Below are positions 1 through 64,000 of a stretch of DNA of 64,000 nucleotides, piece by piece. The position numbers and the translations under genes were made by a program. Numbering within the stretch: position 1 is the stretch's first letter; each line of letters starts with the position of its first letter. The notes under the pieces were generated by a model. It saw only the letters and a list, made by a program, of their open reading frames with translations. It was not told where the DNA came from and did not search any database. Source of the DNA: Herpetosiphon geysericola (lineage in GTDB: Bacteria; Chloroflexota; Chloroflexia; Chloroflexales; Herpetosiphonaceae); assembly GCF_001306135.1 (NCBI RefSeq), contig NZ_LGKP01000021.1, forward strand, positions 186,001-250,000, read 5' to 3'.

Positions 1-588
1 TTTGGTCAGGCCCGCCGCCACGGTGTAGGTTGCGTTAATCATTGTGCCCCAGATTTTGCCATTATCAGCATCAAGGCCCGAAGGCAGATCGACCGCCAAA
101 ATAGGTAGTTTGCTGGCATTCGCCAAGCGAATAATCTGGGCTACATCAGCAGCCAACGGTCGGCTTAGGCCAATCCCAAACAGGCCATCAATGACAAATG
201 TGCTCGTTTGAAGCAGCTGCTGAAGCTGTTGGTTTTCGGGGTCGTCAGCAGCGAAAAACAGCGGCATTGCTTCGGCTTGGGCGGCGGCGTACGGCCAATC
301 ATCGGCTTGCGGTTTGCGCTTGTACAGGTAGCAGCGAACTGGATAACCAGCTTCTTTGATATGCCGCGCAATCACCAAGGCATCGCCGCCATTGTTGCCA
401 GCCCCAACCAGTACCAAAATTGCTGGTTTAGGCTGCTTGGCGATGATTCCTAAGGCCACATCGGCTATGCCACGTGAAGCCTCGGCCATTAAGCCAGCCC
501 ACGTCGCACCTTCATCGACCGCACGCTGTTCGATTGCCCGCATTTGGGCAGCGGTTGTAATGTGATACCCAGGCAAAATTTTTGGCAT
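1..588 (-). CDS. nnrE: NAD(P)H-hydrate epimerase, N-terminal part (3' end cut by window edge)
   Basis: The minus strand encodes 196 residues with no stop before the window edge, so the gene is partial at its C-terminus. It starts MPKILPGYHITTAAQMR, the usual opening of YjeF_N proteins. The nucleotide-binding loop GAGNNGGDA is at residues 62-70, followed by an IDGLFGIGL segment and the VDLPSGLDADNG motif near the cut end. The family epimerises damaged (R)-NAD(P)HX to the S form in the cytoplasm. In many bacteria this domain is fused to the ADP/ATP-dependent dehydratase; the cut prevents telling whether that is so here. Identity is firm; the bifunctional state is unknown. Confidence 0.9.
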   Translation of the reverse strand, partial: MPKILPGYHITTAAQMRAIEQRAVDEGATWAGLMAEASRGIADVALGIIAKQPKPAILVLVGAGNNGGDALVIARHIKEAGYPVRCYLYKRKPQADDWPYAAAQAEAMPLFFAADDPENQQLQQLLQTSTFVIDGLFGIGLSRPLAADVAQIIRLANASKLPILAVDLPSGLDADNGKIWGTMINATYTVAAGLTK

Positions 589-978
589 CGTTGCCTCACC
601 ACACCTACTTAATGCTATCGAAAATTATACACCACAGCTTTAGCCAATCCATGGGCGATTTTGCAAGGATTAACGAAACACTAGCATAACGAGCGAGTGA
701 TCAGTTGTCAGGGGTTAGGGATCAGTTGGAGGCAACCGCGAAGATCGCGAAGAGCACGAAGATAAGGCTATTGGCTATTGCAATCCCACACCATGTTCCG
801 ATAGACCAGAGCCTTCAGCCTAGAGCCATTAATTCTCTGCGCCGCTGCGTTAAATCTGCCTCTAGGCTCTCTGTTCTTTTGCCTTCTGACTTTTGACTTT
901 TGATTTCTGCCTAAACGACTGCCTGTGCTATCATAGACAATGGACAAAACGTCTACCATACGGAGGATTGATATTTCA
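589..978. other. Intergenic spacer made of repeat phrases, lpd upstream region
   Basis: No credible gene is seen. From about 700 the spacer is a chain of phrases that recur elsewhere in this window: GATCAGTTGTCAGGGGTTAG-like text, AACCGCGAAGATCGCGAAGA-like text (compare 15.7, 36.4, 44.5 and 48.4 kb), CTCTGCGCCGCTGCGTTAA-like text, and CTTCTGACTTTTGACTTTTG (compare 24.6, 25.2, 35.7 and 39.3 kb). The lpd promoter should lie in the last 60 bases, where TATCAT at about 929-934 is a possible -10, but I see no good -35. Confidence 0.6.
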
Positions 979-2376
979 ATGGCTCAATATGATGTTGTGA
1001 TTATTGGTTCAGGGCCAGGCGGCGAAGTTGCTGCCTTGCGTGCTGTCCAATTGGGCTTAAAAGTCGCTGTCGTCGAAAAAGAACAAGTCGGCGGTGTCTG
1101 TTTAAATATTGGCTGTATTCCCACCAAATCGCTGTTGCACTGCGCCGACGTGCTGGAAGAAACCAAAGAAGGCAAGAAGTTTGGCGTCATCACTGGCGAA
1201 GTTTCGTTCGATCTCAAGGGTGCGATGGGCCACAAAGAAAAAGTGGTCAAAACGATGCGCACTGGCCTCGAAGGCTTGTTCAAAAAGAAGAAAATCGATC
1301 TCTTTCGCGGTTTTGGCCGCTTAGCTGGCACCAACAAAGTCGCAGTTAAGGGCGATGACGGCAATGAAACGGTCATCGAAACCAAGAATGTGATTTTGGC
1401 GGTTGGCTCAACTCCACGTGCCTTGCCATTTGCCCCATTCGATGAGCAACGGATCGTTTCGAGCACTGGCGCCTTGAGCTTGCCCGAAGTGCCAAAACAT
1501 TTGGTCGTTATCGGCGGCGGGATCATCGGCTGCGAATTTGCCTCGATGTATCGTACCTTTGGCGCACAAGTTAGCATTATCGAAATGTTGCCCCGGATTG
1601 TTGCCACCGAAGATGAAGAAATTTCGGCAGAATTGGCCAAAGCCTTCACCAAACGCGGCATTAAGCTCTACATTGGCTCAAAGACCAAGGCTGTCAATAA
1701 GCGCGCCGATGGCGCAAGCGTGGTATTTGAAGGCCCAGACGGCAAAGAACAAACCTTGGAAGCAGATTATGTGCTGATTGGTACTGGTCGCGCTCCTTTG
1801 ACCAAAAATATTGGCCTCGAAGAAGTCGGCGTAACCACCGACGAACGCGGCTATATTCCGGTCAACGCCACCATGCAAACCAACATTGCCAATATTTATG
1901 CAATTGGCGATGTTGTACCAACGCCATGGCTAGCTCACGTTGCCTCAGCAGAAGGCGTGATTGCGGTTGAACATATCGCAGGCCATCATACCAACCCAAT
2001 CAACTACGATATTATTCCAAGCTGTGTCTACTGTTCGCCAGAAGTTGCCCACGTTGGCTTAACCGAAGCCCAAGCCAAAGAACGTGGTTACAACGTCAAA
2101 GTTGGCAAGTTCCCATTTGCTGCGGTTGGTAAAGCAACAGCGATTGGCAATCGTGATGGCTTTGTTAAAATCGTTGCTGATGCAGAGTATGGCGAGATTC
2201 TTGGCTTCCACTTGATTGGGCCACGAGTGACCGAATTGGTTGCAGAGGGCGGCTTGGCCTTGAGCCACGAAGCCACCGTTGAATCGTTGTTAGCGACGAT
2301 TCACGCCCACCCAACCTTGTACGAAGCGATGCACGAAGCTGGCCATGCGCTGCTTGATGGCACACTCCACCTCTAA
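979..2376 (+). CDS. lpdA: Dihydrolipoyl dehydrogenase (E3)
   Basis: A 465-residue FAD-dependent pyridine nucleotide-disulfide oxidoreductase. It reoxidises dihydrolipoamide on 2-oxoacid dehydrogenase complexes or the glycine cleavage system, passing electrons to NAD+. The FAD-binding GSGPGG is at residues 11-16, the redox disulfide pair is C41/C46 in GGVCLNIGCIPTKS, a second dinucleotide fold VVIGGGIIGCE follows mid-protein, and the C-terminal HAHPTLYEAMHEA carries the His/Glu proton relay. The ATG at 979 is preferred over a start 13 codons upstream because GGAGG lies 12 bases before it and MAQYDVVIIG is the normal family start. No E1 or E2 genes are nearby, so this E3 may serve several complexes. 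Confidence 0.95.
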   Translation: MAQYDVVIIGSGPGGEVAALRAVQLGLKVAVVEKEQVGGVCLNIGCIPTKSLLHCADVLEETKEGKKFGVITGEVSFDLKGAMGHKEKVVKTMRTGLEGLFKKKKIDLFRGFGRLAGTNKVAVKGDDGNETVIETKNVILAVGSTPRALPFAPFDEQRIVSSTGALSLPEVPKHLVVIGGGIIGCEFASMYRTFGAQVSIIEMLPRIVATEDEEISAELAKAFTKRGIKLYIGSKTKAVNKRADGASVVFEGPDGKEQTLEADYVLIGTGRAPLTKNIGLEEVGVTTDERGYIPVNATMQTNIANIYAIGDVVPTPWLAHVASAEGVIAVEHIAGHHTNPINYDIIPSCVYCSPEVAHVGLTEAQAKERGYNVKVGKFPFAAVGKATAIGNRDGFVKIVADAEYGEILGFHLIGPRVTELVAEGGLALSHEATVESLLATIHAHPTLYEAMHEAGHALLDGTLHL

Positions 2377-2400
2377 AATTAAACTTCGCTGAATCAGCGT

Positions 2401-2444
2401 ACGAAGGACACAAAGCACCAATTTTGCTGCTTTGCGTCCTTCGT
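2401..2444 (+). repeat. 17-bp inverted repeat after lpdA
   Basis: ACGAAGGACACAAAGCA (2401-2417) and TGCTTTGCGTCCTTCGT (2428-2444) pair over 17 bases with one mismatch, 20 bases after the lpdA stop. No T-run follows, so it is not a classic terminator. The arms are inverted copies of the CCTTCGTG phrase family found in many other spacers here, which suggests two opposed repeats that may serve to end or protect the lpdA mRNA. Confidence 0.6.
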
Positions 2445-2466
2445 GATTATTGAAGCCTTGGTTGCC

Positions 2467-3570
2467 ATGAAAATTTTAATTATCTCCAAAGCGCTGACCG
2501 CCGCCACCTATCACCGTAAGCTCGAACTGATTGCGGCTGAGCCAGATGTTGAATTAACCGCGATTGTGCCGCCCGTGTGGATCGAGCCGGGAGTTGGCGA
2601 ATATCCGCTGGAGCTGCAAAAAGCGAGCAATTATCGCATGCACGTCGTGCCGCTTGGTCACAACGGCCATCATCATACCTTTTGGTGGCAGGGCTTGGGC
2701 AAATTAATTGCCGCTGAGCAACCAGATATTCTGCATGCTGATGAAGAGGCCTTCAATCTCGCCACCTTCCAAGCATTTTGGCATGCGCGCAAAACCAAGG
2801 CCAAGCTCTGTTTTTACAATTGGGCAGATGTGGCGCGGCGTTATCCACCGCCATTTAGTTTCTTCGAGCGCTACAGCTATCGCCATGCAGCCCATGCGAT
2901 TGCTGGCAATCACTTGGCCAAGCAACTCATTCGCGATCATGGCTACACTGGCCCAATCAGCGTGATTCCGCAATTTGGCGTTGATGAAACGATTTTTACG
3001 CCTGCACCAGAGCCATTGCCAAAAGATCCGTTTGTGGTGGGCTTTTTTGGGCGTTTGATGCGCTCCAAAGGCGTGCTCGATTTGCTCGATGCGCTCGAAC
3101 AGTTGCCCGCCAACATTCATTGTCGCCTAATTGGCAAGGGCGATTTAAGCGCCGAGGTCGAACAGCGCATCAATAAAGCGCCGCTGGCTGGTCGAGTCAC
3201 GCTTGAGCCATTAATTCCATCGAGCGCCATGCCCGATGCCATGCGCAGCGTCCATGCCTATGTGCTGCCCTCGCGCACAACCCCCAATTGGAAAGAACAA
3301 TTTGGGCGGGTGTTGATCGAGGCAATGGCCTGTGGTGTGCCAGTGATTGGCTCGAATTCTGGCGAAATTCCGCATGTGATTGATACCGCAGGCATCGTAT
3401 TTCCCGAAGGTGATGTAGCGGCCTTGGCAGAGGCAATTCACAAAATCTATAGCGATGAAACCTATCGCCAAAGCATCGCCGCTGCTGGCCGCCAACGTGC
3501 CTTGAGCCACTATACTCAAGCCAGCATCGCCCAACAACACTTGGCGGTTTATCGCTCGATGCGCTCATAA
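2467..3570 (+). CDS. GT4-family glycosyltransferase
   Basis: About 367 residues. The protein opens MKILIISKALTAATYHRKLE and has the two-domain GT-B layout. The C-terminal half shows FVVGFFGRLMRSKGVLDLL, then the EQFGRVLIEAMACGVPVIGS donor-binding block, where the family EX7E glutamates lie. It likely transfers a sugar from a nucleotide donor to a surface polysaccharide or lipid; the acceptor is unknown. An in-frame GTG at 2443 would add eight residues, but it lies inside the inverted repeat, so the ATG at 2467 is preferred; neither has a strong ribosome binding site. The gene stands alone between spacers. Confidence 0.85.
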   Translation: MKILIISKALTAATYHRKLELIAAEPDVELTAIVPPVWIEPGVGEYPLELQKASNYRMHVVPLGHNGHHHTFWWQGLGKLIAAEQPDILHADEEAFNLATFQAFWHARKTKAKLCFYNWADVARRYPPPFSFFERYSYRHAAHAIAGNHLAKQLIRDHGYTGPISVIPQFGVDETIFTPAPEPLPKDPFVVGFFGRLMRSKGVLDLLDALEQLPANIHCRLIGKGDLSAEVEQRINKAPLAGRVTLEPLIPSSAMPDAMRSVHAYVLPSRTTPNWKEQFGRVLIEAMACGVPVIGSNSGEIPHVIDTAGIVFPEGDVAALAEAIHKIYSDETYRQSIAAAGRQRALSHYTQASIAQQHLAVYRSMRS

Positions 3571-3841
3571 CCACTAAGAAAAGAGTGTGTGCTTCGATAA
3601 CTACACTTCTCGTCTGCATAGCAACAGAGCTAGACAGCGAACCAAGGAACAACTGATTCATCGCTCAATCAATGCCATTCCATTCAATGCCCTTTAGGGG
3701 GTGCAGGGGGATGAAAACCCCCTGCGTTTCCCGCCTTGAGGCGGGACGGAAGGGTGGTGATCACCAAGTAATTCACTCCAAGCAAGCACAATCTGGATTT
3801 AGTCTATTAAATCTTACCACCACTCAAAAAGAGAGAGTTTT
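3571..3841. other. Spacer containing a double-hairpin repeat
   Basis: This spacer between the glycosyltransferase and the next GNAT gene has no coding potential that I accept. Its central part is a reversed copy of the double-hairpin repeat (3697-3759). The bases just before 3842 hold AAAGAGAGAG, the likely ribosome binding site of the next gene. Confidence 0.6.
3697..3759 (-). repeat. Double-hairpin dispersed repeat, copy 1
   Basis: Read on the minus strand it contains two adjacent hairpins: CCCGCC-TCAA-GGCGGG, then GCAGGGGG-TTTTCAT-CCCCCTGC. The other copies start near 26813, 36451, 36631, 36813 and 61541. The first stem is CCCGCC/GGCGGG here and near 61.6 kb but CCCTCC/GGAGGG in the other four copies, so both strands of the stem changed together. 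Confidence 0.85.
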
Positions 3842-4348
3842 ATGCAAACAATTCGCACAGCTCGTTTAGTCATTCGCCAGTTTACGTTGGCCGATGGCCC
3901 ATTTGTTATGCAGTTAGTCAATCAACCGTCGTGGCTCCAATGGATTGGCAACCGCAATGTGCACACCTTGAATGATGCAGAAACCTACATCAGCAGCGGC
4001 CCTATGACCATGTATCAACGCTATGGAGTTGGCTTGTGTGGCGTGGAATTAGCAGGCACACTGATTGGTATGGCAGGCTTGATCAAACGCACCCCAGAAG
4101 CCGAAATTGACCTTGGCTACGCCTTTTTGCCTGAATACTGGGGCCAGGGCTATGCAAGCGAAGTTGCGCAAGCCCTCTTGACGTATGCAATCACAACCCT
4201 CAAACTGCCGCGCATTATTGCCACTACTCATCTTGAAAACCAACAATCGATCAAAGTCCTCGAACGAATTGGCATGCAATTCGAGGGGATTATTGGCGAA
4301 GGCGAGCAGCAATTACGCTTATTTGGCTACAACCAACCAAGAACATAG
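3842..4348 (+). CDS. GNAT acetyltransferase, RimJ/RimL-like
   Basis: 168 residues, the normal length for single-domain RimJ/RimL-type N-acetyltransferases. It begins MQTIRTARLVIRQFTLADGP, a typical opening, and contains the acetyl-CoA region LPEYWGQGYASEVAQALL, followed by NQQSIKVLERIGMQFEG as seen in enzymes acting on protein N-termini or small amines. The substrate cannot be told from sequence. The AGAGAG upstream supports the start at 3842. Confidence 0.85.
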   Translation: MQTIRTARLVIRQFTLADGPFVMQLVNQPSWLQWIGNRNVHTLNDAETYISSGPMTMYQRYGVGLCGVELAGTLIGMAGLIKRTPEAEIDLGYAFLPEYWGQGYASEVAQALLTYAITTLKLPRIIATTHLENQQSIKVLERIGMQFEGIIGEGEQQLRLFGYNQPRT

Positions 4349-4754
4349 AGCATAGAACATAGAACATAGCATTTGGGGATCAGGGTCTAGGGGTCAGGGT
4401 TCAGGCACTTGATTATGGGAACAATAATCCAATCAATCTGTGGCATCTGTGGCTACAACACCCGAAGAACATAGAGCATAGACCATACAGTTTGATGATC
4501 ACAATTGGCAGGCAGCGTTTAACCACAAAAGCCAAGAGAACTGAAAATTATAGGTATCAAGCGAGGATTAAACACAAAAAACAAATGGACGCTTCTTTGT
4601 CGATAGGAGGTGACGAAACCAACCTATCAACCAAGAAGCGTCCATCGCCTACTATACCACCGATTGTCACATTGATCAACTAATCAATGCCGCAATCGCC
4701 ATTTTTGGGTGCAGGGTGGTAAATCACGTATCTTGTTTCAGCCAAGGAGTGAGG
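4349..4754. other. Repeat-rich spacer with a nested inverted repeat
   Basis: The first 130 bases are phrases such as GAACATAGAGCATAGAACAT and GGGATCAGGGTCTAGGGGTC that recur at 48.3, 51.7 and 33.1 kb. A 63-codon open frame at 4492-4683 overlaps this text and a large hairpin; I do not accept it as a gene. Downstream of the hairpin the frame entering the nuclease gene stays open but has no start with a ribosome binding site before 4755. Confidence 0.55.
4585..4645. repeat. Nested inverted repeat (13-bp outer, 6-bp inner arms)
   Basis: ATGGACGCTTCTT (4585-4597) is perfectly inverted at 4633-4645, and GATAGG near 4602 pairs with CCTATC near 4623 inside it. AGGAGGTG, a strong ribosome-binding sequence, lies in the loop. 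It could be the end of a decayed mobile element (some IS elements carry subterminal palindromes) or a stable leader hairpin. No transposase gene is present. Confidence 0.55.
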
Positions 4755-5261
4755 ATGAATATATTTTCAGAATCATGGAATACGATTGGCCGCTGGCTAC
4801 TCATTATTTCAGCAGGAATTATTATCCTATCAATGATGGTCAGTGTACTCGAAAAATTTATTCGTCGCAGACGCTTATTACGTTCTGGCATGCTTGATGT
4901 TGATCGTATGACTGGGACACAATTTGAACATTTTCTTGGCGTAGTCTTTCGTCAATATGGCTACCAAATTGAGCATACAGGCAAAGCTGGCGATTATGGC
5001 GCGGATTTAGTCATCAAAAAAGCCCAAGCTCGCACGATCATCCAAGCTAAACGCTACAGCAAAAATGTTGGTGTTAAGGCGATTCAAGAAGCTGTCGCCG
5101 CCAAAAAAATGTACAACTGCCAAGGCGCAATCGTGATAACCAATAGCCACTACACCAAACAAGCCCAGATTTTAGCCAAAGCCAACGAGGTTGTATTGTG
5201 GGATCGTGAACGCTTACTGAAGGTTCTGCTCCAAATCAAACAACATACAAATCAGCCTTAG
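4755..5261 (+). CDS. Membrane-anchored Mrr-type restriction endonuclease domain protein
   Basis: 168 residues. An N-terminal membrane segment (WLLIISAGIIILSMMVSVLE, about residues 13-32) is followed by an RRRR cluster, then a compact Mrr_cat-like nuclease fold. The fold shows MTGTQFEHFLGVVFRQYGY, the catalytic-type GDYGADLVI with IIQAKRY after it (D...QxK pattern), and AIVITNSHYTKQA. Soluble Mrr enzymes cut modified DNA; short membrane-tethered versions are widespread but uncharacterised. AAGGAGTGAGG ends directly at the ATG at 4755, which fixes the start. No methylase or other restriction gene is adjacent. Confidence 0.82.
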   Translation: MNIFSESWNTIGRWLLIISAGIIILSMMVSVLEKFIRRRRLLRSGMLDVDRMTGTQFEHFLGVVFRQYGYQIEHTGKAGDYGADLVIKKAQARTIIQAKRYSKNVGVKAIQEAVAAKKMYNCQGAIVITNSHYTKQAQILAKANEVVLWDRERLLKVLLQIKQHTNQP

Positions 5262-5317
5262 AACTGATAGCAAAGCAAGTGGTTAGCGGTATGCTTATTG
5301 CAGAAAAAACAGGTGCT

Positions 5318-5454
5318 GCCTACTTTGGTGTTGGAGACATGAAGGTAGGTCTGGGCGGTCACGGAGAGCCGCTCGGGCGGCGGGCTGGGTTAGCCCGCCG
5401 AGGTGTTTAACCGATTGGCACGGGTTGTGTTGTTGTAATTCCAGTATCACAACC
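5318..5454 (+). ncRNA. Run of four hairpins upstream of typA; possible structured RNA
   Basis: Four hairpins follow each other: CCTACTTT (5319-5326) with AAGGTAGG (5342-5349); GGGCGG (5353-5358) with CCGCTC (5369-5374); CGGCGGGCT (5378-5386) with AGCCCGCCG (5392-5400), a perfect 9-bp stem with a 5-base loop; and GGTTGTG (5423-5429) with CACAACC (5448-5454). The stretch is GC-rich and has no coding frame. I cannot match it to SRP RNA, RNase P RNA, tmRNA or a riboswitch class I know. It could be a free RNA or a leader of typA. The direction is assumed from the downstream gene. Confidence 0.35.
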
Positions 5455-5486
5455 AGACCTTGCGAACGAATTAACGAAACAACGTG

Positions 5487-5495
5487 TGGTACAAT
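5487..5495 (+). promoter_or_regulatory. Possible extended -10 promoter of typA
   Basis: TGGTACAAT gives a TACAAT -10 (5490-5495) with a TG extension. No convincing -35 lies at 17 bases. Transcription from here would begin about 50 bases before the typA start. Confidence 0.4.
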
Positions 5496-5520
5496 AGCCA
5501 TGCTGACGTTTGAATGAGCT

Positions 5521-5547
5521 ACCTCGGCCTGTGTGGTCGAGGTTTTT
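5521..5547 (+). promoter_or_regulatory. Terminator-like hairpin in the typA leader
   Basis: ACCTCG (5521-5526) pairs with CGAGGT (5538-5543) and a run of T follows directly (5543-5547), ending eight bases before the typA ATG. It has the form of a weak intrinsic terminator, so it may attenuate typA or mask its start region. Confidence 0.4.
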
Positions 5548-5555
5548 GGTGTGTT

Positions 5556-7379
5556 ATGCAACGAACTGATTTACGCAATATCGCAATTATTGCCCACGTT
5601 GACCACGGCAAGACGACCTTGGTTGATGCCATGTTGAAGCAAAGTCGGATTTTCCGTGAAAACCAACAAGTCGCTGAACGAGTGATGGACTCCAACGCCA
5701 TCGAACGCGAACGTGGGATCACGATTATGGCCAAAAATACCGCTGTTGAATACAATGGCGTGCGGATTAATATCGTCGATACTCCCGGCCACGCCGATTT
5801 CGGCGGCGAAGTCGAGCGGGTTTTGAACATGGTCGATGGCGTGTTGCTGTTGGTCGATGCGGTTGAAGGCCCGATGCCCCAAACCAAGTTCGTGCTGCGC
5901 AAAGCTCTCGAACAAGGCCATCGCGCAATTGTCGTCGTCAATAAGGTCGATCGCCCAAGCGCTCGCCCAAATTATGCCGTCAATGAAACCTTCGATTTGT
6001 TTATCGATTTGGGCGCAACCGAAGAACAAGCCGAATTCCCAATTGTGTATGCAAGCGGGATGGCCGGCACCGCAGGCCACGACCCCCACGCCATGCAAGA
6101 TTCGTTGATTCCGTTATTTGAAACGATTTTGCAATATGTGCCAGCGCCTGATGTTGATGCCAATGGCCCGCCCCAATTGCTGGTCACTGCAACAATGTAC
6201 GATGATTACAAAGGCAAAATCATCATTGGCCGCTTGAACAGTGGCACAATTCGCAAAGGCCAAGCGGTTGCCCACATCCCCGCCGGCAAAGACCCCAAGC
6301 CAGCCAAAGTGGTCCAAGTTTTCACCCACTATGGCATGGATCGGGTCGAAGTCGAAGAAATCACCGCTGGCGATATTGTCGCCATGACCGGAATTAACGA
6401 TGCAGGCATTGGCGATACGATTGCCGACAAAGACAATCCAGTCGCTTTGCCACCAATCAAGGTCGAAGAACCAACTGTTCAGATGACCTTCGGCGTGAAT
6501 ACCAGCCCTTTCAGCGGGCGCGAAGGCAAATTGGTCACCTCACGCAAAATTCGCGAACGCTTATATGGCGAAACCGAGCGCGACGTGGCTTTGAAGGTCG
6601 AAGATACCGACAACGCCGATACCTTCCGCGTCAGCGGTCGCGGCGAGTTGCACTTGGCAATTTTGATCGAAAATATGCGCCGCGAAGGCTACGAGTTCCA
6701 AGTTTCCAAAGCAGAAGTGATTTATAAAGAGATTGATGGCGCACGTCACGAGCCATATGAATTGGTCGAAATCGAAGTTGATTCCGATTATCAAGGCTCG
6801 GTGGTCGAATTGATGGGCTTGCGCCGCGGCACCATGCGCGACATGAGTGTTAGCGATTCAGGCTCGGTGCAATTTGTCTATCACGTGCCAACCCGTGGTT
6901 TGTTGGGCTTCCGCCAACAATTGCTCACCGCTACCCGTGGTACAGGCATTATGAATAGCTTGTTTGCTGGCTATCAACCCTACGCTGGCGATGTGCAAAC
7001 CCGCCAATTTGGCTCGTTGATTGCTTGGGAACAAGGCGTGACCAGCAGCTACGGCTTGTCGAGCGCCCAAGAACGCGGCCAGTTGTTCGTTGGCTCAGGG
7101 GTGGATGTCTACGAAGGTATGATCATTGGTCAACACATTCGTGACGAAGACCTCGAAGTCAATGCATGCAAGAAAAAGCAACTGACCAATATGCGTTCAT
7201 CAGGTGCCGACGATGCCTTGCGCCTCGACGTACCACGCAACATGTCGCTCGACGATTGTATTGAATACCTCGCCGACGATGAATTGCTCGAAGTAACTCC
7301 GCTGCATTTCCGCCTTCGCAAGCGTATTCTCAACACCGACGAACGCCGCCGCGACCGCAAATGGGCCAAAAACCGCTAA
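5556..7379 (+). CDS. typA: Ribosome-associated translational GTPase TypA/BipA
   Basis: 607 residues, full length for TypA. G1 is AHVDHGKT (13-20), the switch I effector region is RERGITI (51-57), G3 is [10 protein letters not shown] (75-84) and G4 is NKVD (129-132). EF-G-like domains follow, with [21 protein letters not shown] and the TypA-specific C-terminal region ending [11 protein letters not shown]. TypA binds the ribosome near the EF-G site and aids ribosome assembly under cold and other stress. The ATG at 5556 matches the family start [19 protein letters not shown]; an in-frame start 14 codons earlier would fall in the leader hairpin. A strong terminator follows. Confidence 0.96.
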
Positions 7380-7390
7380 CTTAAGCGCAA

Positions 7391-7427
7391 ACTCCCTTGT
7401 CCAGGTTGCTGGACAAGGGAGTTTTTG
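7391..7427 (+). terminator. Intrinsic terminator of typA
   Basis: ACTCCCTTGTCC (7391-7402), an eight-base loop, GGACAAGGGAGT (7411-7422), then TTTTG. The stem is a perfect 12 bp. Confidence 0.92.
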
Positions 7428-7488
7428 TTTGCTTAGATACATTCCCTCACCTCTATGTTCTCTGTTCTTTTTGACTTCATCGCTCAAT

Positions 7489-8736
7489 TTAGCGATCATA
7501 CAAGCGCAAACTTGGAATCCGCAAGGCAATAATAATTGCTGCCGTAACACAAATCGCGCCGCCAAATGCAATCGCTGCTGGCGCGCCAAACAGAGTCGCT
7601 GCAATTCCAGCCTCAACTTCGCCAAGCAATGGCCCGCCTTGAAAAAATAACATATTGGCCGAAGTTGCCCGCCCGCGCAATTCATCGGGAGTGTTCAATT
7701 GGCGAATCGTGCCGCGCAACACAGCGCTGACCGTATCAGCAGCCCCAGTGCCTGCCAAGCCCAAAAGCGCAATCGGTAAACTTGGCGCAAGCCCAAAGAC
7801 CATAGTTGCCAGCCCATACAACACCACCGAAACCACCACGACCATGCCTTGGCGCCGCGGGTTGCCAAACCACGACATCGCTAGCGCTGCAATTAACGCT
7901 CCGGTTGCAGGCGCTGCATACATCAAGCCTAAGGCCTTTTCATCGACCTTCAAGACTTGGTCGGCAAATAGTGGCAAGAGCGTCGTTGCCGCACCACAGA
8001 AGGTCGCCACAAAATCAAGCACCATCGTCGACCAAATAATTGGCGTGCGGCTAACAAAGCGTAAACCTTCCCAAAGCGAGCCTTTGACCACAGGCTTAAC
8101 CTCAGTTGGCGCATAATTGCCGCGCATTTGCCACAAGCCCAAGACCACCGCGCCATAACTGAGCGCATCGAGCAAATAGACCAAGGCAATCGAATGAGTC
8201 ACAAACCAGCCGCCTAAGGCTGGGCCTGCAATATTGCCAATTTGCCACGCAATCATATTCAAGCTTAATGCTGTTGGCAGCACTTCACGCGGCACCAAAC
8301 GCGGAATCAGCGCTTGGCGTGCAGGTAAATCAAAGGTTTTGGCGCTGAAAAAGATAATCATAATCCCATACAGCAACCATAAATTAATCAACTCAAACCA
8401 CGATAAAACCGCCAACACCAACGATAAACCCATCAGAATGCTTTGGGTGACGATCATCAAGCGCCGTCGATCAACTCGATCAGCCAATAAGCCTGCGCGC
8501 AAGGCCAGCAAAATCAAGGGAATAAATTGAAAAAAGCCAATTAAGCCCAGAAAAATCGCCGAATTAGCCCCAGGAATTGCTTCGGCCAAACGATAAACCT
8601 GAACATGCAAAGCAACGGTGTGCATCTGCGAGCCAGCAATTGAAATTAGCTGGCCGCTCCAGAGCAGCCGATAATCGCGATGACGTAAAGCAACCAACGC
8701 CGATGGTTGGCGCGAAGTCGTTGAATCTGAAGCCAT
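7489..8736 (-). CDS. MFS transporter of the EntS / MFS_3 type
   Basis: 415 residues with about twelve hydrophobic segments. The N-terminus LVALRHRDYRLLWSGQLISIAGSQ is typical of the MFS_3 group, and the loop after helix 2 reads LLADRVDRRRLMI, the MFS motif-A equivalent. Members export siderophores, drugs or other small molecules using the proton gradient; the substrate here is unknown. GAAGGG lies upstream of the ATG at 8736. The gene is convergent with typA and has no partner gene. Confidence 0.85.
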   Translation of the reverse strand: MASDSTTSRQPSALVALRHRDYRLLWSGQLISIAGSQMHTVALHVQVYRLAEAIPGANSAIFLGLIGFFQFIPLILLALRAGLLADRVDRRRLMIVTQSILMGLSLVLAVLSWFELINLWLLYGIMIIFFSAKTFDLPARQALIPRLVPREVLPTALSLNMIAWQIGNIAGPALGGWFVTHSIALVYLLDALSYGAVVLGLWQMRGNYAPTEVKPVVKGSLWEGLRFVSRTPIIWSTMVLDFVATFCGAATTLLPLFADQVLKVDEKALGLMYAAPATGALIAALAMSWFGNPRRQGMVVVVSVVLYGLATMVFGLAPSLPIALLGLAGTGAADTVSAVLRGTIRQLNTPDELRGRATSANMLFFQGGPLLGEVEAGIAATLFGAPAAIAFGGAICVTAAIIIALRIPSLRLYDR

Positions 8737-8838
8737 GACAAGCCCTTCATTGATGATTAAAGTGAGATATGATTATAAGCTAGTTTATGGCCAATGAATC
8801 TCATTGCAGCACTATCTTCGTTCTATTGCTGCGCAATT

Positions 8839-8872
8839 AAAAAAGCCGCTAACAGCCAATGCTGCTAGCGGC
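8839..8872 (-). terminator. Intrinsic terminator of the M14 carboxypeptidase gene
   Basis: On the minus strand GCCGCTAGCAG pairs with the CTGTTAGCGGC side and six T follow (8844-8839). It lies 16 bases past the stop of the carboxypeptidase gene. Confidence 0.85.
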
Positions 8873-8887
8873 CAAGCAAGCAAAATT

Positions 8888-10561
8888 TTAGAGTTCGAGC
8901 TTGGCGCGGGCAATCCCGCCGCGTCCTCCCTGAACGGTCAATTCAAGCACTCCAGAATTGGGCACATGCACCACCCACTCGACTTTAGCGCGATCAGTGG
9001 TTGAGCCATTGCTGAATCCAAAGAATGAAACCCGCCCCGAACGGCCTTCCAAATCGCCAATCGTGGTTTTGGCTTGGCCCAGCTTGAGGCTTGCGCCTTC
9101 TGGCAATTTCAGCAGCGCCTCAAGAGGCAAAGTGGCTTTGCGTTCGCGGCCCTTTTGCGAGCCATAGCTTGGCAAATAGCCCTCATTTTGCACCACAGCC
9201 TGCAAACGATAGACGTTATCGACCAAGCTTTCAGCCTCGAAGCTGCTAATTGTGGTGAATGGCGCAATCGCGGCATGCTCCAAGGCAAATTGGGTCACTG
9301 GGGCAATTGTTTCGAGCAATTTGGCTGGCGGTGGGTTGCGGAAGGCAAACATCGGGTGCCAGCCACCAATTTCAACCGCGCCAAGCTGTGGATGCTCAAA
9401 TGGAGTCCAATCGTAGAAGCACAAGCCTTCGCCATGCTCATCTACCCATTGCATAATTTTAAGATCGTCTTCTTCTGGGTGTTCCTTGAACCATTCGATG
9501 AATTTGCGATCTTTGATGCCCGCCGAACCAACCAAATCCCAAAATTCAACCGTCCAAGCAAACATACCCAAATGATCGTAGACCCAATCATCAAAGACCC
9601 CGGTAATCACATCTTTGGGATGATAGCGAAAATCGTGGTAGACCGAAACGCTTGGCCAGCCAGTAATTTCGGTGCCACGCTTGCCCAAAGCCTTGAACAC
9701 ATCAAGATCGTGGATGTTCATCTGATCGTCGGCGCGGTCGCCGTAGGGCCGCAACAGCACCCCAGAATAGGTGTGGTAGGTCAGGCCGCTATGAATTTCT
9801 GGGTGATCGACGATAAATTGCACCACCGCGCGAATTTCTGGCTCGGAGGTTGGATACGGCCCAGCGCCATATTGCTCAGCTTCAGGTCGCCAATCGATTG
9901 GAAAATTACGATTAATATCCAAGCCTTCGATCGAACGGCTGAGTTTGATATTGACTCCATCGTAATTTTGAATCAAGCCCTCGGGCAAAATTCGATAATA
10001 GGTGCCGCCAATTTCATAGGGCTTGCGTTTGACCATCACCCGTGGATCGTGCTCGGAAACTCGCCAATCGCCATTCGGATCGACCAAGCGCATTTGCAGA
10101 ATAATCCCATCGTTGTTGATGTCCTCTTGATACAGGCCATCGACCCGCTCAGCATAGGGATAAGGCCGCACACTCGAACGCACAACATATGGCGTCGTCA
10201 AGGCTCGTTCAGCGCCATCGGGATTAAAGCGGGGCAAAATGTAGAACGTCGTGCGATCCAGCAAGCGCGTGCATTCAGGATCGTTGCCATAGCCCTTGAG
10301 CAGGGTATCGATCAAGTGCAGACCAGCCATTGCGCCAGTTACTTCGCTGGCGTGAATATTGGCATCAACCCAAAACGCTGGCTTCTCGCGGGGCGTGCCA
10401 GTTGCATCATTCGTGAGTGTCGCTAGCCATAAATCGCGGCCTTCGTAACTTTTACCAATGGATTGCAGGCTAATCAGTTGGGGATATTCGGCAGCGAAAG
10501 CTTCTAAGGCAGCCACCAACTCGTCAAAACGATAATAGCGGGTGTAATCGATCTCGGGCAT
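8888..10561 (-). CDS. Zinc carboxypeptidase, M14 family
   Basis: 557 residues. The zinc-binding pair H70/E73 is in WVDANIHASEVTGA, a downstream GLTYHTYSGVLLRPYG supplies the third zinc His region, and FAWTVEFWD carries the likely general-base Glu. The C-terminal 120 residues form an extra beta-rich domain. M14 enzymes remove C-terminal residues from peptides or from peptidoglycan stems. No signal peptide is visible, so it may act inside the cell. GGAGGAGT directly before the ATG at 10561 fixes the start. In a predatory gliding filament a large peptidase set would be expected, but that is inference. Confidence 0.88.
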   Translation of the reverse strand: MPEIDYTRYYRFDELVAALEAFAAEYPQLISLQSIGKSYEGRDLWLATLTNDATGTPREKPAFWVDANIHASEVTGAMAGLHLIDTLLKGYGNDPECTRLLDRTTFYILPRFNPDGAERALTTPYVVRSSVRPYPYAERVDGLYQEDINNDGIILQMRLVDPNGDWRVSEHDPRVMVKRKPYEIGGTYYRILPEGLIQNYDGVNIKLSRSIEGLDINRNFPIDWRPEAEQYGAGPYPTSEPEIRAVVQFIVDHPEIHSGLTYHTYSGVLLRPYGDRADDQMNIHDLDVFKALGKRGTEITGWPSVSVYHDFRYHPKDVITGVFDDWVYDHLGMFAWTVEFWDLVGSAGIKDRKFIEWFKEHPEEDDLKIMQWVDEHGEGLCFYDWTPFEHPQLGAVEIGGWHPMFAFRNPPPAKLLETIAPVTQFALEHAAIAPFTTISSFEAESLVDNVYRLQAVVQNEGYLPSYGSQKGRERKATLPLEALLKLPEGASLKLGQAKTTIGDLEGRSGRVSFFGFSNGSTTDRAKVEWVVHVPNSGVLELTVQGGRGGIARAKLEL

Positions 10562-10586
10562 GACTCCTCCATTACGAACTCTATGC

Positions 10587-10613
10587 AGAATATTGCATAT
10601 TATGCATTATTCT
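10587..10613. promoter_or_regulatory. AT-rich palindrome upstream of the carboxypeptidase gene
   Basis: AGAATATTGCAT (10587-10598) and ATGCATTATTCT (10602-10613) are inverted with one mismatch, 26 bases before the start codon. It overlaps the place where a promoter is expected, so it may be an operator. Confidence 0.35.
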
Positions 10614-10643
10614 ACGGGCTAGATGCAAGCCCACATTAACCTA

Positions 10644-10679
10644 AAACCCCCTTGGATGATGAGTCATCCAAGGGGGTTT
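10644..10679 (-). terminator. Terminator of the cytochrome bc operon
   Basis: AAACCCCCTTGGATGA (10644-10659) pairs perfectly with TCATCCAAGGGGGTTT (10664-10679). On the minus strand the stem ends in TTTT, 20 bases past the last operon gene. Confidence 0.85.
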
Positions 10680-10699
10680 CTGCCAATAGGCGGATTTAT

Positions 10700-11380
10700 T
10701 TAGACGGTTGCGGGTGTTTCAGCGCGTTTGCGCAAGTTCGAGCCAAGCCCACCGCCGAGGAACAAACCCCAGAGCAAACCCAAGCTCATAGCGTGCACAA
10801 ACACAACCCCGCGCACTTCGTCATCCCAGCGTGGCAAGAATACAATCACCAAGAACTGGATAACTGGAATAACCATCAAGGCTACGCCTAAGCGCACAAA
10901 ACCTTGCGCAACTGGTTGGCCGCGCAAGTGATTGCTAAAGCCCGTCACAATCCAAGCAATAAAGAAGAAGATTGTGGCGGTGACGACTGGCAACAAGACC
11001 AAAATATCACCAATTGCGATGCTCAATACTTTGGTCGAAGCTGGCAGCGTATTCGACAAGGCTTGGGTCCCGAAGGTCAAACCAAAGAAGGCTGCAACCA
11101 TCACCACCAAGGTAACGACGAACGCAATCAAGCCACCGCGAGCAGCTTTGCCCCACAAAGCGATGGTATTGGCCAATACGGCATAGCCGATTGCACAAGC
11201 CCACAGCAAGTAGTACATGATATCTTTTTTCTCTTGCAGCGTCGTAGCAAAATCGCCAGCCATGTATGGGCCACTGCTCGTGGTCCAGATTGCGCCAAAG
11301 ATGGTGTAAACCAAGGCAAATGGCACAAAAATGACTAGGTCAAGCATGCTCACGCCTATGTTATTCAACCATTTTTTCAT
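10700..11380 (-). CDS. Multi-pass membrane protein of the bc-complex operon, function unknown
   Basis: 226 residues with about six hydrophobic segments: MLDLVIFVPFALVYTIFGAI, the YYLLWACAIGYAVLANTIAL region, LIAFVVTLVVMVAAFFGLTF, ILVLLPVVTATIFFFIAWIV and two near the C-terminus. No haem, copper or iron-sulfur motif is visible. It is the last gene of the operon, 60 bases after the cytochrome c gene, and is followed by the shared terminator, so it probably serves the complex as a small subunit or assembly factor. I do not recognise the family. Confidence 0.75.
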   Translation of the reverse strand: MKKWLNNIGVSMLDLVIFVPFALVYTIFGAIWTTSSGPYMAGDFATTLQEKKDIMYYLLWACAIGYAVLANTIALWGKAARGGLIAFVVTLVVMVAAFFGLTFGTQALSNTLPASTKVLSIAIGDILVLLPVVTATIFFFIAWIVTGFSNHLRGQPVAQGFVRLGVALMVIPVIQFLVIVFLPRWDDEVRGVVFVHAMSLGLLWGLFLGGGLGSNLRKRAETPATV

Positions 11381-11440
11381 TGAATGGCCTCCTTAGAAGG
11401 CTTTTAGGCTGGCGACAGCATGCCATCGCCAGCGCGTGCT

Positions 11441-12301
11441 TTACCGAGTCAAGGTCTTCAAGTAGGCGATAACTTCGAGAATTTTATCTTCGCTAAGGAT
11501 CTGGCCTTGGGGTGGCATTGCCCCATACGAAGCGCCATCTTGAGGATCTGGGCCAACACCTGGGCCACCACCACCATTCGTAATCCAATCTAAAACATTT
11601 TCGTCGTTGACTGGATTGCCGTTAGGCAGGGTGGTGCCAAATGCTTTGGTACCAGTTTCGCCGAACAAGCCTGCCAAGCCAGGGCCTGTGCCGCTTGCAT
11701 CGGTTTTGCTATGGCAGCTAATACAATAGACATTGAAGGTTTGCTTGCCAGCTTCGGCCACTGCATCATCTAATGGTGGCTCGTTTGGCGTTGGGGTTGG
11801 TGGCAAGCCTGCTTCAGTGGTTGCAGCCCACGATTTGGCTGAATCAAGCGCGACTGGCGAGATTGCGCCACCTTGCATCGACATGACATAGGCAGCGATG
11901 GCTTTAATTTGGTCATCGCGCATGCCTTGCAATTTCCAGGCAGGCATCGCCGTGCCAGTTTTGCCATAGGCAATAATCCCTTCGACATAGTTGCGCAACG
12001 AGCCATATTTTTTCTGAATCCCGTTTTCGCGGGTAAACGCTTCGGTGCCTGGGCCTAAGCGCCCTTGCAAATCGGAAAGCTTAGGAGCACCTTTGTTGCC
12101 TGGGCCTTGGCCTTCGCCAGCCAAGCCGTGGCAGGTGGCACAATATTGTTCGTAGTTGCGCTGCCCGAACTCCAATTGCAAAGCATCTTGGCGCAAATTC
12201 GTGGCAACCAAACGATCATTCGTTTGGCCAATCCAGATAAAGCCAAGCAAGGCAACTGTTGCGAGGGTAAACAGCAGCGAAACTGCAATGTTTTTCGTCA
12301 T
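11441..12301 (-). CDS. Membrane-anchored dihaem cytochrome c of the bc-type complex
   Basis: 286 residues. An uncleaved-looking N-terminal helix (VSLLFTLATVALLGFIWIG) anchors two cytochrome c domains: CATCH at about 54-58 with the distal Met in GTAMPAW, and CISCH at about 193-197 with GAMPPQ. A linker with PPTPTPNEPP separates them. Lying directly behind cytochrome b, it should take electrons from the Rieske centre in place of a cytochrome c1 or f. The ATG at 12301 is preferred to a GTG eight codons upstream, because AAGGA sits nine bases before it and the signal-like helix then starts at residue 4. Confidence 0.92.
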   Translation of the reverse strand: MTKNIAVSLLFTLATVALLGFIWIGQTNDRLVATNLRQDALQLEFGQRNYEQYCATCHGLAGEGQGPGNKGAPKLSDLQGRLGPGTEAFTRENGIQKKYGSLRNYVEGIIAYGKTGTAMPAWKLQGMRDDQIKAIAAYVMSMQGGAISPVALDSAKSWAATTEAGLPPTPTPNEPPLDDAVAEAGKQTFNVYCISCHSKTDASGTGPGLAGLFGETGTKAFGTTLPNGNPVNDENVLDWITNGGGGPGVGPDPQDGASYGAMPPQGQILSEDKILEVIAYLKTLTR

Positions 12302-12360
12302 AGGACGTGTTTCCTTATTCGACACGGCCCACGCAGCAACGTAGGCCGTGGATAAAAAAC

Positions 12361-14049
12361 TTAGTTTCGTGGTTCCGTATCGCCAACGTGAACAACCCCA
12401 TTCCGGTTGAGGAATTTATATTGGGTATAGCGGCTCTTTTCGGGAGTTTCGACCAAATTACCATCTTTGTCGTAACCCGCCGTCGTCCATTCCATATCCA
12501 AGGTTACACGTTTTTGCAGAAGCCCATCAACTGCTGTTGAGAATTCGGCAGCATCGGTTTTTTGTTGATAGAGCCATGGCTCAATCGTCAAGGTAACCGT
12601 TGGGCGAACAAACAGCACGTCATATTCGGCCCATTTTTGCACGTCGTGTTTGAGTTCGAGCAGCATTTCTTTGAAGACTGGTGAGAGTGCTTCTGGCGCT
12701 GGGCCTTCGGCTACCCCAAATTCGCCTTCAACAAAGGCATCTTTGGTTGCATCGTAATAGACTTTATAAACGAATTTTTCTTGCGGCACTTGGTCGAATG
12801 GCACTTCCATCACGCGACCTTCGCCTTCAACTGGCACATATGAAACGGCCAATTCGTTCGAACCGACTTTTTGAATCCCGAAGGCGGGCAAGCCACCATA
12901 CGAAACAACCACAAAGACGATCAACGAAACGATCCCGCCAGCAACTGCAAATTTGCGATCTTTGAAACGGCGTGAAGGGTTGCGGTCGATGTATGGCAAG
13001 AGGAACAATGCGCCGAAGATAATCCCAGCGATGCCCAAGCCCCAAACGATCTTATCGCCGAGCTTCAACATCCCTTGCAACCAGAAGAAGTACCAAGGTG
13101 CTTGGGTGTGTTGCGGGGTTTCCAAGGCGTTGGCATGGTTTTCCAGCTTGGCATCCCAGAAGAAGTTGTTGATAAAGATAAAGGTAAAGGTCAAAACCAC
13201 AATCACTGCCAACTCAAAGAACACTTGGTCGGGCAAGAAAGGAATTTTGCGCTTGGTTGGTTTTTTGTTTTCAAACAATTCGTGAATTGGCGAGATTTCT
13301 TGCTTGCGCACTGCATAGTAGTGAATACTGATGAAAATAATCGTCAGCATTGGCAACATAAAGATGTGCAACAAGTAGAAGCGCAAGAGTGCGCCAGCGC
13401 CAATTTCTGCGCCCCCACGGAGCAAGCGGCCAATTGCTGGCCCAACCCCAGGTGCTGCGTCAGCCATCGACGAACCAATCGTCACCGCCCAGAACGCCAA
13501 TTGGTCCCATGGCAAGAGATAGCCAGAGAACGACAACAACAGCGTCATAAAGAGCAGCAGCATGCCCGTAAACCAGATAAACTGGCGCGGAGCTTTATAC
13601 GAAGCCGTAAAATAGGTTCGCAGCATGTGCAAAATCACCACTGCAACCATAAAGTGCGCGCCCAAGCGGTGAATATTCCGCATCAGGCCACCCAACGGCA
13701 CGTCGTTCATAATCTTGGTCATGGTTTCGTAGGCTTCGTTGGGCGATGGCGAATAATAGATCATCAAAACGAGACCAGTAATCGCCTCAAGCACAAAGAA
13801 GAAAAACGACATCCAGCCAAGCCCCATGGTGTAATACCATGCGGTTGCTTCTTCGGATAACGAACGGGGACGAATGTGATACCAAAAACTATTCGAGTGC
13901 ACCCGCATCCGTGGGTTTGGACGTGGTGCTGGCCCCCCACGCAGGGTTTCGCGCCACTCACGTGCTCCCATCGAAGGGAAGAACGAGCGGCCTACCTCGG
14001 TTAGCCAGCCACCCAAGCCCTTGCGCTTGCTTTCAGGCGATACAGCCAT
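12361..14049 (-). CDS. Cytochrome b subunit of a quinol oxidising bc-type complex, C-terminally extended
   Basis: 562 residues, much longer than b6 (about 215) or mitochondrial b (about 380). The four haem ligands are H127/H141 and H228/H243, 14 and 15 residues apart. The PEWY-position motif reads APWYFFW (P318-Y320), as in some non-proteobacterial complexes. After the last helices a soluble tail of about 160 residues runs to the C-terminus; it has no motif that I recognise. The protein is a single b chain, not split into b6 and subunit IV. GGAG precedes the ATG at 14049. It lies 27 bases after the Rieske gene and 59 before cytochrome c. Confidence 0.93.
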   Translation of the reverse strand: MAVSPESKRKGLGGWLTEVGRSFFPSMGAREWRETLRGGPAPRPNPRMRVHSNSFWYHIRPRSLSEEATAWYYTMGLGWMSFFFFVLEAITGLVLMIYYSPSPNEAYETMTKIMNDVPLGGLMRNIHRLGAHFMVAVVILHMLRTYFTASYKAPRQFIWFTGMLLLFMTLLLSFSGYLLPWDQLAFWAVTIGSSMADAAPGVGPAIGRLLRGGAEIGAGALLRFYLLHIFMLPMLTIIFISIHYYAVRKQEISPIHELFENKKPTKRKIPFLPDQVFFELAVIVVLTFTFIFINNFFWDAKLENHANALETPQHTQAPWYFFWLQGMLKLGDKIVWGLGIAGIIFGALFLLPYIDRNPSRRFKDRKFAVAGGIVSLIVFVVVSYGGLPAFGIQKVGSNELAVSYVPVEGEGRVMEVPFDQVPQEKFVYKVYYDATKDAFVEGEFGVAEGPAPEALSPVFKEMLLELKHDVQKWAEYDVLFVRPTVTLTIEPWLYQQKTDAAEFSTAVDGLLQKRVTLDMEWTTAGYDKDGNLVETPEKSRYTQYKFLNRNGVVHVGDTEPRN

Positions 14050-14076
14050 ACGGAAACTCCTTCGTGACTGGGTAAA

Positions 14077-14796
14077 CTAGCCGTGAGTTAGACCCGTCTT
14101 CTTTTTCCCAGTGTCTACTACCAATGCGCCATCTTCTAAAGTAATCGGAAACTGATCAAGGTTCCGTGGCGCTGGGCCAAGCACGTAATGGCTGTTACGT
14201 TCAAACGTCGAGCCATGACATGGGCAGATAAAGCGATTTTGCGAAGCTTGGAACGGAATCAAACAGCCTAGGTGGGTACATACTTGATAGATTGCAATCA
14301 AATAGCCGCCATCGCTGGTTTCGGCTCCAACCTCGTTATCGTTGGTTGAGACGATCCCGTTTTCAGCTGCACCTTTGCTTTTATCAACCTTAACAATGTA
14401 AAATTTACCAGCAGCATTTAATTCTGGTGCTTCTTCAGCGGTGTAGCTATCGCCAGCGCGGGCAAGGGTAAATTTGCCGCCAAACTGGCCTGCCTTAATC
14501 CGTGGGTAGGCAAAACCGCCGGTAACCCAGTCGGCACCACCAGTCAATTCACTGATTAACTCGTCGTCTTTGTTGGGCGCAACAATGCTGCCAAGCCCAA
14601 GTGCCGTTAACACAGCCATTGAGCCAGCCGTCGCATACGCCATAAATTCGCGCCGATTGAGTCCTAGCCGCTCGCCAACCGGCTTGCCAACTTTGGTACG
14701 CGTAACAGGGCTAACGCCTGCTTTGGCAGCCACCGCCTCTGCTTCGGCCTGCGAGACGATCCGCCGCCCTCCAGATTGTTTCGGGTTTTCAGCCAT
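14077..14796 (-). CDS. Rieske iron-sulfur protein
   Basis: 239 residues. One membrane helix lies at about 51-72 after an RRE pair (LGLNRREFMAYATAGSM), similar to a twin-arginine signal anchor. The [2Fe-2S] cluster ligands are C173/H175 in CTHLGC and C191/H194 in CPCHGS, with C178 and C193 forming the usual disulfide. It is the first gene of the four-gene bc operon, and GGAGAA sits before the ATG at 14796. It passes electrons from quinol at the b subunit to the dihaem cytochrome c. Confidence 0.95.
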   Translation of the reverse strand: MAENPKQSGGRRIVSQAEAEAVAAKAGVSPVTRTKVGKPVGERLGLNRREFMAYATAGSMAVLTALGLGSIVAPNKDDELISELTGGADWVTGGFAYPRIKAGQFGGKFTLARAGDSYTAEEAPELNAAGKFYIVKVDKSKGAAENGIVSTNDNEVGAETSDGGYLIAIYQVCTHLGCLIPFQASQNRFICPCHGSTFERNSHYVLGPAPRNLDQFPITLEDGALVVDTGKKKTGLTHG

Positions 14797-14890
14797 TATT
14801 CGGTTCTCCTAGCCGCCTTGGTTGTCGTTTGGATATCGTGGCAATGTCAAAAAAATACCGCGCACAGACGCTGAGGCGGGGTCACTCGGT

Positions 14891-14920
14891 ATTGTAACAC
14901 ATTGCACAAAGGAGCGTCAA
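14891..14920 (-). promoter_or_regulatory. Promoter of the bc-complex operon
   Basis: On the minus strand TTGACG (14920-14915), an 18-base spacer, then TACAAT (14896-14891). Transcription would start near 14884, giving a leader of about 88 bases. Confidence 0.7.
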
Positions 14921-15027
14921 ACGCATACCACAGCGATTTTTTGCCTTTATAAAGGCCTATTTCGCAATCCGACCATGGCAGTTTTTAGCTACTTTAGCAG
15001 TTTTTTCAGCTACTCGCCCGAGCTGCT

Positions 15028-15477
15028 TTACTCAACATCTGGGTCTAAATGCCACAACGAAAAGAATTCTTTGTCTTGATCAGCACGATGCACATAGACT
15101 TCGCCCAAATAGGAAATTGCGTTTGGCCGCTCACAATCGAGGCAGCGATAAATATCATACTTAAAGCGCGTGCTTACCGGATTCGAGACCGTCGCATTGA
15201 CTTCATAGGCATCAGTGTTGTGGCTACCACACCAAGCACATTCCACCGGATAAACGATCACCCATAACGAGCGCCGAAAACGCCGCGGCGATTCGCGCAC
15301 TTTGCGCCGCATAATTCGATCGGGCCAGCGAATATCAACCATCGCCGCCTTGCACTCTGGACAACGCCGTAGCTCATGCTGCAAGGTCACTTGCGGATTG
15401 ACCACGCTAATAATTTCGCCAGCAACGACTGGCCCGCGATAGTCGCACCATAAACAGCCTTGAGGTTTATTATCCAT
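15028..15477 (-). CDS. Zinc-ribbon protein of unknown function
   Basis: 149 residues. Four CxxC knuckles are visible: CLWC near residue 8, CPEC near 39, CAWC near 80 and CLDC near 112, enough for two zinc ribbons. Between them is an Arg-rich stretch (RIMRRKVRESPRRFRRS). This looks like a nucleic-acid or protein-binding zinc protein, but I recognise no family. The gene is alone, upstream of and on the same strand as the bc operon. Confidence 0.7.
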   Translation of the reverse strand: MDNKPQGCLWCDYRGPVVAGEIISVVNPQVTLQHELRRCPECKAAMVDIRWPDRIMRRKVRESPRRFRRSLWVIVYPVECAWCGSHNTDAYEVNATVSNPVSTRFKYDIYRCLDCERPNAISYLGEVYVHRADQDKEFFSLWHLDPDVE

Positions 15478-15765
15478 ATATCTTCCTCATTGATTAATTC
15501 AGTCTATCAATCAGTAATTATACCCATGATAGGCCGAGTGGCTAGTTATCGAATTATGAATTATGAAGGATGAGGGATGAAGTAAAAGTTAAAAGGCAGA
15601 AGACACAAATCGATAGCCAAAAGCCAATAGCCATTCGTGGAATTCGTGCAACTCGGGGCAAAAAAACAATTCTTCGTGTCCTTCGTGTCCTTCGCGGTTT
15701 CTATAGCCAATAGCCATTCGTGGAATTCGTGGCAAAAAATGTTCAGTGGCTTTGGCTAATTAAAA
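15478..15765. other. Spacer built of repeat phrases
   Basis: No gene is seen. The spacer holds TTATGAATTATGAAGGATGA, AAAAGTTAAAAGGCAGAAG, AGCCAAAAGCCAATAGCC (twice), ATTCGTGGAATTCGTG (twice) and CTTCGTGTCCTTCGTGTCC followed by TTCGCGGTTTC. Each phrase recurs in other spacers of this window. Confidence 0.6.
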
Positions 15766-15802
15766 CAAAAATCCCCTGCGCCAAATTGATTCAGCACAGG
15801 GG
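15766..15802 (-). terminator. Intrinsic terminator of the M3 peptidase gene
   Basis: On the minus strand CCCCTGTGC (15802-15794) pairs with GCGCAGGGG (15781-15773) through one wobble, and ATTTTTG follows. Confidence 0.78.
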
Positions 15803-15820
15803 AATAGGCAACTAATCAAA

Positions 15821-17506
15821 TTAATCGTGGAGGGCAGTGAGATGCTGATCAGTTAAGCGTGCCAATTCACCAACCGTTTCGCGATCGAAGGCAAATGTTG
15901 CGCCAGCTGCTGCAAACAATTGGCTCAGTGGCTTGGTGTTGCCCAAGGCCAAGGCTGATCGATATTGCGCGACTGCCTGCGCTTGATCCTGCATTGCATT
16001 ACGCCAAACTTGTAGCGCGCCCAACTGGGCCAAGCCATATTCAACGTAATACAATGGTGCTTCGAAAATATGCTGTTTGCGATGCCAACCGGTGGTATGC
16101 ACATCCTCCAAGCCGCTCCAATCAACGCCGCTCATAAAGCGTTCATAGAGATCCTTCCACACAGCGTCAAGCTGCTCGGCGGTCACATCTTCTGGGGCTT
16201 CAATATACACCCAGTGTTGGAAGGCATCGACGGTCGCCATATACGGCAAGAATTTGAGGGTGCTCCAAAGGTGCTCAGCGCGAGCGCGCCGAGCATCGGC
16301 TTCGCTGTAGAAGCCACCTTTGTCTTTGGCTAAATAGGGCGCTGCCAACAATTCCATCGCCATCGAGGCCACTTCGCAGAACTCGGTTGGCGCATCGTAA
16401 TTCCAAATGATGTCATTGGTTGCCGATGATTCCATAAAGTGGAAGGCATGGCCACCTTCGTGCAACATCGTTTGCACATCGTCGTGAGTGCCAACCGCAT
16501 TCATGAAAATGTAGGGCACTTTGGAAACAAACATACCGCCGCAATAGCCACCTGGCGCTTTGCCAGGCCGCGATGCCAAATCGAGCCAGCCATCGCGCAT
16601 GCGGGTGTACTGCACACCTAGTTCTGGATCAACCTTATCGAAGATGGTTTGGCAGACGCTTTCCAGTTCATCGGCATTTTGGAACGGAGTCAAGGCTGGG
16701 CGCGATTGCGAATCGACCACAATATCCCAAGGCCGCAAGCTCTCAACGTCTAATTCTTGCTGGCGCACAGCCAACCATTTTTCAACCAGCGGCACAACTT
16801 CATGCTCAATCGCATCGTGGAAAGTGCGGCAATCGGCGGGTGTATAATCGAAGCGGCCATACAAATCCCAGACATAATCCAAATAGCTGGCTTTGTTGGC
16901 GTTGGCGGCAATCTGGCGGCGTAGCTTAAGTTGCTTAAGATAAATTTCGTTAAATGCAGCCCGATCTTGCAAGAAGCGGCTGTGATAGGCCCGCCATGCA
17001 GCTTCACGAATGCTGCGATCAGGGTCGTTCAACAGCTTAAAGACTGCTTGCATAGTCAAAGTTTCGCCTTGCCATTCAACACTCATTGCGCCCATCAGCT
17101 TGCTAAATTCAGCGCTCAAGCGATCGACTTCGGTCAGCAAGGGTACGTTTTCTTCGCGGAATAAATCGGCCTCGGCCCGAAAACGGCGTAGCATTTCTTG
17201 CATTTCGGCGGGGAAGATTGCTGCATCAAGCGCCAAAAATTTTTCTTTCAGCACTTGGCCAGCAACCTTGGATTTAGGAGTTAACTCCTCGATGGTGTAG
17301 AGATACAGCTCTTCGGCGGCTTTATCTTGGGTATTTTCGGTCATCGCGCGATAGGCACTAAAGCCAAATTCTTGCAGATGGGCCTCCAACTCGCTCCATC
17401 GGCGCAACCAAGCAGTTGCATTTTCAGCCGAAAGCTCCTCAGCGGCAAGTGCATCGTAGTAGGGATGAACTGTGGCCCAATCGCGTGGGTCAATTTTCAA
17501 ACTCAT
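15821..17506 (-). CDS. Oligoendopeptidase, M3 family
   Basis: 561 residues, the usual size of PepF/M3B oligoendopeptidases. The catalytic zinc site is HEGGH (H349, E350, H353) followed by AFHFMES, and EFCEVASMAMELL about 25 residues later supplies the third ligand. The protein has no signal peptide and should trim cytoplasmic oligopeptides. An open frame continues upstream to 17647, but that extension runs through the tRNA-Val gene; AAGGAGTTCTGGCATG places the start at 17506. It has its own terminator. Confidence 0.93.
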   Translation of the reverse strand: MSLKIDPRDWATVHPYYDALAAEELSAENATAWLRRWSELEAHLQEFGFSAYRAMTENTQDKAAEELYLYTIEELTPKSKVAGQVLKEKFLALDAAIFPAEMQEMLRRFRAEADLFREENVPLLTEVDRLSAEFSKLMGAMSVEWQGETLTMQAVFKLLNDPDRSIREAAWRAYHSRFLQDRAAFNEIYLKQLKLRRQIAANANKASYLDYVWDLYGRFDYTPADCRTFHDAIEHEVVPLVEKWLAVRQQELDVESLRPWDIVVDSQSRPALTPFQNADELESVCQTIFDKVDPELGVQYTRMRDGWLDLASRPGKAPGGYCGGMFVSKVPYIFMNAVGTHDDVQTMLHEGGHAFHFMESSATNDIIWNYDAPTEFCEVASMAMELLAAPYLAKDKGGFYSEADARRARAEHLWSTLKFLPYMATVDAFQHWVYIEAPEDVTAEQLDAVWKDLYERFMSGVDWSGLEDVHTTGWHRKQHIFEAPLYYVEYGLAQLGALQVWRNAMQDQAQAVAQYRSALALGNTKPLSQLFAAAGATFAFDRETVGELARLTDQHLTALHD

Positions 17507-17569
17507 GCCAGAACTCCTTGCTAGATTATTGCTACTCTCAAAGGGCCAAACCACCGCAAAACCATACAC

Positions 17570-17596
17570 AAAAAAATCGCCCTCAACGAGGGCGAT
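17570..17596 (-). terminator. Intrinsic terminator of tRNA-Val
   Basis: On the minus strand ATCGCCCTC, loop GTT, GAGGGCGAT, then a run of T. It lies seven bases after the tRNA 3' end. Confidence 0.88.
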
Positions 17597-17602
17597 TGCG
17601 AG

Positions 17603-17679
17603 TGGTGGGCGGTACTGGACTCGAACCAGTGACCTCCACGATGTCAACGTGGCGCTCTAACCAACTGAGCTAACTGCCC
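17603..17679 (-). tRNA. tRNA-Val (anticodon GAC), CCA end encoded
   Basis: The minus strand folds as a full cloverleaf. Acceptor GGGCAGT pairs with ACCGCCC except for one A-C mismatch at pair 5-68. The D arm is GCTC/GAGC, the anticodon stem CCACG/CGTGG has loop TTGACAT (anticodon GAC), and the T arm is ACTGG-TTCGAGT-CCAGT. The discriminator is A and CCA is encoded in the DNA (17605-17603). GAC reads the GUC and GUU valine codons. Confidence 0.95.
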
Positions 17680-17706
17680 ACGCGCCCGCGTATACTACCA
17701 TAGCTC

Positions 17707-19086
17707 TCAACTTTTTGCAAATTCAAGGCTTTGCTCTGCTGGTTGACGTTGGGCCAAGCGCACCCGCAGCCCATGCTTCACCCCAAGCGTAATTTGCGGA
17801 TCATACTCGACGCGCTGGGTTGGATCAAGGGTGAAATCATAATGCTGCATCATTGTTGCCAACAGCAATTGGGCTTCCATCATGGCAAACACGTTGCCGA
17901 TACACACCCGCGAGCCTGCCCCAAACGGAATATAGGCATATTTATGCCGTGCCCGTTCTTGCTCAGCGCTAAAACGTTCAGGATCGAAGCGCTCTGGTTC
18001 AGGCCAATAGCGCGGATTATGATGCATTGCATAGGGCGAAACCATGGCCGCTTGGCGTGGCGTGATCGTTTGCCCAAGCACCGTAATGTTTTCAGTTGGG
18101 ATGCGCGCACTGAGGGCATAGGCTGGCGGATACATGCGCAAAGTTTCTTTGATCACCATTTCGGTATAGGGTAATTTTTGCAAATCTTGCAGCGTTACGG
18201 AGCGACCTTGCAGCACCTCGTCGACCTCTGCTTGCAAGCGTTGACGCACCTCAGGCGCTTGGCTCAGCAAGTAGCTGCACCAAGTTAAGGTATTGGCGGT
18301 CGTCTCGTGGCCAGCCAAAAATAGCGTTACCACTTCATCACGCACTTGTTGGTCGGTCATGCCTTGGCCATTGCCATCATCGATCGACAGCAATAACATC
18401 GACAATAGATCGCCAGTATCTTCGCCACTTGCGCGGCGTTCGCGAATCACGCGCTGCACCACTTGGTCGATTTGTTTGCTGGCATGCTCCAAGGCCCGAT
18501 TGGCGCGGGTTGGCACCCAACGCGGCAATGGCACAGCCTGCTCGGAAATAATGGTGAAGTTAACTTGAATATCTTCCAAGGCTTGGCTAACTTGACGCAC
18601 TTCTTGCTCGCTGATATCGGCATTAAACAAGGTTTTGGTCACAATCGTCAGGGTCAATTCCATCATTGCCTGATCGATATCGAGAATCGCCCCATCGTGC
18701 CAGCGTTGGAGCATGGCTTCGGTATGCGCAACCATCGTTTCAGCGTAGGCCTGAATCCGCTTCATATGAAACGCGGGCTGAACCAATTTACGCTGCTTTT
18801 GATGATCAGCGCCATCGTTGCTGAGCAAACCATTGCCCAAAAAGCGCGAAAGCAACTCGCGATCGCCAGCATTTTTGCGCACTTTATCGCGATTCGTCAC
18901 CAGCAGTTCTTGAATGCCATTGGGATCATTCACTAGATAGACCCGAAACGGCCCCATCCGACAGGTTGTAAAATCGCCGTAGCTGGCCAGGTATTTGAAA
19001 AAGCCCAACGGGCCGTACTTCTGTAAATCGCGCCGACTGCCCCCAAGTCGAGTTCCTTTGGGGCCTGGCAACATCTTAACCGTCAT
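17707..19086 (-). CDS. Cytochrome P450
   Basis: 459 residues, close in form to bacterial CYP102/CYP4-like haem domains. The I-helix AGHETT is at 258-263, the K-helix ExxR is E314-R317 (KETLRMYP), and the haem loop FGAGSRVCIG has the cysteine thiolate at C395. No reductase domain is fused and no ferredoxin or reductase gene is next to it, so redox partners must come from elsewhere. Substrate is unknown; the group often hydroxylates fatty acids or terpenes, and a terpene-cyclase homologue lies 25 kb away. GGAGGTAG before the ATG at 19086 fixes the start. Confidence 0.93.
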   Translation of the reverse strand: MTVKMLPGPKGTRLGGSRRDLQKYGPLGFFKYLASYGDFTTCRMGPFRVYLVNDPNGIQELLVTNRDKVRKNAGDRELLSRFLGNGLLSNDGADHQKQRKLVQPAFHMKRIQAYAETMVAHTEAMLQRWHDGAILDIDQAMMELTLTIVTKTLFNADISEQEVRQVSQALEDIQVNFTIISEQAVPLPRWVPTRANRALEHASKQIDQVVQRVIRERRASGEDTGDLLSMLLLSIDDGNGQGMTDQQVRDEVVTLFLAGHETTANTLTWCSYLLSQAPEVRQRLQAEVDEVLQGRSVTLQDLQKLPYTEMVIKETLRMYPPAYALSARIPTENITVLGQTITPRQAAMVSPYAMHHNPRYWPEPERFDPERFSAEQERARHKYAYIPFGAGSRVCIGNVFAMMEAQLLLATMMQHYDFTLDPTQRVEYDPQITLGVKHGLRVRLAQRQPAEQSLEFAKS

Positions 19087-19149
19087 CGACTACCTCCAAC
19101 CTTGTTGAGTTATATTGTTGTTAATTTCGATTGCTATGCCGCAAAATGT

Positions 19150-19172
19150 ATTTATGAATTCCGTTCATAAAT
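19150..19172. promoter_or_regulatory. Candidate operator, 9-bp palindrome upstream of the P450 gene
   Basis: ATTTATGAA (19150-19158), spacer TTCCG, TTCATAAAT (19164-19172), a perfect inverted repeat 64 bases before the P450 start and between two divergent genes. Its size suits a dimeric helix-turn-helix repressor. No regulator gene is adjacent. Confidence 0.45.
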
Positions 19173-19307
19173 AATACGCCATCAGCATAGCCAAAAGCAA
19201 GCAGCATTGGATGAACAATTGTTAAGAGAAATATGGTGGAGCTGACTGGAACCAAAACAATGGTTGCACGTATTAATAAAGTCGATTTCAACCAAACGGA
19301 GAATCCA

Positions 19308-19886
19308 ATGAGTTATCGTGTTCCAACCAACAATCAGCACTTAAAACTCCAGCCCGGCGAAGAAATTCTTTGGCAAGGCCAACCAGTCCAAGGCTTTAAA
19401 TTTTATCCAATTGATGTAGTCCCCATTATGTTTGGCAGCTTCTGGCTTTATTTCGGCATGACGAAGGTTATCTTTGTTGAGAATGGGGAACCGTTGCCAA
19501 CGCCGATGCTCTTGATCATACTCAGCTTATTTTTTTCATTTGCAAGTTATATGATGATTGGGAGACTGTTTTTTGGTCGCTATTTGCGGCGCTATACCTT
19601 TTATACATTAACCAATCGGCGGGCAATGATTCACATCCGTTGGTTGAAGCGCGATTATCAACATAGCTACGATTTGGCGCAGCTTGATGCACTTAAACTT
19701 GATCGTCAGCCCAATGGTCAGCAAAGTATTATCTTCACTAATAAACTAGCCTTACCCCAATATTTATTTTTTGGCGTCAATAGTGGATTTGGCACTTTTT
19801 TTGAAGGCATCCCCAACGCCGAAGCGCTCTATCAGCAGATTCTTGCTCTGCAAGCACACTTAAAAAGCAAACAAATTGGCAGCTAA
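19308..19886 (+). CDS. Membrane protein with a PH-like (bPH2-type) fold, function unknown
   Basis: 192 residues. It has two close membrane helices (VVPIMFGSFWLYFGM and MLLIILSLFFSFASYMMIG), preceded by LKLQPGEEILWQGQPVQGF and followed by YTLTNRRAMI and a basic domain. This arrangement, with the phrases GEEILWQG and YTLTNRR, is typical of bacterial PH-domain membrane proteins. CGGAGA before the ATG at 19308 supports this start over one 25 codons upstream. It lies upstream of prkA, but a 290-base spacer separates them. The spacer has a CCGCCACGTGGCGG palindrome near 20150. Confidence 0.6.
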   Translation: MSYRVPTNNQHLKLQPGEEILWQGQPVQGFKFYPIDVVPIMFGSFWLYFGMTKVIFVENGEPLPTPMLLIILSLFFSFASYMMIGRLFFGRYLRRYTFYTLTNRRAMIHIRWLKRDYQHSYDLAQLDALKLDRQPNGQQSIIFTNKLALPQYLFFGVNSGFGTFFEGIPNAEALYQQILALQAHLKSKQIGS

Positions 19887-20176
19887 ATCACCTCTGCTGA
19901 TCAACCCAGATGGGACTTTTGCGGCACATTTGTTTCTTGACGCTGAATCTTGCGATTGCTATAATTGAAAAGCCGAAGTTGCAACGGCGCTTCCTCTTTC
20001 ACCATCCTCTGGCAGCGACCATTCACAAATTTCATCAACCTGCCAGAACAATCGCCGTCCTTTGGTGTTGGCTCATTTTCAGTCGGCTTTGTGCGTTCCT
20101 CGGTATCTATCGGCGGACCCCACCCCTCCGTCGTCGCTCTGTTCCCGCCACGTGGCGGTGATGTAGGAGGCCAACT

Positions 20177-23100
20177 ATGACGACTCCCTCCGGCTCGCAA
20201 CTGATGTCCTTGCTGAGTACCTTACAAGACCAGCAAAACTATCAGAATCTCCATTGGGTTGGCTCTTTTCAGGATTATTTGGATATTGTGACCAGTAATC
20301 CAAAAGTCACCCGCAATGCCTTCCAACGAATTTACGACATGATTATGTCGTATGGAATGGAAGAATTTATCGATGCCAAAAAGAAGTTAATTCGTTATAA
20401 CTTCTTTACCACCAACGAATTCGACGAGCAAGATGCCATCTTTGGCTTGGAAATCCCATTAATGCGCTTGGTTAATTTCTTCAAGGCTGCTGCCCATGGC
20501 TATGGCACGGAAAAACGGGTGCTGCTGCTGCATGGCCCGGTCGGTTCAGCCAAATCAACCATCGCTCGCCGCCTAAAACGTGGCCTCGAACGCTATTCGC
20601 GCAGTGAGGATGGTGCGCTGTATACCTTCGATTGGTTTTTGGGCGATATTGAAGATCTCGATGCTGGCGAGGTGAAGGATGCTGATTGGGACCCCTGCCC
20701 AATGCACGAAGATCCGTTGCACTTGATTCCGCTCGAAATGCGCGAAGCATTTTTAAAGGAATTCAACGCCAATCTCGAACCAGACGAACAGATTACAATT
20801 ACTGGCGACCTTGACCCTTCGTGCCGCTATAATTTCCGCGATTTGATGCGGCGTTACAATGGCGATTTTGCCAAAGTGCTGCGCCATGTCCGCGTCCGCC
20901 GTTTCGTTTTCTCCGAACAAGATCGGGTTGGCATTGGCACATTTCAACCAAAGGATGAAAAGAATCAAGATAGCACTGAATTAACTGGCGATATTAATTA
21001 TCGTAAGATTGCAATCTATGGTTCTGATAGTGATCCACGCGCTTTCAGCTTCGATGGTGAATTTAATATTGCTAATCGTGGCATTATTGAATTTGTTGAA
21101 ATGCTTAAGCTCGACACCGCATTTTTATACGATTTACTTGGTGCTTCGCAAGAACATCGGATTAAATCCAAGAAGTTCGCCCAAACACATATCGATGAAG
21201 TTATCGTTGGGCACAGCGTTGCAGGTAATACACCAATTCCCTATCGTTACAATGGCGTACCAGGCTGGACAACGCTAGAACAGCTTTGTGCTCGATTTAA
21301 CGCCGATAGTAGCGGCTTGGAAGTGCTTGCGTTTGATTTCAACCGTGCAGCCACAACTTGGACTCCCGTTAAAACCATTTTCCGCCATCGGTTCAGCGGC
21401 AACATGCTAACCACCTCGCAAAAATGGGGAGTTGTCGAAACCACACCGAACCATTCGATCTACTCTCGCTCAGGTCAAACTTTCTTCCCTGAAGAGGGCC
21501 TAGAATTGGCGGCAGTCCGTTGGCTTGATGATGTTTGGATTAAACCAGAGGCTCAATGGCAGCCAATCGATGTAATTCAAGATATCGATGGCTTTATTCG
21601 CGATGATGTGGTGCGGTTTGCGAATGGTGGCAAGTTAACCAAGCCATGCCAACCAGGCTGGGCACGGCTTAATTTACCGCGTCATGCAACCCAAATTAAA
21701 GCAATTTATGACCCACAACACGATCAACAAGCGCTCAAAGACCTGATTACAGTAATGGTTTGGTATGCAACTGAAGGCCATATCAACGGGCGTAATGGTG
21801 GAATCGTAATCAGCCAAAACGATCGTGATGAATTAGAGCGCGTGCGCCAAGCCTATGCCAATATCACAACCGCTCATGGCTCAATCGATGCTGGCGCAAA
21901 AACCGATAACTGCTGGCGTTTGTATCTCAGCTCGCAAGCAATTGCGGCGTTGGTTAAATATCATTGTGGCGAACATTCCGAATTCAAGCGCTTGCCCGAC
22001 TTCTTATTCAATTTACCCAAGCTGTATCAACAACATGCCTTTGAAGAATTAATGCGCACCGATGGCTCACGCAAAATAGCCCGCGCTGTTGGTGAAGTAT
22101 GCAGCGATGAATATCGCGACACCTTTTTTGAATACAAAACCCTTTCGTCGTTGCTAGCAACCCAAGTTGGAACTTTAGCAACCTTGCTTGGCCACGATTA
22201 CAGCGTTTATCGGCTTGAACGCGAGGATCGCACGCCAGCTTATCGCGTGCGCTTTGTTTCTGGCTCAGGCAAACGTGGTGGCCGTCACAACCGCTTTGAA
22301 AACCGCTTAACCACCCGACCAGTTGTCGATGAATGGGTTTATGACATTGAATGCGAAGGGATTCATAACTTCGTCTGCGGTTTAGGCAATGTGGTTTGTC
22401 ACAATACAAATGAACCAGAATTCCGTAAGCTTGAAAATAATGAGTTTATGGAAGCATTAAAAGACCGTACTGTCCGAATCGATATTCCTTACATTACGCG
22501 TTTGCGTGATGAAATTCGAATTTACGAAAAGGATTTCAATTCGGAGAATGTTCGCGTGCATATTGCACCGCATACGATCGAAGTTGCAGCCATGTGGGCA
22601 ATTTTAACCCGGCTTGAAGAACCAAAACGCGCAAACTTAACCTTATTACAAAAGATGAAGCTTTACAATGGCAAATCGTTGCCAGGCTTCACTGAGGATA
22701 ATATCAAAGAATTGCGCAAGGAATCACGGCGTGAAGGGATGGAAGGCATCTCACCTCGCTATATCCAAGACAAAATTAGCAATGCCTTGGTTAATTATCA
22801 AAGTGATGGTGGAATCAATCCATTTATGGTGATGAATGAGCTAGAAAGTGGCCTCAAAACCCATTCATTAATCACCAATGAAGAAGATCGCAAACGCTAT
22901 CGCGAACTCTTGGCAATTGTTAAAGAAGAATATGCCGATATTGTCAAAAATGAGGTCCAGCGCGCAATTTCTGCCGATGAGGAGGCAATTAAGCGCTTAT
23001 GTGCCAACTATATCGACAATATCAAAGCCTACACGCAACGCGAAAAAGTGCGTAATAAATTTACTGGAGCCTATGAAGAGCCAGATGAACGGCTAATGCG

Positions 23101-23446
23101 CTCGATCGAAGAAAAGATCGATATTCCCGATAATCGTAAGGATGATTTCCGGCGAGAAATTATGAATTACATCGGAGCATTAGCAATCGAAGGCAAGACG
23201 TTTGATTATCGCACCAACGAACGACTTCATCGAGCCTTAGAGCTTAAACTCTTTGAGGATCAAAAAGACAGCATCAAACTGACTAGTTTGGTTTCCAGTG
23301 TTGTCGATAAAGATACGCAAGAAAAAATCGATGTCGTCAAAACGCGCTTAATTCGCGATTTTGGCTATAACGATCAAAGTGCTACCGATGTGCTGAATTA
23401 TGTTGCGAGCATTTTTGCTCGTGGCGATGCTACTCAGCGCAAGTAG
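20177..23446 (+). CDS. prkA: PrkA-type serine protein kinase, interrupted by an intein
   Basis: 1089 codons. Residues 1-346 and 744-1089 join into a 692-residue PrkA, the usual family length; residues 347-743 are an intein. The AAA+ Walker A is GPVGSAKST (120-128). The extein junction would read [19 protein letters not shown], a conserved PrkA segment, after splicing. PrkA proteins are AAA+ ATPases with reported kinase activity and act in starvation and stress signalling, nearly always with YeaH/YhbH and SpoVR, as here. TAGGAGG precedes the ATG at 20177. A perfect 12-bp hairpin and then yhbH follow. PrkA can work only if the intein splices out or the gene has an intein-free copy elsewhere. 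Confidence 0.95.
21215..22405 (+). other. Intein with LAGLIDADG-type homing endonuclease inside PrkA
   Basis: 397 residues, from Ser1 ([10 protein letters not shown], block A) to a C-terminal VVCHN, with Thr as the +1 residue. Block B is TTPNHSIYS with the T-x-x-H pair at intein residues 77 and 80. The endonuclease motifs are [16 protein letters not shown] (about 177-192, block C) and [15 protein letters not shown] (about 271-285, block E). Block F is [15 protein letters not shown], and block G is VVCHN with the penultimate His and final Asn. All splicing residues are present, so it should splice. The intein starts with Ser, not Cys. The first endonuclease motif ends in EG and the second in DG, so nuclease activity is plausible but not certain. 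Confidence 0.93.
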
Positions 23447-23455
23447 GCTCGGACA

Positions 23456-23489
23456 AAGCGAGCGGATTCAATGGTGCATCCGCTCGCTT
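23456..23489 (+). promoter_or_regulatory. Intercistronic hairpin between prkA and yhbH
   Basis: AAGCGAGCGGAT (23456-23467) pairs perfectly with ATCCGCTCGCTT (23478-23489). No T-run follows, so it more likely limits decay or partly reduces read-through than fully terminates. Confidence 0.55.
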
Positions 23490-23526
23490 GCGTGCGTTCC
23501 TTCCACTAACAATCAACGGTGAGCCT

Positions 23527-24630
23527 ATGCAACGAGTTGAACGTGATCTTAATCGCTTCCGCCAAATTGTGCGGGGCAAAATTAAAAAAGATCTCCGCAA
23601 ATATATTTCTCATGGCGAGATGATTGGGCGCCAAGGCAAACGCTTAGTCTCTATCCCAGTGCCATCAATCGATTTACCCCGCTTTCGCTTTGGCAAAAAT
23701 CAAGGTGGCGTTGGCCAAGGCGAGGGCGAAAACGGCGATCCAATCGGGCGTGGCGATGGCTCGCAGCCAGGCGCAGGTGAGGCAGGCGAAGATTCAGGCC
23801 AACATTCGCTTGATGTCGAGATGACCATCGAAGAACTGGCCCAATTGTTGGGCGAAGAACTGCAATTGCCCAATATTCAGCCCAAAGGCAGCAAGAATAT
23901 TATCTCGCAAAAGGATAAATATTCGGGCATTACCAAAGTTGGGCCAAATTCGCTGCGCCACTTCAAACGCTCCTTCCGCGAAGCCCTCAAACGCCAAGTC
24001 GCCTCTGGCCAGTACGATCCCGATGATCCGGTGGTGGTGCCGATCCGCGACGATATGCGCTTTCGAACCTGGAAAACCACCGAAATGCCCGAAAGCAACG
24101 CCGTCATTATCTACAGCATGGATGTTTCTGGCTCGATGGGTCAGGAGCAAAAAGAGCTGGTGCGGGTAACTGCATTTTGGATCGAAACCTGGCTGCGTTC
24201 CCAATACAAGCATCTTGAAATGCGCTACATCGTGCACGACGCAGCAGCCAAAGAAGTGACCCAAGACGTTTTCTATCGGATTCGCGAAGGCGGTGGAACC
24301 AAAATTTCCTCGGCCTATCGCTTGGTCTTGAAACTAATTGAGGAGCACTATTCGCCCGCTGAATGGAATATTTACCCGTTCCATTTTTCCGATGGCGATA
24401 ACTGGGGCGGCGGCGACACCCGCGAGTGCGTTGAACTATTGCGCAACCAGATTTTGCCCAAAGTTAACCTTTTCTGTTATGGCCAAGTGCGTTCGTTGTA
24501 TGGATCAGGGCGTTTTGCCCATGATCTGAACGAAAATTTTCGAGCCAACGAAACCATGGTCGTTTCAGAAATTGCCGACCGCGACGATATTTACAATGCA
24601 ATCAAAGCCTTTTTAGGCAAAGGAAAATAG
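23527..24630 (+). CDS. yhbH: YhbH/YeaH family protein (DUF444), von Willebrand A-like
   Basis: 367 residues. The N-terminus [24 protein letters not shown] and the Gly-rich linker near residues 60-90 are typical. The C-terminal half has the MIDAS-like [14 protein letters not shown], an [12 protein letters not shown] motif and [20 protein letters not shown] at the end. The family is always linked to PrkA and SpoVR and contributes to stress, nutrient-limitation or sporulation programmes; its biochemical role is unsettled. GGTGAG before the ATG at 23527 favours this start over one 13 codons upstream, which would overlap the intercistronic hairpin. Confidence 0.9.
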
Positions 24631-24660
24631 CAAGTCAAAAGGCAGAAGTCAAAAATCAAA

Positions 24661-24810
24661 ATCCAACTATATATGCTTCAATCAAATATTTAAGCTATAT
24701 AGTTGGATTATCCAAATCCCAGCAAGCTAGTTAGAGAAGGTAGGATTCAAAAATCAAAATACGAATATGCATAATTGATTAATCTAACTATCTTTGTGCA
24801 TATTCGTATT
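24661..24810. repeat. Two successive inverted repeats between yhbH and the four-helix-bundle gene
   Basis: First pair: ATCCAACTATATA (24661-24673) with TATATAGTTGGAT (24696-24708), extended inward by GCTT/AAGC after a one-base bulge. Second pair: AATACGAATATGCA (24758-24771) with TGCATATTCGTATT (24797-24810). Both are perfect and AT-rich. The AAGTCAAAAATCAAAATCC-like phrase precedes each of them, so they look like two related insert units. The second ends 21 bases before the next start codon. Confidence 0.7.
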
Positions 24811-24831
24811 TACAATCGAAGAGAGGCAAGC

Positions 24832-25203
24832 ATGGAGCGGCAAGATTTACAAGCACGCACGAAACAGTTTGCTTTGCACATTATTCAATTAGTTAATCTT
24901 ATTCCCAATTCATTAGCGGGTCGAGTTTTAGCCCAGCAAATTTTGCGTTCAGGAACTTCGGTTGGTGCCAACTATGGCGAGGCTTGTCGTGCTCGCTCCA
25001 CAGCTGAATTCATTTCAAAGACCAATATCGGCTTACAAGAGCTAGAGGAAACACGTTATTGGCTTGAATTACTCCAAGAATCAGCATTATTGAATCATAA
25101 TCAATGTAATCATCTGATTGACGAAGTTAATCAACTAATTGCTATTTTTGTTACCGTTATTAAACGAAAAAAACAGCATACAAATCTCAATACTTCTTCA
25201 TAG
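24832..25203 (+). CDS. Four-helix-bundle protein (S23 / rRNA intervening-sequence protein family)
   Basis: 123 residues. The pattern LQARTKQFALHIIQLVNLIP, LAQQILRSGTSVGANYGEACRARS, FISKTNIGLQELEETRYWLELL and a final helix with LIAIFVTVIKR is the standard four-helix-bundle (S23-type) signature. The family was named from genes inside 23S rRNA intervening sequences and is now known as free-standing genes; some are carried by diversity-generating elements. GAGAGG supports the ATG at 24832. It sits between yhbH and spoVR, flanked by repeat phrases on both sides, which suggests a later insertion in the operon. Confidence 0.88.
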   Translation: MERQDLQARTKQFALHIIQLVNLIPNSLAGRVLAQQILRSGTSVGANYGEACRARSTAEFISKTNIGLQELEETRYWLELLQESALLNHNQCNHLIDEVNQLIAIFVTVIKRKKQHTNLNTSS

Positions 25204-25282
25204 ATTGATTACTTCGTTTTATGTCTGAATCTTAGCTTCTGACTTTTGATTTTTGCCTTCTGACTTCCAAAGAGAGGTTTTT

Positions 25283-26785
25283 ATGCCACTCAGCAACAAC
25301 GATTTACCGCTTAATCTCCAAAAAGCGTGGGAGCAAATCGATGGTCATGCCAAGCGTTATGGCCTCGATTATTATCCAATTGTCTACCAAATCCTTGATT
25401 ATAATACATTGTATGAAGTTGCTGCCATGGGTGGTTTTCCGCGACGCTACCCACATTGGCGCTTTGGAATGGAATATGATCAATTAATCAAGGGCCATGT
25501 GTATGGATTAAGCATCATTTATGAAATGGTGATTAATACCAACCCAGTCTATGCCTATTTGCTCGAAGGCAATATGATTGTTGATCAGAAAACGGTTATG
25601 GCGCACGTTGCAGGCCATGCCGATTTCTTCAAAAACAACATGTGGTTTGCGCCAACCAATCGTAAAATGCTTGACGTGATGGCAAATCATGCTGGGCGTG
25701 TGCAACGCTACATTGATCGCTATGGCTACGAAGCTGTTGAAGCATTTATTGATACTTGTTTATCTATCGAAAATTTGATCGATTATCACTCGCCGTATAT
25801 TAATCGTCCCGAAGCCCAAACCAGCCAGCCAATCGTCGAAGATGATGATATTGAAGTAGCCGAAGGTTTACCGTTCGAACGTGCGTATATGAAGGATTTT
25901 ATTAATCCACCGGAGTTTCTGCATCAGCAACGCGAAAAATTAGTAGAAGAACAGCAAAAAATGCGTAAATTCCCCGAGAATCCGCAGAAAGATGTGCTGT
26001 TGTTTTTGATGAATTACGCGCCACTTGAGCGTTGGCAGCATAATATTCTGGAAATTGTGCGCGACGAAGCCTATTATTTTGCGCCCCAAGGCATGACCAA
26101 AATTATCAACGAAGGTTGGGCGAGCTTTTGGCATAGCCGAATTATGACCACCCATGCCGCCGAAACTTCGGAAATCGTCGATTTTGCCGATCATCATGCG
26201 GGGATTGTGGCGGCGCATCCTGGGCGCTTAAATCCCTATCGCTTGGGGTTGTTGCTGCTGCGCGACATCGAAGATCGCTGGAATCGCGGGCGTTTTGGCA
26301 AGGATTGGGAGCAATGCGACGATATGCGCGAAAAGCGCGAATGGGATCTGAAGCTTGGCAAGGGCTTGGAAAAAGTCTTTGAGGTACGGCGCTTCCACAA
26401 CGATATTACCTTTCTCGACGAATTTCTTACGCCCGAGTTTTGCGTTGAAAATAAGTTATTTACCTTCAAACACAACAACGATACAGATTTGTATGAGATT
26501 GTTAATCGCGATTTTGGCGCGATCAAATCGCAGTTGCTTAGCGGCTTGACCAACTTTGGCCAGCCCTATATCTACGTTGAGGATGCCAATTACAACAATC
26601 GCGGCGAATTGTATCTACGCCATCGCCATGAAGGCAACGATTTGCGCTTGGATTATGCGCGCGACACGCTCAAACATATTCATACAATCTGGACGCGTCC
26701 GGTGAATCTTGAAACGGTGCTTGAGGATAAAAAACGCTTGTTGACCTTTGATGGCAAGGAATATAGCGAACGGCGGCTTGAGTAA
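25283..26785 (+). CDS. spoVR: SpoVR family protein
   Basis: 500 residues, the full family length. It opens with [30 protein letters not shown], then [20 protein letters not shown], the [12 protein letters not shown] segment, and [17 protein letters not shown] with the conserved [19 protein letters not shown]. SpoVR is needed for spore cortex formation in Bacillus and acts with PrkA and YeaH in nutrient stress in non-sporulating bacteria. No spore genes are seen here, so the second role fits. AGAGAGG precedes the ATG at 25283; a start ten codons upstream is less likely. Confidence 0.93.
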
Positions 26786-26812
26786 TCAAGCCAAGCTTCA
26801 ATCTATTAACGT

Positions 26813-26900
26813 TTCGCCACCCTTCCGTCCCTCCGCCGGAGGGAAACGCAGGGGGTTTTCATCCCCCTGCACCCCCAAATATTTGTCTGCTGGATTGTTG
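26813..26900 (+). repeat. Double-hairpin dispersed repeat, copy 2
   Basis: CCCTCC-GCC-GGAGGG, then GCAGGGGG-TTTTCAT-CCCCCTGC, then a conserved tail ending CTGGATTGTTG. It lies in the spacer between spoVR and a convergent GNAT gene, 30 bases past the spoVR stop. Confidence 0.85.
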
Positions 26901-27031
26901 ATATGCTTCTCATTTTAAATTGCATAGCACTAGGCTAATTTTGGAGCATTTGAAATACCAAATCATGTTCCGTTAGCCCATAGCCACAGCCAAGAGCCAT
27001 TATTCCTCTGCATTAAATTAATGGCTTTTGA

Positions 27032-27823
27032 TTAGGCTTTTTGCTCTAACAACACCTCGCTATAATCAGCAACCCAGCGAAAGCCCAAATTTTCGTAGGT
27101 TTTGATTGCAGCATGATTCGCGCTATGCACATTCAGGCCAATATGCTTGATCTCGTGGCGCAGGCTTTGGCAAAGCTTGGCGGTTACTTGCTTGGCCAAG
27201 CCTTGGCCGCGATAGGCTGGATGGGTCGTGATATTGCCCAACGCTGCCACCCGATAACTCGGCGAATAGACATGAATCCCAGCGATGCTGATTAATTGAT
27301 CATCCTGCCAAATGCCATAACAACAGCCAGTTTCGAGCATGCGCGGGTCGAAGGCGTTATCGGGATAGGCCGCAGCATATAGCTGATTAATCGCTGGCAA
27401 ATCGGCGCTGCTCAACTGCACAACCTTGCGCTCAAATCGTAGCTGATCAAACTTGGCAAAATCGCACAAGATCATTTTATGGTGCAGGCCATGATCGTGC
27501 AGTTGATAGCGGTCGGCCAAACCTTCAGCAATGCCTGGCGAGAAGTGGCAATAGATTTTTGCTGGTAATAATGGCCGCAGCGCCGCCGCCAATTGAGCAG
27601 AATATTGCTGATGCTGATCATCAAACATCAGCCAAATTGGCATACTATGGCCAAGGTAAACCAAACCAATTTGCAAAATCTTGCCAGCTTCCTCAAGCCC
27701 ATACCAAAGCGTCGAAGGCCAGAAGAACGCATCCAAATCGCCAATTTGATAGATATTGAGATCAGCATTTTGGCTCAGCCATGCTGCAATTTTTTCCCGT
27801 TCGTGCAGGGCAATCAAACGCAT
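27032..27823 (-). CDS. GNAT acetyltransferase, two-domain
   Basis: 263 residues. The N-terminal half is a divergent domain opening with MRLIALHEREKIAAWLSQNA. The C-terminal half is a standard GNAT fold with VAALGNITTHPAYRGQGLAK for acetyl-CoA binding and HSANHAAIKTYENLGF. It may acetylate a small amine or protein; the substrate cannot be deduced. GGAGGTTG before the ATG at 27823 fixes the start. The gene is divergent from the DMT transporter, with about 105 bases between them. Confidence 0.82.
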   Translation of the reverse strand: MRLIALHEREKIAAWLSQNADLNIYQIGDLDAFFWPSTLWYGLEEAGKILQIGLVYLGHSMPIWLMFDDQHQQYSAQLAAALRPLLPAKIYCHFSPGIAEGLADRYQLHDHGLHHKMILCDFAKFDQLRFERKVVQLSSADLPAINQLYAAAYPDNAFDPRMLETGCCYGIWQDDQLISIAGIHVYSPSYRVAALGNITTHPAYRGQGLAKQVTAKLCQSLRHEIKHIGLNVHSANHAAIKTYENLGFRWVADYSEVLLEQKA

Positions 27824-27928
27824 TGTAGCAACCTCCTAGACAATCAAAAATCCAACCGACCAATTATATGCTCGCCAAATCTCCGTATACTATATGCCTA
27901 TGGTCTGATTTCTAGAAAGGGTACGGCA

Positions 27929-28828
27929 ATGAAGCGCTGGCAAAGCGATGGGGTCTTGTTGTTGATTGTGATGCTTTGGGGCAGCACATTTTTTGTCGTG
28001 CGGGATGCGACCGATCATTGGCCGCCGTTGGCTTTTGTGGCCCTGCGCTTTGGCTTAGCAACGCTGGCGCTCTTACCCTGGGCGCTCAAATCGCTGCGCC
28101 AATGGACGCGCACCGATTGGCAGGCAGGCTTGATTACTGGCAGTTTGCTGTGTGTTGGCTACATTACCCAAACGATCGGCATCAGCATGACTACCGCCTC
28201 GCGAGCAGGCTTCGTCACTGGCTTAAACGTCATATTTGTGCCGTTGATGGGCGCTGTATTGTGGCGCAGCAAAATTAGCAACAAAGTGTGGGCAGGGGTC
28301 ATTTTAGCTGTTGCTGGCTTATATGTGCTCTCGATTGCTCCCGCTGCCCAAGCTGGTTCGCAGCCAGTCTCGCTTTGGGGCGATTTCTTGGTGTTTATCT
28401 GCGCGGTAACTTTTGCTGGGCATATTTTAGCGATTGGCCACTGGACTAAAAAGGCCTCGCCAATTGCCATGAACTTGATTCAAGTGGCAGTCGTTGGCAT
28501 AGTTGCCAGCCTTGGTAGCCTGATCTTTGAAAGCGTACCCGCCTTGCCAACAGACGTTTTTTGGGCTGGAGCCTATTTGGGCATCATCTGTACAGCGGTG
28601 TTACTGGCAATTCAGATTATCGTGCAGCGCTATGCCTCGCCAACCCGCACCGCCTTGATTTTCGTGCTGGAGCCAGTTTTTGCGGCGCTATTTGCAGCAA
28701 CCTTTGGCAATGAAAGCATTTCGTCAACCTTCGTTTGGGGTGGCTTATTAATGATGATTGGCATTGTGATTGCCGAATTGCCACCCTTAGCATTGTTCAA
28801 GAAGCAGGAACCGAATGAAACAATTTGA
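27929..28828 (+). CDS. DMT-superfamily transporter (two EamA domains)
   Basis: 299 residues with about ten membrane helices in two EamA halves. It starts MKRWQSDGVLLLIVMLWGST, where LLLIVMLWGSTFFVVRDA is the classical first-helix pattern, and ends with IGIVIAELPPLALFKKQEP. The family exports amino acids, metabolites or drugs. AAAGGG lies shortly before the ATG at 27929; much longer open frames upstream are not real. Its last 14 bases overlap the next gene, so the two are translated together. Confidence 0.88.
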   Translation: MKRWQSDGVLLLIVMLWGSTFFVVRDATDHWPPLAFVALRFGLATLALLPWALKSLRQWTRTDWQAGLITGSLLCVGYITQTIGISMTTASRAGFVTGLNVIFVPLMGAVLWRSKISNKVWAGVILAVAGLYVLSIAPAAQAGSQPVSLWGDFLVFICAVTFAGHILAIGHWTKKASPIAMNLIQVAVVGIVASLGSLIFESVPALPTDVFWAGAYLGIICTAVLLAIQIIVQRYASPTRTALIFVLEPVFAALFAATFGNESISSTFVWGGLLMMIGIVIAELPPLALFKKQEPNETI

Positions 28829-29465
28829 TGCAATTTTATTTGATTGTGATGGCGTGTTGGTCGATAGCGAGCCGGTAAGCATGCGCGCCTTGGATGTGTT
28901 TTTGGCTCGCTATGGCAAGCAAGCTGAACCTGCTTGGGGCCATCGCATGGTTGGTCGTCGCGCCTATGATAATGCCCAAATGATGATCGAAAGCTTCGAT
29001 TTGCCCTTGAGCATCGAGCAAACGATTGCCGAGCATCGCCAATTAATTTTCGAACTGGTCGAGCGTGAAGCTAAAGCCATGCCTTACGCTGATCAAATTA
29101 TTCGTTGGCTCAATCAACAACAGATTCCGATTGCGGTTGCTACCTCGTCGCCACGCCCATATTTGACTATGGTGCTGCAAAAATTTGGCTGGCACGATTG
29201 TTTTGGCGCAACCGTCACTGGTGAAGAAGTGGCCAATGGCAAGCCCGCCCCCGATATTTTTCTGCGAGCCGCCGAATTGTTGGGCGTAGCTGCCAAAGCC
29301 AGTCTTGTGCTCGAAGATGCGCCGCACGGCGTGCAAGCAGGCTTGGCGGCTGAGGCAACGGTTTATGCAGTGCCCAACAGCGTCACCAAATATCTAGAAT
29401 TTCCGCCAGTGGCCAAATATGCCAGTTTGGCCGAGGTACTAGCCGAGCTGCAAGCCAACAGCTAA
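28815..29465 (+). CDS. HAD-family hydrolase (beta-phosphoglucomutase / phosphatase-like)
   Basis: 216 residues. Motif I is FDCDGVLVDSEP with nucleophile Asp and acid/base Asp two residues later, motif II is VATSSPRP, motif III Lys is in NGKPAPDIFLRAA, and motif IV is LVLEDAPHGVQAG. The cap domain between motifs I and II is helical (C1 type). Likely a sugar- or nucleoside-phosphate phosphatase. It overlaps the DMT gene by 14 bases; AGGAACCGA before the ATG provides the ribosome site. Confidence 0.88.
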   Translation: MKQFDAILFDCDGVLVDSEPVSMRALDVFLARYGKQAEPAWGHRMVGRRAYDNAQMMIESFDLPLSIEQTIAEHRQLIFELVEREAKAMPYADQIIRWLNQQQIPIAVATSSPRPYLTMVLQKFGWHDCFGATVTGEEVANGKPAPDIFLRAAELLGVAAKASLVLEDAPHGVQAGLAAEATVYAVPNSVTKYLEFPPVAKYASLAEVLAELQANS

Positions 29466-29564
29466 ACCTGCGCTATTCATAAGTGGTAACAGCCAAACCC
29501 CTTGCAGATCGACGGCTTTAAGGTAGAGTAGACACAGCAAGCGGTTAATCGATCTGGAGGCGTT

Positions 29565-29900
29565 ATGTCTGATGCAGCGCAGGTTGTTTTGATTAGCACA
29601 AGTAATGCTGATGAGGCTCGCACGCTGGCCCTAGCCTTGGTGACCGAACGGCTGGCGGCCAGTGTCAATATTTTGCCGCAAATGAGCTCGATTTATCATT
29701 GGGAAGGCATACTCAAAGAAGAGGCCGAGATTTTGTTGATTGTGCGCACGCGCGCCGACGCGCTGGGCAGCCTGATCGAGCGGGTTGAACAATTGCACTC
29801 GTATGCGCTACCCGAAATTATTGCTTTGCCAATTGTCGATGGTTCGCAACGCTTTATCAATTGGATTTTGGGCGAAGTAATGACCAATGAGGATGCCTAA
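29565..29900 (+). CDS. cutA: Divalent-cation tolerance protein CutA
   Basis: 111 residues, the normal CutA1 length. The trimer-forming pattern VLISTSNADEARTLALALVTERLAASVNI, the SIYHWEGILKEEAEILLIV strand-helix and the ELHSYALPEI-like LHSYALPEIIALPIVDGSQRFINWI are all present. CutA proteins are stable trimers linked to copper tolerance in E. coli; their general role is unclear. CTGGAGG before the ATG is a strong ribosome site. Stop and start overlap as TAATG with the response regulator gene, so the two are co-translated. TTGCAG and TAGAGT 16 bases apart (about 29501-29528) form a possible promoter. Confidence 0.93.
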   Translation: MSDAAQVVLISTSNADEARTLALALVTERLAASVNILPQMSSIYHWEGILKEEAEILLIVRTRADALGSLIERVEQLHSYALPEIIALPIVDGSQRFINWILGEVMTNEDA

Positions 29901-30598
29901 TGCAACGTATTTTAATTGTTGACGATGAACCTAGCGTGGTCGATGTGGTGCGTTCGCGCTTCGAGCGCGAGGGCTTTGCGGTTGGCGAAACTGGCTCTGG
30001 CGAAGATGCCTTGCTGCGCTTGCGCAACGAAACCTATGATCTGTTGATTTTGGATATTGGCCTGCCCGGGATTGATGGCTTTGGGGTGCTGCGCCAAATG
30101 CGGGCCGAGGGCTTCGAGCAACCAGTGATTATGCTCACGGCGCGGGCCGACGAAGTGGATCGGGTGGTTGGCTTAGAGCTTGGCGCTGATGATTATGTGG
30201 TCAAGCCATTTTCGCCGCGCGAACTCGTGGCGCGGGTGCGGGCCTTGCTGCGGCGCACCGCCGAAGCCAGCCGTTTGCGCCAACAAATTGGCGATGCAGT
30301 GCCAACCTCAAATGGTCTGCAACTGGATAATGCGCGCCGCCGTGCGACCTTCCGCGATGTGCAACTAACCTTGCGGCCCAAAGAATTTGATCTTTTGGCC
30401 TATTTGGCTTCGCATCCTGGCCAAGTGTTTACCCGCGAAGTCCTGCTAGGCCAAGTTTGGGGCTACGACGAATATGTCGATGCACGCACGGTTGATGTAC
30501 ATATTCGGCGTTTGCGCTCAAAACTCAGCGAAATCGACCCCGAATCGAATTTGATTCAGACTGAATGGGGCATTGGCTATCGGTTTATCGAAGGCTAA
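29900..30598 (+). CDS. OmpR/PhoB-type response regulator, orphan
   Basis: 232 residues. A receiver domain with acidic pair DDE near residues 8-10, phosphoacceptor Asp in LLILDIGLPG (about residue 53), the T in MLTARADEVD and K in DYVVKPFSPRE, joined to a winged-helix DNA-binding domain with LRPKEFDLLAYLASHPGQVFTR and VDVHIRRLRSKL. No histidine kinase is encoded next to it. It is translationally coupled to cutA, which hints at metal- or redox-linked control. Confidence 0.93.
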   Translation: MQRILIVDDEPSVVDVVRSRFEREGFAVGETGSGEDALLRLRNETYDLLILDIGLPGIDGFGVLRQMRAEGFEQPVIMLTARADEVDRVVGLELGADDYVVKPFSPRELVARVRALLRRTAEASRLRQQIGDAVPTSNGLQLDNARRRATFRDVQLTLRPKEFDLLAYLASHPGQVFTREVLLGQVWGYDEYVDARTVDVHIRRLRSKLSEIDPESNLIQTEWGIGYRFIEG

Positions 30599-30610
30599 AG
30601 GGTGGTTACT

Positions 30611-30637
30611 CAGCCCCGCAGCATGGGCACGGGGCTG
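30611..30637. terminator. Hairpin between convergent genes
   Basis: CAGCCCCG (30611-30618) pairs with CGGGGCTG (30630-30637). It lies 13 bases past the regulator stop and 20 past the argF stop on the other strand. Neither side has a good T-run, so termination would be weak or Rho-assisted. Confidence 0.45.
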
Positions 30638-30657
30638 AATTCGAGCCTTAAATAGTT

Positions 30658-31626
30658 TTAGGCGGCAAGGCGTTTGCTGCGGCGCAAAGCCAAGCCAGCA
30701 ACGGTGGCAACCAACACAGCTTTGTGGGTATGCAAGCGATTTTCAGCTTGATCAAACACAATCGAACGCTCGCCATCAGCAACATCAGCGCTAATTTCTT
30801 CGCCGCGATGCATTGGCAAACAGTGCATTACTTTGGATCCAGCATTGGCTGCGGCCAACAGTTCAGCATTAATTTGAAATGGTTGCAACGCTTCCAAATG
30901 ACCTTCGGCGACAACTTGGCCCATACTGACCCAAACATCGGTATACAACACATCAGCATTCTTGACGGCTTCCAACGGATCGTTGGTCACGATGATTTTT
31001 GTGCCATTGGCGGCGGCTTGCAAGCGCGCTTGAGCCAACAGCTGCTGGTCAACATTCGCCACAAACGGCGTGCCGATCGCAAAATCCATGCCCAAGCGTG
31101 GTGCAATTTCCAACAACGAATTGGAAACATTATTCGGATCGCCAAGGTAGACCAATTTTATGCCTTTGCAACTGCCAAAATGCTCGCGAATCGTCAAGGC
31201 ATCGGCCAAGGCTTGCACCGGATGCAGCCAATCGGAAAGCCCGTTGATCACTGGCACATCGGCGGCTTCGGCCAACTCGACCAAGGTAGCGTGGTCGTTG
31301 ACCCGCGCCATAATCGCATCGCACATGCGGCTGAGCACGCGCGCGGTATCGCCGATGGTTTCGCCCCGGCCAATTTGGGTATCGCGTGGGCTGAGGTAAA
31401 TGCCATGACCGCCGAGCTGCACCATCGCCGATTCGAAGCCAACGCGGGTGCGGGTTGAGGGCTTTTCAAAAATCATCGCCAAGGTGCGGTTTGCCAAAAG
31501 AGGATGCGCTTTGCGGCGTTGTTGGCGCAATTTGAGTTCGGCGGCAGTTTCCAGTACGTCGAGTAATTCAGTGTCGTTCCAGTCGGCCAAGGCCAGTAAA
31601 TCGCGACCAAGAAGTGAGTGTGTCAT
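30658..31626 (-). CDS. argF: Ornithine carbamoyltransferase
   Basis: 322 residues. The carbamoyl phosphate loop STRTR is at 57-61, HPVQAL at 135-140 and the ornithine-binding HCLP at 268-271. It makes citrulline from ornithine and carbamoyl phosphate in the arginine pathway. It is the last arg gene on the minus strand, about 50 bases after argH. GGAGGCTTCCACATG defines the start at 31626. The SMG-loop equivalent reads VWVSMGQ, which supports ornithine rather than an N-acylated substrate. Confidence 0.95.
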   Translation of the reverse strand: MTHSLLGRDLLALADWNDTELLDVLETAAELKLRQQRRKAHPLLANRTLAMIFEKPSTRTRVGFESAMVQLGGHGIYLSPRDTQIGRGETIGDTARVLSRMCDAIMARVNDHATLVELAEAADVPVINGLSDWLHPVQALADALTIREHFGSCKGIKLVYLGDPNNVSNSLLEIAPRLGMDFAIGTPFVANVDQQLLAQARLQAAANGTKIIVTNDPLEAVKNADVLYTDVWVSMGQVVAEGHLEALQPFQINAELLAAANAGSKVMHCLPMHRGEEISADVADGERSIVFDQAENRLHTHKAVLVATVAGLALRRSKRLAA

Positions 31627-31677
31627 GTGGAAGCCTCCGTTAAGGGTAACGGCAGGGCGAGGGCGCTATTGGCAACC

Positions 31678-33042
31678 TCAGCCTTCTGCTAAAACGTGTT
31701 GAGCAGCAATCAGTTGGTCGCGCACGGCGTTGGGCGCTGTTCCACCAGGTACGTCGCGCATGGCGACAGAACGAGCAAAATCGAATAGACCAGCAACATC
31801 GGTCAGACTTGGGTGGGCTGCAACAAAGCTTTCGGCAGGCAATTGGCGCATCCCAACGCCACGTTGTTCTGCTTCGCGCACCAAGCGCCCAGCAATATGA
31901 TGGGCCTCGCGGAATGGCACTCCCCGGCGTACCAATTCATCGGCCACATCAGTCGCCAACATTGCATCATCAAGCGCTGCTACCATGCGTTCGGTGTTGA
32001 AGCGGGCGGTGCGAATTGCCCCAGCCACCACCGGCAAGGTCAGGCTTAATGTATCGATCGCATCGAATAAAGGTGCTTTATCTTCTTGTAAATCTTTGTC
32101 GTAGGCCGATGGCAAGCCCTTGAGTAAGGTCAAAACCGTAACCAGGTTGCCGATCAAACGGCCAGATTTGCCGCGGGCCAACTCCAATGAATCGGGGTTT
32201 TTCTTTTGGGGCATTAAACTTGAGCCAGTTGAATAGGCATCATCTAGCGCCACAAAACCCCATTCCGCGCTACTCCAGATGATCCAATCTTCTGCAAGCT
32301 GGCTGATGTGCACGCCCAATAAGGCCGTTGCTGCCAAAATTTCGACAATATAATCGCGATCGCTGGTGGCATCAAGGCTATTTTGGCTGATGCTAGCAAA
32401 GCCCAATTCAGCTGCCAGCGCCGCGCGATCGACGGCAAAGGCCGTGCCAGCGAGCGCGCCAGAGCCAAGCGGCAAAACGCTAACCCGCTTGGTAGCATCG
32501 TGCAAACGCTGACGATCACGATCTAAACGCCAAAAATGGGCCAACAGGGCGTGCGATAACAATACTGGTTGCGCCCGTTGCAGGTGGGTATAGCCAGGCA
32601 ACATTGCATCGCCAACAGATTTAGCTTGCTCAAGCAAGGCCGCTTGCACATCGCGAATCAAATCATCGGCCAATTTGAGGGCGCTCAAAGTCCACAAACG
32701 GGTATCGGTTGCCACTTGATCGTTACGCGAGCGGCCAGTATGTAATTTGCCCGCCAAGGCTCCGATGAAATCACCTAAACGGCGTTCGACCGCCGTATGA
32801 ATATCTTCGTCGCTGGTTAATGGCAAAAACAGGCCTTCTTCAAACTCCTGTGCCACTTGGCGCAAGCCTGCGATCAATGCTTGACACTCGTTGGCTTGCA
32901 AAATGCCAGCGCGCTCTAAGCCATTGGCCCAAGCAATCGAGCCGCGAATATCCTCGGCCCATAAGCGCCGATCGATTGGAAACGAATCGTTGAATAAGCG
33001 CATATGCTCAGCCAACGAGCCACTAAATCGTCCACCCCACAT
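31678..33042 (-). CDS. argH: Argininosuccinate lyase
   Basis: 454 residues, full length. It begins MWGGRFSGSLAEHM, which is a family hallmark, and has the GSSLMPQKKNPD signature near residue 275 in the fumarase/aspartase superfamily loop. It splits argininosuccinate into arginine and fumarate. The upstream spacer to argJ is 183 bases of repeat phrases, so argH may have its own start of transcription or simply tolerate inserted repeats. Confidence 0.96.
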   Translation of the reverse strand: MWGGRFSGSLAEHMRLFNDSFPIDRRLWAEDIRGSIAWANGLERAGILQANECQALIAGLRQVAQEFEEGLFLPLTSDEDIHTAVERRLGDFIGALAGKLHTGRSRNDQVATDTRLWTLSALKLADDLIRDVQAALLEQAKSVGDAMLPGYTHLQRAQPVLLSHALLAHFWRLDRDRQRLHDATKRVSVLPLGSGALAGTAFAVDRAALAAELGFASISQNSLDATSDRDYIVEILAATALLGVHISQLAEDWIIWSSAEWGFVALDDAYSTGSSLMPQKKNPDSLELARGKSGRLIGNLVTVLTLLKGLPSAYDKDLQEDKAPLFDAIDTLSLTLPVVAGAIRTARFNTERMVAALDDAMLATDVADELVRRGVPFREAHHIAGRLVREAEQRGVGMRQLPAESFVAAHPSLTDVAGLFDFARSVAMRDVPGGTAPNAVRDQLIAAQHVLAEG

Positions 33043-33225
33043 GGTTTGGTTACCTCACTAGTTGGTTGTTGGGGATCGGGGGTCGGGGATCGGGTTTGGG
33101 CTATAAGATTTTAATATTTGATGTTTCAACCAAATTCCGCTAGCCCAGAGCCTACAGCCTTAATTCCTCTGCGCCTCTATGGTAAAAACGCCGATCCCCA
33201 ACAACCAATCCCCGATCCCCGCTAT
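33043..33225. other. Repeat-phrase spacer between argJ and argH
   Basis: Contains GTTGTTGGGGATCGGGGGTC near 33062 and an inverted echo GATCCCCAACAACC-like near 33190, plus CTCTGCGCCTCTATGGTAA. The inverted GGGATCGGGG phrases could form a long imperfect hairpin across the spacer. No gene is seen. Confidence 0.5.
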
Positions 33226-34413
33226 CTACGTCCGATAATCGGCGTTGATCCGCACATATTCAGCGCTAAAATCGCAGGTCCACGCGTAGCCAGTGGCAGC
33301 GCCAGCCCCAAGCTTGAGCCGAATGGCCACATGCTTGCCGCTCATTTGGCTCGCTGCTTCGCGTTCGCTGTAGTCGGTGGGCGTGCCACCAGCAACTAAT
33401 TGCACCGATCCCAACCAAAGCTCAACTTGGCTAGGATCGAATGGCACGCCAGCTACGCCAGCAGCTGCTAAAATTCGGCCCCAATTGGGATCGCCGCCGT
33501 GAATCGCGGTTTTGACCAATGGTGAGCAGGCAATTTTGCGCGCAACGGTACGCGCTGCAGCAACACTCGGCGCATGATCAACCGTGACCGTGACCAATTT
33601 GGTTGCGCCTTCGCCATCGGCAGCAATTTGCTTGGCCAAATCGATGCAAACCGCTTCGAGCGCTTGGCGGAAACTAGCAATATTGCTGGCATTGATCGTC
33701 ACGCCACTTGCGCCCGAGGCCAGCAGCAACAACGTATCGTTGGTACTTGGGTCGCCATCGACCGTCACGCAATTGAACGATGCATCGCTAACTTCGCGCA
33801 ACAAGCTTTGGGCCAAATCAGCATCGATAGCCACATCGGTGGTGACAATCGACAGCATGGTTGCCATCATCGGATGGATCATGCCTGCGCCTTTGGCAAC
33901 GCCTGCCACCGTCACCACAACTCCATCGATCACCGCATTGGCGCTGGCGGTTTTGGAACGGGTGTCGGTGGTCATAATTGCTTCGGCAAGCGCTGGAGCA
34001 TGCTCAACACCCAGTTCTGGGGCGATTGCAGCAACGCCTTTGGCCACTTTTTCAACATTCAGTTGATGGCCAATAACGCCAGTGGAAAGCACTAAAACCT
34101 GATGTGGCTCGCAGCCAACCGCTACCGCCGCCAAACGAGCCATCTCGCGGGCAGCGGCAACGCCTTGCGCGCCAGTACAAGCGTTGGCACAACCAGCATT
34201 AGCAATCACGGCGCGAATTTCGCTAGCATGCGCGGCCAAAACCGCTTGATCATAGAGCACAGGCGCAGCTTTGACGAGGCTGGTAGTAAAAACCCCAGCC
34301 GCCGTACAAACTCCATCAGCAACAAGTAAACTTAAATCAGGATTACCACTGGCCTTCAAGCCACATCGCCCCGCAGAACTGCGGAAACCAGCAGCAAAAC
34401 GAAAGATACTCAT
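33226..34413 (-). CDS. argJ: Bifunctional ornithine acetyltransferase / N-acetylglutamate synthase
   Basis: 395 residues. The self-cleavage site is in KGAGMIHPMMATML, predicted between A184 and T185, which makes Thr185 the nucleophile of the beta chain. STGVIGHQL and NDTLLLLASG are further family motifs. The enzyme moves the acetyl group from N-acetylornithine to glutamate and closes the acetyl cycle; many members can also use acetyl-CoA. Only two bases separate the argG stop from its start, so argG and argJ are translationally coupled. Confidence 0.95.
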   Translation of the reverse strand: MSIFRFAAGFRSSAGRCGLKASGNPDLSLLVADGVCTAAGVFTTSLVKAAPVLYDQAVLAAHASEIRAVIANAGCANACTGAQGVAAAREMARLAAVAVGCEPHQVLVLSTGVIGHQLNVEKVAKGVAAIAPELGVEHAPALAEAIMTTDTRSKTASANAVIDGVVVTVAGVAKGAGMIHPMMATMLSIVTTDVAIDADLAQSLLREVSDASFNCVTVDGDPSTNDTLLLLASGASGVTINASNIASFRQALEAVCIDLAKQIAADGEGATKLVTVTVDHAPSVAAARTVARKIACSPLVKTAIHGGDPNWGRILAAAGVAGVPFDPSQVELWLGSVQLVAGGTPTDYSEREAASQMSGKHVAIRLKLGAGAATGYAWTCDFSAEYVRINADYRT

Positions 34414-34415
34414 GC

Positions 34416-35627
34416 TTATTCGGCTCCTGAGGTTAAGGCTTCGACTTTTTGGGGCAAGCCAAAGAGCTTGATAAAGCCTTCAGCATCTGCTTGGTTGTAG
34501 ACTGCATCTTCGCTGAAGGTTGCCAAATCGGGCACGTACAAGCTGCGTTCGGCCTTGCGTCCAACCAAATGCACGCCACCTTTGAAGACTTTCAAGCGGG
34601 TCACGCCAGTGACATTCTTTTGGGTTTCGGTGAAGAACGCCGACAAGGCATAGCGCAACGGCGACCACCATTGGCCGTTGTAAATCAACTCGGAGAAGCG
34701 AATTGCCAAGGTATCTTTGTAGTGCAAGGTTTCGCGGTCGAGCGCCAATTCTTCGAGGCCTTGATGAGCGCGATAGAGCAACGTGCCGCCTGGCGTTTCG
34801 TACACGCCGTGGCTCTTCATGCCAACCAAGCGATTTTCGACCAAATCGACGCGGCCAACACCATGGCGAGCGCCAATCTCGTTGAGGGCTTGCAGCAAGG
34901 CAACGGGGCCAAGTTGCTCGCCATTCACGCTAACGGGAATGCCGCGCTCGAAGCCAATTTCCACATATTCTGCTGCATCAGGCGCTTGTTCTGGGGTGAC
35001 GGTGCGTTGGAACATATTCAATTCTGGCTCCAGCCATGGATCTTCCAACGAGCCGCCTTCGTGGCTCAAGTGCCAAATATTGCCGTCGCGGCTGTAGATC
35101 GAGGCGCGGGTGCTGGTGACTGGCACATTATGTAATGCAGCATAATCCAGCGCATCTTCGCGTGAGCGAATATGCCATTCACGCCATGGGGCGATGATTT
35201 TCATGTGTGGAGCCAAGGCCATGTAAGTCAATTCAAAGCGCACTTGATCGTTGCCTTTGCCCGTGCAGCCGTGGGAAAGGGCATCAGCGCCAACTTTCAA
35301 AGCAGTTTGCACCTGACCACGCGCGATTAATGGGCGAGCAATGCTGGTACCAAGCAAGTAGGTGCGTTCGTAGGTTGCGCCCGATTGCAACATTGGGAAC
35401 AAGAAATCGCGCACAAATTCTTCGCGCAAATCTTCGACATAGCAGGCACTTGCGCCTGAAGCAATCGCCTTGGCTTCAACGCCGCTCAAATCATCATCTT
35501 GGCCAAGATTGGCGCAATAGCAGACGACTTCACAACCATAATGTTCCTTCAACCATGGCACGATCACGCTGGTATCCAAGCCACCAGAGTAGGCCAGCAC
35601 CACTTTATTTGCAGTCGCATTCGACAT
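34416..35627 (-). CDS. argG: Argininosuccinate synthase
   Basis: 403 residues. The N-type ATP pyrophosphatase loop is SGGLDTS (14-20), followed by ANLGQDDDL and [12 protein letters not shown]. It joins citrulline and aspartate with ATP cleavage to AMP. The ATG at 35627 is ten bases after GGAG and is preferred to a TTG two codons upstream. The 5' spacer to argA holds repeat phrases and an 8-bp hairpin (AATGCTTT/AAAGCATT, 35702-35724). Confidence 0.96.
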
Positions 35628-35755
35628 GACCAATGAACTCCTTATTGAAAATCAGAAGGCAAAAATCAGAAGTCAAAATTGAAAACTCATTAGATTATTC
35701 CAATGCTTTACGATTTAAAGCATTTTTGATTTTTGCCCTTTGAATTTTGACTTGA

Positions 35756-36259
35756 TTAATGTTCCCAAACGACGGCGGTTTCGTCACAGCAAGTGACGAG
35801 TGGACACTTGACACAATCGCGCCAAACCTTTTCGGGGAAACGTTCTTTGTCGGTGATTGTAAAACCCAAGCGGACAAAAAACGAGACAGCGCGGGTCAAG
35901 GCAAAAACTGTATGAATTTGGCGCAATTTGGCTTGGGCAACCAGTTCGAGCACAATTTTGGCACCAACGCCAGCAGCGCGATACTCGGTTGCCACGGCTA
36001 ATGAGCGAACCTCAACCAGATCAGGATTCATCAGCAACAATGAGCCAATGCCAATCACCCGTTGGCCATGGCAGGCAACTACCCAATTTGCTAAAGAAGC
36101 ATGAATTTCGTCAGCGGAACGGGGTAATAAATGCCCAGCCCGCACATTTTCGGCAACCAACTCAGCCATGCCAGCCACATCGTCTTCATGGGCGGGCCGA
36201 ACCACAATGTCCGCAGGATCGATTGGAGCCAAAACTGTACTGTGTTGAATGGCAACCAT
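35756..36259 (-). CDS. argA: Short-form N-acetylglutamate synthase (GNAT, ArgA-like)
   Basis: 167 residues, only the GNAT part of ArgA without the kinase-like domain. Acetyl-CoA region: VEVRSLAVATEYRAAGVGAK (83-102). The C-terminus FPEKVWRDCVKCPLVTCCDE (141-160) has the cysteine cluster C149, C152, C157, C158 seen in short ArgA proteins of actinobacteria and others. It would make N-acetylglutamate to prime the cycle run by ArgJ. The gene lies 5' of argG in the arg cluster. The cysteines may bind a metal; no such site has been shown from this sequence. Confidence 0.85.
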   Translation of the reverse strand: MVAIQHSTVLAPIDPADIVVRPAHEDDVAGMAELVAENVRAGHLLPRSADEIHASLANWVVACHGQRVIGIGSLLLMNPDLVEVRSLAVATEYRAAGVGAKIVLELVAQAKLRQIHTVFALTRAVSFFVRLGFTITDKERFPEKVWRDCVKCPLVTCCDETAVVWEH

Positions 36260-36955
36260 TGATTGGTTACTCCCAAAACGGCTTGCGCCGGATAATGTTA
36301 AATGTCGTTATCTATGTTTAGGCCCAGTTTTGGGCTTGATTTCGTTGATCATTGCTTAGCATTTCGCCAGCCTTCGCGTGCTTCGTGGCCTTCGCGGTTC
36401 CAGTTGCTGACATCCAGACCCTGACCTCTAGCACCTGATCCCTGAACCCTCGTTCGCCACCCTTCCGTCCCTCCGCCGGAGGGAGACGCAGGGGGTTTTC
36501 ATCCCCCTGCACCCCCTCATATTCACGTGCTGGATTGTTAGTGTGTTTCTGTTACTCCCGCCTTCGCGTGCTTTGCGCTCTTCGCGGTTTCAACCGTTCC
36601 CCAATCCCCAGCAATCTATCCCTGAACCCTCGTTTCGCCACACTTCCGTCCCTCCGCCGGAGGGAGATGCAGGGGGTTTTCATCCCCCTGCACCCCCTCA
36701 TATTCACGTGCTGGATTGTTGCTGTGTTTCTACAACTCCCGCCTTCGCGTTCTTTGCGGTTCCAGTTGCTAACATCCAGACCCTGACCTCTAGCACCTGA
36801 TCCCTGAACCCTCGTTCGCCACCCTTCCGTCCCTCCGCCGGAGGGAGACGCAGGGGGTTTTCATCCCCCTGCACCCCCTCATATTTGCGTGCTGGATTGT
36901 TGCTGTGTTTCTACAACTCCCGCCTTCGCGTTCTTTGTGGCCTTCGCGGTTCCAC
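36260..36955. repeat. Tandem array of three ~180-bp repeat units inside the arg cluster
   Basis: Three copies of the double-hairpin element, starting near 36451, 36631 and 36813, sit in units about 180 bases long. Each unit has CCTGAACCCTCG before it, CTGGATTGTT after it, and then CCCGCCTTCGCG with variable CTTTG/TTCGCGGTT text. The flanking stretch from GCGGTTCCAGTTGCT to CCCCTCATATT is nearly identical over some 130 bases in the first and third units. No gene is seen in this 696-base spacer; it separates the Nudix gene from argA on the minus strand. Confidence 0.85.
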
Positions 36956-37477
36956 TTAGGCCCAATCAATTGCTGGCGGTACAGCCCACCCAGATTCAAA
37001 GCTGCTCACAAATGAATGAATTGCGCTTGGACGTTGGCCTTGCGCCAAGAATGTTGCCAACGATTTCAGCTCTTTAGGCCAAAATGGCATGCTGGCAATT
37101 TCAGCCAAACTGCGCCATTCGGGCATTGGTTTATCGGCGGCCTCGGCATGCAGTGTAGCCTGCGGATCTAACGGCGTAGCATACAGAAACACCTCTAACC
37201 CATAGTTTGGCTCGCGATCCTCAGGGTCGATGATGGCATAGGTTGGAATAACCCACTCGCGCAGAAAGGCAATTTTGCCAACTTGCACGCGAATGCCGCA
37301 TTCTTCCCAAACTTCGCGGGCAGCACACTCTGCCAACGATTCGCCGCGTTCTATGCCACCACCTGGCAAGCGCCAAACCAATTCTGGCTGATCTTCAGTC
37401 GCCAGAATTAAAATTTCCTGCTCACACAGCACAATCACTCGCGTCCGAATATTGTCGTAAACCGAATGACTGGGCAT
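36956..37477 (-). CDS. Nudix hydrolase
   Basis: 173 residues. The Nudix box runs from G40 to I62, with E46, R54, E55, E58, E59 and G61 in the expected places (GIERGES...REVWEECGI). It hydrolyses a nucleoside diphosphate linked to another group; the substrate is unknown. The start ATG overlaps the argB stop as TAATG, so it is co-translated with argB, although no arginine-pathway step needs a Nudix enzyme. Confidence 0.9.
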   Translation of the reverse strand: MPSHSVYDNIRTRVIVLCEQEILILATEDQPELVWRLPGGGIERGESLAECAAREVWEECGIRVQVGKIAFLREWVIPTYAIIDPEDREPNYGLEVFLYATPLDPQATLHAEAADKPMPEWRSLAEIASMPFWPKELKSLATFLAQGQRPSAIHSFVSSFESGWAVPPAIDWA

Positions 37478-38223
37478 TAGGCGGCCTCGATAATTGTGCC
37501 AGCCTCAAGCTGATCGATGTTGGTGATGCGCACAATTTTCACGCCAGCTTGCAAGCCGCTCAAGGCCGATTCGACCTTGGGAATCATGCCGCCGCTGATT
37601 GTGCCATTGGCGATTAATGCCTGAATTTCGTTGGTGTTGAGCCGTGGCGCAACCACGCCATCAACCAAAACTCCAGGCACATTCGAGATAAACACGGCTT
37701 CGTCGGCTCCAACGGCGGCGGCAATCGCGCCTGCAAATACATCAGCATTCACATTCAACGTGCCGCCAGCGCCATCGGCACAAATTGGGGCCAACACTGG
37801 CACAACATCAGCAGCCAAGGCCTCGTACAAAACCGTGGCCCGAATCCGTGCTGGCTTGCCAACTGCACCCAAATCTCCAGCAGCATGCTCCACACGGGTT
37901 GCATAGACCAAGTTGCGATCAACGCCCGACAAGCCTAGGGCTTCTACGCCAACTGCATTCAGTGCTGCCACCAAGCGGGTGCTAACACTGCCGCAAAGCA
38001 CCATCGTGGCTGCTTTGAGTGCGGTTTGGTCGGTTACCCGCAGCCCAGCCACAAATTGCGGCTCGCCCCCAAGCGCCACTTGCAATTGACCAATTTCTTT
38101 GCCACCACCATGAACCAAAATTGGCACATCGTGTCCATTAACCATGGTCTGGATGACCGCAACCAAGCGAGCCAACCACGTTGGGTCATCAATTTCGTTG
38201 CCGCCAAGCTTCAAGATTCGCAT
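37477..38223 (-). CDS. argB: Acetylglutamate kinase
   Basis: 248 residues, the short E. coli-like form rather than the arginine-inhibited long form, which usually has an extra N-terminal helix. It starts MRILKLGGNEID, with the phosphate-binding Lys and the GG loop, and has LVHGGGKEIG and LNVNADVFAGAIAAAVGADE. It phosphorylates N-acetylglutamate. The lack of the N-terminal helix suggests no feedback inhibition by arginine, which would leave control to transcription (see the attenuator upstream of argC). argC lies nine bases upstream. Confidence 0.95.
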   Translation of the reverse strand: MRILKLGGNEIDDPTWLARLVAVIQTMVNGHDVPILVHGGGKEIGQLQVALGGEPQFVAGLRVTDQTALKAATMVLCGSVSTRLVAALNAVGVEALGLSGVDRNLVYATRVEHAAGDLGAVGKPARIRATVLYEALAADVVPVLAPICADGAGGTLNVNADVFAGAIAAAVGADEAVFISNVPGVLVDGVVAPRLNTNEIQALIANGTISGGMIPKVESALSGLQAGVKIVRITNIDQLEAGTIIEAA

Positions 38224-38232
38224 TGCCCACTC

Positions 38233-39243
38233 CTAACGCAAGCCCGTGGTTTCAGGCAAGCCAAACATAATATTCATATTTTGAATTGCCTGCCCAGAAG
38301 CGCCTTTGAGCAAATTATCAATCGCCGAAGTGACGATCAGCATGCCAGGCTGGGCCAGCGTCAGGCCAACTGCACAATCGTTGGTATGCACCACGTGCGC
38401 CAAACTGGCCAATTGGCCTTGATCAAGCACGTTGACGAATGGCTCGTTAGCATAGCGCTCGCGATAGAGCGCATGAATCTGGGCCAAATCCAGCTCTGGC
38501 TGAATTGGCACATAGATTGTGCTTAAAATACCGCGTTGGGTCGGCAAGAGGTGTGGTGCAAAAATCGTGTTAACTGCTGCGTTTGCCAACTTGTTCAATT
38601 CTTGCTCAATTTCGCCAACATGGCGGTGGGTGTGGCCAATGTTGTAGGGGCTATAGTTTTCGTGAGCCTCAACGAAATGCAAATGTTGCTTGGGTGCACG
38701 GCCTGCGCCAGAAACGCCTGATGCAGCGTTGATGATGATAGTTTGGCCAGTTTGCCACCAACCTTGCTCCAGCAACGGGGCCAAGCCAAGCAGCACACTG
38801 GTGGGGTAACAACCAGGGTTGGCAATCGTTGGCACATCAACCAATGCAGCGCGATTCAGTTCAGGCAAGCCATAGGGTGCGTTCAAGAGTTCGGGGTGGG
38901 GGTGCGTGTGGTCGTACCAGCGGGTGTAAGCGGCGGGGCTGTCCAAGCGAAGGTCGGCGGAGAGGTCAATGGCTTTGACACCATTCTGGCGGGCCTCTGC
39001 CACCGTTTTGGCAGCGACACCGTGCGGCAACCCCGTGAAAATCACATCAACAGTCTGCCAATCAACCTGATTCGCAGCTAATAAGGTCAGATCAAGTGGG
39101 CCTGGCACAACCTCGGCCAAACGCTTGCCCGCCGCCGATTCCGAGACAGCCCAAACTAGGCTGGCCTTTGGGTGACGTTGTAGCCAGCGAGCTAGTTCGT
39201 ATCCGGCGTAACCCGTTACACCAAAAATCCCAACACGAATCAT
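38233..39243 (-). CDS. argC: N-acetyl-gamma-glutamyl-phosphate reductase
   Basis: 336 residues. The Rossmann fold GVTGYAGYELARWL (8-21) binds NADPH, and the catalytic cysteine is C145 in ANPGCYPTSV. It reduces acetylglutamyl phosphate to the semialdehyde. It is the first structural gene after the candidate attenuator. About 110 bases of AAAGTCAAAAATCAAAAGCG-type phrases lie between the attenuator terminator and the start at 39243, where GGGAGTTCGCAATG provides a ribosome site. Confidence 0.96.
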   Translation of the reverse strand: MIRVGIFGVTGYAGYELARWLQRHPKASLVWAVSESAAGKRLAEVVPGPLDLTLLAANQVDWQTVDVIFTGLPHGVAAKTVAEARQNGVKAIDLSADLRLDSPAAYTRWYDHTHPHPELLNAPYGLPELNRAALVDVPTIANPGCYPTSVLLGLAPLLEQGWWQTGQTIIINAASGVSGAGRAPKQHLHFVEAHENYSPYNIGHTHRHVGEIEQELNKLANAAVNTIFAPHLLPTQRGILSTIYVPIQPELDLAQIHALYRERYANEPFVNVLDQGQLASLAHVVHTNDCAVGLTLAQPGMLIVTSAIDNLLKGASGQAIQNMNIMFGLPETTGLR

Positions 39244-39355
39244 TGCGAACTCCCTATCTGAAAAGGCAGAAGGCCAAAGTCAAAAATCAAAAGCGTTGCT
39301 TAGCTGCGATTTTTTGACTTTTGACTTTTGATATTTGCCTTGGCAAATTTTTGCC

Positions 39356-39401
39356 TAAAAAAGTTTCCCCCCGAACCATCAACTGAGGTTCGGGGGGAAA
39401 C
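39356..39401 (-). terminator. Attenuator terminator upstream of argC (segments 3 and 4)
   Basis: On the minus strand GTTTCCCCCCGAACC (39401-39387), a nine-base loop, GGTTCGGGGGGAAAC (39377-39363), then CTTTTTT. The 15-bp stem is perfect. Segment 3 (CCGAACCTC, 39393-39385) is also exactly complementary to a segment in the leader-peptide gene at 39461-39469. Confidence 0.85.
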
Positions 39402-39433
39402 GCTTGGGCGTTTATGATCTTGCTCGTTGCCTG

Positions 39434-39535
39434 TTATCCAGCACAAACGGCGCAAGCCCACCGAACCTCGTTGGTACGGGGACGACGCAGCCGCAATGCT
39501 GGCGAAAAAAGGTTGGTGAGCATTTGTTTCTTCAT
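39434..39535 (-). CDS. Candidate arginine leader peptide, 33 aa, of the argC attenuator
   Basis: Too short for standard gene calling. It starts ATG AAG AAA CAA at 39535 and ends TAA at 39434. Its middle reads ALRLRRPRTNEVRW; codons 15-20 are CGG CTG CGT CGT CCC CGT, four Arg codons in six. The codons just after them form RNA segment 2 (GAGGTTCGG). A ribosome stalled on the Arg codons for want of charged tRNA-Arg would leave segment 2 free to pair with segment 3 and block the terminator; a ribosome that reads on to the stop would cover segment 2 and let it form. No Shine-Dalgarno is present, but the predicted transcript starts only a few bases before the ATG, so it would be read as a leaderless mRNA. 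Confidence 0.75.
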   Translation of the reverse strand: MKKQMLTNLFSPALRLRRPRTNEVRWACAVCAG

Positions 39536-39545
39536 AATGTCGCGA

Positions 39546-39574
39546 ATAATAGAGCGATTTAGATATTTTGTCAA
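39546..39574 (-). promoter_or_regulatory. Near-consensus promoter of the arginine leader and argCB operon
   Basis: On the minus strand TTGACA (39574-39569), a 17-base spacer, then TATTAT (39551-39546). Only ten bases separate the -10 from the leader ATG, so transcription should begin about three bases before it. Confidence 0.85.
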
Positions 39575-39636
39575 GTAGGGGTTACAACGCGTATTTAGCT
39601 GATTCTAATGGGCTAAATAACGCGTTGCAGCACAGG

Positions 39637-40824
39637 TTAAAGCTTGCTAATAGTTGGCCGTTCGCCAATGTAGCGCGCCCGTGGCCGAATCAAGCGCGCA
39701 TCGCTATATTGCTCCAACGCATGGCCAATCCAGCCTACACTGCGGCCTAAAGCAAACAGGCTCATCGCACTGCCCAACGGCAAATTCAGTACCCGCCCAA
39801 CCCACGCCAAGCCAAAATCAATCGTCGGATGATCGCCCAACAATTCATAAACTGCTTGAATAATCCGATCAATATCGCTGCTGAATTGGGGCGCTAATCG
39901 ACGAATTAAATCGAGCAGCACTTTGCCGCGAGGGTCGCCATTCGGATACATCGGGTGGCCAAAGCCAGGTATCGGCTGGCCTAAGCGCAATTTTTGAGCC
40001 AAAACAGCAAGCATATCGGGGCTACGCAACAGCTCATCAAGCAGCAACTCGCTTAATTCACTTTGCTTGCCATGATGCACGCCGCCCAGCGCCGCCAAAC
40101 CAGCACTCACCACTGCATACAAGGTTGTGCCCGCCGAGGCAACACAGCGCGCAGTAAATGATGAGACGTTTAATTCATGATCAGCACTGACGATTAACGC
40201 AGCGTTGAGTAGCGGCTGCAAATGCGCTGGGATCTGCCATGCCTCGGCCAAATGGGCGACGATTGGGCCTTGTAATGGGCGTTTGGCGGCAACACTAAAC
40301 AGCAATTGGACAACCCGTACTGCCGTGCGTTGCAAGCCTTGCAACCGTTGATCAAAGGCTGCATGATCGTTGCTACCAACCATCGCCAAGGCAATCACAC
40401 ATTGCTCAATCAACGCCAAATCTGGCAATTGTGGGATACTAATTGCAGGTAAATCGGCCCATAATTGGCCGCTCTGTTGGCGCTCACCAGTCCAAATCAA
40501 GCTGGCAACGTCTTCGATGCTGGCATTCAAAGCCAAATCACGCACATCAATCCCACGATAATAAACCAATTGATTATCGATCAGCGTGATTGCTGAATCG
40601 AGCACTGGCGTGCCCCAATGCAATGCGCCAGCCGCCACACTGGCTGGATTGCGCCGCCCTTCACGGCGCAGTTTCAATTGCTCAACTTCATCGAATAAAT
40701 AGCGATGAGCATGCGCTCCGGCTGGCTCCGAGTGCAGCAACCCGCGGCTCACATAGGCATACACGGTTGGCACACTGATTCCCAAATGCTCGGCCACTTC
40801 GCGAGCACTCAAATAGCGCGTCAT
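39637..40824 (-). CDS. Citrate synthase family protein with N-terminal helix-turn-helix domain
   Basis: 395 residues. Residues 1-55 are an excisionase/MerR-like DNA-binding domain (MTRYLSAREVAEHLGISVPTVYAYVSRG). The rest is a citrate synthase fold with SADHELNVSSFTARCVAS, GVHHGK, GFGHPMYPNGDPRG (catalytic His) and SVGWIGHALEQ. Such fusions occur in several phyla and their role is not settled: they may sense a substrate and regulate, or be enzymes with a dimer module. The gene is divergent from another citrate synthase across a 139-base region, and GGAGCAACGCAATG sets the start at 40824. Confidence 0.85.
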   Translation of the reverse strand: MTRYLSAREVAEHLGISVPTVYAYVSRGLLHSEPAGAHAHRYLFDEVEQLKLRREGRRNPASVAAGALHWGTPVLDSAITLIDNQLVYYRGIDVRDLALNASIEDVASLIWTGERQQSGQLWADLPAISIPQLPDLALIEQCVIALAMVGSNDHAAFDQRLQGLQRTAVRVVQLLFSVAAKRPLQGPIVAHLAEAWQIPAHLQPLLNAALIVSADHELNVSSFTARCVASAGTTLYAVVSAGLAALGGVHHGKQSELSELLLDELLRSPDMLAVLAQKLRLGQPIPGFGHPMYPNGDPRGKVLLDLIRRLAPQFSSDIDRIIQAVYELLGDHPTIDFGLAWVGRVLNLPLGSAMSLFALGRSVGWIGHALEQYSDARLIRPRARYIGERPTISKL

Positions 40825-40862
40825 TGCGTTGCTCCATTCCAATATTGATTCATCAATCAACA

Positions 40863-40891
40863 TTGACAACATTGATAAATCTATTTATAGT
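40863..40891 (+). promoter_or_regulatory. Promoter of the plus-strand citrate synthase with operator-like repeats
   Basis: TTGACA (40863-40868), 17 bases, TATAGT (40886-40891). ATTGATTCATCAAT (a palindrome) and two AACATTGA direct repeats lie over and beside the -35, between the divergent citrate synthase genes. They are candidate sites for the helix-turn-helix citrate synthase. Confidence 0.75.
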
Positions 40892-40963
40892 CGATAGCAG
40901 CAGGAATTACAAGCGGCAACATTGCCGCTCAAGGCCTAACACGCTGGAAAGGATCGATTGTCA

Positions 40964-42091
40964 ATGGCGACTGAAACCCAAGTTCATGTAGGTTTAGAAG
41001 GCATCGTTGCCGCAGCAACACGGCTTAGCAGTGTCGATGGCCAGGCAGGCGAATTAATTATTGCTGGCTTTCCCTTGGAGCGTTTGGCACCCTTTGCAAC
41101 CTTCGAGGAAACCATTTTTCTGTTGTGGAATGATCATTTACCCAGCCAAAACGAGTTGGCCGAATTGCGCCAAAGCCTTGCCAGCCAACGCCAATTGCCA
41201 GCCCTGACCTTAGAAGTCGCCCAACAGCTTGGCCGCGAACAAGCAGACCCAATGGATGCGTTGCGCGCTGCCACCGCCACACTAACCCCATTGGCCGATG
41301 AAAAAGCCACCGCCCAGCGGATCGTCGCCGCCTTACCAACCATCGTCGCCGCCTACTGGCGCGCCCGCAACCAAGCTGAATTTATCGAGCCACGCAGCGA
41401 TTTAAGCCATGCCGCCAATTATTTGTGGATGTTGACTGGCAACGAGCCAAGAGCCGAGCAAGTGCGTGCCCTCGAAACCTATCTCAACACGGTGGTTGAC
41501 CATGGTCTCAATGCTTCGACCTTCACCACCCGCGTGATCATCTCAACCGAATCGGATTTAGTTTCGGCGGTAACTGGGGCGATTGGGGCACTCAAAGGGC
41601 CATTGCATGGCGGCGCACCTGGCCCAGCCTTGGATATGGTGTTTGAAATTGGCACTGCCGATCGCGCTGAGGAAGTGCTACGCGCCAAGTTGGCTCGCGG
41701 CGAGCGCTTGATGGGCTTTGGTCATCGCGTCTACAAAGTGCGTGATCCACGGGCAGAGGTTTTGGCTGGCGCTGCCGATCAACTGTTTGCCAACGATGGC
41801 AACCGCGAATTATACGAATTGGTGCGCCACGTTGAGCAAACCGCAATTCGCTTGCTCGAAGAACACAAACCAGGCCGCAAATTGCAAACCAACGTCGAGT
41901 TTTATACCGCTTTACTGTTGCATGGCATCGATTTTGAAACCGATTTGTTTACGCCAACCTTCACCATCAGCCGCGCCGTTGGCTGGATTGCCCACGCCTT
42001 CGAGCAACGCGCTGTTGGCCGAATCATTCGGCCTCAATCGGTCTACACTGGCGAACGCAACCGCACGTGGGTTGATGTTGCTGAGCGCTAA
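40964..42091 (+). CDS. Citrate synthase / 2-methylcitrate synthase
   Basis: 375 residues. Family motifs are in order: VDHGLNASTFTTRVIIST with the first catalytic His, GPLHGGAPGPALDMV, GFGHRVYKVRDPRAE and SRAVGWIAHAFEQ. It condenses acetyl-CoA or propionyl-CoA with oxaloacetate; sequence alone does not separate the two. AAAGGATCG lies upstream of the ATG at 40964, preferred to a TTG two codons earlier. It is the likely main TCA-cycle enzyme of the divergent pair. Confidence 0.93.
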   Translation: MATETQVHVGLEGIVAAATRLSSVDGQAGELIIAGFPLERLAPFATFEETIFLLWNDHLPSQNELAELRQSLASQRQLPALTLEVAQQLGREQADPMDALRAATATLTPLADEKATAQRIVAALPTIVAAYWRARNQAEFIEPRSDLSHAANYLWMLTGNEPRAEQVRALETYLNTVVDHGLNASTFTTRVIISTESDLVSAVTGAIGALKGPLHGGAPGPALDMVFEIGTADRAEEVLRAKLARGERLMGFGHRVYKVRDPRAEVLAGAADQLFANDGNRELYELVRHVEQTAIRLLEEHKPGRKLQTNVEFYTALLLHGIDFETDLFTPTFTISRAVGWIAHAFEQRAVGRIIRPQSVYTGERNRTWVDVAER

Positions 42092-42098
42092 AATCAAC

Positions 42099-42138
42099 AG
42101 CCGCCTTGTGATTCTTCACCACAAGGCGGCTATTTTTT
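42099..42138 (+). terminator. Intrinsic terminator of the citrate synthase gene
   Basis: AGCCGCCTTGTG (42099-42110), a nine-base loop, CACAAGGCGGCT (42120-42131), then ATTTTTTT. Its T-run touches the stop of the convergent gene. Confidence 0.9.
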
Positions 42139-42398
42139 TACCCTTGAGCAAAAAACAATACTGCTAAAACTACCAAGGTCAAAATCACCCAAAATCCCAT
42201 ATACAGCACAATAAATTGCTTGACGCTAGCTCCGGTTTTGCCGTTGTATTGCAATTTGCACTGCGGGCATTTGACCAAATTGGTCATTTTTGTCCCAACA
42301 ACCCCGCCCCACCAACTCATGGTTACTTTGGTGGACATGGTGGAATGGCAACGTGGGCAGGGCACATACGGCGAGCTTGGCGGTACGTGATACATCAT
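42138..42398 (-). CDS. Small zinc-knuckle membrane protein, function unknown
   Basis: 86 residues. Two CxxC knuckles (CPRCHS near 15 and CPQCKLQY near 45) form a possible zinc ribbon, followed by one C-terminal membrane helix (FIVLYMGFWVILTLVVLAVL). It starts at an ATG that overlaps the stop of the upstream GNAT gene as TGATG, with GAGG in that gene's last codons, so the two are co-translated. Confidence 0.7.
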   Translation of the reverse strand: MMYHVPPSSPYVPCPRCHSTMSTKVTMSWWGGVVGTKMTNLVKCPQCKLQYNGKTGASVKQFIVLYMGFWVILTLVVLAVLFFAQG

Positions 42399-43252
42399 CA
42401 ATCCTCAAAACGATACTGATCAATATCGCATAATGGCCGAAAGCCAACAGCTTGATAGATTTTATTCGAGGTTGGGTTGCTTAAATCAGTAAAGAGCATA
42501 CAAAAGCGAAATCCTTGATCCAACAGATGCTGGCTTAACGCGGCCACTGCATTACTGGCATAGCCTCGACCGCGAAATTGCGGTGGCGTGGAAACAGCGC
42601 CAATGCAAATGCCATTGATGGTTGGGCGGCTTGAAGCAAGTGAAGAAACAGGCTTGCCGTCAACTTCCCAATACCAAGCGCTACCAGTCGCAATTTGGCG
42701 CTCGGCTACTGCCCGACTATCCCAGGCAGGCTCGTTGGGTACGGCTTCGGCATGAAACGCGGCCAGCCATTCAGCCAGCCATTCAACATCGGCAATGGTT
42801 GCCTGTTTGAGCGAACCAGCAACCGGGGTTGGTGGAATAACTTCGGTCAACGTATAAACGCGTTCATGCATACTCAACAGCGGTCGTCTACCAGTTTTAG
42901 CTTGCCAAGCCGCGCAGAAAGCGGTGGTTGTTGCAGTCGCACTAAATACCCCAGATGGTGTAATGTTCTGGCTAACCAAGTAATTAGCTAAGGCCTCAGC
43001 CGCTTGGTTGGCTAAACTGGCATCGCGCAAGGACGAAATTGTCAACGCATGGGGAGAGGTCATCACCGCCACGCCAACCGTGCCTTGCTGATCGCGAATC
43101 GCCGCAAAAAAAGGCGCATTTGCAGGCATCCAGCCATTCTGAATCCGCATACTCAAGCCAAGTGGTAAATTATTTTCGGCCTCGTGCTGCAACAGAAATT
43201 CGCGGTGATCGGTCAAAAACTTGTCAACTGAAGTATATCGTTCGACGCGCAT
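42398..43252 (-). CDS. GNAT acetyltransferase, two-domain
   Basis: 284 residues. The C-terminal GNAT domain has ICIGAVSTPPQFRGRGYASN for acetyl-CoA and LFTDLSNPTSNKIYQAVGF. The N-terminal part (VERYTSVDKFLTDHREFLLQ) is a divergent GNAT-like half, as in Streptomyces-type tandem acetyltransferases. The substrate is unknown. It is the first gene of a two-gene unit with the small zinc-knuckle protein. Confidence 0.82.
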   Translation of the reverse strand: MRVERYTSVDKFLTDHREFLLQHEAENNLPLGLSMRIQNGWMPANAPFFAAIRDQQGTVGVAVMTSPHALTISSLRDASLANQAAEALANYLVSQNITPSGVFSATATTTAFCAAWQAKTGRRPLLSMHERVYTLTEVIPPTPVAGSLKQATIADVEWLAEWLAAFHAEAVPNEPAWDSRAVAERQIATGSAWYWEVDGKPVSSLASSRPTINGICIGAVSTPPQFRGRGYASNAVAALSQHLLDQGFRFCMLFTDLSNPTSNKIYQAVGFRPLCDIDQYRFED

Positions 43253-43332
43253 ACAACACCCTCACTAAGCTACCTATGCTTAGTGAGCATACTCGAAGCC
43301 CCATCAAAAAACTATCGTGCTTAAGCCTCAAT

Positions 43333-44280
43333 TTAGGCGGCCAGCAACACATTTGCTTGCTGACTGACCGGGGTTAAATCAATTCGCAACCAATCAATTG
43401 TGCCTTGCATCCAAGCCCGCAGATTTTCGATATAGTCATTAACATTCAATTCAAATTCAGCATAATGTGGGCGTTCAGCCACAATCCGTTCAAAGGTGGC
43501 AACCTCTGTATAGCACATCTGCTCAACCCGCTCAATTGCCCGACTCCAGGTGCAATGCTCACGCTCTTTGACTAGCACAGCAATATTTTGTGGCTCCACG
43601 GCGGTCAAATCGCGCTCAACCGAGGCAATATCGTGCATCCAACACACCACATTATTGGTAATTTCGCCCAAATGTTGGAAGGTTGCATCGTACTTAACCG
43701 AGGGTGGCAAGAGTTCGGCCTGAGCAAAATCGACAAAATCAAGCGTGCTGGTGGCTGCGCCAATTCGTTGATGCAACTCAATCGTGAGTTGCTTGTTGAT
43801 CGAAGGCTGGTAGGTGATGCAATACACATCATAAACCCAATCGTGCAGATAAGTGCTCAAGGTTTGGCCAAAGCGTTCGCGCCATTGATGCGAGGTTACG
43901 CTAGCTATGCGTTGGCTCCAATCAGCAAACATGGCAATTAATGGCTCGTGAGCATAACGCGGCGTTGCGCCATTAAAAATATGCAGTAGATCGTTGCTAA
44001 GGCTCGCGACAAATTCCGGCTGACCAGTCAACGAACGAAACCATTGATCTTGCAAAAACAGCCAACTGCCCCAATCGAGAATTAAGCGAAAACGCTCGGC
44101 ACAGGCATGCGGATAAACCCGCGCCAACAAATGCGGCAAGCGCAGCCGCTGATATAAGCTCGCTTGGCCGTTGAAGCCATGCGCAAATTGGCTCATCCAT
44201 TGGCTGTGCTCAGCATACACGGCTTCTAGGTGAGGGTTAAGTTTCGATGTAAAAGGAAGTTGGAGATTCACAAACACCAC
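43333..44280 (-). CDS. Class I terpene cyclase homologue with altered metal-binding motifs
   Basis: 315 residues, the length of bacterial sesquiterpene/diterpene cyclases. The fold pattern is clear: LDWGSWLFLQDQWF aligns with the aspartate-rich region, but DDxxD has become D78-Q-W-F-R82. The pyrophosphate sensor Arg is likely R172 (HQRIGAATSTL), 44 residues before the NSE region, which reads HDIASVERD (216-224) with H for N and D for E. The C-terminus NLRAWMQGTIDW resembles the helix before the RY pair. It may still bind prenyl diphosphate or may have a changed reaction. The start is a GTG at 44280 or 44277 after GGAGG. No prenyltransferase gene is adjacent. Confidence 0.72.
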   Translation of the reverse strand: MVFVNLQLPFTSKLNPHLEAVYAEHSQWMSQFAHGFNGQASLYQRLRLPHLLARVYPHACAERFRLILDWGSWLFLQDQWFRSLTGQPEFVASLSNDLLHIFNGATPRYAHEPLIAMFADWSQRIASVTSHQWRERFGQTLSTYLHDWVYDVYCITYQPSINKQLTIELHQRIGAATSTLDFVDFAQAELLPPSVKYDATFQHLGEITNNVVCWMHDIASVERDLTAVEPQNIAVLVKEREHCTWSRAIERVEQMCYTEVATFERIVAERPHYAEFELNVNDYIENLRAWMQGTIDWLRIDLTPVSQQANVLLAA

Positions 44281-44642
44281 TTCACCTCCGCAGTGATCAA
44301 AAAAACATTAAAATTATTATGCTGATCCTAGCCATAATTAACCATAGTGCCTTACTCCTAATCAGACCCCATGACATTCGTCGGTACTAAAGTGTGAGTA
44401 TTGGGGCAAAGGATGAATTATGAATTATGAGGGATGAAGGCAAAAGTCAGAAATCAAAAATCAGAAATCAAAAATCAATCCCAACAATCTGTGGGAATCT
44501 GTGGCTAAAAATAATCATTCGTGCAATTCGGGCAATTCGTGGCTAAATCTTCGCGGTTTCCGTCCTTCGTGCGCTTCGTGTTCTTCGTGGATCAAATGGT
44601 ACAATCGCCAGCAGCCGATAGCCTTATTTTCTGGAGGATTGC
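44281..44642. other. Spacer with repeat phrases
   Basis: The first 110 bases carry the terpene cyclase ribosome site and upstream region. From about 44405 the spacer is GAATTATGAATTATGAGGG, AAAAGTCAGAAATCAAAAATC, TCTGTGGGAATCTGTGGC, TCGTGCAATTCGGGCAATTC and CTTCGCGGTTTCCGTCCTTC phrases. GGAGGATTGC at the end serves the lipoprotein gene. Confidence 0.55.
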
Positions 44643-45305
44643 ATGCGTTTTTGGCCACTTTGGCTAATGCTTTTAACCCTTAGTTTGAGCAGTTGCGGGG
44701 CAAGCGCTCCACCGTTGCCACCAGTTGCGCCCAACCAAGCCAACCAAATTTTGCTGCTCAACGAGCTTGATGGCATTGGAGCCAACAGCACAATTACCAT
44801 TCTTGCGCCTGCCCTGATCAGCCAATCGAACACGATTTTGGCTGGCTCACTTGAGCTTGGAGCAGAACCAATTGCCTACCAGCCAGTGCTGGCCATCCCA
44901 GCGCAAACCTTGGCAATTACCAGCAATGTTACTGTATTACGCATCAATGGTGTGCTCAAAAGCCCAACTGAACTTGAGCCAATCACGGTTAAGCCAATCG
45001 AGCCAACCAATATCAGCCTTGGCGAGCTAAACCAGAACCTCGCTGTCTACAATAACCAAGTTTTACGGCTCCACGGCACGCTCCTGCTCAAAGATCAAGC
45101 AGCCTTGTTGGTCGAGGAAGTTGGCAGCGGCGGCGTTCCCACCGCTAATGCAGCCCAAATCACCGTCGAGCAAATTCCCAGCCAATCGCCGTTAATTCAA
45201 CAATTGCCCAATCAGCAAGGCAACATTCGCTATGGTCAACTGAGTTTAGTCGGCATGTTGCGCGGCAAAACCTTGCATGTATTTTGGGTCGAAGCCCAGC
45301 CCTGA
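44643..45305 (+). CDS. Lipoprotein of unknown function
   Basis: 220 residues. A lipoprotein signal peptide is clear: MRFWPLWLMLLTLSLSSCG, lipobox LSSC with Cys18. The mature part is beta-rich and Pro/Thr/Gln-rich, without a known motif. In a presumed monoderm Chloroflexota it would be anchored outside the membrane. TCTGGAGG precedes the start. A terminator follows, so it is transcribed alone. Confidence 0.75.
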   Translation: MRFWPLWLMLLTLSLSSCGASAPPLPPVAPNQANQILLLNELDGIGANSTITILAPALISQSNTILAGSLELGAEPIAYQPVLAIPAQTLAITSNVTVLRINGVLKSPTELEPITVKPIEPTNISLGELNQNLAVYNNQVLRLHGTLLLKDQAALLVEEVGSGGVPTANAAQITVEQIPSQSPLIQQLPNQQGNIRYGQLSLVGMLRGKTLHVFWVEAQP

Positions 45306-45325
45306 GCCAGAATGTTGCTCCATTT

Positions 45326-45362
45326 TAGCCCGTTTGCAGGCCAGCAAAATGGGCTATTTTTT
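45326..45362 (+). terminator. Intrinsic terminator of the lipoprotein gene
   Basis: TAGCCC (45326-45331) pairs with GGGCTA (45351-45356), with an inner TTTGC/GCAAA stem, then six T. Confidence 0.75.
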
Positions 45363-45420
45363 ATGCGCCAAATGTGCTACGCTCGAGGTTAAAAACTGTG
45401 TTCAGGCTGCGAGGCAAAGC

Positions 45421-45975
45421 ATGAAAGATTCCAAGTCGATGCCATTGATGCCGACTGCAACCACACCCCGATCAACAGCCAATTTCTTACAGGAATTGGT
45501 CAATGAGTCTGTGCCAAGCAGCCCAATTGCCAACCTGCCCCGCCGCGCAGCCCCAATGGGCATGTACGAGCGCTGGCTCAACACCTTAGCCTATCTCAGC
45601 ATTTTTGGCTTGGCAATATTAATTTGGTGGATTGGGGCACAGTTTACCTTGGCATTTTTGGCAGGGCTAGGATTAAATTTAGCTGTTCTTGGCACTGCCC
45701 AATGGTTTATTCCAATTATCATAACTGCCATCGAAGTGGCGTGTTGGCCTCGCCGCGCCATCAACTACCATGTGTTGGCGGTGTTTGCCTTGGTTGGTGG
45801 CTTAGATCTCATTACGAGTGTGATTGGCTGTGTGCGCTGGCTAAGCAACCAACAATTGTCGCTCTCTAGCGCATGGCTCTGGATTTTTAGTGTCGTGATT
45901 GCCGCGCTGTGTGCATTTTGGCCCGAACGCTTGGCCCGCGCCGCAATTGGCGAATTGGGTCGTTTGTGGCGCTAA
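45421..45975 (+). CDS. Membrane protein of unknown function
   Basis: 184 residues. The N-terminal 55 residues are soluble and Ser/Thr/Pro-rich. Four membrane helices follow: LNTLAYLSIFGLAILIWWIG, TLAFLAGLGLNLAVLG, FIPIIITAIEVACW to LAVFALVGGLDLITSVIG, and WLWIFSVVIAALCAFWP. GAGGC precedes the ATG at 45421; the open frame upstream runs back through a terminator and is not used. No family is recognised. Confidence 0.6.
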   Translation: MKDSKSMPLMPTATTPRSTANFLQELVNESVPSSPIANLPRRAAPMGMYERWLNTLAYLSIFGLAILIWWIGAQFTLAFLAGLGLNLAVLGTAQWFIPIIITAIEVACWPRRAINYHVLAVFALVGGLDLITSVIGCVRWLSNQQLSLSSAWLWIFSVVIAALCAFWPERLARAAIGELGRLWR

Positions 45976-46065
45976 CTAAGGATTTTAGCTAAAGCCTATT
46001 GGCGATTAGAAATTTGATCCAATAAATACAGCTGCAATCGCCTAACGTTTAAATATTAAAAACCA

Positions 46066-46098
46066 CACCTACCCATGCTAAAAAGCTATAGGTAGGTG
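46066..46098. repeat. 8-bp inverted repeat in the spacer before the FtsK-like gene
   Basis: CACCTACC (46066-46073) and GGTAGGTG (46091-46098). Further on, CTATTTTG and CAAAATAG (about 46198-46230) form a second pair that covers a TTGACA at about 46204. Either may be regulatory for the gene at 46267. Confidence 0.4.
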
Positions 46099-46266
46099 TA
46101 GCTTGTTCGAGACCAGACCAAGAAAGCTATCGGAGGCTGCGTTGAGTGTTGGCGTGTCGGGTTCAACAATCAACATCACTATAATAGCACAAAGGTTCTA
46201 TTTTGACAAGAGTTTTAATCACCAAAATAGCGCCAATTTTTAGAAGCTGAATCTGGATAAAGGTGG

Positions 46267-47682
46267 TTGGGCTTGGATGCTGAAGCAGTACAAATTGGGG
46301 CATTAATGTTGGCAATGGCCTTGGTGGCCTTGATGTTTCGCCAACGCTTTGGCCGCGATTGGCGTGAATTTCGGTTGTGGCAAGCCCAACAACGGGCAAT
46401 TCAGCCTGAACCAACCAGCATTAGCCACTTTATGCCTTTGGCAACAGCGCTTGATGCTCGCACTTTGCCCAACGCTGGCACGGCCTTGCTCAATCCCCCA
46501 GATGATTTGCGGGTGCTGGCCCACGAACTGCGCCAAAGCGAGAAACGTTTTGTGTTGCCTTTGGGCTGGCGCAGCGTTCAGGGCGTAGTTTCGTTAGTCC
46601 ATGGCTCGCTCATCGACGATTTTACCCATATTCAAGTGAGCGGCGCAACTGGCTGTGGCAAAGATGGCTGGGTGCGCACCGCCTTGCTCTATCTGTGTCT
46701 CACCAATCCTGCTGAGCGTTTGCAATTGGCCTTGGTGGATGGCAAGGCTGGCTTGTCGTGGCTCGGCTGGCGCGAAAAAGCCCACGTCGCCTTATTCGCC
46801 GAGGCCGAACATGAATTAGCGCCTGCATTAACTTGGCTGACTGAGCAGCGTTTGCAGCGCCAAAAAATCCTCAAAGCCGCCGAATGCGAGCGCTGGGAAG
46901 AATATCAGGGCCACGATCTGCCCTTGCTCGTGGTTTTTATTAGCGAATTGACCTTGCTTGAGCAAGCGCTGGGCGCCAAACACTTAGAACAATGGCTCAA
47001 CAGCGAGTTGACCAGTGGCCGCGCCGCTGGGATTCGCTATATCATCGCGACCCAAACATTTAGCAATTTGAGCACGCGCTTTCGTTCGCAAATTAGCTTG
47101 GCGGTGGCAGGGTATCAGCCGCGCGATGATGCAGACGAGCCAAATACGACCCTGCCAACCAAAGCCTTTCCAAGTAGCGCCTTGCCACCATCGCGTTTGC
47201 CTAGCCCACCAGCTGGCGCAGGCGTGTTTAGCTGCGTTCAAGGCCGCAATGCCCTGACCGTGCGCACCACCTTTATCGATAAAACCCAACGCCAACAATT
47301 GCTTAGCCTGTTGCCAACCCGCCAAACCGAGCTGCCAGCGCTTGAAGGGGCACCAAGCAAAGCCACTAATTTACCAGTCGCCACCGAGCAACCTTTGATT
47401 GCGCTGGCCCAAACCCCAAGCCAAAGCTACAATCGTTATGATTTGGCTCAACTTTTGCTGCAATATCTCAATCGCCCCGAGCAATTGCTTGAGCACGAGC
47501 TTTTTCGCAGCGCCTGTAGCATCGAACACAAACGCTTGCGCAGCTATGCAGGCGTGGCGCGCCTATTTTGGGGCAAAGATGCAGCACCCAACAAAAGCCG
47601 CCTAATCAAGCAAGCCCTTGAGCGCCAAACCAACCCCAACGAACCAGAAATGCTCGCTAATTTGCTTGGTACAGTTGCCTAG
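46267..47682 (+). CDS. FtsK/SpoIIIE-like protein with altered Walker A and B motifs
   Basis: About 471 residues. An N-terminal hydrophobic helix (IGALMLAMALVALMF) is followed by a soluble domain that resembles the FtsK/SpoIIIE P-loop region: IQVSGATGCGKDGW (Walker A 126-133), LVDGKAGLSWLGW, and a FtsK-like RAAGIRYIIATQTFS. But the Walker A Ser/Thr is Asp133, and the Walker B reads LLVVFISEL (S226-E227) where DE is expected. ATP hydrolysis may be lost. A hinge of Pro-rich sequence and a 170-residue tail follow. The start is TTG (46267 or 46273) after AAAGGTGG, so the exact N-terminus is uncertain. Confidence 0.6.
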   Translation: MGLDAEAVQIGALMLAMALVALMFRQRFGRDWREFRLWQAQQRAIQPEPTSISHFMPLATALDARTLPNAGTALLNPPDDLRVLAHELRQSEKRFVLPLGWRSVQGVVSLVHGSLIDDFTHIQVSGATGCGKDGWVRTALLYLCLTNPAERLQLALVDGKAGLSWLGWREKAHVALFAEAEHELAPALTWLTEQRLQRQKILKAAECERWEEYQGHDLPLLVVFISELTLLEQALGAKHLEQWLNSELTSGRAAGIRYIIATQTFSNLSTRFRSQISLAVAGYQPRDDADEPNTTLPTKAFPSSALPPSRLPSPPAGAGVFSCVQGRNALTVRTTFIDKTQRQQLLSLLPTRQTELPALEGAPSKATNLPVATEQPLIALAQTPSQSYNRYDLAQLLLQYLNRPEQLLEHELFRSACSIEHKRLRSYAGVARLFWGKDAAPNKSRLIKQALERQTNPNEPEMLANLLGTVA

Positions 47683-47818
47683 ACCTCAATTGTGTGCTAT
47701 AAAGGTTGTTAAATCTTTCACAAAGATGATTAAACCAACACCCAGCACTACGCTCAAACACGGTACACTTTATGCAATGAATTGAGCAGCAAGTCAACGA
47801 TCAATTGAGGAACGAGCG

Positions 47819-48247
47819 ATGCAAACTCTGCAAGCAGGCACTATCGTACCGAATTTTACGCTTCAAACCGCCATGGGCGAACGCTTCAGCCGTGGCGATC
47901 TGCGCGGCAAAGCCGCTTTGGTAATCGTATTTTTGCCCGCCAACGATGGCCTCAACCCCACCTATTTGGCCAATCTTAGCACGGCAGTTCAACGTTGGTC
48001 GCACGAACAAAAAGCCTTGGTTATTTCTGCCGAAGCCTTGCCACCAACCGAAGGCTTGATCGTGCTCCACGATCCTGAATCCAAGGTGCTAGCCCAATTT
48101 TTGGGCGAGGCCAAAGGCGGCTGGTTCATCACCGATCGCTATGGCGAGCTGTATGCCCAAGGTCAATCGCTCTCAACCGCCGACTTACCAAAACCAATGA
48201 GCCTCAGCGAATGGCTCGAATATGTCAATATGCGCTGCGGAGGATGA
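47819..48247 (+). CDS. Thioredoxin-fold (AhpC/TSA-like) protein lacking the active cysteine
   Basis: 142 residues. The layout VPNFTLQTAMGERFSRGDLRG, AALVIVFLPANDGLNPTYLANL, LIVLHDPESKVLAQFLG and GGWFITDRYGELYAQG matches peroxiredoxins of the BCP/redoxin type. The peroxidatic Cys site (normally after VIVF-P) holds ANDGLN, and the only cysteine is C140 near the end. It cannot be a standard peroxidase; a structural or binding role is more likely. GAGGAAC sits before the ATG. Confidence 0.7.
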   Translation: MQTLQAGTIVPNFTLQTAMGERFSRGDLRGKAALVIVFLPANDGLNPTYLANLSTAVQRWSHEQKALVISAEALPPTEGLIVLHDPESKVLAQFLGEAKGGWFITDRYGELYAQGQSLSTADLPKPMSLSEWLEYVNMRCGG

Positions 48248-48702
48248 GATGAAATTATGAAGGATGAAGGATGAGGGATGAGACGAAAGTATGAAGGATG
48301 AAGGATGAAGTTAAGAACATAGAGCATAGAACATAATCCTAAAAATCTGTGGCTAAAAACTTAACCTTCGCGCTTTTCGCGTCCTTCGCGGTTTCCAACC
48401 TTCGTGCTCTTCGTGTGCTTCGTAGATAAGCTTTAACGCAGAGGCGAAGAGGAAGTATGGCTCTTGGCTGATGGCAAGGGGCTAGTGGAACAAGAATCAA
48501 ATAAATCTGTGCCAATCTGTGGCGAAAAAAAATTAACTTTCGCGCTTTTCGCGTCCTTCGCGGTTCCGTGATCTTCGTGCTCTTCATGGATCAAGCGATT
48601 AACGCTGTACAAGCATTAATCGCTTTTGATCTATTTAACAGAACAGGCCAACATGCGATATGCTACAATGCCTAAGCTAGTTTTGGCGAGAAATAGGGCT
48701 GT
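48248..48702. other. Long spacer of repeat phrases
   Basis: No gene is seen. It has tandem GGATGAAGGATGAGGGATGA phrases, GAACATAGAGCATAGAACAT, AATCTGTGGC (twice), two CTTCGCGCTTTTCGCGTCC copies with CTTCGCGGTT after each, and AACGCAGAGGCGAAGAGG. The last 60 bases, with TACAAT near 48664-48669, are the likely promoter region of the glycosyltransferase gene. Confidence 0.6.
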
Positions 48703-49818
48703 ATGCAGATTGCAATTGATGCTAGTCGTTTGGCGGTTGGGCAGCGCACTGGCACCGAATCATATACCACCGAGGTAGTGCGCGCGTTAGCGCAAATCAA
48801 CAATCCCAACGATTATTGTTTATATTTCAATCAACTTCCCGCAGCGTTGCCAGCACTGGGCCGCAATTGGCGGATTAAGCCAATTCCCGCGCCACGCTTG
48901 TGGACGCACCTGCGGCTTGGCCCAACATGGCAAATCGATCGCCCTGATGTGGCGTTTGTGCCAGCTCATGTGTTGCCAATTTTGCCGCCGCGCCGGAGCG
49001 TCGTGACGATTCACGATTTGGGCTACGAACATCATCCAGAATCACACCCAGCCCGCCAACGGCTGTATTTGCGCTACTCAACCTTGTGGAGCGCGCGCAT
49101 GGCCAGCCAGATTATTGCGATCTCCGAGGCCACCAAACGCGATTTATTGCACTACACCGGGATTCCCGCCGCAAAAATTAGCGTCGTCTACCACGGCGTG
49201 CACGAGCGTTTTCATCAGCATCCAACAGCGCAAAGCAAAGCCACAGCCGCCAAATATGGCTTGCATGGCGAGTATCTGTTGTTTATTAGCACAATTCAGC
49301 CACGCAAAAATCTGGTGCGCTTGATCGAAGCCTATGCCCAAGCCCGCCAACAATGCCCCGATTTGCCGATTTTGGCGCTCGGCGGCAAGACAGGCTGGCT
49401 GACCGAACAAATCACCAAACAAGCTCAAGAGTTAGGAATCAGCGAGCATGTGGCCTTTTTAGGCTATGTGGACGATCACGATTTACCAGCGCTGCTTAGT
49501 GGTGCGACAATCTATCTGTTGCCATCGTTATACGAGGGCTTTGGCATGACGGTATTGGAAGCAATGGCCAGCGGCGTGCCCGTTATCACCAGCAAGGTCA
49601 GCAGTTTACCCGAAGTTGCTGGCGATGCAGCATTGTTGGTCGAGCCAACCCACACTGAAGCGATTGCGGCAGCAATTGTGAGCCTTTGGCAAAACCCAAG
49701 CCAACGCCACGAATTGCGTGAGCGCGGCCTTGCATGGGCCAAACAATGGACATGGCAACGCTGCGCTGAACAAACCTTAGCGGTTCTAACCATGGTTGGC
49801 AACAATGGATCAGTCTAA
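48703..49818 (+). CDS. GT4-family glycosyltransferase
   Basis: 371 residues. It starts MQIAIDASRLAVGQRTGTES, has VVTIHDLGYEHHPES, the LLFISTIQPRKNLVRLIEAY linker strand, VAFLGYVDDHDLPALLSGA and the donor block PSLYEGFGMTVLEAMASGVP. This is the mannosyl/glucosyl-transferase pattern of GT4. The acceptor is unknown. It ends 21 bases before the kinase gene, so both could share one mRNA. Confidence 0.9.
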   Translation: MQIAIDASRLAVGQRTGTESYTTEVVRALAQINNPNDYCLYFNQLPAALPALGRNWRIKPIPAPRLWTHLRLGPTWQIDRPDVAFVPAHVLPILPPRRSVVTIHDLGYEHHPESHPARQRLYLRYSTLWSARMASQIIAISEATKRDLLHYTGIPAAKISVVYHGVHERFHQHPTAQSKATAAKYGLHGEYLLFISTIQPRKNLVRLIEAYAQARQQCPDLPILALGGKTGWLTEQITKQAQELGISEHVAFLGYVDDHDLPALLSGATIYLLPSLYEGFGMTVLEAMASGVPVITSKVSSLPEVAGDAALLVEPTHTEAIAAAIVSLWQNPSQRHELRERGLAWAKQWTWQRCAEQTLAVLTMVGNNGSV

Positions 49819-49839
49819 ACAGCGGTGGCTGGAGGAAGC

Positions 49840-51705
49840 ATGCGCATCGAAGATTTAATTGGCAAGCAACTTGGGCGCTATAAAATTACGCGCATTCTTG
49901 GGCGTGGCGGAATGGCCGCAGTATTTGAGGCCGACGATACGATTTTACGTCGCCCAATTGCGCTTAAAGTGTTGTATGCCCAATATGTTGCCGATGCCGA
50001 CTTGGTTGAGCGTTTTCGGCGTGAAGCTATTTTGGCTGCGCGCTTGGATCATACCAACATTGTGCCAATTTATGATGTTGGCGAATCAGATGGCGTGGTC
50101 TATATTGCCATGAAGTTGCTCAGCGGACGCTCGCTCCAAGATACCTTATTAATCGATAGTGCTATGCCGCCTGAATGGGTGGGCGAAATTGTGCGCCAAG
50201 TTGCCAGCGCCTTGGATTATGCCCACGGTCGCGGCGTGATTCACCGTGATATTAAGCCGGGCAATGTGATGCTCGATGACAATAACCACGTTATTTTGAC
50301 CGACTTTGGGATTGCCAAATCGCTTGATACGCCTGGGCTTACTTCGACTGGCGTGATGATTGGCACGCCCGATTATATGGCTCCAGAGCAGATCGACAGC
50401 AAAATTGGCCCAGTTGATGCGCGCGCCGATATTTATTCGCTCGCCGTCATGGCCTATCGCATGCTGACTGGCGTGCGGCCTTTTGATGGCTCGACCACCG
50501 ATATTTTGCTCGCCCATCTTTCGCAGGCTCCCGAAGCTGCTTCGTTGCGCAACCCGCATGTGCCACCATCGATCGATGCAGTGCTGAGTGCGGCGCTGGC
50601 CAAAAATCCTGCCGAGCGCACCAAATCAGCTGGCTTATTTGCCCGCTCCTTGAATGAAGCAATTGGCGCACCAACTGGCGTTGCCACCACGCCACCACCT
50701 GGAGCCAAGCAGGCCGTGGTTATTCCAAGCGTTGCAGCCGAGCAAATTGTGGCCAAAGCTCAAGCTACGAGTACCAAACCATCAGCAACAACGCGGCGCA
50801 AACGTCCAGCAACATGGCCAATTCTGTTGCTGATTGGCGCGATCATTACTGGCGTGCTGATGTTTGTTACCGATACAGTTTTGGATAATCGCCAAGAAGC
50901 GCGCCAAACCCTAGCCACCGAAGCCGCAGAACGGGAGCAATTTCGAACCCAAGTTGCTCAAAATGGAGTAACACAGACAGCCATGGCTGGGCAAATGAAT
51001 CAAACTGCTACGCCGACGCTGGTTATCAGCAGCACTGCCACCGTTGAGGCCAGCGCACCAAGCCCAACCACAGTCAGCGAAGCGCCAAGCCCAGTTGCCC
51101 AAGTCACAAACCGCCCAGTCATAACCCAAGTGCTGCCAGTCGCGCCAACCAGTGCGCCAACCAGTGCACCAACCAATAATCCGCCAACCGCAACGCCTGC
51201 GCCAACGTCAATTAGCCTTTGTCTTGGGCCGTTGCAAGGTGGCTTTGGCAGTCTCTGGCGCAATAATCCCAGCGTTGCCGAAGCTTTGGGCTGCCCAACC
51301 ACTGGCGAAGCAGCCAGCACAGCCTCAATTCAATATTTTGATGGTGGCATGATGTATTGGTTTGGCACGAGCGACCAAATTTACGTCTACTACAGCGCAA
51401 CCGCCAGCGGCGCGTGGCAAGGCTTTGCCAATCCCAACGATCCTTCCTATGACGAGCCACGCGAAACCGCACCAGCAGGCAAATTGGAGCCAATTCGTGG
51501 TTTTGGGACGCTTTGGCATACGCTTGACGGCATTCGCGAGACGCTTGGTTGGGCCAACAGCCCAGAATACCCAATCACTGGCGTGGTGCAATATTTCCCC
51601 AATGGACTTATGATCCACTCACCTGCGCTCGAAGGTCGCCCCGCCCGGATTTGGGTCATGACCAATGATGGCACATGGAGCCGTTATACTGACCCGAATA
51701 GCTAG
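49840..51705 (+). CDS. PknB-type membrane Ser/Thr protein kinase with LGFP-like extracellular repeats
   Basis: 621 residues. The kinase has Gly loop GRGGMAAVFE (21-30), K43, E62, HRDIKPGN (135-142) and DFG (155-157). A juxtamembrane TRRKRPATW leads into one membrane helix (ILLLIGAIITGVLMFVTDTV). Outside there is a Thr/Pro/Ser-rich linker of about 100 residues, then two repeats, each with a GFGxLW core and IQYFDGG or VQYFPNG, like LGFP repeats reported to bind cell wall. It would sense the envelope and phosphorylate cytoplasmic targets. GGAGGAAGC before the ATG at 49840 fixes the start. Confidence 0.93.
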   Translation: MRIEDLIGKQLGRYKITRILGRGGMAAVFEADDTILRRPIALKVLYAQYVADADLVERFRREAILAARLDHTNIVPIYDVGESDGVVYIAMKLLSGRSLQDTLLIDSAMPPEWVGEIVRQVASALDYAHGRGVIHRDIKPGNVMLDDNNHVILTDFGIAKSLDTPGLTSTGVMIGTPDYMAPEQIDSKIGPVDARADIYSLAVMAYRMLTGVRPFDGSTTDILLAHLSQAPEAASLRNPHVPPSIDAVLSAALAKNPAERTKSAGLFARSLNEAIGAPTGVATTPPPGAKQAVVIPSVAAEQIVAKAQATSTKPSATTRRKRPATWPILLLIGAIITGVLMFVTDTVLDNRQEARQTLATEAAEREQFRTQVAQNGVTQTAMAGQMNQTATPTLVISSTATVEASAPSPTTVSEAPSPVAQVTNRPVITQVLPVAPTSAPTSAPTNNPPTATPAPTSISLCLGPLQGGFGSLWRNNPSVAEALGCPTTGEAASTASIQYFDGGMMYWFGTSDQIYVYYSATASGAWQGFANPNDPSYDEPRETAPAGKLEPIRGFGTLWHTLDGIRETLGWANSPEYPITGVVQYFPNGLMIHSPALEGRPARIWVMTNDGTWSRYTDPNS

Positions 51706-52235
51706 AAGAACATAGAACATAAGAGTAGGGGCCGGGGATCGGTTATTGGGGATCGGGCTAGCATTACTACAAAGAACATAGAATACAGAGCATAGAAAAT
51801 AGGAGATCAGGCTAGCAGTAGCTTGGTCTCCTATTTTAACGCAGAGGCGCAGAGAAGGAAGAGTGATGAATATCAAAACAATGGGGCAGAGGAAAATTTT
51901 TCATAAATTAAATAAGAACATCTAGTTAATTGCTCAACTAGATGTTCTTATAGTTTTAACCTTAGTTTTTTGATGAAAACGATCATTAAACTTTAGTCAA
52001 TACTGTCGTTTCAAACCCCTCAATGCGGGGAATCTATAAATTATAGAGCGTTTTCAAGGAATGTCAACTCTAGTCAAACCATTGTTAGGCAAAAGAATGA
52101 AACTATCCTTAAAATATTCTCGTATATTGGATAGCAAAAAGTACAATTTTAAGAATCCTATCATTCCAGATAGCTACTTTTATGCTATAATTCCAATCAG
52201 TTGGATGTTACCAACTGTCAATTAAGGAGATCATC
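51706..52235. other. AT-rich patch with hairpins and direct repeats
   Basis: After 130 bases of GAACATAGAGCATAG and GGGGATCGGTTATTGGGGAT phrases the base composition drops sharply. AAGAACATCTAGTT (51914-51927) is perfectly inverted at 51936-51949. AAACGATCATTAAACTTTAG at 51977 and a near copy AAACGATTAATAAACTTTAC at 52295 form a direct repeat of about 36 bases. The patch also has a weak 19-codon frame at 51866. The low GC compared with flanking genes suggests acquired DNA. Confidence 0.55.
52186..52217 (+). promoter_or_regulatory. -10 element and 5'-end hairpin of a tiny gene
   Basis: TATAAT (52186-52191) is a perfect -10; the -35 region is poor. The expected transcript start coincides with CAGTTGG (52198-52204), which pairs perfectly with CCAACTG (52211-52217), so the mRNA would begin with a hairpin and then AAGGAG. 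Confidence 0.5.
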
Positions 52236-52304
52236 ATGACCATCATGCATGTTCCAGGCATTTATCGGCCTCCAAAGGGGATAATCAACACTCAAAACGA
52301 TTAA
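52236..52304 (+). CDS. Candidate 22-residue peptide gene
   Basis: ATG follows AAGGAG at an ideal distance of six bases. The peptide starts MTIMHVPGIYRPPKG and ends with NTQND. A -10 element and a 5'-end hairpin precede it. Its last codons overlap the second copy of a direct repeat whose first copy ends another frame in ENDH-stop, so the patch may hold two diverged copies of a small unit. It has no similarity that I recognise; expression is unproved. Confidence 0.4.
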   Translation: MTIMHVPGIYRPPKGIINTQND

Positions 52305-52432
52305 TAAACTTTACTCAATGTTCGTCTTTTCTATACTAAGCCTCAGTATCACCCTCAGTGATTCTCCTTAAGTATAGAAAATCCTTCTTCCTCAAGAATT
52401 TAATTTATACTGATCTAAGGAGAACTGTCTCA

Positions 52433-52651
52433 ATGTCAAGTACTCTTGTTTTCAGCATGTCTGCCATCATTGTAATTACCACGGCACTCTTTCTATGTGT
52501 TGGATTTCTATTTAAACACGCATCAACTATGTCTTCCTCCCAAAATAAACCCATTACCGAAGGAATCCTTCTTATCGTTATTGGATTAATTCTCAGCAAA
52601 TACGCTGATTTTTTTAATAAAATCATCGAGTATATCATCAAATTAATTTAA
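52433..52651 (+). CDS. Small membrane protein, 72 aa, function unknown
   Basis: Two membrane helices (VFSMSAIIVITTALFLCVGF and ITEGILLIVIGLILSKYA) are joined by a short polar loop, with a Lys-containing C-terminus. AAGGAG lies 11 bases before the ATG at 52433. The base composition is markedly AT-rich against the neighbours. Size and shape are like holins, toxins or small immunity proteins, but nothing decides between them. A good terminator follows. Confidence 0.65.
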   Translation: MSSTLVFSMSAIIVITTALFLCVGFLFKHASTMSSSQNKPITEGILLIVIGLILSKYADFFNKIIEYIIKLI

Positions 52652-52657
52652 AAAGCT

Positions 52658-52690
52658 AGGCGGGAGGTATACCTATGCCTCCCGCCTTTC
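52658..52690 (+). terminator. Terminator of the small membrane protein gene
   Basis: AGGCGGGAGG (52658-52667) pairs with CCTCCCGCCT (52678-52687), then TTC. The T-run is short. It lies between convergent genes. Confidence 0.65.
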
Positions 52691-52700
52691 ATATATTGTG

Positions 52701-54536
52701 CTATTGCATAATCTTATTGCTGGGCGTAAGCCGATAGAGCGTAAAAATGTGCGAGATACCTTTGAGATTATGGGTAAATTGCTCGCTCAACACATCGTTT
52801 TGGCTGAGCATGGAGCGCACTCCCGATGATTCCATCACATCGGCAGTTAAAATTACATCATCGCCAACGCTTAGACCTTGGGCGCGTGCCGCAGCGTTGA
52901 CGGTTGTGCCAAAATAATCGAGCACTTCGTTGGCATTAACCGCAATGCAGGTGCCTGTATGCAAGCCAATCTTAATCACAATTGGCGGGCGATCAGGCCG
53001 CGCTTGATTGGCCTGTTGCATATTCTGGTGAATCGCCAAGGCTGCGGCAACTCCATCGGCGGGATTCGCAAACACCGCCATTACTGCATCGCCAATCGTT
53101 TTGACAATCGAACCATTATGCTGCTCGATTGCCTGAAACAGCACGCTAAAATGGTCGCGCACCATCGCATAGGCCAGCGAATCGCCATGTTCTTCATACA
53201 TCGGGGTTGAATTTTTAATATCGCTGAATAAAATTGTTAGATTTTTAATTCCCAAGCCCAAGCCAGGAGCCAACACTTCCGACGAAAATAATGAGCGAAA
53301 TTCTGCCAAAGTCGAAACCAACGAAGCGCTGACCCGCCCAAAACCCCAAGCATCATGCTCGATGATCAGCAATTGCTCGTGTTCAGTTGCGTTATGCAGG
53401 CACAAAACAACAGCTTCAGTTGCCAAACGCAGCGTGGTTTGGTCGGGGCCGTTGCTAGTGAGCTTGATTTGGGCACTGGTTGCGCCAGTAGGCTGGGCCT
53501 GAATCGTGCAGCGTTGCTCAATCCCCAACATGCGCATACGATAGCCGCCAGCCCCAAGCCGCACCGTGACCTCGCGCTGTTCGTTGGGCTTAAGCCGCGC
53601 TTGGGCCACAATATGCTCATTCAAGGCAGGCGAGCCAAGCGCACAGAAGGTTGTGCCGCTGGCGCTGCGCACTTTGGGGCTAACTGAAAAACGCAATTCA
53701 ACATACTCATCAAAATTCACATCGTAGTTAATATTGCAGACTTCGCAGTGAGCGCTCGCAGTGAGATCGCGTAAGTGCGGCGTGGGTTCGCGGGCTACGC
53801 GACAATTGGGGCACAACACATCCCAATTCATATCGAGCAAGCCCGTCCAAGTGGCATATAAAAAGACCCGCAGCACACTCAAGCGTTCAGCGCCCCAAGC
53901 ATCAGCCAAGACAAATGGCCGCATAGTTGCTACATCTTCATCGCGTTGGGTTTGAATTAATTGAAACAAGCGATCGATTAATTGCTGATCGCAGGGCAAA
54001 TCGCGCATGCGGTTGCGCAATTCTTGCAAAACCGTGCGATTGACTCGAACTTTACGGGCTGGAGGAAAATAATTGCTGGCATTGGGCTTTTTGGCGACTG
54101 AACGAAAAAAAGCTGCTTGGCCAACGATCATCTGGGTGGCAATAAACCAACCGATTGGATAGCCCAATAGATTTTTTGGAAAAACTTGGACAAAGGTTTC
54201 GACTTCAGTGCTAATTGAGGTATGTGGCCTGAGAATCGTGCCGCCGATCAAGCGATCGAGGGGTGGGAAACGCTCAAAAACCCGTTCGACCCAAAGCTGC
54301 TGTTGATAGACCCATTCAAACGGATACTCGACCCATTGGACTGGCAGGCCATATTGACGGGCATTCCCGACCATCTCGCGCACCCCATCGCTACGGGTGC
54401 GTTCGCTATAGGTGATGGGGGGCAAGCCAACAGCGTGATTAATTTGGCTGGTTTGGGCGGCAATTTCCCAAACATCAGCCAATGGTAGCGGCACAATGGT
54501 CGATTGATCTAGGCGAAACGGCTTAAGCGCCATCAT
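52701..54536 (-). CDS. Class III adenylate/guanylate cyclase with SRPBCC-like and zinc-ribbon N-terminal region
   Basis: 611 residues. The N-terminal 150 residues resemble a START/SRPBCC lipid- or ligand-binding domain (the DUF5939-type layout, from memory). A middle zinc ribbon has CPNC and CEVC. The C-terminal cyclase domain starts at NLTILFSDIKNSTPMYEEHGD with the metal Asp, followed by GDAVMAVF with the second Asp, and IGLHTGTCIAVNAN. It makes cAMP or cGMP. The RBS GGGAGGG lies in the end of the upstream gene, so translation begins at 54536 or 54533 and is coupled to it. Confidence 0.85.
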   Translation of the reverse strand: MMALKPFRLDQSTIVPLPLADVWEIAAQTSQINHAVGLPPITYSERTRSDGVREMVGNARQYGLPVQWVEYPFEWVYQQQLWVERVFERFPPLDRLIGGTILRPHTSISTEVETFVQVFPKNLLGYPIGWFIATQMIVGQAAFFRSVAKKPNASNYFPPARKVRVNRTVLQELRNRMRDLPCDQQLIDRLFQLIQTQRDEDVATMRPFVLADAWGAERLSVLRVFLYATWTGLLDMNWDVLCPNCRVAREPTPHLRDLTASAHCEVCNINYDVNFDEYVELRFSVSPKVRSASGTTFCALGSPALNEHIVAQARLKPNEQREVTVRLGAGGYRMRMLGIEQRCTIQAQPTGATSAQIKLTSNGPDQTTLRLATEAVVLCLHNATEHEQLLIIEHDAWGFGRVSASLVSTLAEFRSLFSSEVLAPGLGLGIKNLTILFSDIKNSTPMYEEHGDSLAYAMVRDHFSVLFQAIEQHNGSIVKTIGDAVMAVFANPADGVAAALAIHQNMQQANQARPDRPPIVIKIGLHTGTCIAVNANEVLDYFGTTVNAAARAQGLSVGDDVILTADVMESSGVRSMLSQNDVLSEQFTHNLKGISHIFTLYRLTPSNKIMQ

Positions 54537-54544
54537 GCCCTCCC

Positions 54545-55231
54545 TTAGAGCCGATTTGGGTCGATCCTCGCCGCATACGCTGGCACGGTGTGTACACCAC
54601 GCACCAATAAGCTATTGCCATGAATCCCAATCACCAAATAAATTGGTCCAAAGCGAGCCTGCAAATCATCGGGATCAAAGGCAAGTTCATCGACATCTTC
54701 CGATTGCATCCATTGCTGACCAAAAGCGCGCCACGCCACATCGGTCACTGGCGTTTCATCGACGCTTTCTAAGCCAGCCAAATCAAACAGCATATAGCTT
54801 TTGAAGCGTTTTTCTTCGCGCTCAAACATCGCATGCACTTCGTGAGCTTGAATCAAGCACAACGAGCGTTCACGGCGTTCGAACACAGCAGCTGGATCTT
54901 GGTCAAGATGATCGGGTAGAAATTTGGCGTAGCGCTCAGGCGTAATATGTCGCAGCAAGCTTTTGCTACTTGCAGCAGTAATCGCCCATTGCTCAACAAA
55001 CGGCGGTTGTGGATGTGGCTCGAGGCCTTCCCAACGCACCACATCACCAGGCTTAATCAACGAACCATCAGCAAACGTAATATCACTGAGTTGCAGCGGG
55101 CCATCAGCACGCACAATATCGAGCCACACCCGACCAGTGATGGGATGGGCTTCGGTGCTCATACCTGCGAGGGCCACGCCTTTTTTCACCCGTGATACTG
55201 CCAAAACCAGCAAATCTATTGGTTGCGCCAT
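54545..55231 (-). CDS. Conserved hypothetical protein, possible dual OB-fold
   Basis: 228 residues with no membrane helix. Beta-rich N-terminus (IDLLVLAVSRVKKGVALAGM) and PGDVVRWEGLEPHPQPPFVEQW are reminiscent of dual-OB proteins, which is a weak memory match only. It ends eight bases before the cyclase start and probably supplies its ribosome site, so the two proteins may work together. The ATG at 55231 is used; a TTG seven codons upstream is possible. Confidence 0.55.
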   Translation of the reverse strand: MAQPIDLLVLAVSRVKKGVALAGMSTEAHPITGRVWLDIVRADGPLQLSDITFADGSLIKPGDVVRWEGLEPHPQPPFVEQWAITAASSKSLLRHITPERYAKFLPDHLDQDPAAVFERRERSLCLIQAHEVHAMFEREEKRFKSYMLFDLAGLESVDETPVTDVAWRAFGQQWMQSEDVDELAFDPDDLQARFGPIYLVIGIHGNSLLVRGVHTVPAYAARIDPNRL

Positions 55232-55342
55232 AACGTTTAAACCATTGTCCAATGAGTGAATCTTGCACCATTATGGTGAAATCTTGAGCCATTGTCAATT
55301 TGGCTTGGGCGCAGGCCAGCACTATCAAAAGGCATCAGGCAC

Positions 55343-55774
55343 CTACTTTTCTAACAGTTGGCGAAACTCGCGTGAACGTTCCCAAGCTTGAGGATCACTT
55401 TTCGACAAGAGAGTGCAAATAACCCGTTTTTGATCGCGATTGAGTGAATCGGCTCCGGTAGCGACTGCGCGCAACGATAAATCGGCATCAGCGCCCGGCC
55501 CGCTTAGATAATCTTCGAGAAACGAGTTTGGTTGTTGGGGCAGGTAGTATTGCAGTTTAAAGGTTTGGAGAGCCTGAAAAATGTCGGTAATCACATGGGT
55601 AAATTGAATCGCAAAGACGGCGGCACCACGCGGCGCAGCAATTTCACGATATTTGCCAACCACAAGCGGAGGTGAGGTTTCGCTAAACATAAATTCATCA
55701 TAGGCTTCAACCATCACACCTGATTCGCTGAATAAGAGCGTTGCCCGTACCACTGTTTTACGCCAGAGCCGCAT
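55343..55774 (-). CDS. Conserved hypothetical protein
   Basis: 143 residues. It starts MRLWRKTVVRATLLFSESGV and has an EAYDEFMFSETSPPLVVGKY segment; no motif is recognised. GGAGGATTGT precedes the ATG at 55774. It lies between PucR and the cyclase pair on the same strand, with about 90 bases after PucR's hairpin. Confidence 0.55.
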   Translation of the reverse strand: MRLWRKTVVRATLLFSESGVMVEAYDEFMFSETSPPLVVGKYREIAAPRGAAVFAIQFTHVITDIFQALQTFKLQYYLPQQPNSFLEDYLSGPGADADLSLRAVATGADSLNRDQKRVICTLLSKSDPQAWERSREFRQLLEK

Positions 55775-55815
55775 ACAATCCTCCGAACAATCGTGTGTCG
55801 AGTACAACAATGTTG

Positions 55816-55838
55816 GACGCTATCGCCACGATAGCGTC
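55816..55838 (-). terminator. Hairpin after the PucR gene
   Basis: GACGCTATCG (55816-55825) pairs perfectly with CGATAGCGTC (55829-55838) over a 3-base loop, 24 bases past the PucR stop. No T-run follows. Confidence 0.5.
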
Positions 55839-55861
55839 TGCTCCTTCGATTGTCCTCTATT

Positions 55862-57295
55862 CTACGCCTTTTTTAGATCAGGCTTTTGGCTCTGATAGAT
55901 CCGATGCAAGGCCAAGCCCAACTGGAGCGCCAGCCGATCTGGGGCGCGGTCGAGATGATGCGATGCAATATTTTCGATGCGACCAAGCCGATAGAGTAGG
56001 GTATTGCGGTGAATATGCAAAGCTGCTGCTGCCTGGCTATGGTTGCCAAGATAGGCAAAAAACATTTGCAGGGTATACAGCAAATCGCCATCTTGTTTGG
56101 CATCGTGAGCAGCTAGTGGGCCAATCGTCCGATCATAAAACATTCTAGCACGAGCAGAGTCTGCCACGCTCAGTAGTAGCCGATAAACGCCCAATTCGGC
56201 GCCACCTGCCAGCACCCCAGCGCCTAAAAGCTCACGACCAAGCCGTAATGCGCCAATTGCTTCGGCCCAAGCCCCCGACCAAGCGCCATTTTCCGAGGCG
56301 ATGCCAAAGCCGCCATCAAGCACCCAACTTGCTTCGTGCAAAGCAGTATGCACCTCGCGCAAGCGTTGTTCTGGGTTGTCGAGGCTATCGATCGGCATGG
56401 CCAACACAATCACGCCATCGTGATCGGCAATAAAGGCTGGGTAGCGCAATCGGTCGCAAGCCCGGCGTACCGCCGCCATAACCCGCTCAATTTGCGCAAC
56501 ATCTTGAGGCCGTAACGCAGCCAAGGCATAGGCCGAATCGAGCAAAATGCCCTGTTCAGCAGCGCGGCGTTGGCCAGGCAGATCCAAAGGAATGCCAGCG
56601 AGCAAGGCTTCAAGCACACTGCCGCGCAACCGATCCTCGGTGGCTTCAATGGCCCGTTCTTTATCGAGCAATAATGATAAGGCAGCAGAGCCTTGTTCCA
56701 GTGCGCCAGCATCCCAAGGATGGCTGCCAATACTGCCAAGAAAGCCAACCCGATGGCCATCAAGGAGCACTGGCACGGTGGTCGGCATGCCAGCATCTGC
56801 AGGAAAAACCACACTATGCCCAGTCCAAAGCTCAAGCATACGCAACAGCGGAGTTCGGCCCTCATTCAGGCCATTCATGGTCAAGGCACTATACAATTGC
56901 GCGGCGCGGCGCTCGTATTGGGCTTCGGGGTCGGAGAGCAAGCGTTCACTTTCGCGTTGCACCATGCGCAAATCGGCGTTATGCGGCAATTCAAACAAGG
57001 TGATGTTGGCAATCTCCGCTGCTGCCACAGCCCGCTCATCGACCATTCCGGTGAGGCCTACAGCTAAAACTGAAGTCCCATGCAAACGCTCAATCAAGCG
57101 GGCTAACGAAAGGCGCAACGAATCTAGGACGGTTGTACTCACCAGCACAACTTCCGAGCCAGCAAGATCAGGCAGTGCAGGCTGGGTTGGGCGGGCCAGC
57201 ACAACCGCACGGACTGCAAGAGTGTTGGCCTCGCCAGCCCGTAGGCTAGTTGTCGGCGGTAAGGCCAGCCGCCAAATTTCATAGAGGGTTGCCAC
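55862..57295 (-). CDS. PucR/CdaR-family transcriptional regulator
   Basis: 477 residues. The N-terminal purine-catabolism-type region (MATLYEIWRLALPPTTSLRA) has an amidated GDE-like middle part, and the C-terminal PucR helix-turn-helix reads YLGNHSQAAAALHIHRNTLLYRLGRIE, followed by DRLALQLGLALH. This HTH is typical of regulators of purine, amino-acid or carbohydrate catabolism. No target pathway is adjacent, so the regulon is unknown. It is the first of several minus-strand genes, with ssb and its terminator upstream. Confidence 0.85.
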   Translation of the reverse strand: MATLYEIWRLALPPTTSLRAGEANTLAVRAVVLARPTQPALPDLAGSEVVLVSTTVLDSLRLSLARLIERLHGTSVLAVGLTGMVDERAVAAAEIANITLFELPHNADLRMVQRESERLLSDPEAQYERRAAQLYSALTMNGLNEGRTPLLRMLELWTGHSVVFPADAGMPTTVPVLLDGHRVGFLGSIGSHPWDAGALEQGSAALSLLLDKERAIEATEDRLRGSVLEALLAGIPLDLPGQRRAAEQGILLDSAYALAALRPQDVAQIERVMAAVRRACDRLRYPAFIADHDGVIVLAMPIDSLDNPEQRLREVHTALHEASWVLDGGFGIASENGAWSGAWAEAIGALRLGRELLGAGVLAGGAELGVYRLLLSVADSARARMFYDRTIGPLAAHDAKQDGDLLYTLQMFFAYLGNHSQAAAALHIHRNTLLYRLGRIENIASHHLDRAPDRLALQLGLALHRIYQSQKPDLKKA

Positions 57296-57462
57296 AGTCG
57301 ATACCTAAACTTGGCGACGATTCGGTTAAAAATCGTCTCACTAGCAATTTGCACAATCTCATGCTGAATTATGGCATAGTGTGGCAACTCATGCAAGCGC
57401 TAGCATAGCTGTCAATTGTTAAATATGTGAATAGCATTGTGCAGATTGTATAGAGCTTAAAC

Positions 57463-57495
57463 AAACACCACCATTCGTTGTGAATGATGGTGTTT
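57463..57495 (-). terminator. Terminator of ssb
   Basis: AAACACCACCATTC (57463-57476) pairs with GAATGATGGTGTTT (57482-57495), one mismatch. On the minus strand GTTT follows. It lies 23 bases past the ssb stop. Confidence 0.7.
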
Positions 57496-57517
57496 GCGGT
57501 TATAGCCTACAAGCGAT

Positions 57518-58102
57518 TTAGAATGGCAAATCGTCTTCGTCGGTGACAACTGGCTTGCGTGATGCTGGCCGAGTTTGGGTTGCGGCTGGGGCAGCGCTAC
57601 GAGCAGGAGCTTTGGCTGGGCTACTCGTGCCATTGCTATTACCACCATTGCCGTTGGTGCGCGCTGGTTGCGCCGGACGGGCTGCTTGGCGCGCAACAGG
57701 AGCTGGCTCAGGAGTGCTCGCCCATTCTTCTTCTGGGTCTTCGGCGTTATAAGCAACACCCTCGCGACGGCCATCGAGAATAATCATATCGTTGGCAACG
57801 ATTTCGGTTTTGTAGCGAGTCTGACCGCTTTGTTCTTCAACCCATGAGCGAGTTTGCGAACGGCCTTCGACATAGACCCGCGTGCCTTTATTCAAATATT
57901 GGTTACAGATTTCGGCAAGTTTGTTCCAAGCCACAATTGAAAACCATTCGGTATCTTCGCGTTGTTCGCCCTCGGCGGTTTTCCAAGTGCGGTTTGAGGC
58001 AACCCGAAAGGTTGTAACAGCGGTACCTTGGGGGGTAAAACGCATTTCAGGGTCTGCACCCAAGCGTCCGGTCAATTGAACTTTGTTTAAATCCTTGGCC
58101 AT
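57518..58102 (-). CDS. ssb: Single-stranded DNA-binding protein
   Basis: 194 residues. The OB fold begins MAKDLNKVQLTGRLGADPEM and has VTTFRVASNRTWK, DTEWFSIVAWNKLAEICNQYLNKG and VYVEGRSQTRSW. A flexible Ala/Pro/Asn-rich linker leads to the acidic tip VTDEDDLPF that recruits replication and repair proteins. GGAGGATCTACC precedes the ATG at 58102. The hypothetical gene 48 bases upstream is likely co-transcribed. Confidence 0.96.
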   Translation of the reverse strand: MAKDLNKVQLTGRLGADPEMRFTPQGTAVTTFRVASNRTWKTAEGEQREDTEWFSIVAWNKLAEICNQYLNKGTRVYVEGRSQTRSWVEEQSGQTRYKTEIVANDMIILDGRREGVAYNAEDPEEEWASTPEPAPVARQAARPAQPARTNGNGGNSNGTSSPAKAPARSAAPAATQTRPASRKPVVTDEDDLPF

Positions 58103-58150
58103 TGTGGTAGATCCTCCGTTTTAACGTAAAAACTCGTTATATATTGATGC

Positions 58151-58729
58151 TCAAGCAGCAGTGCTGTGAGCAGGAATATCTTTGCGGCGTTGTTCTTGGC
58201 GCTCGCGTTGCAGATTTTTGCGGTAGCTTTCGAGCTGGGCTTGATGCTGCTGCAAAAAATCGCGAATTTCGAGACAGATGCCTAGCCAATCGTCGGCGGG
58301 AAAGCGCATTGCCAGTTGGGTTGTTGGCTTTCCATCAGGGGCAATCCCACCAGTGGCGGTTTGTTTGCCAGGCCCGATTGTAATCGATAAGCGTATTGGA
58401 AAGCGCGCAAACTTTTGATCGGCCCCAGGATCGCATTCGACTTTGAACAAACGACTTTCGATGCCATCGTCGCGAACTGAGCCACCAAATACCTCAAGCT
58501 TCCAACTAGGCTCAAATGCCTTGCCAGTTAAGGTATGGTGCACCAACAATTTGCAACGCAAAATCGGCAAGTAGGCATTCGCCCGATCAAGGTGCACCCG
58601 CCGAGTGCGATCGTAGCTCACAACTTCCCATTCAAGCCGTTCGATGCCCATAGCATCGTAGACATTGCAAAAATTTTTGTTGGTGGTGTATTCGACTAAG
58701 GCATATTTTAGCTGTTGTCTTGCTTGCAT
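58151..58729 (-). CDS. Conserved hypothetical protein upstream of ssb
   Basis: 192 residues. It starts MQARQQLKYALVEYTTNKNF; the middle is beta-rich (LPILRCKLLVHHTLTGKAFEP), with a C-terminal coiled region LESYRKNLQRERQEQRRKDI that is highly charged. No family is recognised. GGGGA lies before the ATG at 58729, preferred to an earlier start inside the spacer. Its position before ssb suggests a link to DNA metabolism, but that is only context. Confidence 0.6.
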   Translation of the reverse strand: MQARQQLKYALVEYTTNKNFCNVYDAMGIERLEWEVVSYDRTRRVHLDRANAYLPILRCKLLVHHTLTGKAFEPSWKLEVFGGSVRDDGIESRLFKVECDPGADQKFARFPIRLSITIGPGKQTATGGIAPDGKPTTQLAMRFPADDWLGICLEIRDFLQQHQAQLESYRKNLQRERQEQRRKDIPAHSTAA

Positions 58730-59169
58730 ACTCGGTTCCCCATTCGTAAGATATCGTTCATAAACCCTGTAGTACATTTGTTCTAAACAGCATAGCATAG
58801 CCTACGCAGATGTCAAGCATTTACCTGGTAAGGTTTGCCGACCCCCAAAAGCACTAGTTCAAGCTATGACAAGCGGTAGAAAAGGATGAAGGATGAAACG
58901 AAATAGGCTGAGTGAGAAGCTATTGGCTATCGGAAGATGCTAGCCTCATAATCTTTCAGCCTAATGCCAAAAGCCTATAGCCCTAATCAAAAACTCCTAT
59001 TTGCATATTTGGCCGATGCCTGAATCACGCCAAGTTGCTATCGAACGAAACAGCTACCCTTTGTGTACTTCGTGCATAAATAATTTGCATATTTTAGCCA
59101 ACTCGTCTACGCTTGCAGCCTTGAAATGCAATTTAGCCATAGACGATCTTCGATGGTCTATCTCAAACA
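58730..59169. other. Spacer between the ssb unit and the GT39 gene
   Basis: This is 440 bases between divergent genes. It has GGATGAAGGATGAAACG and GCTATTGGCTATCGG phrases and a CTTTGTGTACTTCGTGC phrase. I see no coding region and no RNA. TAGACGATC...ATGGTCTA just before 59170 is a weak palindrome, and the GT39 start lacks a clear ribosome site. Confidence 0.5.
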
Positions 59170-61371
59170 ATGAAACGATATACTCTGCATACGATCATCA
59201 TTTTGCTGGCAGCCCTTGGTTTACGCCTCGCAAGCTGGTGGCTGCTGCCCTATAAAGATTGGATTAGCGACGAAGGCGAATACTGGGGCGCGGCAATTTG
59301 GCTAGCTCAAGGGCGCGAATTTCAGTTTTTCGATGGCTGGATCTGGACGCGACCACCGCTTTATATTAGCTTTTTGGCGGCGCATATTAAACTCTTCGGC
59401 AATAGTGCGCTCTGGGCACCACGGCTTAGCCAAGCTTTGTTGAGTGTGCTGAGCGTTTGGCTGACCATGCGCATCGCCAAACTCCTAGCCCCAGCTGAAC
59501 AGCAAGAACGAGTGAGCCTAATTGCTGGCTGGCTAATGGCGCTCGGCTATTCGTTTGCAGCATTTAGCTATTTTATGCTTTCAGAAACCCTGTTTTTGAG
59601 TATCTTTTTGGCTGCTAATCTGTTCCTGTTGCGCTGGGCCAGCACCCGTCATTGGCGCGATTTGCTGTTGGCGGGGGTTGGTTTTGGCTTAGCGGCCCTC
59701 ACCAGGGCAATTATTTTAACTTGGCTGCCACTGCCAGCACTGTGGATTGCTTGGCAAATGTGGAGCGACCAACGCCCACGTTGGCAAGCCACAATAAAAC
59801 CTGTGCTTGGCTTTACGCTCAGCGTTTGTCTGATTGTCTTGCCATGGACGGCTTTTGCAACCAGCCGTTGGAGCAACGGCGATGGCTTAATTTTGATCGA
59901 TACGACTGGGGGCTATAATTTTGCCCTCGGTGCCCAAATTGCCACGCCAGAAGGCCGCAATGGCACGCGCCTCGCCGAAATTTTATGTGGCGGCAATGGT
60001 TTAGTTTGCCAAGGCTCGCAGGCCGCCCGCCAAAATCAGGCTTACGCTCAAGGCTTTGAATGGTTGGGCGAATATCCACAACGCTTTATCAGCAAAACGG
60101 CGCTCGAATTATTGGATATTTTGCAGGTACGTTTTGATAGCGCCGAACACCTGACCGATGGCTATGTTGATGGCCGCGTGCCAGTGCCACATCTGCTTGG
60201 TTTGTTGCTCGACGATACGGTGTATGTTGTGATTGTTGGCTTGGCGGTGCTTGGTTTGTGGCGCAAACAGGCTGGCGCTGGCAAGGGCTTGGTGCTTGGC
60301 TGGCTTGGCTATAACATTATTGTTGGCTCGTTAATTTTTGCGATTGCTCGTTTTCGCCAACCACTGCTGCCGTTCATCATGATTTATGCTGCTTGTGGCG
60401 TGGTGCAATGGTCGCAGGATTGGGCCAGCATTCGCCAAAAGCGCTATGCGTGGGCCAGTACAGGTTTGATCTGGCTCATCGTATTGCCATCGTATCTCTA
60501 TTTGCCCGAAGCGGTGGGTGTGCGCAGCGTTTGGCAAGATGTGCGTTTGGGCTTTGCTGGCGTTCAACAAGCCAACCAATGCCAAGAAATTCGCGGTTTA
60601 TTGCAAGCTGGCGATTTAGCAGCAGCGCGAAGATTGCACGACCAGGTTGATGCAGAAGGGCGCAGCGAAAACACCAGCATCAGCGCCTATACCGGACGAC
60701 GCTGTTTGGCCTTAATCAATGGTCAATTGCTCGAAGCAGAGGGCAAACCAGCGGCAGCTTTGGCATTCTACCAACAGGCAAATCCCAAAAACAACCCCAT
60801 TCAATCGGCGCGCATTTTGATGCTTGAAGGCAATTTATTGCAACGTCAAGGCCAAATTGCCCAAGCGCTAGCCCGCTTCAACTTCCGCGATGTCGAAATT
60901 ATCAACGATTTGGATTGGGCTTGGGACTATTTGACCGTCGTGCCGACCACAACAATCGATCTTGGCAGCGGCTTGGATTATGGCTATGTGCGCGGGTTTT
61001 ATCAAAGCGAGCACAATCAGCCAGATTTTCGCTGGAGCAGCCAAGCCTCAGCGTTGCGCTTGCCGCAAGCAGCAACTGGCCAAGCCCAAACTTTGCGCCT
61101 GCACCTCAATGGCTTCACCAACGATTGGCAGCCAACGCGGATCAGCGTCAGCTTGAATGGCCAGTTGATCGACAACTATCAACTTAGCCCAGCTTGGCAG
61201 TGGCTGGAAATTCCGTTGCCAGCCCAGCCCCAAGGCAGCGATTTGCTGCTTGAATTTACCAGCAGCACCTTTGTCAGCGGCCCCGAAGATTTAGCGACGC
61301 GGGTTAGTTCACGGGCTTCAGATCCCTTGCGCCTACTTGGCTTTCAGCTTGATCGAGTCGAGATTAAATAG
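59170..61371 (+). CDS. Polytopic GT39/ArnT-type glycosyltransferase with large C-terminal domain
   Basis: 733 residues. The N-terminal 450 residues hold about eleven helices, with the GT-C hallmark SDEGEYWGAA (DE) in the first outer loop. From about 470 on, a soluble region contains a helical part with repeats like AARRLHDQVD and GKPAAALAFYQQAN, TPR-like, then a beta-rich end (LHLNGFTNDWQPTRISVSLNG) that resembles a carbohydrate-binding domain. The enzyme would move a sugar from a lipid carrier onto a protein or lipid outside the membrane. Confidence 0.82.
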   Translation: MKRYTLHTIIILLAALGLRLASWWLLPYKDWISDEGEYWGAAIWLAQGREFQFFDGWIWTRPPLYISFLAAHIKLFGNSALWAPRLSQALLSVLSVWLTMRIAKLLAPAEQQERVSLIAGWLMALGYSFAAFSYFMLSETLFLSIFLAANLFLLRWASTRHWRDLLLAGVGFGLAALTRAIILTWLPLPALWIAWQMWSDQRPRWQATIKPVLGFTLSVCLIVLPWTAFATSRWSNGDGLILIDTTGGYNFALGAQIATPEGRNGTRLAEILCGGNGLVCQGSQAARQNQAYAQGFEWLGEYPQRFISKTALELLDILQVRFDSAEHLTDGYVDGRVPVPHLLGLLLDDTVYVVIVGLAVLGLWRKQAGAGKGLVLGWLGYNIIVGSLIFAIARFRQPLLPFIMIYAACGVVQWSQDWASIRQKRYAWASTGLIWLIVLPSYLYLPEAVGVRSVWQDVRLGFAGVQQANQCQEIRGLLQAGDLAAARRLHDQVDAEGRSENTSISAYTGRRCLALINGQLLEAEGKPAAALAFYQQANPKNNPIQSARILMLEGNLLQRQGQIAQALARFNFRDVEIINDLDWAWDYLTVVPTTTIDLGSGLDYGYVRGFYQSEHNQPDFRWSSQASALRLPQAATGQAQTLRLHLNGFTNDWQPTRISVSLNGQLIDNYQLSPAWQWLEIPLPAQPQGSDLLLEFTSSTFVSGPEDLATRVSSRASDPLRLLGFQLDRVEIK

Positions 61372-61716
61372 AAGGATGAAGGGCTAGGGTTCAGAGATCA
61401 GGCTGTAGATTTGGGGCTAGCACGAGGCGGTTGGCATAGACAAGCCACCCTGACAAACGACCCCTCGCATCGCAACCACGAAGAACGCGAAGAGCGCGAA
61501 GATTGCAAAACGCAACAAGTTTGGGGTTACTGAATCAACCATAACAATCCAAAACACAAATATGAGGGGTGCAGGGGATGAAAACCCCTGCGTCTCCCGC
61601 CTTGAGGCGGGACGGAAGGGTGGTGAAACGAGGGATAAGGCATAAGGCATGAGGCCTGCTGCTGGCCAATGATTGGTTTAAACCTACCCAAGCACCAAGC
61701 GATGCTTGATTAACAT
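61372..61716. other. Repeat-phrase spacer between GT39 and ndk genes
   Basis: The spacer separates convergent genes. It contains GGGATGAAGGGCTAGGGTTC-like text, CACGAAGAACGCGAAGAGCG and a reversed double-hairpin repeat (61541-61634), then GGGATAAGGCATAAGGCATG. No gene is seen. Confidence 0.6.
61541..61634 (-). repeat. Double-hairpin dispersed repeat, copy 6
   Basis: On the minus strand CCCGCC-TCAA-GGCGGG, then GCAGGGG-TTTTCAT-CCCCTGC. The second stem is one pair shorter than in the other copies on both sides, again a matched change. The tail reads TTTTGGATTGTTATGG. Confidence 0.85.
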
Positions 61717-61750
61717 AAAAAAACCTTGGGATGCCGAAACATCCCAAGGT
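61717..61750 (-). terminator. Intrinsic terminator of ndk
   Basis: On the minus strand ACCTTGGGATG (61750-61740), loop, CATCCCAAGGT (61733-61723), then a run of T. Confidence 0.9.
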
Positions 61751-61767
61751 CAATCAACCCAATCAGA

Positions 61768-62217
61768 TTACTCGGTAATCCATTGATCGACTGAGCGTTC
61801 TGAGCGAATCAATTCTTCGCTGTTGAAGAACAGCGCCACTTCGTTTTCGCCATTTTCAGGTGAATCTGAGGCGTGGATCAAGTTGCGCCCGATGTTTACG
61901 CCAAAATCGCCGCGGATGGTGCCAGGAGCAGCCTTAACGGGATTGGTTGCGCCAACGGTTGAGCGCACAATTTCGATCACATCTTTGCCTTCAACAGCCA
62001 CAATCAGCACTGGGCCTGAGGTAATGTACGAAACCAAGCCAGCGAAGAAAGGCTTGCCTTCATGAACGCCATAGTGCTTGTGAGCCAAATCGCCACTAAT
62101 TTGCGACAACTTGATGCCGATGAATTTCAAGCCGCGAGCTTCCAAACGGGTTAAAATTGGGCCAATCAAGCCACGTTGAACTGCATCAGGCTTTAAGATG
62201 ATCAATGACTTTTCCAC
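61768..62217 (-). CDS. ndk: Nucleoside diphosphate kinase
   Basis: 149 residues, full length. It starts MEKSLIILKPDAVQRGLIG, has the active His in NLIHASDSPENGENE, and contains GATNPVKAAPGTIRGDFG. It balances NTP and dNTP pools by phosphate exchange. A stop-to-terminator distance of 17 bases indicates a single-gene transcript. Confidence 0.97.
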   Translation of the reverse strand: MEKSLIILKPDAVQRGLIGPILTRLEARGLKFIGIKLSQISGDLAHKHYGVHEGKPFFAGLVSYITSGPVLIVAVEGKDVIEIVRSTVGATNPVKAAPGTIRGDFGVNIGRNLIHASDSPENGENEVALFFNSEELIRSERSVDQWITE

Positions 62218-62306
62218 AGGGAAATGCCTCCATTATGCATTATTAATCAAAAAAATAGGGATCGTTGATCCGATCGTGGGCATTGTAGCATACTTGCAGC
62301 GAGGCA

Positions 62307-62340
62307 TAAAAAAGCGAGCCACCAGCTACGGTGACTCGCT
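62307..62340 (-). terminator. Intrinsic terminator of the roadblock gene
   Basis: On the minus strand AGCGAGTCACC, loop, GGTGGCTCGCT, then six T. One A-C mismatch lies in the stem. Confidence 0.85.
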
Positions 62341-62363
62341 GAGCAACAAATAAGCAATTCGGC

Positions 62364-62711
62364 CTAGATTGGCACAGCCTTGCTAATATTTTTGGCAGCG
62401 CGGCGCATTTCAATCTTGACTAAACCAAGGTTGACCATGCGTTGAGTTACAACTGCCAAAATGACATCACGCGCTTCGAGCAACAGAATCGAACCATCTT
62501 TTGCATCAATAATTGCATCAACCAGCGTGCCAATGCCAATGCGCTTGGTTGCTTTATCAATTTCGCCAAACACTGCTGCCGACATCGCGCCCAATACTTC
62601 AGCATCTTCATCTTCGATCAAGGTGCTGGCGATAACCAAGCCGTCGCGGCCTACCAATAGGCTGCCGATAACCCCTTCAACCCGAATTAAGTCCTCAACG
62701 ATATGACGCAT
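62364..62711 (-). CDS. Roadblock/LC7 domain protein (MglB-like)
   Basis: 115 residues. MRHIVEDLIRVEGVIGSLLVGRDGLVIAS and VFGEIDKATKRIGIG show the roadblock fold; ILLLEARDVILAVVTQ follows. These proteins regulate small Ras-like GTPases such as MglA that set polarity and motility in gliding bacteria. No MglA-type GTPase is in the window. The gene lies 32 bases after the repeat-rich protein and they probably form one operon. Confidence 0.88.
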   Translation of the reverse strand: MRHIVEDLIRVEGVIGSLLVGRDGLVIASTLIEDEDAEVLGAMSAAVFGEIDKATKRIGIGTLVDAIIDAKDGSILLLEARDVILAVVTQRMVNLGLVKIEMRRAAKNISKAVPI

Positions 62712-62743
62712 ACGGTCTAGCCTTTCTTCAGTCGCTTGGTGCC

Positions 62744-64000
62744 TTAACGACGTGGTTTATTTAGCACCCAGCCATACTCATCCATCGCTTCACGCCAGCG
62801 TCCTTGCTTAGAATAGGCATCACCTAAGGCACGGTGCAGCCGTTGGAGCAAGCCTGGATCATCGTGCGACTCAATCAGATCTTGCAAATCATCAACTACT
62901 TGATCCATCAGTTGATTTTGTTTAATCAGCCGTTTGTATTCGGTCAATGCCTGATCGACCGAGGCGGTTTGGCTGATCATGCGGGCCAAGGCCATTCGCA
63001 AGCCATGGTTGCTTGGATCAGCTTCGAGTTGTTGATAGTATTCGCTAAAGTCGGGACCATCGCCACTTGCGCCGCCGCTGGTTACAGCTGGGCTAGCGCT
63101 CGGTTGTGATGTTTGGGCAACCACTGGCTGGGCTTCGACCGCTGGCGTTTCCGTCACTGGTTTTGGCTCAGGCCGTGGCGAGACGTTGTATAAGCGATCG
63201 CGTGGCCGTTGATCTTCTTCGCGTGGGCGAGGCGAAACCGGATACAACGGTGCGCGTTTGGTCTCTGGTTCTGGCTCAGCCTTTGGTGCAGGCGTTTCAG
63301 CAATGATTGGCTGAGTTGGCACGACAACTGGCGCAATTACCACTGGCGCAGCCTCAACGACTGGCTCGACCGGAGCTTCAATCGAAGCAATTTCATCATC
63401 GCTCAAGCCAAGATCTTCCCACGAGAATGGGGTCATCTCTGGCTCGGCGGGAGCTTCAGCAACGACTGGCTCTGGTTCTGGCTCGGCGCTTGGCAAAGCA
63501 AAATCGATGCCCATCAATTCTTCTTCGCTAAGCTTCAAGCTACGATCATCGTCGCCTTGTTGCAACGAAGCAATTTCTTCTTCATTCAAGCCAAGGTCGG
63601 CCAACGAGAATGGCGTTAGATCAGGCTCTAGCTCATTCGTCGTTTCAGGTGCTGGTGCATCAGTACCTTCCAAGGCGGCAATTTCTTCAGCGGTTAGCCC
63701 CAATTGGTCGAAGGTAAACGGCGACATATCTGGCTCATCGGCTTCGATTTCAGTTGTAGGCGCGCTCGGAGTGCCTTCCAAGCTTGCGATTTCGTCGTCG
63801 CTCAAGCCCAAATCCGTCAACGAGAACGGCGTCATTTCTGGCTCGGCCTCGTTGGTCGTTGTGCTGCTTGGTGCTTCAAACTCAAAGTTATCAAAACCAA
63901 AGCGTGATGGTTCTTCGGCAGCTGGTTGGCTGCTTTCATCGTTGAGCATGGCAATTTCTTCGGCGCTCAAGCCCAAATCCGTCAACGAGAACGGCGTCAT
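62744..64000 (-). CDS. Repeat protein with DLGL motifs and a TPR-like C-terminus (5' end off window)
   Basis: 418 residues are visible and no start is needed at the edge. Five copies of a 20-residue motif like TPFSLTDLGLSDDEIASLEG begin at residues 1, 56, 92, 128 and 189, separated by acidic Pro/Thr linkers. A low-complexity Pro/Glu/Val region with APLYPVSPRPREE and RLYNVSPRPEP follows, then a helical C-terminus SNHGLRMALARMISQTASVDQAL with TPR-like WREAMDEYGWVL. It is probably a scaffold. More repeats are expected beyond the window. The roadblock gene follows directly. Confidence 0.7.
   Translation of the reverse strand: MTPFSLTDLGLSAEEIAMLNDESSQPAAEEPSRFGFDNFEFEAPSSTTTNEAEPEMTPFSLTDLGLSDDEIASLEGTPSAPTTEIEADEPDMSPFTFDQLGLTAEEIAALEGTDAPAPETTNELEPDLTPFSLADLGLNEEEIASLQQGDDDRSLKLSEEELMGIDFALPSAEPEPEPVVAEAPAEPEMTPFSWEDLGLSDDEIASIEAPVEPVVEAAPVVIAPVVVPTQPIIAETPAPKAEPEPETKRAPLYPVSPRPREEDQRPRDRLYNVSPRPEPKPVTETPAVEAQPVVAQTSQPSASPAVTSGGASGDGPDFSEYYQQLEADPSNHGLRMALARMISQTASVDQALTEYKRLIKQNQLMDQVVDDLQDLIESHDDPGLLQRLHRALGDAYSKQGRWREAMDEYGWVLNKPRR

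Follow-up and report, generated by a model that had tools for sequence, protein, structure and literature searches.

A short sequence that can fold into two adjacent hairpins recurs six times in the stretch of Herpetosiphon DNA analysed here (64 kb, hereafter the window). Is it the remnant of a mobile element, or a structure kept for what it does in RNA or DNA? An earlier note on this DNA had described six such copies, the composition of their stems and a shortened second stem near 61.6 kb, and all of these are present in the following features.

36381..36954, plus strand: tandem array of three 181-bp units, which also contain word repeats of the CTTCGCG type and a stretch resembling CCTGATCCCTGAACCCT
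36459..36538, plus strand: array copy 1, with unpaired CCACCCTTCCG, hairpin 1 (36469-36483), hairpin 2 (36488-36510), a third C run and a TCATATTCACGTGCTGGATTGTT tail
36640..36719, plus strand: array copy 2, with hairpin 1 (36650-36664) and hairpin 2 (36669-36691)
36821..36900, plus strand: array copy 3, with hairpin 1 (36831-36845) and hairpin 2 (36850-36872)
26813..26898, plus strand: single copy, with hairpin 1 (26829-26843), between convergent genes for a SpoVR-like protein and a GNAT acetyltransferase
3676..3760, minus strand: single copy of the CCCGCC-TCAA subtype, with hairpin 1 (3730-3745), antisense to both neighbours (glycosyltransferase and GNAT acetyltransferase genes, which run in the same direction)
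61544..61627, minus strand: single copy of the CCCGCC-TCAA subtype, with hairpin 1 (61596-61611), hairpin 2 (61571-61591) and each of the three G/C runs shortened by one base, lying between convergent genes for a PMT_2-domain protein and a nucleoside diphosphate kinase

Hairpin 1 reads CCCTCC-GCC-GGAGGG in the four plus-strand copies (26829-26843 and the three array copies) and CCCGCC-TCAA-GGCGGG in the two on the minus strand (3730-3745 and 61596-61611). As the loop changes along with the stem—GCC with CCCTCC, TCAA with CCCGCC—the two stem types represent two subfamilies. Hairpin 2 is GCAGGGGG-TTTTCAT-CCCCCTGC in five of the six copies and GCAGGGG-TTTTCAT-CCCCTGC at 61571-61591, where the third run (ACCCCC) is shortened as well: the same loss occurs in GGGG, in CCCC and in the next CCCC. 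Since three of the copies form one array with a 181-bp period, the window holds about four independent copies.

The common core of 60-90 bp, which is without coding capacity, consists of three mutually complementary segments, L-M-R. M (GGGARACGCAGGGGG) can pair either with part of L (CTTCCGTCCC...), giving hairpin 1, or with R (CCCCCTGCACCCCC), giving hairpin 2. Allowing one mismatch, the 15-mer GGGGTTTTCATCCCC has 123 matches in the window's genome (G000; 6.14 Mb) versus none when read backwards, so the repeat is not a product of chance. As single-stranded DNA, four window copies (six folds) reached z-scores of -2.3 to -4.1 relative to dinucleotide shuffles. No Rfam family matched the element at gathering score, a tRNA being the only match within the 64-kb window.

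Within the window's genome, all 150 scored candidates, drawn from 1,561, matched the repeat, giving at least 150 copies; in H. aurantiacus DSM 785 (G036), 140 of 150 scored candidates did. Densities of 45 copies in 1.2 Mb and 29 copies in 0.8 Mb, respectively, extrapolate to ~230 copies per genome for both alike. A class-wide search of 150 genomes returned matches in 12: strong ones in six Herpetosiphon genomes and another member of the family (with 28-29 of the 29 scored candidates matching in each), and 1-16 weaker matches each in five genomes of other families, with Ca. Viridilinea the best of these. A pattern scan of GTDB hit at least 93 stretches, and the 80 matches listed comprise Herpetosiphonaceae, Viridilinea and five others (two Novosphingobium, one Brevibacillus, one Alicyclobacillus and one Gemmatimonadetes). 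A window copy found no match in phage and plasmid collections. Literature searches on Herpetosiphon intergenic or palindromic repeats and MITEs, Chloroflexi miniature inverted-repeat elements, Viridilinea repeats and Clostridiales-2 did not turn up the double-hairpin family.

The repeats are a real family and a mobile-element remnant, and they probably represent the conserved core of a non-autonomous, MITE-like family of Herpetosiphonaceae. The suggestion in the earlier note of a dispersed REP/MITE-like element is supported by copy number, intergenic placement, sites where one species has a copy and another has none, and a version with terminal inverted repeats. Site occupancy was surveyed at 26 loci picked for the presence of a copy in the window's genome. 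H. giganteus DSM 589 (G014) has a copy at 21 of 25 orthologous loci and none at four; a second relative (G018) has a copy at six of 25, none at 18 and a 17-bit fragment at one, some loci possibly being cut by contig ends. At clean empty sites the inserted stretch measures ~170-210 bp, exceeding the length of the core, and at several sites the insert carries unique flanks besides it. Direct repeats at Herpetosiphon insertion sites vary, from 17 bp (L049) to ~7 bp and 5-6 bp in two H. aurantiacus cases.

A longer form came to light when H. aurantiacus copies were set against sites that are empty in the window's genome. In this form, the core sits centrally between inverted ends CCTTWCAAGGGTAGGTTTT / AAAACCTACCCTTGWAAGG, often with CCCTCACCC / GGGTGAGGG outermost (the Herpetosiphon ends are also given as CCCTCACCC..CAAGGGTAGGTTTT). 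Among 92 copies of the TCAA subtype, 17 keep both inner inverted ends, 25 the left alone, six the right alone and 44 neither; 16 of those 17 are among the 44 TCAA-subtype copies from H. aurantiacus. End to end, 13 of the 17 span 165-177 bp, two 181-182 bp, and the remaining two 255 and 339 bp. The end motif has 169 matches in H. aurantiacus versus one for a backwards control, and it also flanks H. aurantiacus elements in which another repeat replaces the core. It does not occur in the window's 64 kb at up to three mismatches: all six window copies lack ends, and most copies in the window's genome have kept the core and lost, or never had, the ends. Because the GCC-loop subtype, the main one in the window, is devoid of inverted ends, its mode of spread is something we only infer. 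One 2.7-kb interval read between H. aurantiacus end motifs held ordinary genes only, and no parent transposase gene sharing these ends was found in the stretches examined.

The relative in Ca. Viridilinea is a sharply bounded 110-bp MITE that holds the same core between the ends GGGTGTGAC/GTCACACCC, in the order extra hairpin, hairpin, GGGGGAAAYGC, G-rich stem, C-rich stem and GCACCCCCTA. Scanning 36 loci yielded 16 elements whose two ends lie no more than 140 bp apart; 9-bp direct repeats are exact in five of the 16 and present with at most one mismatch in nine, versus 0.4% of mispaired flanks. The Herpetosiphon family shares with MITEs its hundreds of short, non-coding, intergenic copies, the inverted ends that flank the core in full-length H. 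aurantiacus elements and, in the Viridilinea relative, 9-bp target duplications. It is unlike them in that most copies, all six in the window included, are without ends, and in that the parent transposase was not found.

Several other repeats were also observed. At the array site (36307-36958), the orthologous stretches in H. aurantiacus and G030 (L142, L145) hold a different hairpin repeat (CCCTCACCCCCAACCCCTCTCCC...), half-copies of which number 52 in 400 kb of H. aurantiacus versus five in 800 kb of the window's genome. We considered that two distinct families might swap at fixed positions, as suggested by 8 of the 15 loci displayed and by the site in the window itself, an idea now weakened because the longer H. 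aurantiacus elements have similar outer ends. A nested case at L377:4545-4730 (H. aurantiacus ~4104545) has a CAAGGGTAGG-ended repeat that holds a CCCTCACCCC repeat and not the double-hairpin core. Window spacers at 48365-48567, 44548-44593, 15672-15700 and around the array (36367-36957) are made of many short word repeats (CTTCGCG/CTTCGTG, CCCCTGATCCCTGA, AATAGCCAATAGCC, GATGAAGGATGAGGGATGA) that form a composite intergenic filler.

Two other routes to a dispersed family were weighed against transposition of a MITE-like element. Segmental duplication or array expansion could in principle account for every copy, and the 181-bp period of the window array, like the many other loci with two or three copies spaced 157-266 bp apart, speaks for local duplication. 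We nevertheless judge it improbable as the sole origin: conservation across 61 deduplicated single copies is at background level beyond the core and a short tail, and relatives harbour elements that have inverted ends and 9-bp target duplications. Mobilisation as REP elements by a REP-associated tyrosine transposase (RAYT), one example of a parent that the earlier note had proposed looking for, fared worse and is largely refuted; we give it very little credence. The genome contains a single Y1_Tnp match (L113:1501-1866, G000 C44), with an internal stop, and the 3.4-kb locus around it, where the two best profile matches score 2.9 and 1.3 bits, has neither core nor end motif nor any of the repeats nearby. 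The reading frame that follows this match is, we presume, TnpB-like. What the family has in common with the GTAG and CGTC super-families of REPs and BIMEs, as described in PMC3733652, is that short, clustered intergenic hairpins are enriched at gene ends, in same-direction and convergent spacers. Unlike those, the Herpetosiphon units comprise two unequal hairpins, carry neither terminal tag and are not associated with a RAYT. GTAG is absent from the hairpin foot. According to that source, a CGTC REP has an unpaired CGTC, an 8-9 bp stem opening with AT pairs and a CCA tail; here, the T and C of the CGTC preceding hairpin 1 lie within the stem, which does not start with AT, and the CCA tail is missing.

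The earlier note had taken the matched stem changes to show selection for base pairing. In a set of 52 repeats from the window's genome, 95.2% of stem cells are paired versus 92.2 ± 0.4% after shuffling, pairing drops to 48-66% when the arms are slid against each other, and double changes occur in four of 15 stem pairs (11 cells). These double changes track the subfamilies. Orthologs offer a closer view: from 21 pairs, ten were dropped for rearranged flanks and one for a long indel, leaving ten clean pairs with 150 base pairs. These contain six one-sided changes that keep a pair and seven that break one—six of the seven tracing to two register-shifting indels—as well as one non-pairing double change and no pair-keeping one. 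Core and flanks diverge alike in the clean pairs, with flank identities averaging ~94-96%; over all 21 pairs the core differs by 5.0% and the near flanks by 10.3% and 16.2%, many of these flanks being rearranged.

Arm-to-arm copying is directly visible at some loci. Stems in 237 distinct copies normally reach up to 7 and 10 bp, with 15-17 bp in three outliers. At a locus shared by two species, the left arm in one (L050) and the right arm in the other (L152) is the exact complement of the middle arm, and the middle and right arms of L296 match across 15 bp. Such template switching has been proposed as a source of compensatory changes (PMC8794818). With double changes following subfamilies, none that keeps a pair in the ten ortholog pairs, and three cases of arm copying, the selection argument of the earlier note is not supported. 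Matched stem changes can arise by copying from arm to arm and are thus, taken alone, no proof of a working RNA, while weak selection on pairing is compatible with so small an ortholog sample. Compensatory changes are usually read as proof of a selected structure, and this dispersed hairpin, in which they are matched by visible arm copying at one locus in two species, offers a warning example.

The placement of the copies is uneven. Over 2.34 Mb, syntenic windows included, only two of 96 copies fall inside called genes and three are unplaceable, in regions with a gene coverage of 83-90% as determined by a purpose-built codon-usage caller. Counting one copy per spacer and orientation, convergent, divergent and same-direction spacers hold 19, 10 and 51 copies versus length-based expectations of 11.7, 18.4 and 49.9 (p 0.015). 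Of the 51 copies in same-direction spacers, 40 are antisense and 11 sense (p 6e-5), and without the four syntenic windows of relatives the split is 33 to 11 (p 0.0013). By genome, antisense to sense ratios are 19:9 in the window's genome and 14:2 in H. aurantiacus, with the opposite tendency in one region of the former (C1; 4:6). The 140 H. aurantiacus matches split 70:70 between replication arms, with the origin placed close to position 1 on the assumption that the sign of the GC skew marks it, which rules out the replication strand as the cause; for repeat family B, the gene strands are used evenly (20:20). Simple neutral insertion does not predict the antisense bias.

These placements speak for a rival reading, in which selection has retained the core after insertion as an RNA (or DNA) structure that acts at the 3' ends of genes, such as an mRNA stabiliser or terminator. 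Antisense placement puts the G-rich strand in sense, and does so in 40 of 51 cases or, leaving out the syntenic windows, in 33 of 44; convergent spacers are over-used and divergent ones under-used; replication strand has no part in it; the core is common to Bacilli (see below); and RNA folding is slightly better on the G-rich strand (mean -30.0 versus -27.6 kcal/mol over 193 distinct cores). Against this stand the similar divergence of core and flanks in the clean ortholog pairs and their lack of pair-keeping double changes, the gain or loss of copies between close species, and the missing Rfam family. Moreover, the window sequence, read by eye, has no T run after hairpin 1 or 2 on either strand, as would follow the G+C-rich hairpin of an intrinsic terminator. 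Taken together, we consider selection at gene ends an unlikely main explanation. An RNA-coding role of the double-hairpin repeats is no more than conceivable, given their antisense bias in same-direction spacers and their relatives in Bacilli.

As to these relatives, CTTCCGTCCCC, a sequence that the search pattern does not contain, is common to its matches in Brevibacillus gelatini and Alicyclobacillus acidiphilus, and a model built from Herpetosiphon copies found one match in each of these two genomes (E 1.6e-7 and 2.5e-7), compared with hundreds of copies in Herpetosiphon. The B. gelatini block is bordered on one side by an IS256-family transposase gene and on the other by one member of a 16-nt inverted repeat, the second member being located upstream of the gene. 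The same arrangement recurs in Geobacillus pBt40 (87% transposase protein identity) and a Brevibacillus marinus plasmid (95%), identities so high that the three transposase-linked cases do not count as independent. A search for the inverted pair succeeded in pBt40 but not in B. marinus, whose transposase gene is incomplete there. In two Paenibacillus plasmids and in Alicyclobacillus, the block occurs with no IS256-family transposase nearby.

Next to its IS256-family (Mutator, PF00872) transposase, the Brevibacillus/Geobacillus block has parts in a common order with the Herpetosiphon core: unpaired CTTCCGTCCCC, hairpin 1, GGGGARACGCAGGG, hairpin 2 and GCACCCC. Unlike the core, it extends over ~165 nt and contains further hairpins; all six Bacilli blocks align over about this length. 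A conserved, well-folding, non-coding block of this size is seen at L228:3401-3600, L397:2460-2660, L398:2410-2600 and L271:775-975. The R1 model scored the Bacilli loci given to it at 38.1, 37.8, 37.2, 28.5, 21.0 and 15.2 bits, four Viridilinea loci at 26.4-32.9 bits (plus a second match at 17.8), and the Novosphingobium and Gemmatimonadetes loci at 13.6-17.2 bits. Rfam gave no convincing match for the two Bacilli blocks scanned, the block was not found in phages, and a narrow pattern had no match in viral contigs. The Herpetosiphon stretches examined contained no IS256-family transposase, and tblastn with one Brevibacillus transposase against all stretches examined matched Brevibacillus loci only. 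Clostridiales-2 RNA (RF02937) matches all three array copies weakly, at full length and on the minus (sense) strand (AGGGGGUGCAGGGGG...CCCCCUGC...AGGGA), with 22.3-24.6 bits versus a gathering score of 58.6; a genome search returned two matches at E ≤ 0.001 and none above the gathering cut-off.

For the MITE-like family that we favour, we envisage the following history. A transposase acting in trans would have spread the elements, an IS256-family enzyme being a lead only; their ends would then have decayed, and local duplication would have built the arrays. Template switching during replication may occasionally have rewritten one arm from another, which could account for matched changes as in the three cases above. 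Copies would persist mainly in spacers with the G-rich strand in sense, presumably because the hairpin of that strand is tolerated or useful in the 3' region of a transcript.

The antisense placement and the Bacilli relatives are the interesting parts of the finding. More speculatively, the L-M-R double hairpin with its unpaired CTTCCG might be an undescribed structured module of mobile DNA in Chloroflexota and Bacillota, perhaps including Clostridiales-2 RNA, that acts as RNA; such activity would explain its antisense position beside genes, and the RNA may limit read-through into the element or serve as a guide-like RNA. We regard this as doubtful, yet if the module is one functional unit, it would be a structured component of mobile elements that has no name so far. 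Owing to the antisense bias, a function at gene ends lends itself to direct testing, and Herpetosiphon provides hundreds of natural copies.

Follow-up and report, generated by a model that had tools for sequence, protein, structure and literature searches.

We identified a putative transcription attenuator at the head of the arginine biosynthesis operon of Herpetosiphon. It very probably senses charged tRNA-Arg by way of a ribosome on a leaderless, or nearly leaderless, leader ORF and would control argC-argB-(nudix)-GNAT-argG-argJ, a reading that draws on sequence and on modelled RNA folding. Sequence and comparison show the parts of the device and how well they are conserved, and also that the segments can pair in alternative ways and that the unit is tied to the arg operon. 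As far as candidate leaders can be recognized in genomes, the unit is also wider than an earlier note on this DNA had claimed, since it stands in front of the arg operon in most of the order as well as in further Chloroflexota lineages without ArgR.

The argC leader of Herpetosiphon

The elements of the leader and the genes behind it (Table 1) lie within the window, that is, the whole 64-kb stretch of DNA analysed.

Table 1. Leader elements and arg operon genes in the window
Feature	Position	Strand	Basis or detail
Sigma70-type promoter, TTGACA-17-TATTAT	39546-39574	-	Sequence reading and promoter scan; -35 TTGACA 39574-39569, 17-nt spacer, -10 TATTAT 39551-39546
Leader ORF MKKQMLTNLFSPALRLRRPRTNEVRWACAVCAG	39434-39535	-	33 codons + TAA; ATG at 39535, 10 nt after the -10
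Arg control codons 15-20, CGG CTG CGT CGT CCC CGT (RLRRPR)	39476-39493	-	Four Arg codons
Long 1:2 hairpin	39438-39502	-	Core: segment 1 (39479-39473) pairs with 39467-39461
Segment 2, GAGGTTCGG	39461-39469	-	Pairs with segment 3 (antiterminator)
Segment 3, CCGAACCTC	39385-39393	-	
3:4 intrinsic terminator	39357-39401	-	-31.9 kcal/mol; GC-rich 15-bp arms 39401-39387 and 39377-39363; six U, 39362-39357
argC, first gene of the operon	38233-39243	-	NCBIfam TIGR01850, over cut-off
argB	37477-38223	-	TIGR00761, over cut-off
Nudix-like gene	36956-37477	-	Nudix matches, all below cut-off
GNAT acetyltransferase, argA-like	35756-36259	-	N-acetyltransferase model matches, below cut-off
argG	34416-35633	-	NF001770/TIGR00032, over cut-off
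argJ	33226-34413	-	NF003802/TIGR00120, over cut-off

The promoter hexamers agree with the consensus at 11 of 12 positions. Identical hexamers, with 9-10 nt between the -10 and the ATG, are found in all eight leader-bearing argC loci of Herpetosiphonaceae. When the coordinates were recomputed, the promoter, the ATG, the 33-codon frame and its cluster of Arg codons proved exact to the base as the earlier note had read them. That note had also called the start leaderless. The -10-to-ATG spacing fits this but also allows a 5' UTR of a few nucleotides, so that the ORF is best described as near-leaderless, with a predicted 5' UTR of about 2-6 nt as judged solely from the spacing.

The 1:2, 2:3 and 3:4 pairings likewise lie at the positions given in the earlier note. 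The Arg codons sit within the 5' arm of the 1:2 hairpin, and the short stem that had been described there is present but makes up just the end of a far longer, imperfect hairpin over codons 12-33. An additional CAAC/GTTG helix beside the 2:3 pairing exists in the window but is lost in relatives, where GTTG becomes ATTG or TTTG. For the whole 206-nt leader the computed folding energy is -88.5 kcal/mol, compared with -59.0 for shuffles (z -6.7). The 2:3 duplex of the window has a z of -4.9, none of 400 shuffles being as good, and the duplex between ORF and terminator arm is far stronger than in shuffles across the Herpetosiphon leaders (z -4.5 to -6.3). A terminator scan of the window did not report the 3:4 hairpin, whose loop probably exceeds the limit of the scan.

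A strict detector combining a leaderless-type promoter, an Arg-rich short ORF and a terminator gave a single match in the window, the argC leader, with a background of five matches in 20 mononucleotide shuffles of the window (1.28 Mb). In GC-rich DNA, chance alone makes runs of Arg-rich codons likelier. Genome-wide there are 10 instances of the leaderless-promoter pattern, and the argC leader alone precedes an Arg-clustered ORF with a terminator nearby. Further TTGACA...TANNAT...ATG leaderless-type starts were seen in the same genome (L265, L266 and L271); at L271 a 9-codon ORF, MFTADIPLV, overlaps a strong terminator-like hairpin and is possibly another attenuator.

Nine Herpetosiphonaceae genomes were compared. 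The leader is nearly unchanged in all six Herpetosiphon genomes, and two further genera (L007 and L008) retain it in front of the arg operon with different genes upstream. The segment 2/segment 3 pair of the window, AGGTTCGG/CCGAACCT, becomes TGGTTCGA/CCGAACCA in L007, with a compensatory change from A-U to U-A and the loss of one end pair, and TGGTTCAG/CTGAACCG in L008, with a compensatory change from G-C to A-U. Codons 12-21 (PALRLRRPRT) differ between L001 and L008 by six synonymous and no nonsynonymous changes, and the flanks on both sides vary freely.

About 113 nt separate the leader terminator from the argC start, and in Herpetosiphon this stretch is a mosaic of inverted repeats that are unrelated. 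Each of the six genomes (L001-L006; 39244-39356 in the window) carries one of two unrelated elements, AAAAGTCAAAAGTC in L001 and L005 or GGATGAAGGATGA in L002, L003, L004 and L006. Their distribution does not track relatedness, both motifs are found again elsewhere in the window, and the elements look like small mobile palindromic repeats.

Arginine leaders in other lineages and the distribution of ArgR

Three more families of Chloroflexales carry Arg leaders that look unrelated but share the same anatomy, placed before argC or argG, whichever comes first. The unit thus goes with the start of the arg operon. In f4, a sister family, an Arg leader such as MNQIYNKPHNLRRRSRRPARTGSVGG precedes argC in 21 of 21 loci by inspection and in 20 of 21 by the automated picker. 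Its promoters, of the TTGACA-17-TATNAT or TACNNT type, lie at a distance of 7 or 10 nt from the ATG, and a terminator is present; over two sister families the -10-to-ATG distance is 7-10 nt. In family f3 and genome G001 the operon starts with argG, and the Arg leader (MNTQHAHMTMLRFRRRTQPDDPSG and others) is found before argG and not before argC. The alignment of upstream regions that the earlier note had proposed, to see whether Arg codons and segments covary, speaks for the attenuator in four families and beyond. The leaders also over-use CGT relative to the argC and argG genes (codon counts in f4, f3 and f1). In f4, CGT makes up 34 of 66 Arg codons in leaders compared with 30 of 212 in argC, where CGC is preferred (Fisher p 4.7e-9), and the preference of leaders is similar in f3 and in f1. 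In L012-L018, every one has a second argC-like gene, about 35% identical and possibly belonging to LysW-type lysine or arginine synthesis.

The remaining family, f2, which we take to be Chloroflexaceae-type, has no leader before argC, and an Arg leader stands before argG in many of its genomes. A consensus promoter was absent from the stretch scanned upstream of the ATG in 11 of 13 f2 leaders. In L123 and L125 the promoter lies further upstream and a Shine-Dalgarno-like site can be recognized by eye, so leaderlessness is not universal; the leader at L107 is not leaderless either. Automated 2:3 prediction gave no signal in f2, where the ORF starts are uncertain, and we therefore do not claim 2:3 pairing for this family. 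In some f2 genomes (L130, L131, L136, L137 and L142) a tRNA gene directly upstream of argG replaces the Arg leader.

Another 40 argG upstream regions, taken from the class and the phylum, yielded nine Arg leader candidates with terminators, several of them with TTGACA...TANNNT 8-10 nt before the ATG. Applied to a different collection of 80 argG loci (833 kb) drawn from many phyla, the strict detector gave two matches, both immediately upstream of Anaerolineae argG. Arg leaders are thus also seen ahead of argG in some lineages of Anaerolineae type. At two Neomarinimicrobiota loci, L195 (5828-5908) and L200, a short ORF rich in Arg (MQEDRRRYRIRRNKLHQEFRSREDCT and MVEFSRRRSRLSAGTGTLL) with a terminator behind it stands before argG, hinting at Arg attenuators outside Chloroflexota. 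A class-wide search with a leader-peptide profile returned only weak matches beyond the family (E 5.7e-5 to 0.01); those inspected, L034, L038 and L040, lie inside unrelated coding regions and were rejected as chance.

The arginine repressor ArgR (PF01316) was found at the curated cut-off in none of the nine Herpetosiphonaceae genomes and none of 150 genomes of the class Chloroflexia, while control genomes were positive. Across the phylum it exceeded the cut-off in 55 of 251 genomes, all from other classes. In addition, nine other leader-bearing genomes tested directly have no ArgR, five ArgR-positive genomes serving as positive controls do, and no leader was found in the argG upstream regions of four of these five, which were read. 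The distribution of the leader is complementary to that of ArgR in other classes.

Modelled switching and competing explanations

Folding with a masked ribosome was modelled for 28 leaders by masking the footprint, folding the nascent chain before segment 4 and scoring the pairing between terminator arm and leader. Mean antiterminator pairing reached 0.61 for a ribosome stalled at the second Arg codon and fell to 0.11 once it stood six codons beyond the Arg cluster; it was 0.24 at the stop codon and 0.30 without a ribosome. Four leaders (L044, L057, L147 and L154) had no clear modelled switch. Shuffled ORFs reached a stalled value of 0.35 (p 1.2e-5), and in a swap test on 26 representatives each ORF paired better with its own terminator arm than foreign ORFs did (permutation p 5e-5, with f3 and three distant leaders contributing nothing to the signal), although both p-values are generous because leaders within a family are related and not independent. 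Among the representatives, segment 2 repeatedly forms the 3' side of a hairpin that has a 4-5 nt loop.

From these elements we infer that the leader is translated from this ATG, that ribosomes stall within it and that the operon responds to arginine. The transcript would start a few nucleotides before the AUG, so that a ribosome could load once the 5' end emerges. When arginine is plentiful, the ribosome would pass codons 15-20 and the 1:2 hairpin would take segment 2; with segment 2 sequestered, the 3:4 terminator would form and transcription would end before argC. When arginine is scarce, the ribosome would stall at the CGG/CGT cluster; as this cluster is part of the 5' strand of the 1:2 hairpin, the stall would open segment 2 for segment 3, and RNA polymerase would read into the operon.

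The trp-type logic that the earlier note had proposed for arginine is supported by the comparison and by the pairing tests, but it departs from trpL in one respect. The Herpetosiphon stop codon lies eight codons beyond segment 2, and a ribosome parked there leaves segment 2 free, with a modelled equilibrium 2:3 probability of 1.0. With the ribosome at the stop, the terminator is favoured in the mean of the modelled leaders but not in L001, L004 and L008. Throughout f3 and in much of f4, segment 2 is closely followed by the stop codon and is masked by a finishing ribosome. Since a parked ribosome provides no mask in Herpetosiphon, termination there would have to rely on release or on kinetics, probably with the long 1:2 hairpin over codons 12-33 reforming after rapid release.

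The strictly synonymous change of codons 12-21 goes beyond what control codons need, and an RR-P motif recurs in leaders of distant families. Both would suit an arrest-peptide sensor, in which the nascent chain (PALRLRRPRT in the window, RRP-type motifs in other leaders) would bind arginine or come to a halt inside the tunnel, and arginine itself and not tRNA charging would decide where the ribosome stands. However, the RNA pairing of the 1:2 arm accounts for part of the codon conservation, the peptides differ widely between families outside the Arg cluster, and a stall at this cluster would switch the operon on, which is the wrong sign for arginine-induced arrest. We therefore consider such a sensor improbable. 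A dual sensor is conceivable but still unlikely; in it, tRNA-Arg charging would be joined by a conserved RRP-type nascent peptide (PALRLRRPRT in Herpetosiphonaceae) that itself delays the ribosome, either inside the tunnel or at the Arg-Pro step, and so tunes the stall. On this reading the arrangement would represent the original arginine control of Chloroflexota, other classes of the phylum having ArgR instead.

The terminator lies between a citrate synthase-like gene and argC, and might be a constitutive terminator or decoy that stops stray upstream transcription, with an incidental ORF and a separate promoter for argC. This is very improbable, because a consensus promoter precedes the terminator, the ORF and the 2:3 pairing are conserved and change together, and the unit tracks the arg operon across families despite different upstream genes. 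Control by another RNA, either a T-box that reads tRNA-Arg or a riboswitch that binds arginine, is scarcely credible even though the Herpetosiphon genome has about 8 T-boxes. All of these lie elsewhere, Rfam at gathering thresholds (RF00230 included) gave no match at the argC leader, and the conserved features are an ORF and three pairings, not an aptamer. As T-boxes are used elsewhere in Herpetosiphon, the arg operon appears to use a different device. Ribosome-mediated attenuation is the reading that we prefer.

Known attenuators and the place of the arginine leader

In the enterobacterial trp, his and leu attenuators, 1:2, 2:3 and 3:4 pairings are combined with control codons in or beside segment 1, and the arginine leader shares both the pairings and the placement of the codons. 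Enterobacterial leader ORFs differ in having a Shine-Dalgarno site, and a ribosome at the trpL stop codon sits on segment 2, whereas one at the Herpetosiphon stop codon does not. Arginine operons are textbook targets of ArgR, which controls them in Escherichia coli. Arginine- or ornithine-linked, ligand-dependent arrest of the nascent chain is known from the fungal arginine attenuator peptide (AAP) and from E. coli speFL; the former acts on translation in eukaryotes, and the latter precedes ornithine decarboxylase. Polycysteine leaderless short ORFs of mycobacteria are reportedly treated by Canestrari et al. 2020, and Lopatovskaya et al. 2010 (cited in PMC4833913) is said to be a comparative survey of attenuation that might mention Chloroflexi.

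Among leaderless systems, the trp attenuator trpL/rnTrpL of Sinorhizobium meliloti has a transcript that starts at the AUG (PMC7298713). It shares with the arginine leader the control codons for the end product in a leader ORF, the alternative hairpins and an operon without a repressor, but it concerns Trp and not Arg, has a 14-aa leader and belongs to alphaproteobacteria. Mycobacterial polycysteine leaderless short ORFs have been proposed as cysteine attenuators (PMC4633059); they are leaderless and, like the arginine ORF with its predicted near-leaderless start, enriched in the amino acid of the pathway and located at the head of an operon, but they concern cysteine and Actinobacteria. The earlier note had known of no described arginine case in Chloroflexota, and our search of the open-access literature likewise turned up no account of leader-peptide attenuation of arginine biosynthesis in bacteria. 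The class of mechanism is long known, and leaderless attenuators are known for trpL; the arginine case would be an addition.

If the proposed mechanism is true, arginine would join the amino acids under ribosome-mediated attenuation, in a branch of the phylum without ArgR. It would also mean that one regulatory logic has been kept while the peptide, the hairpin sequence and the order of the operon were replaced. The predictions can be taken directly to cultured strains, among them Herpetosiphon aurantiacus and Roseiflexus, and the set of leaders is natural material for the study of leaderless initiation coupled to transcription.
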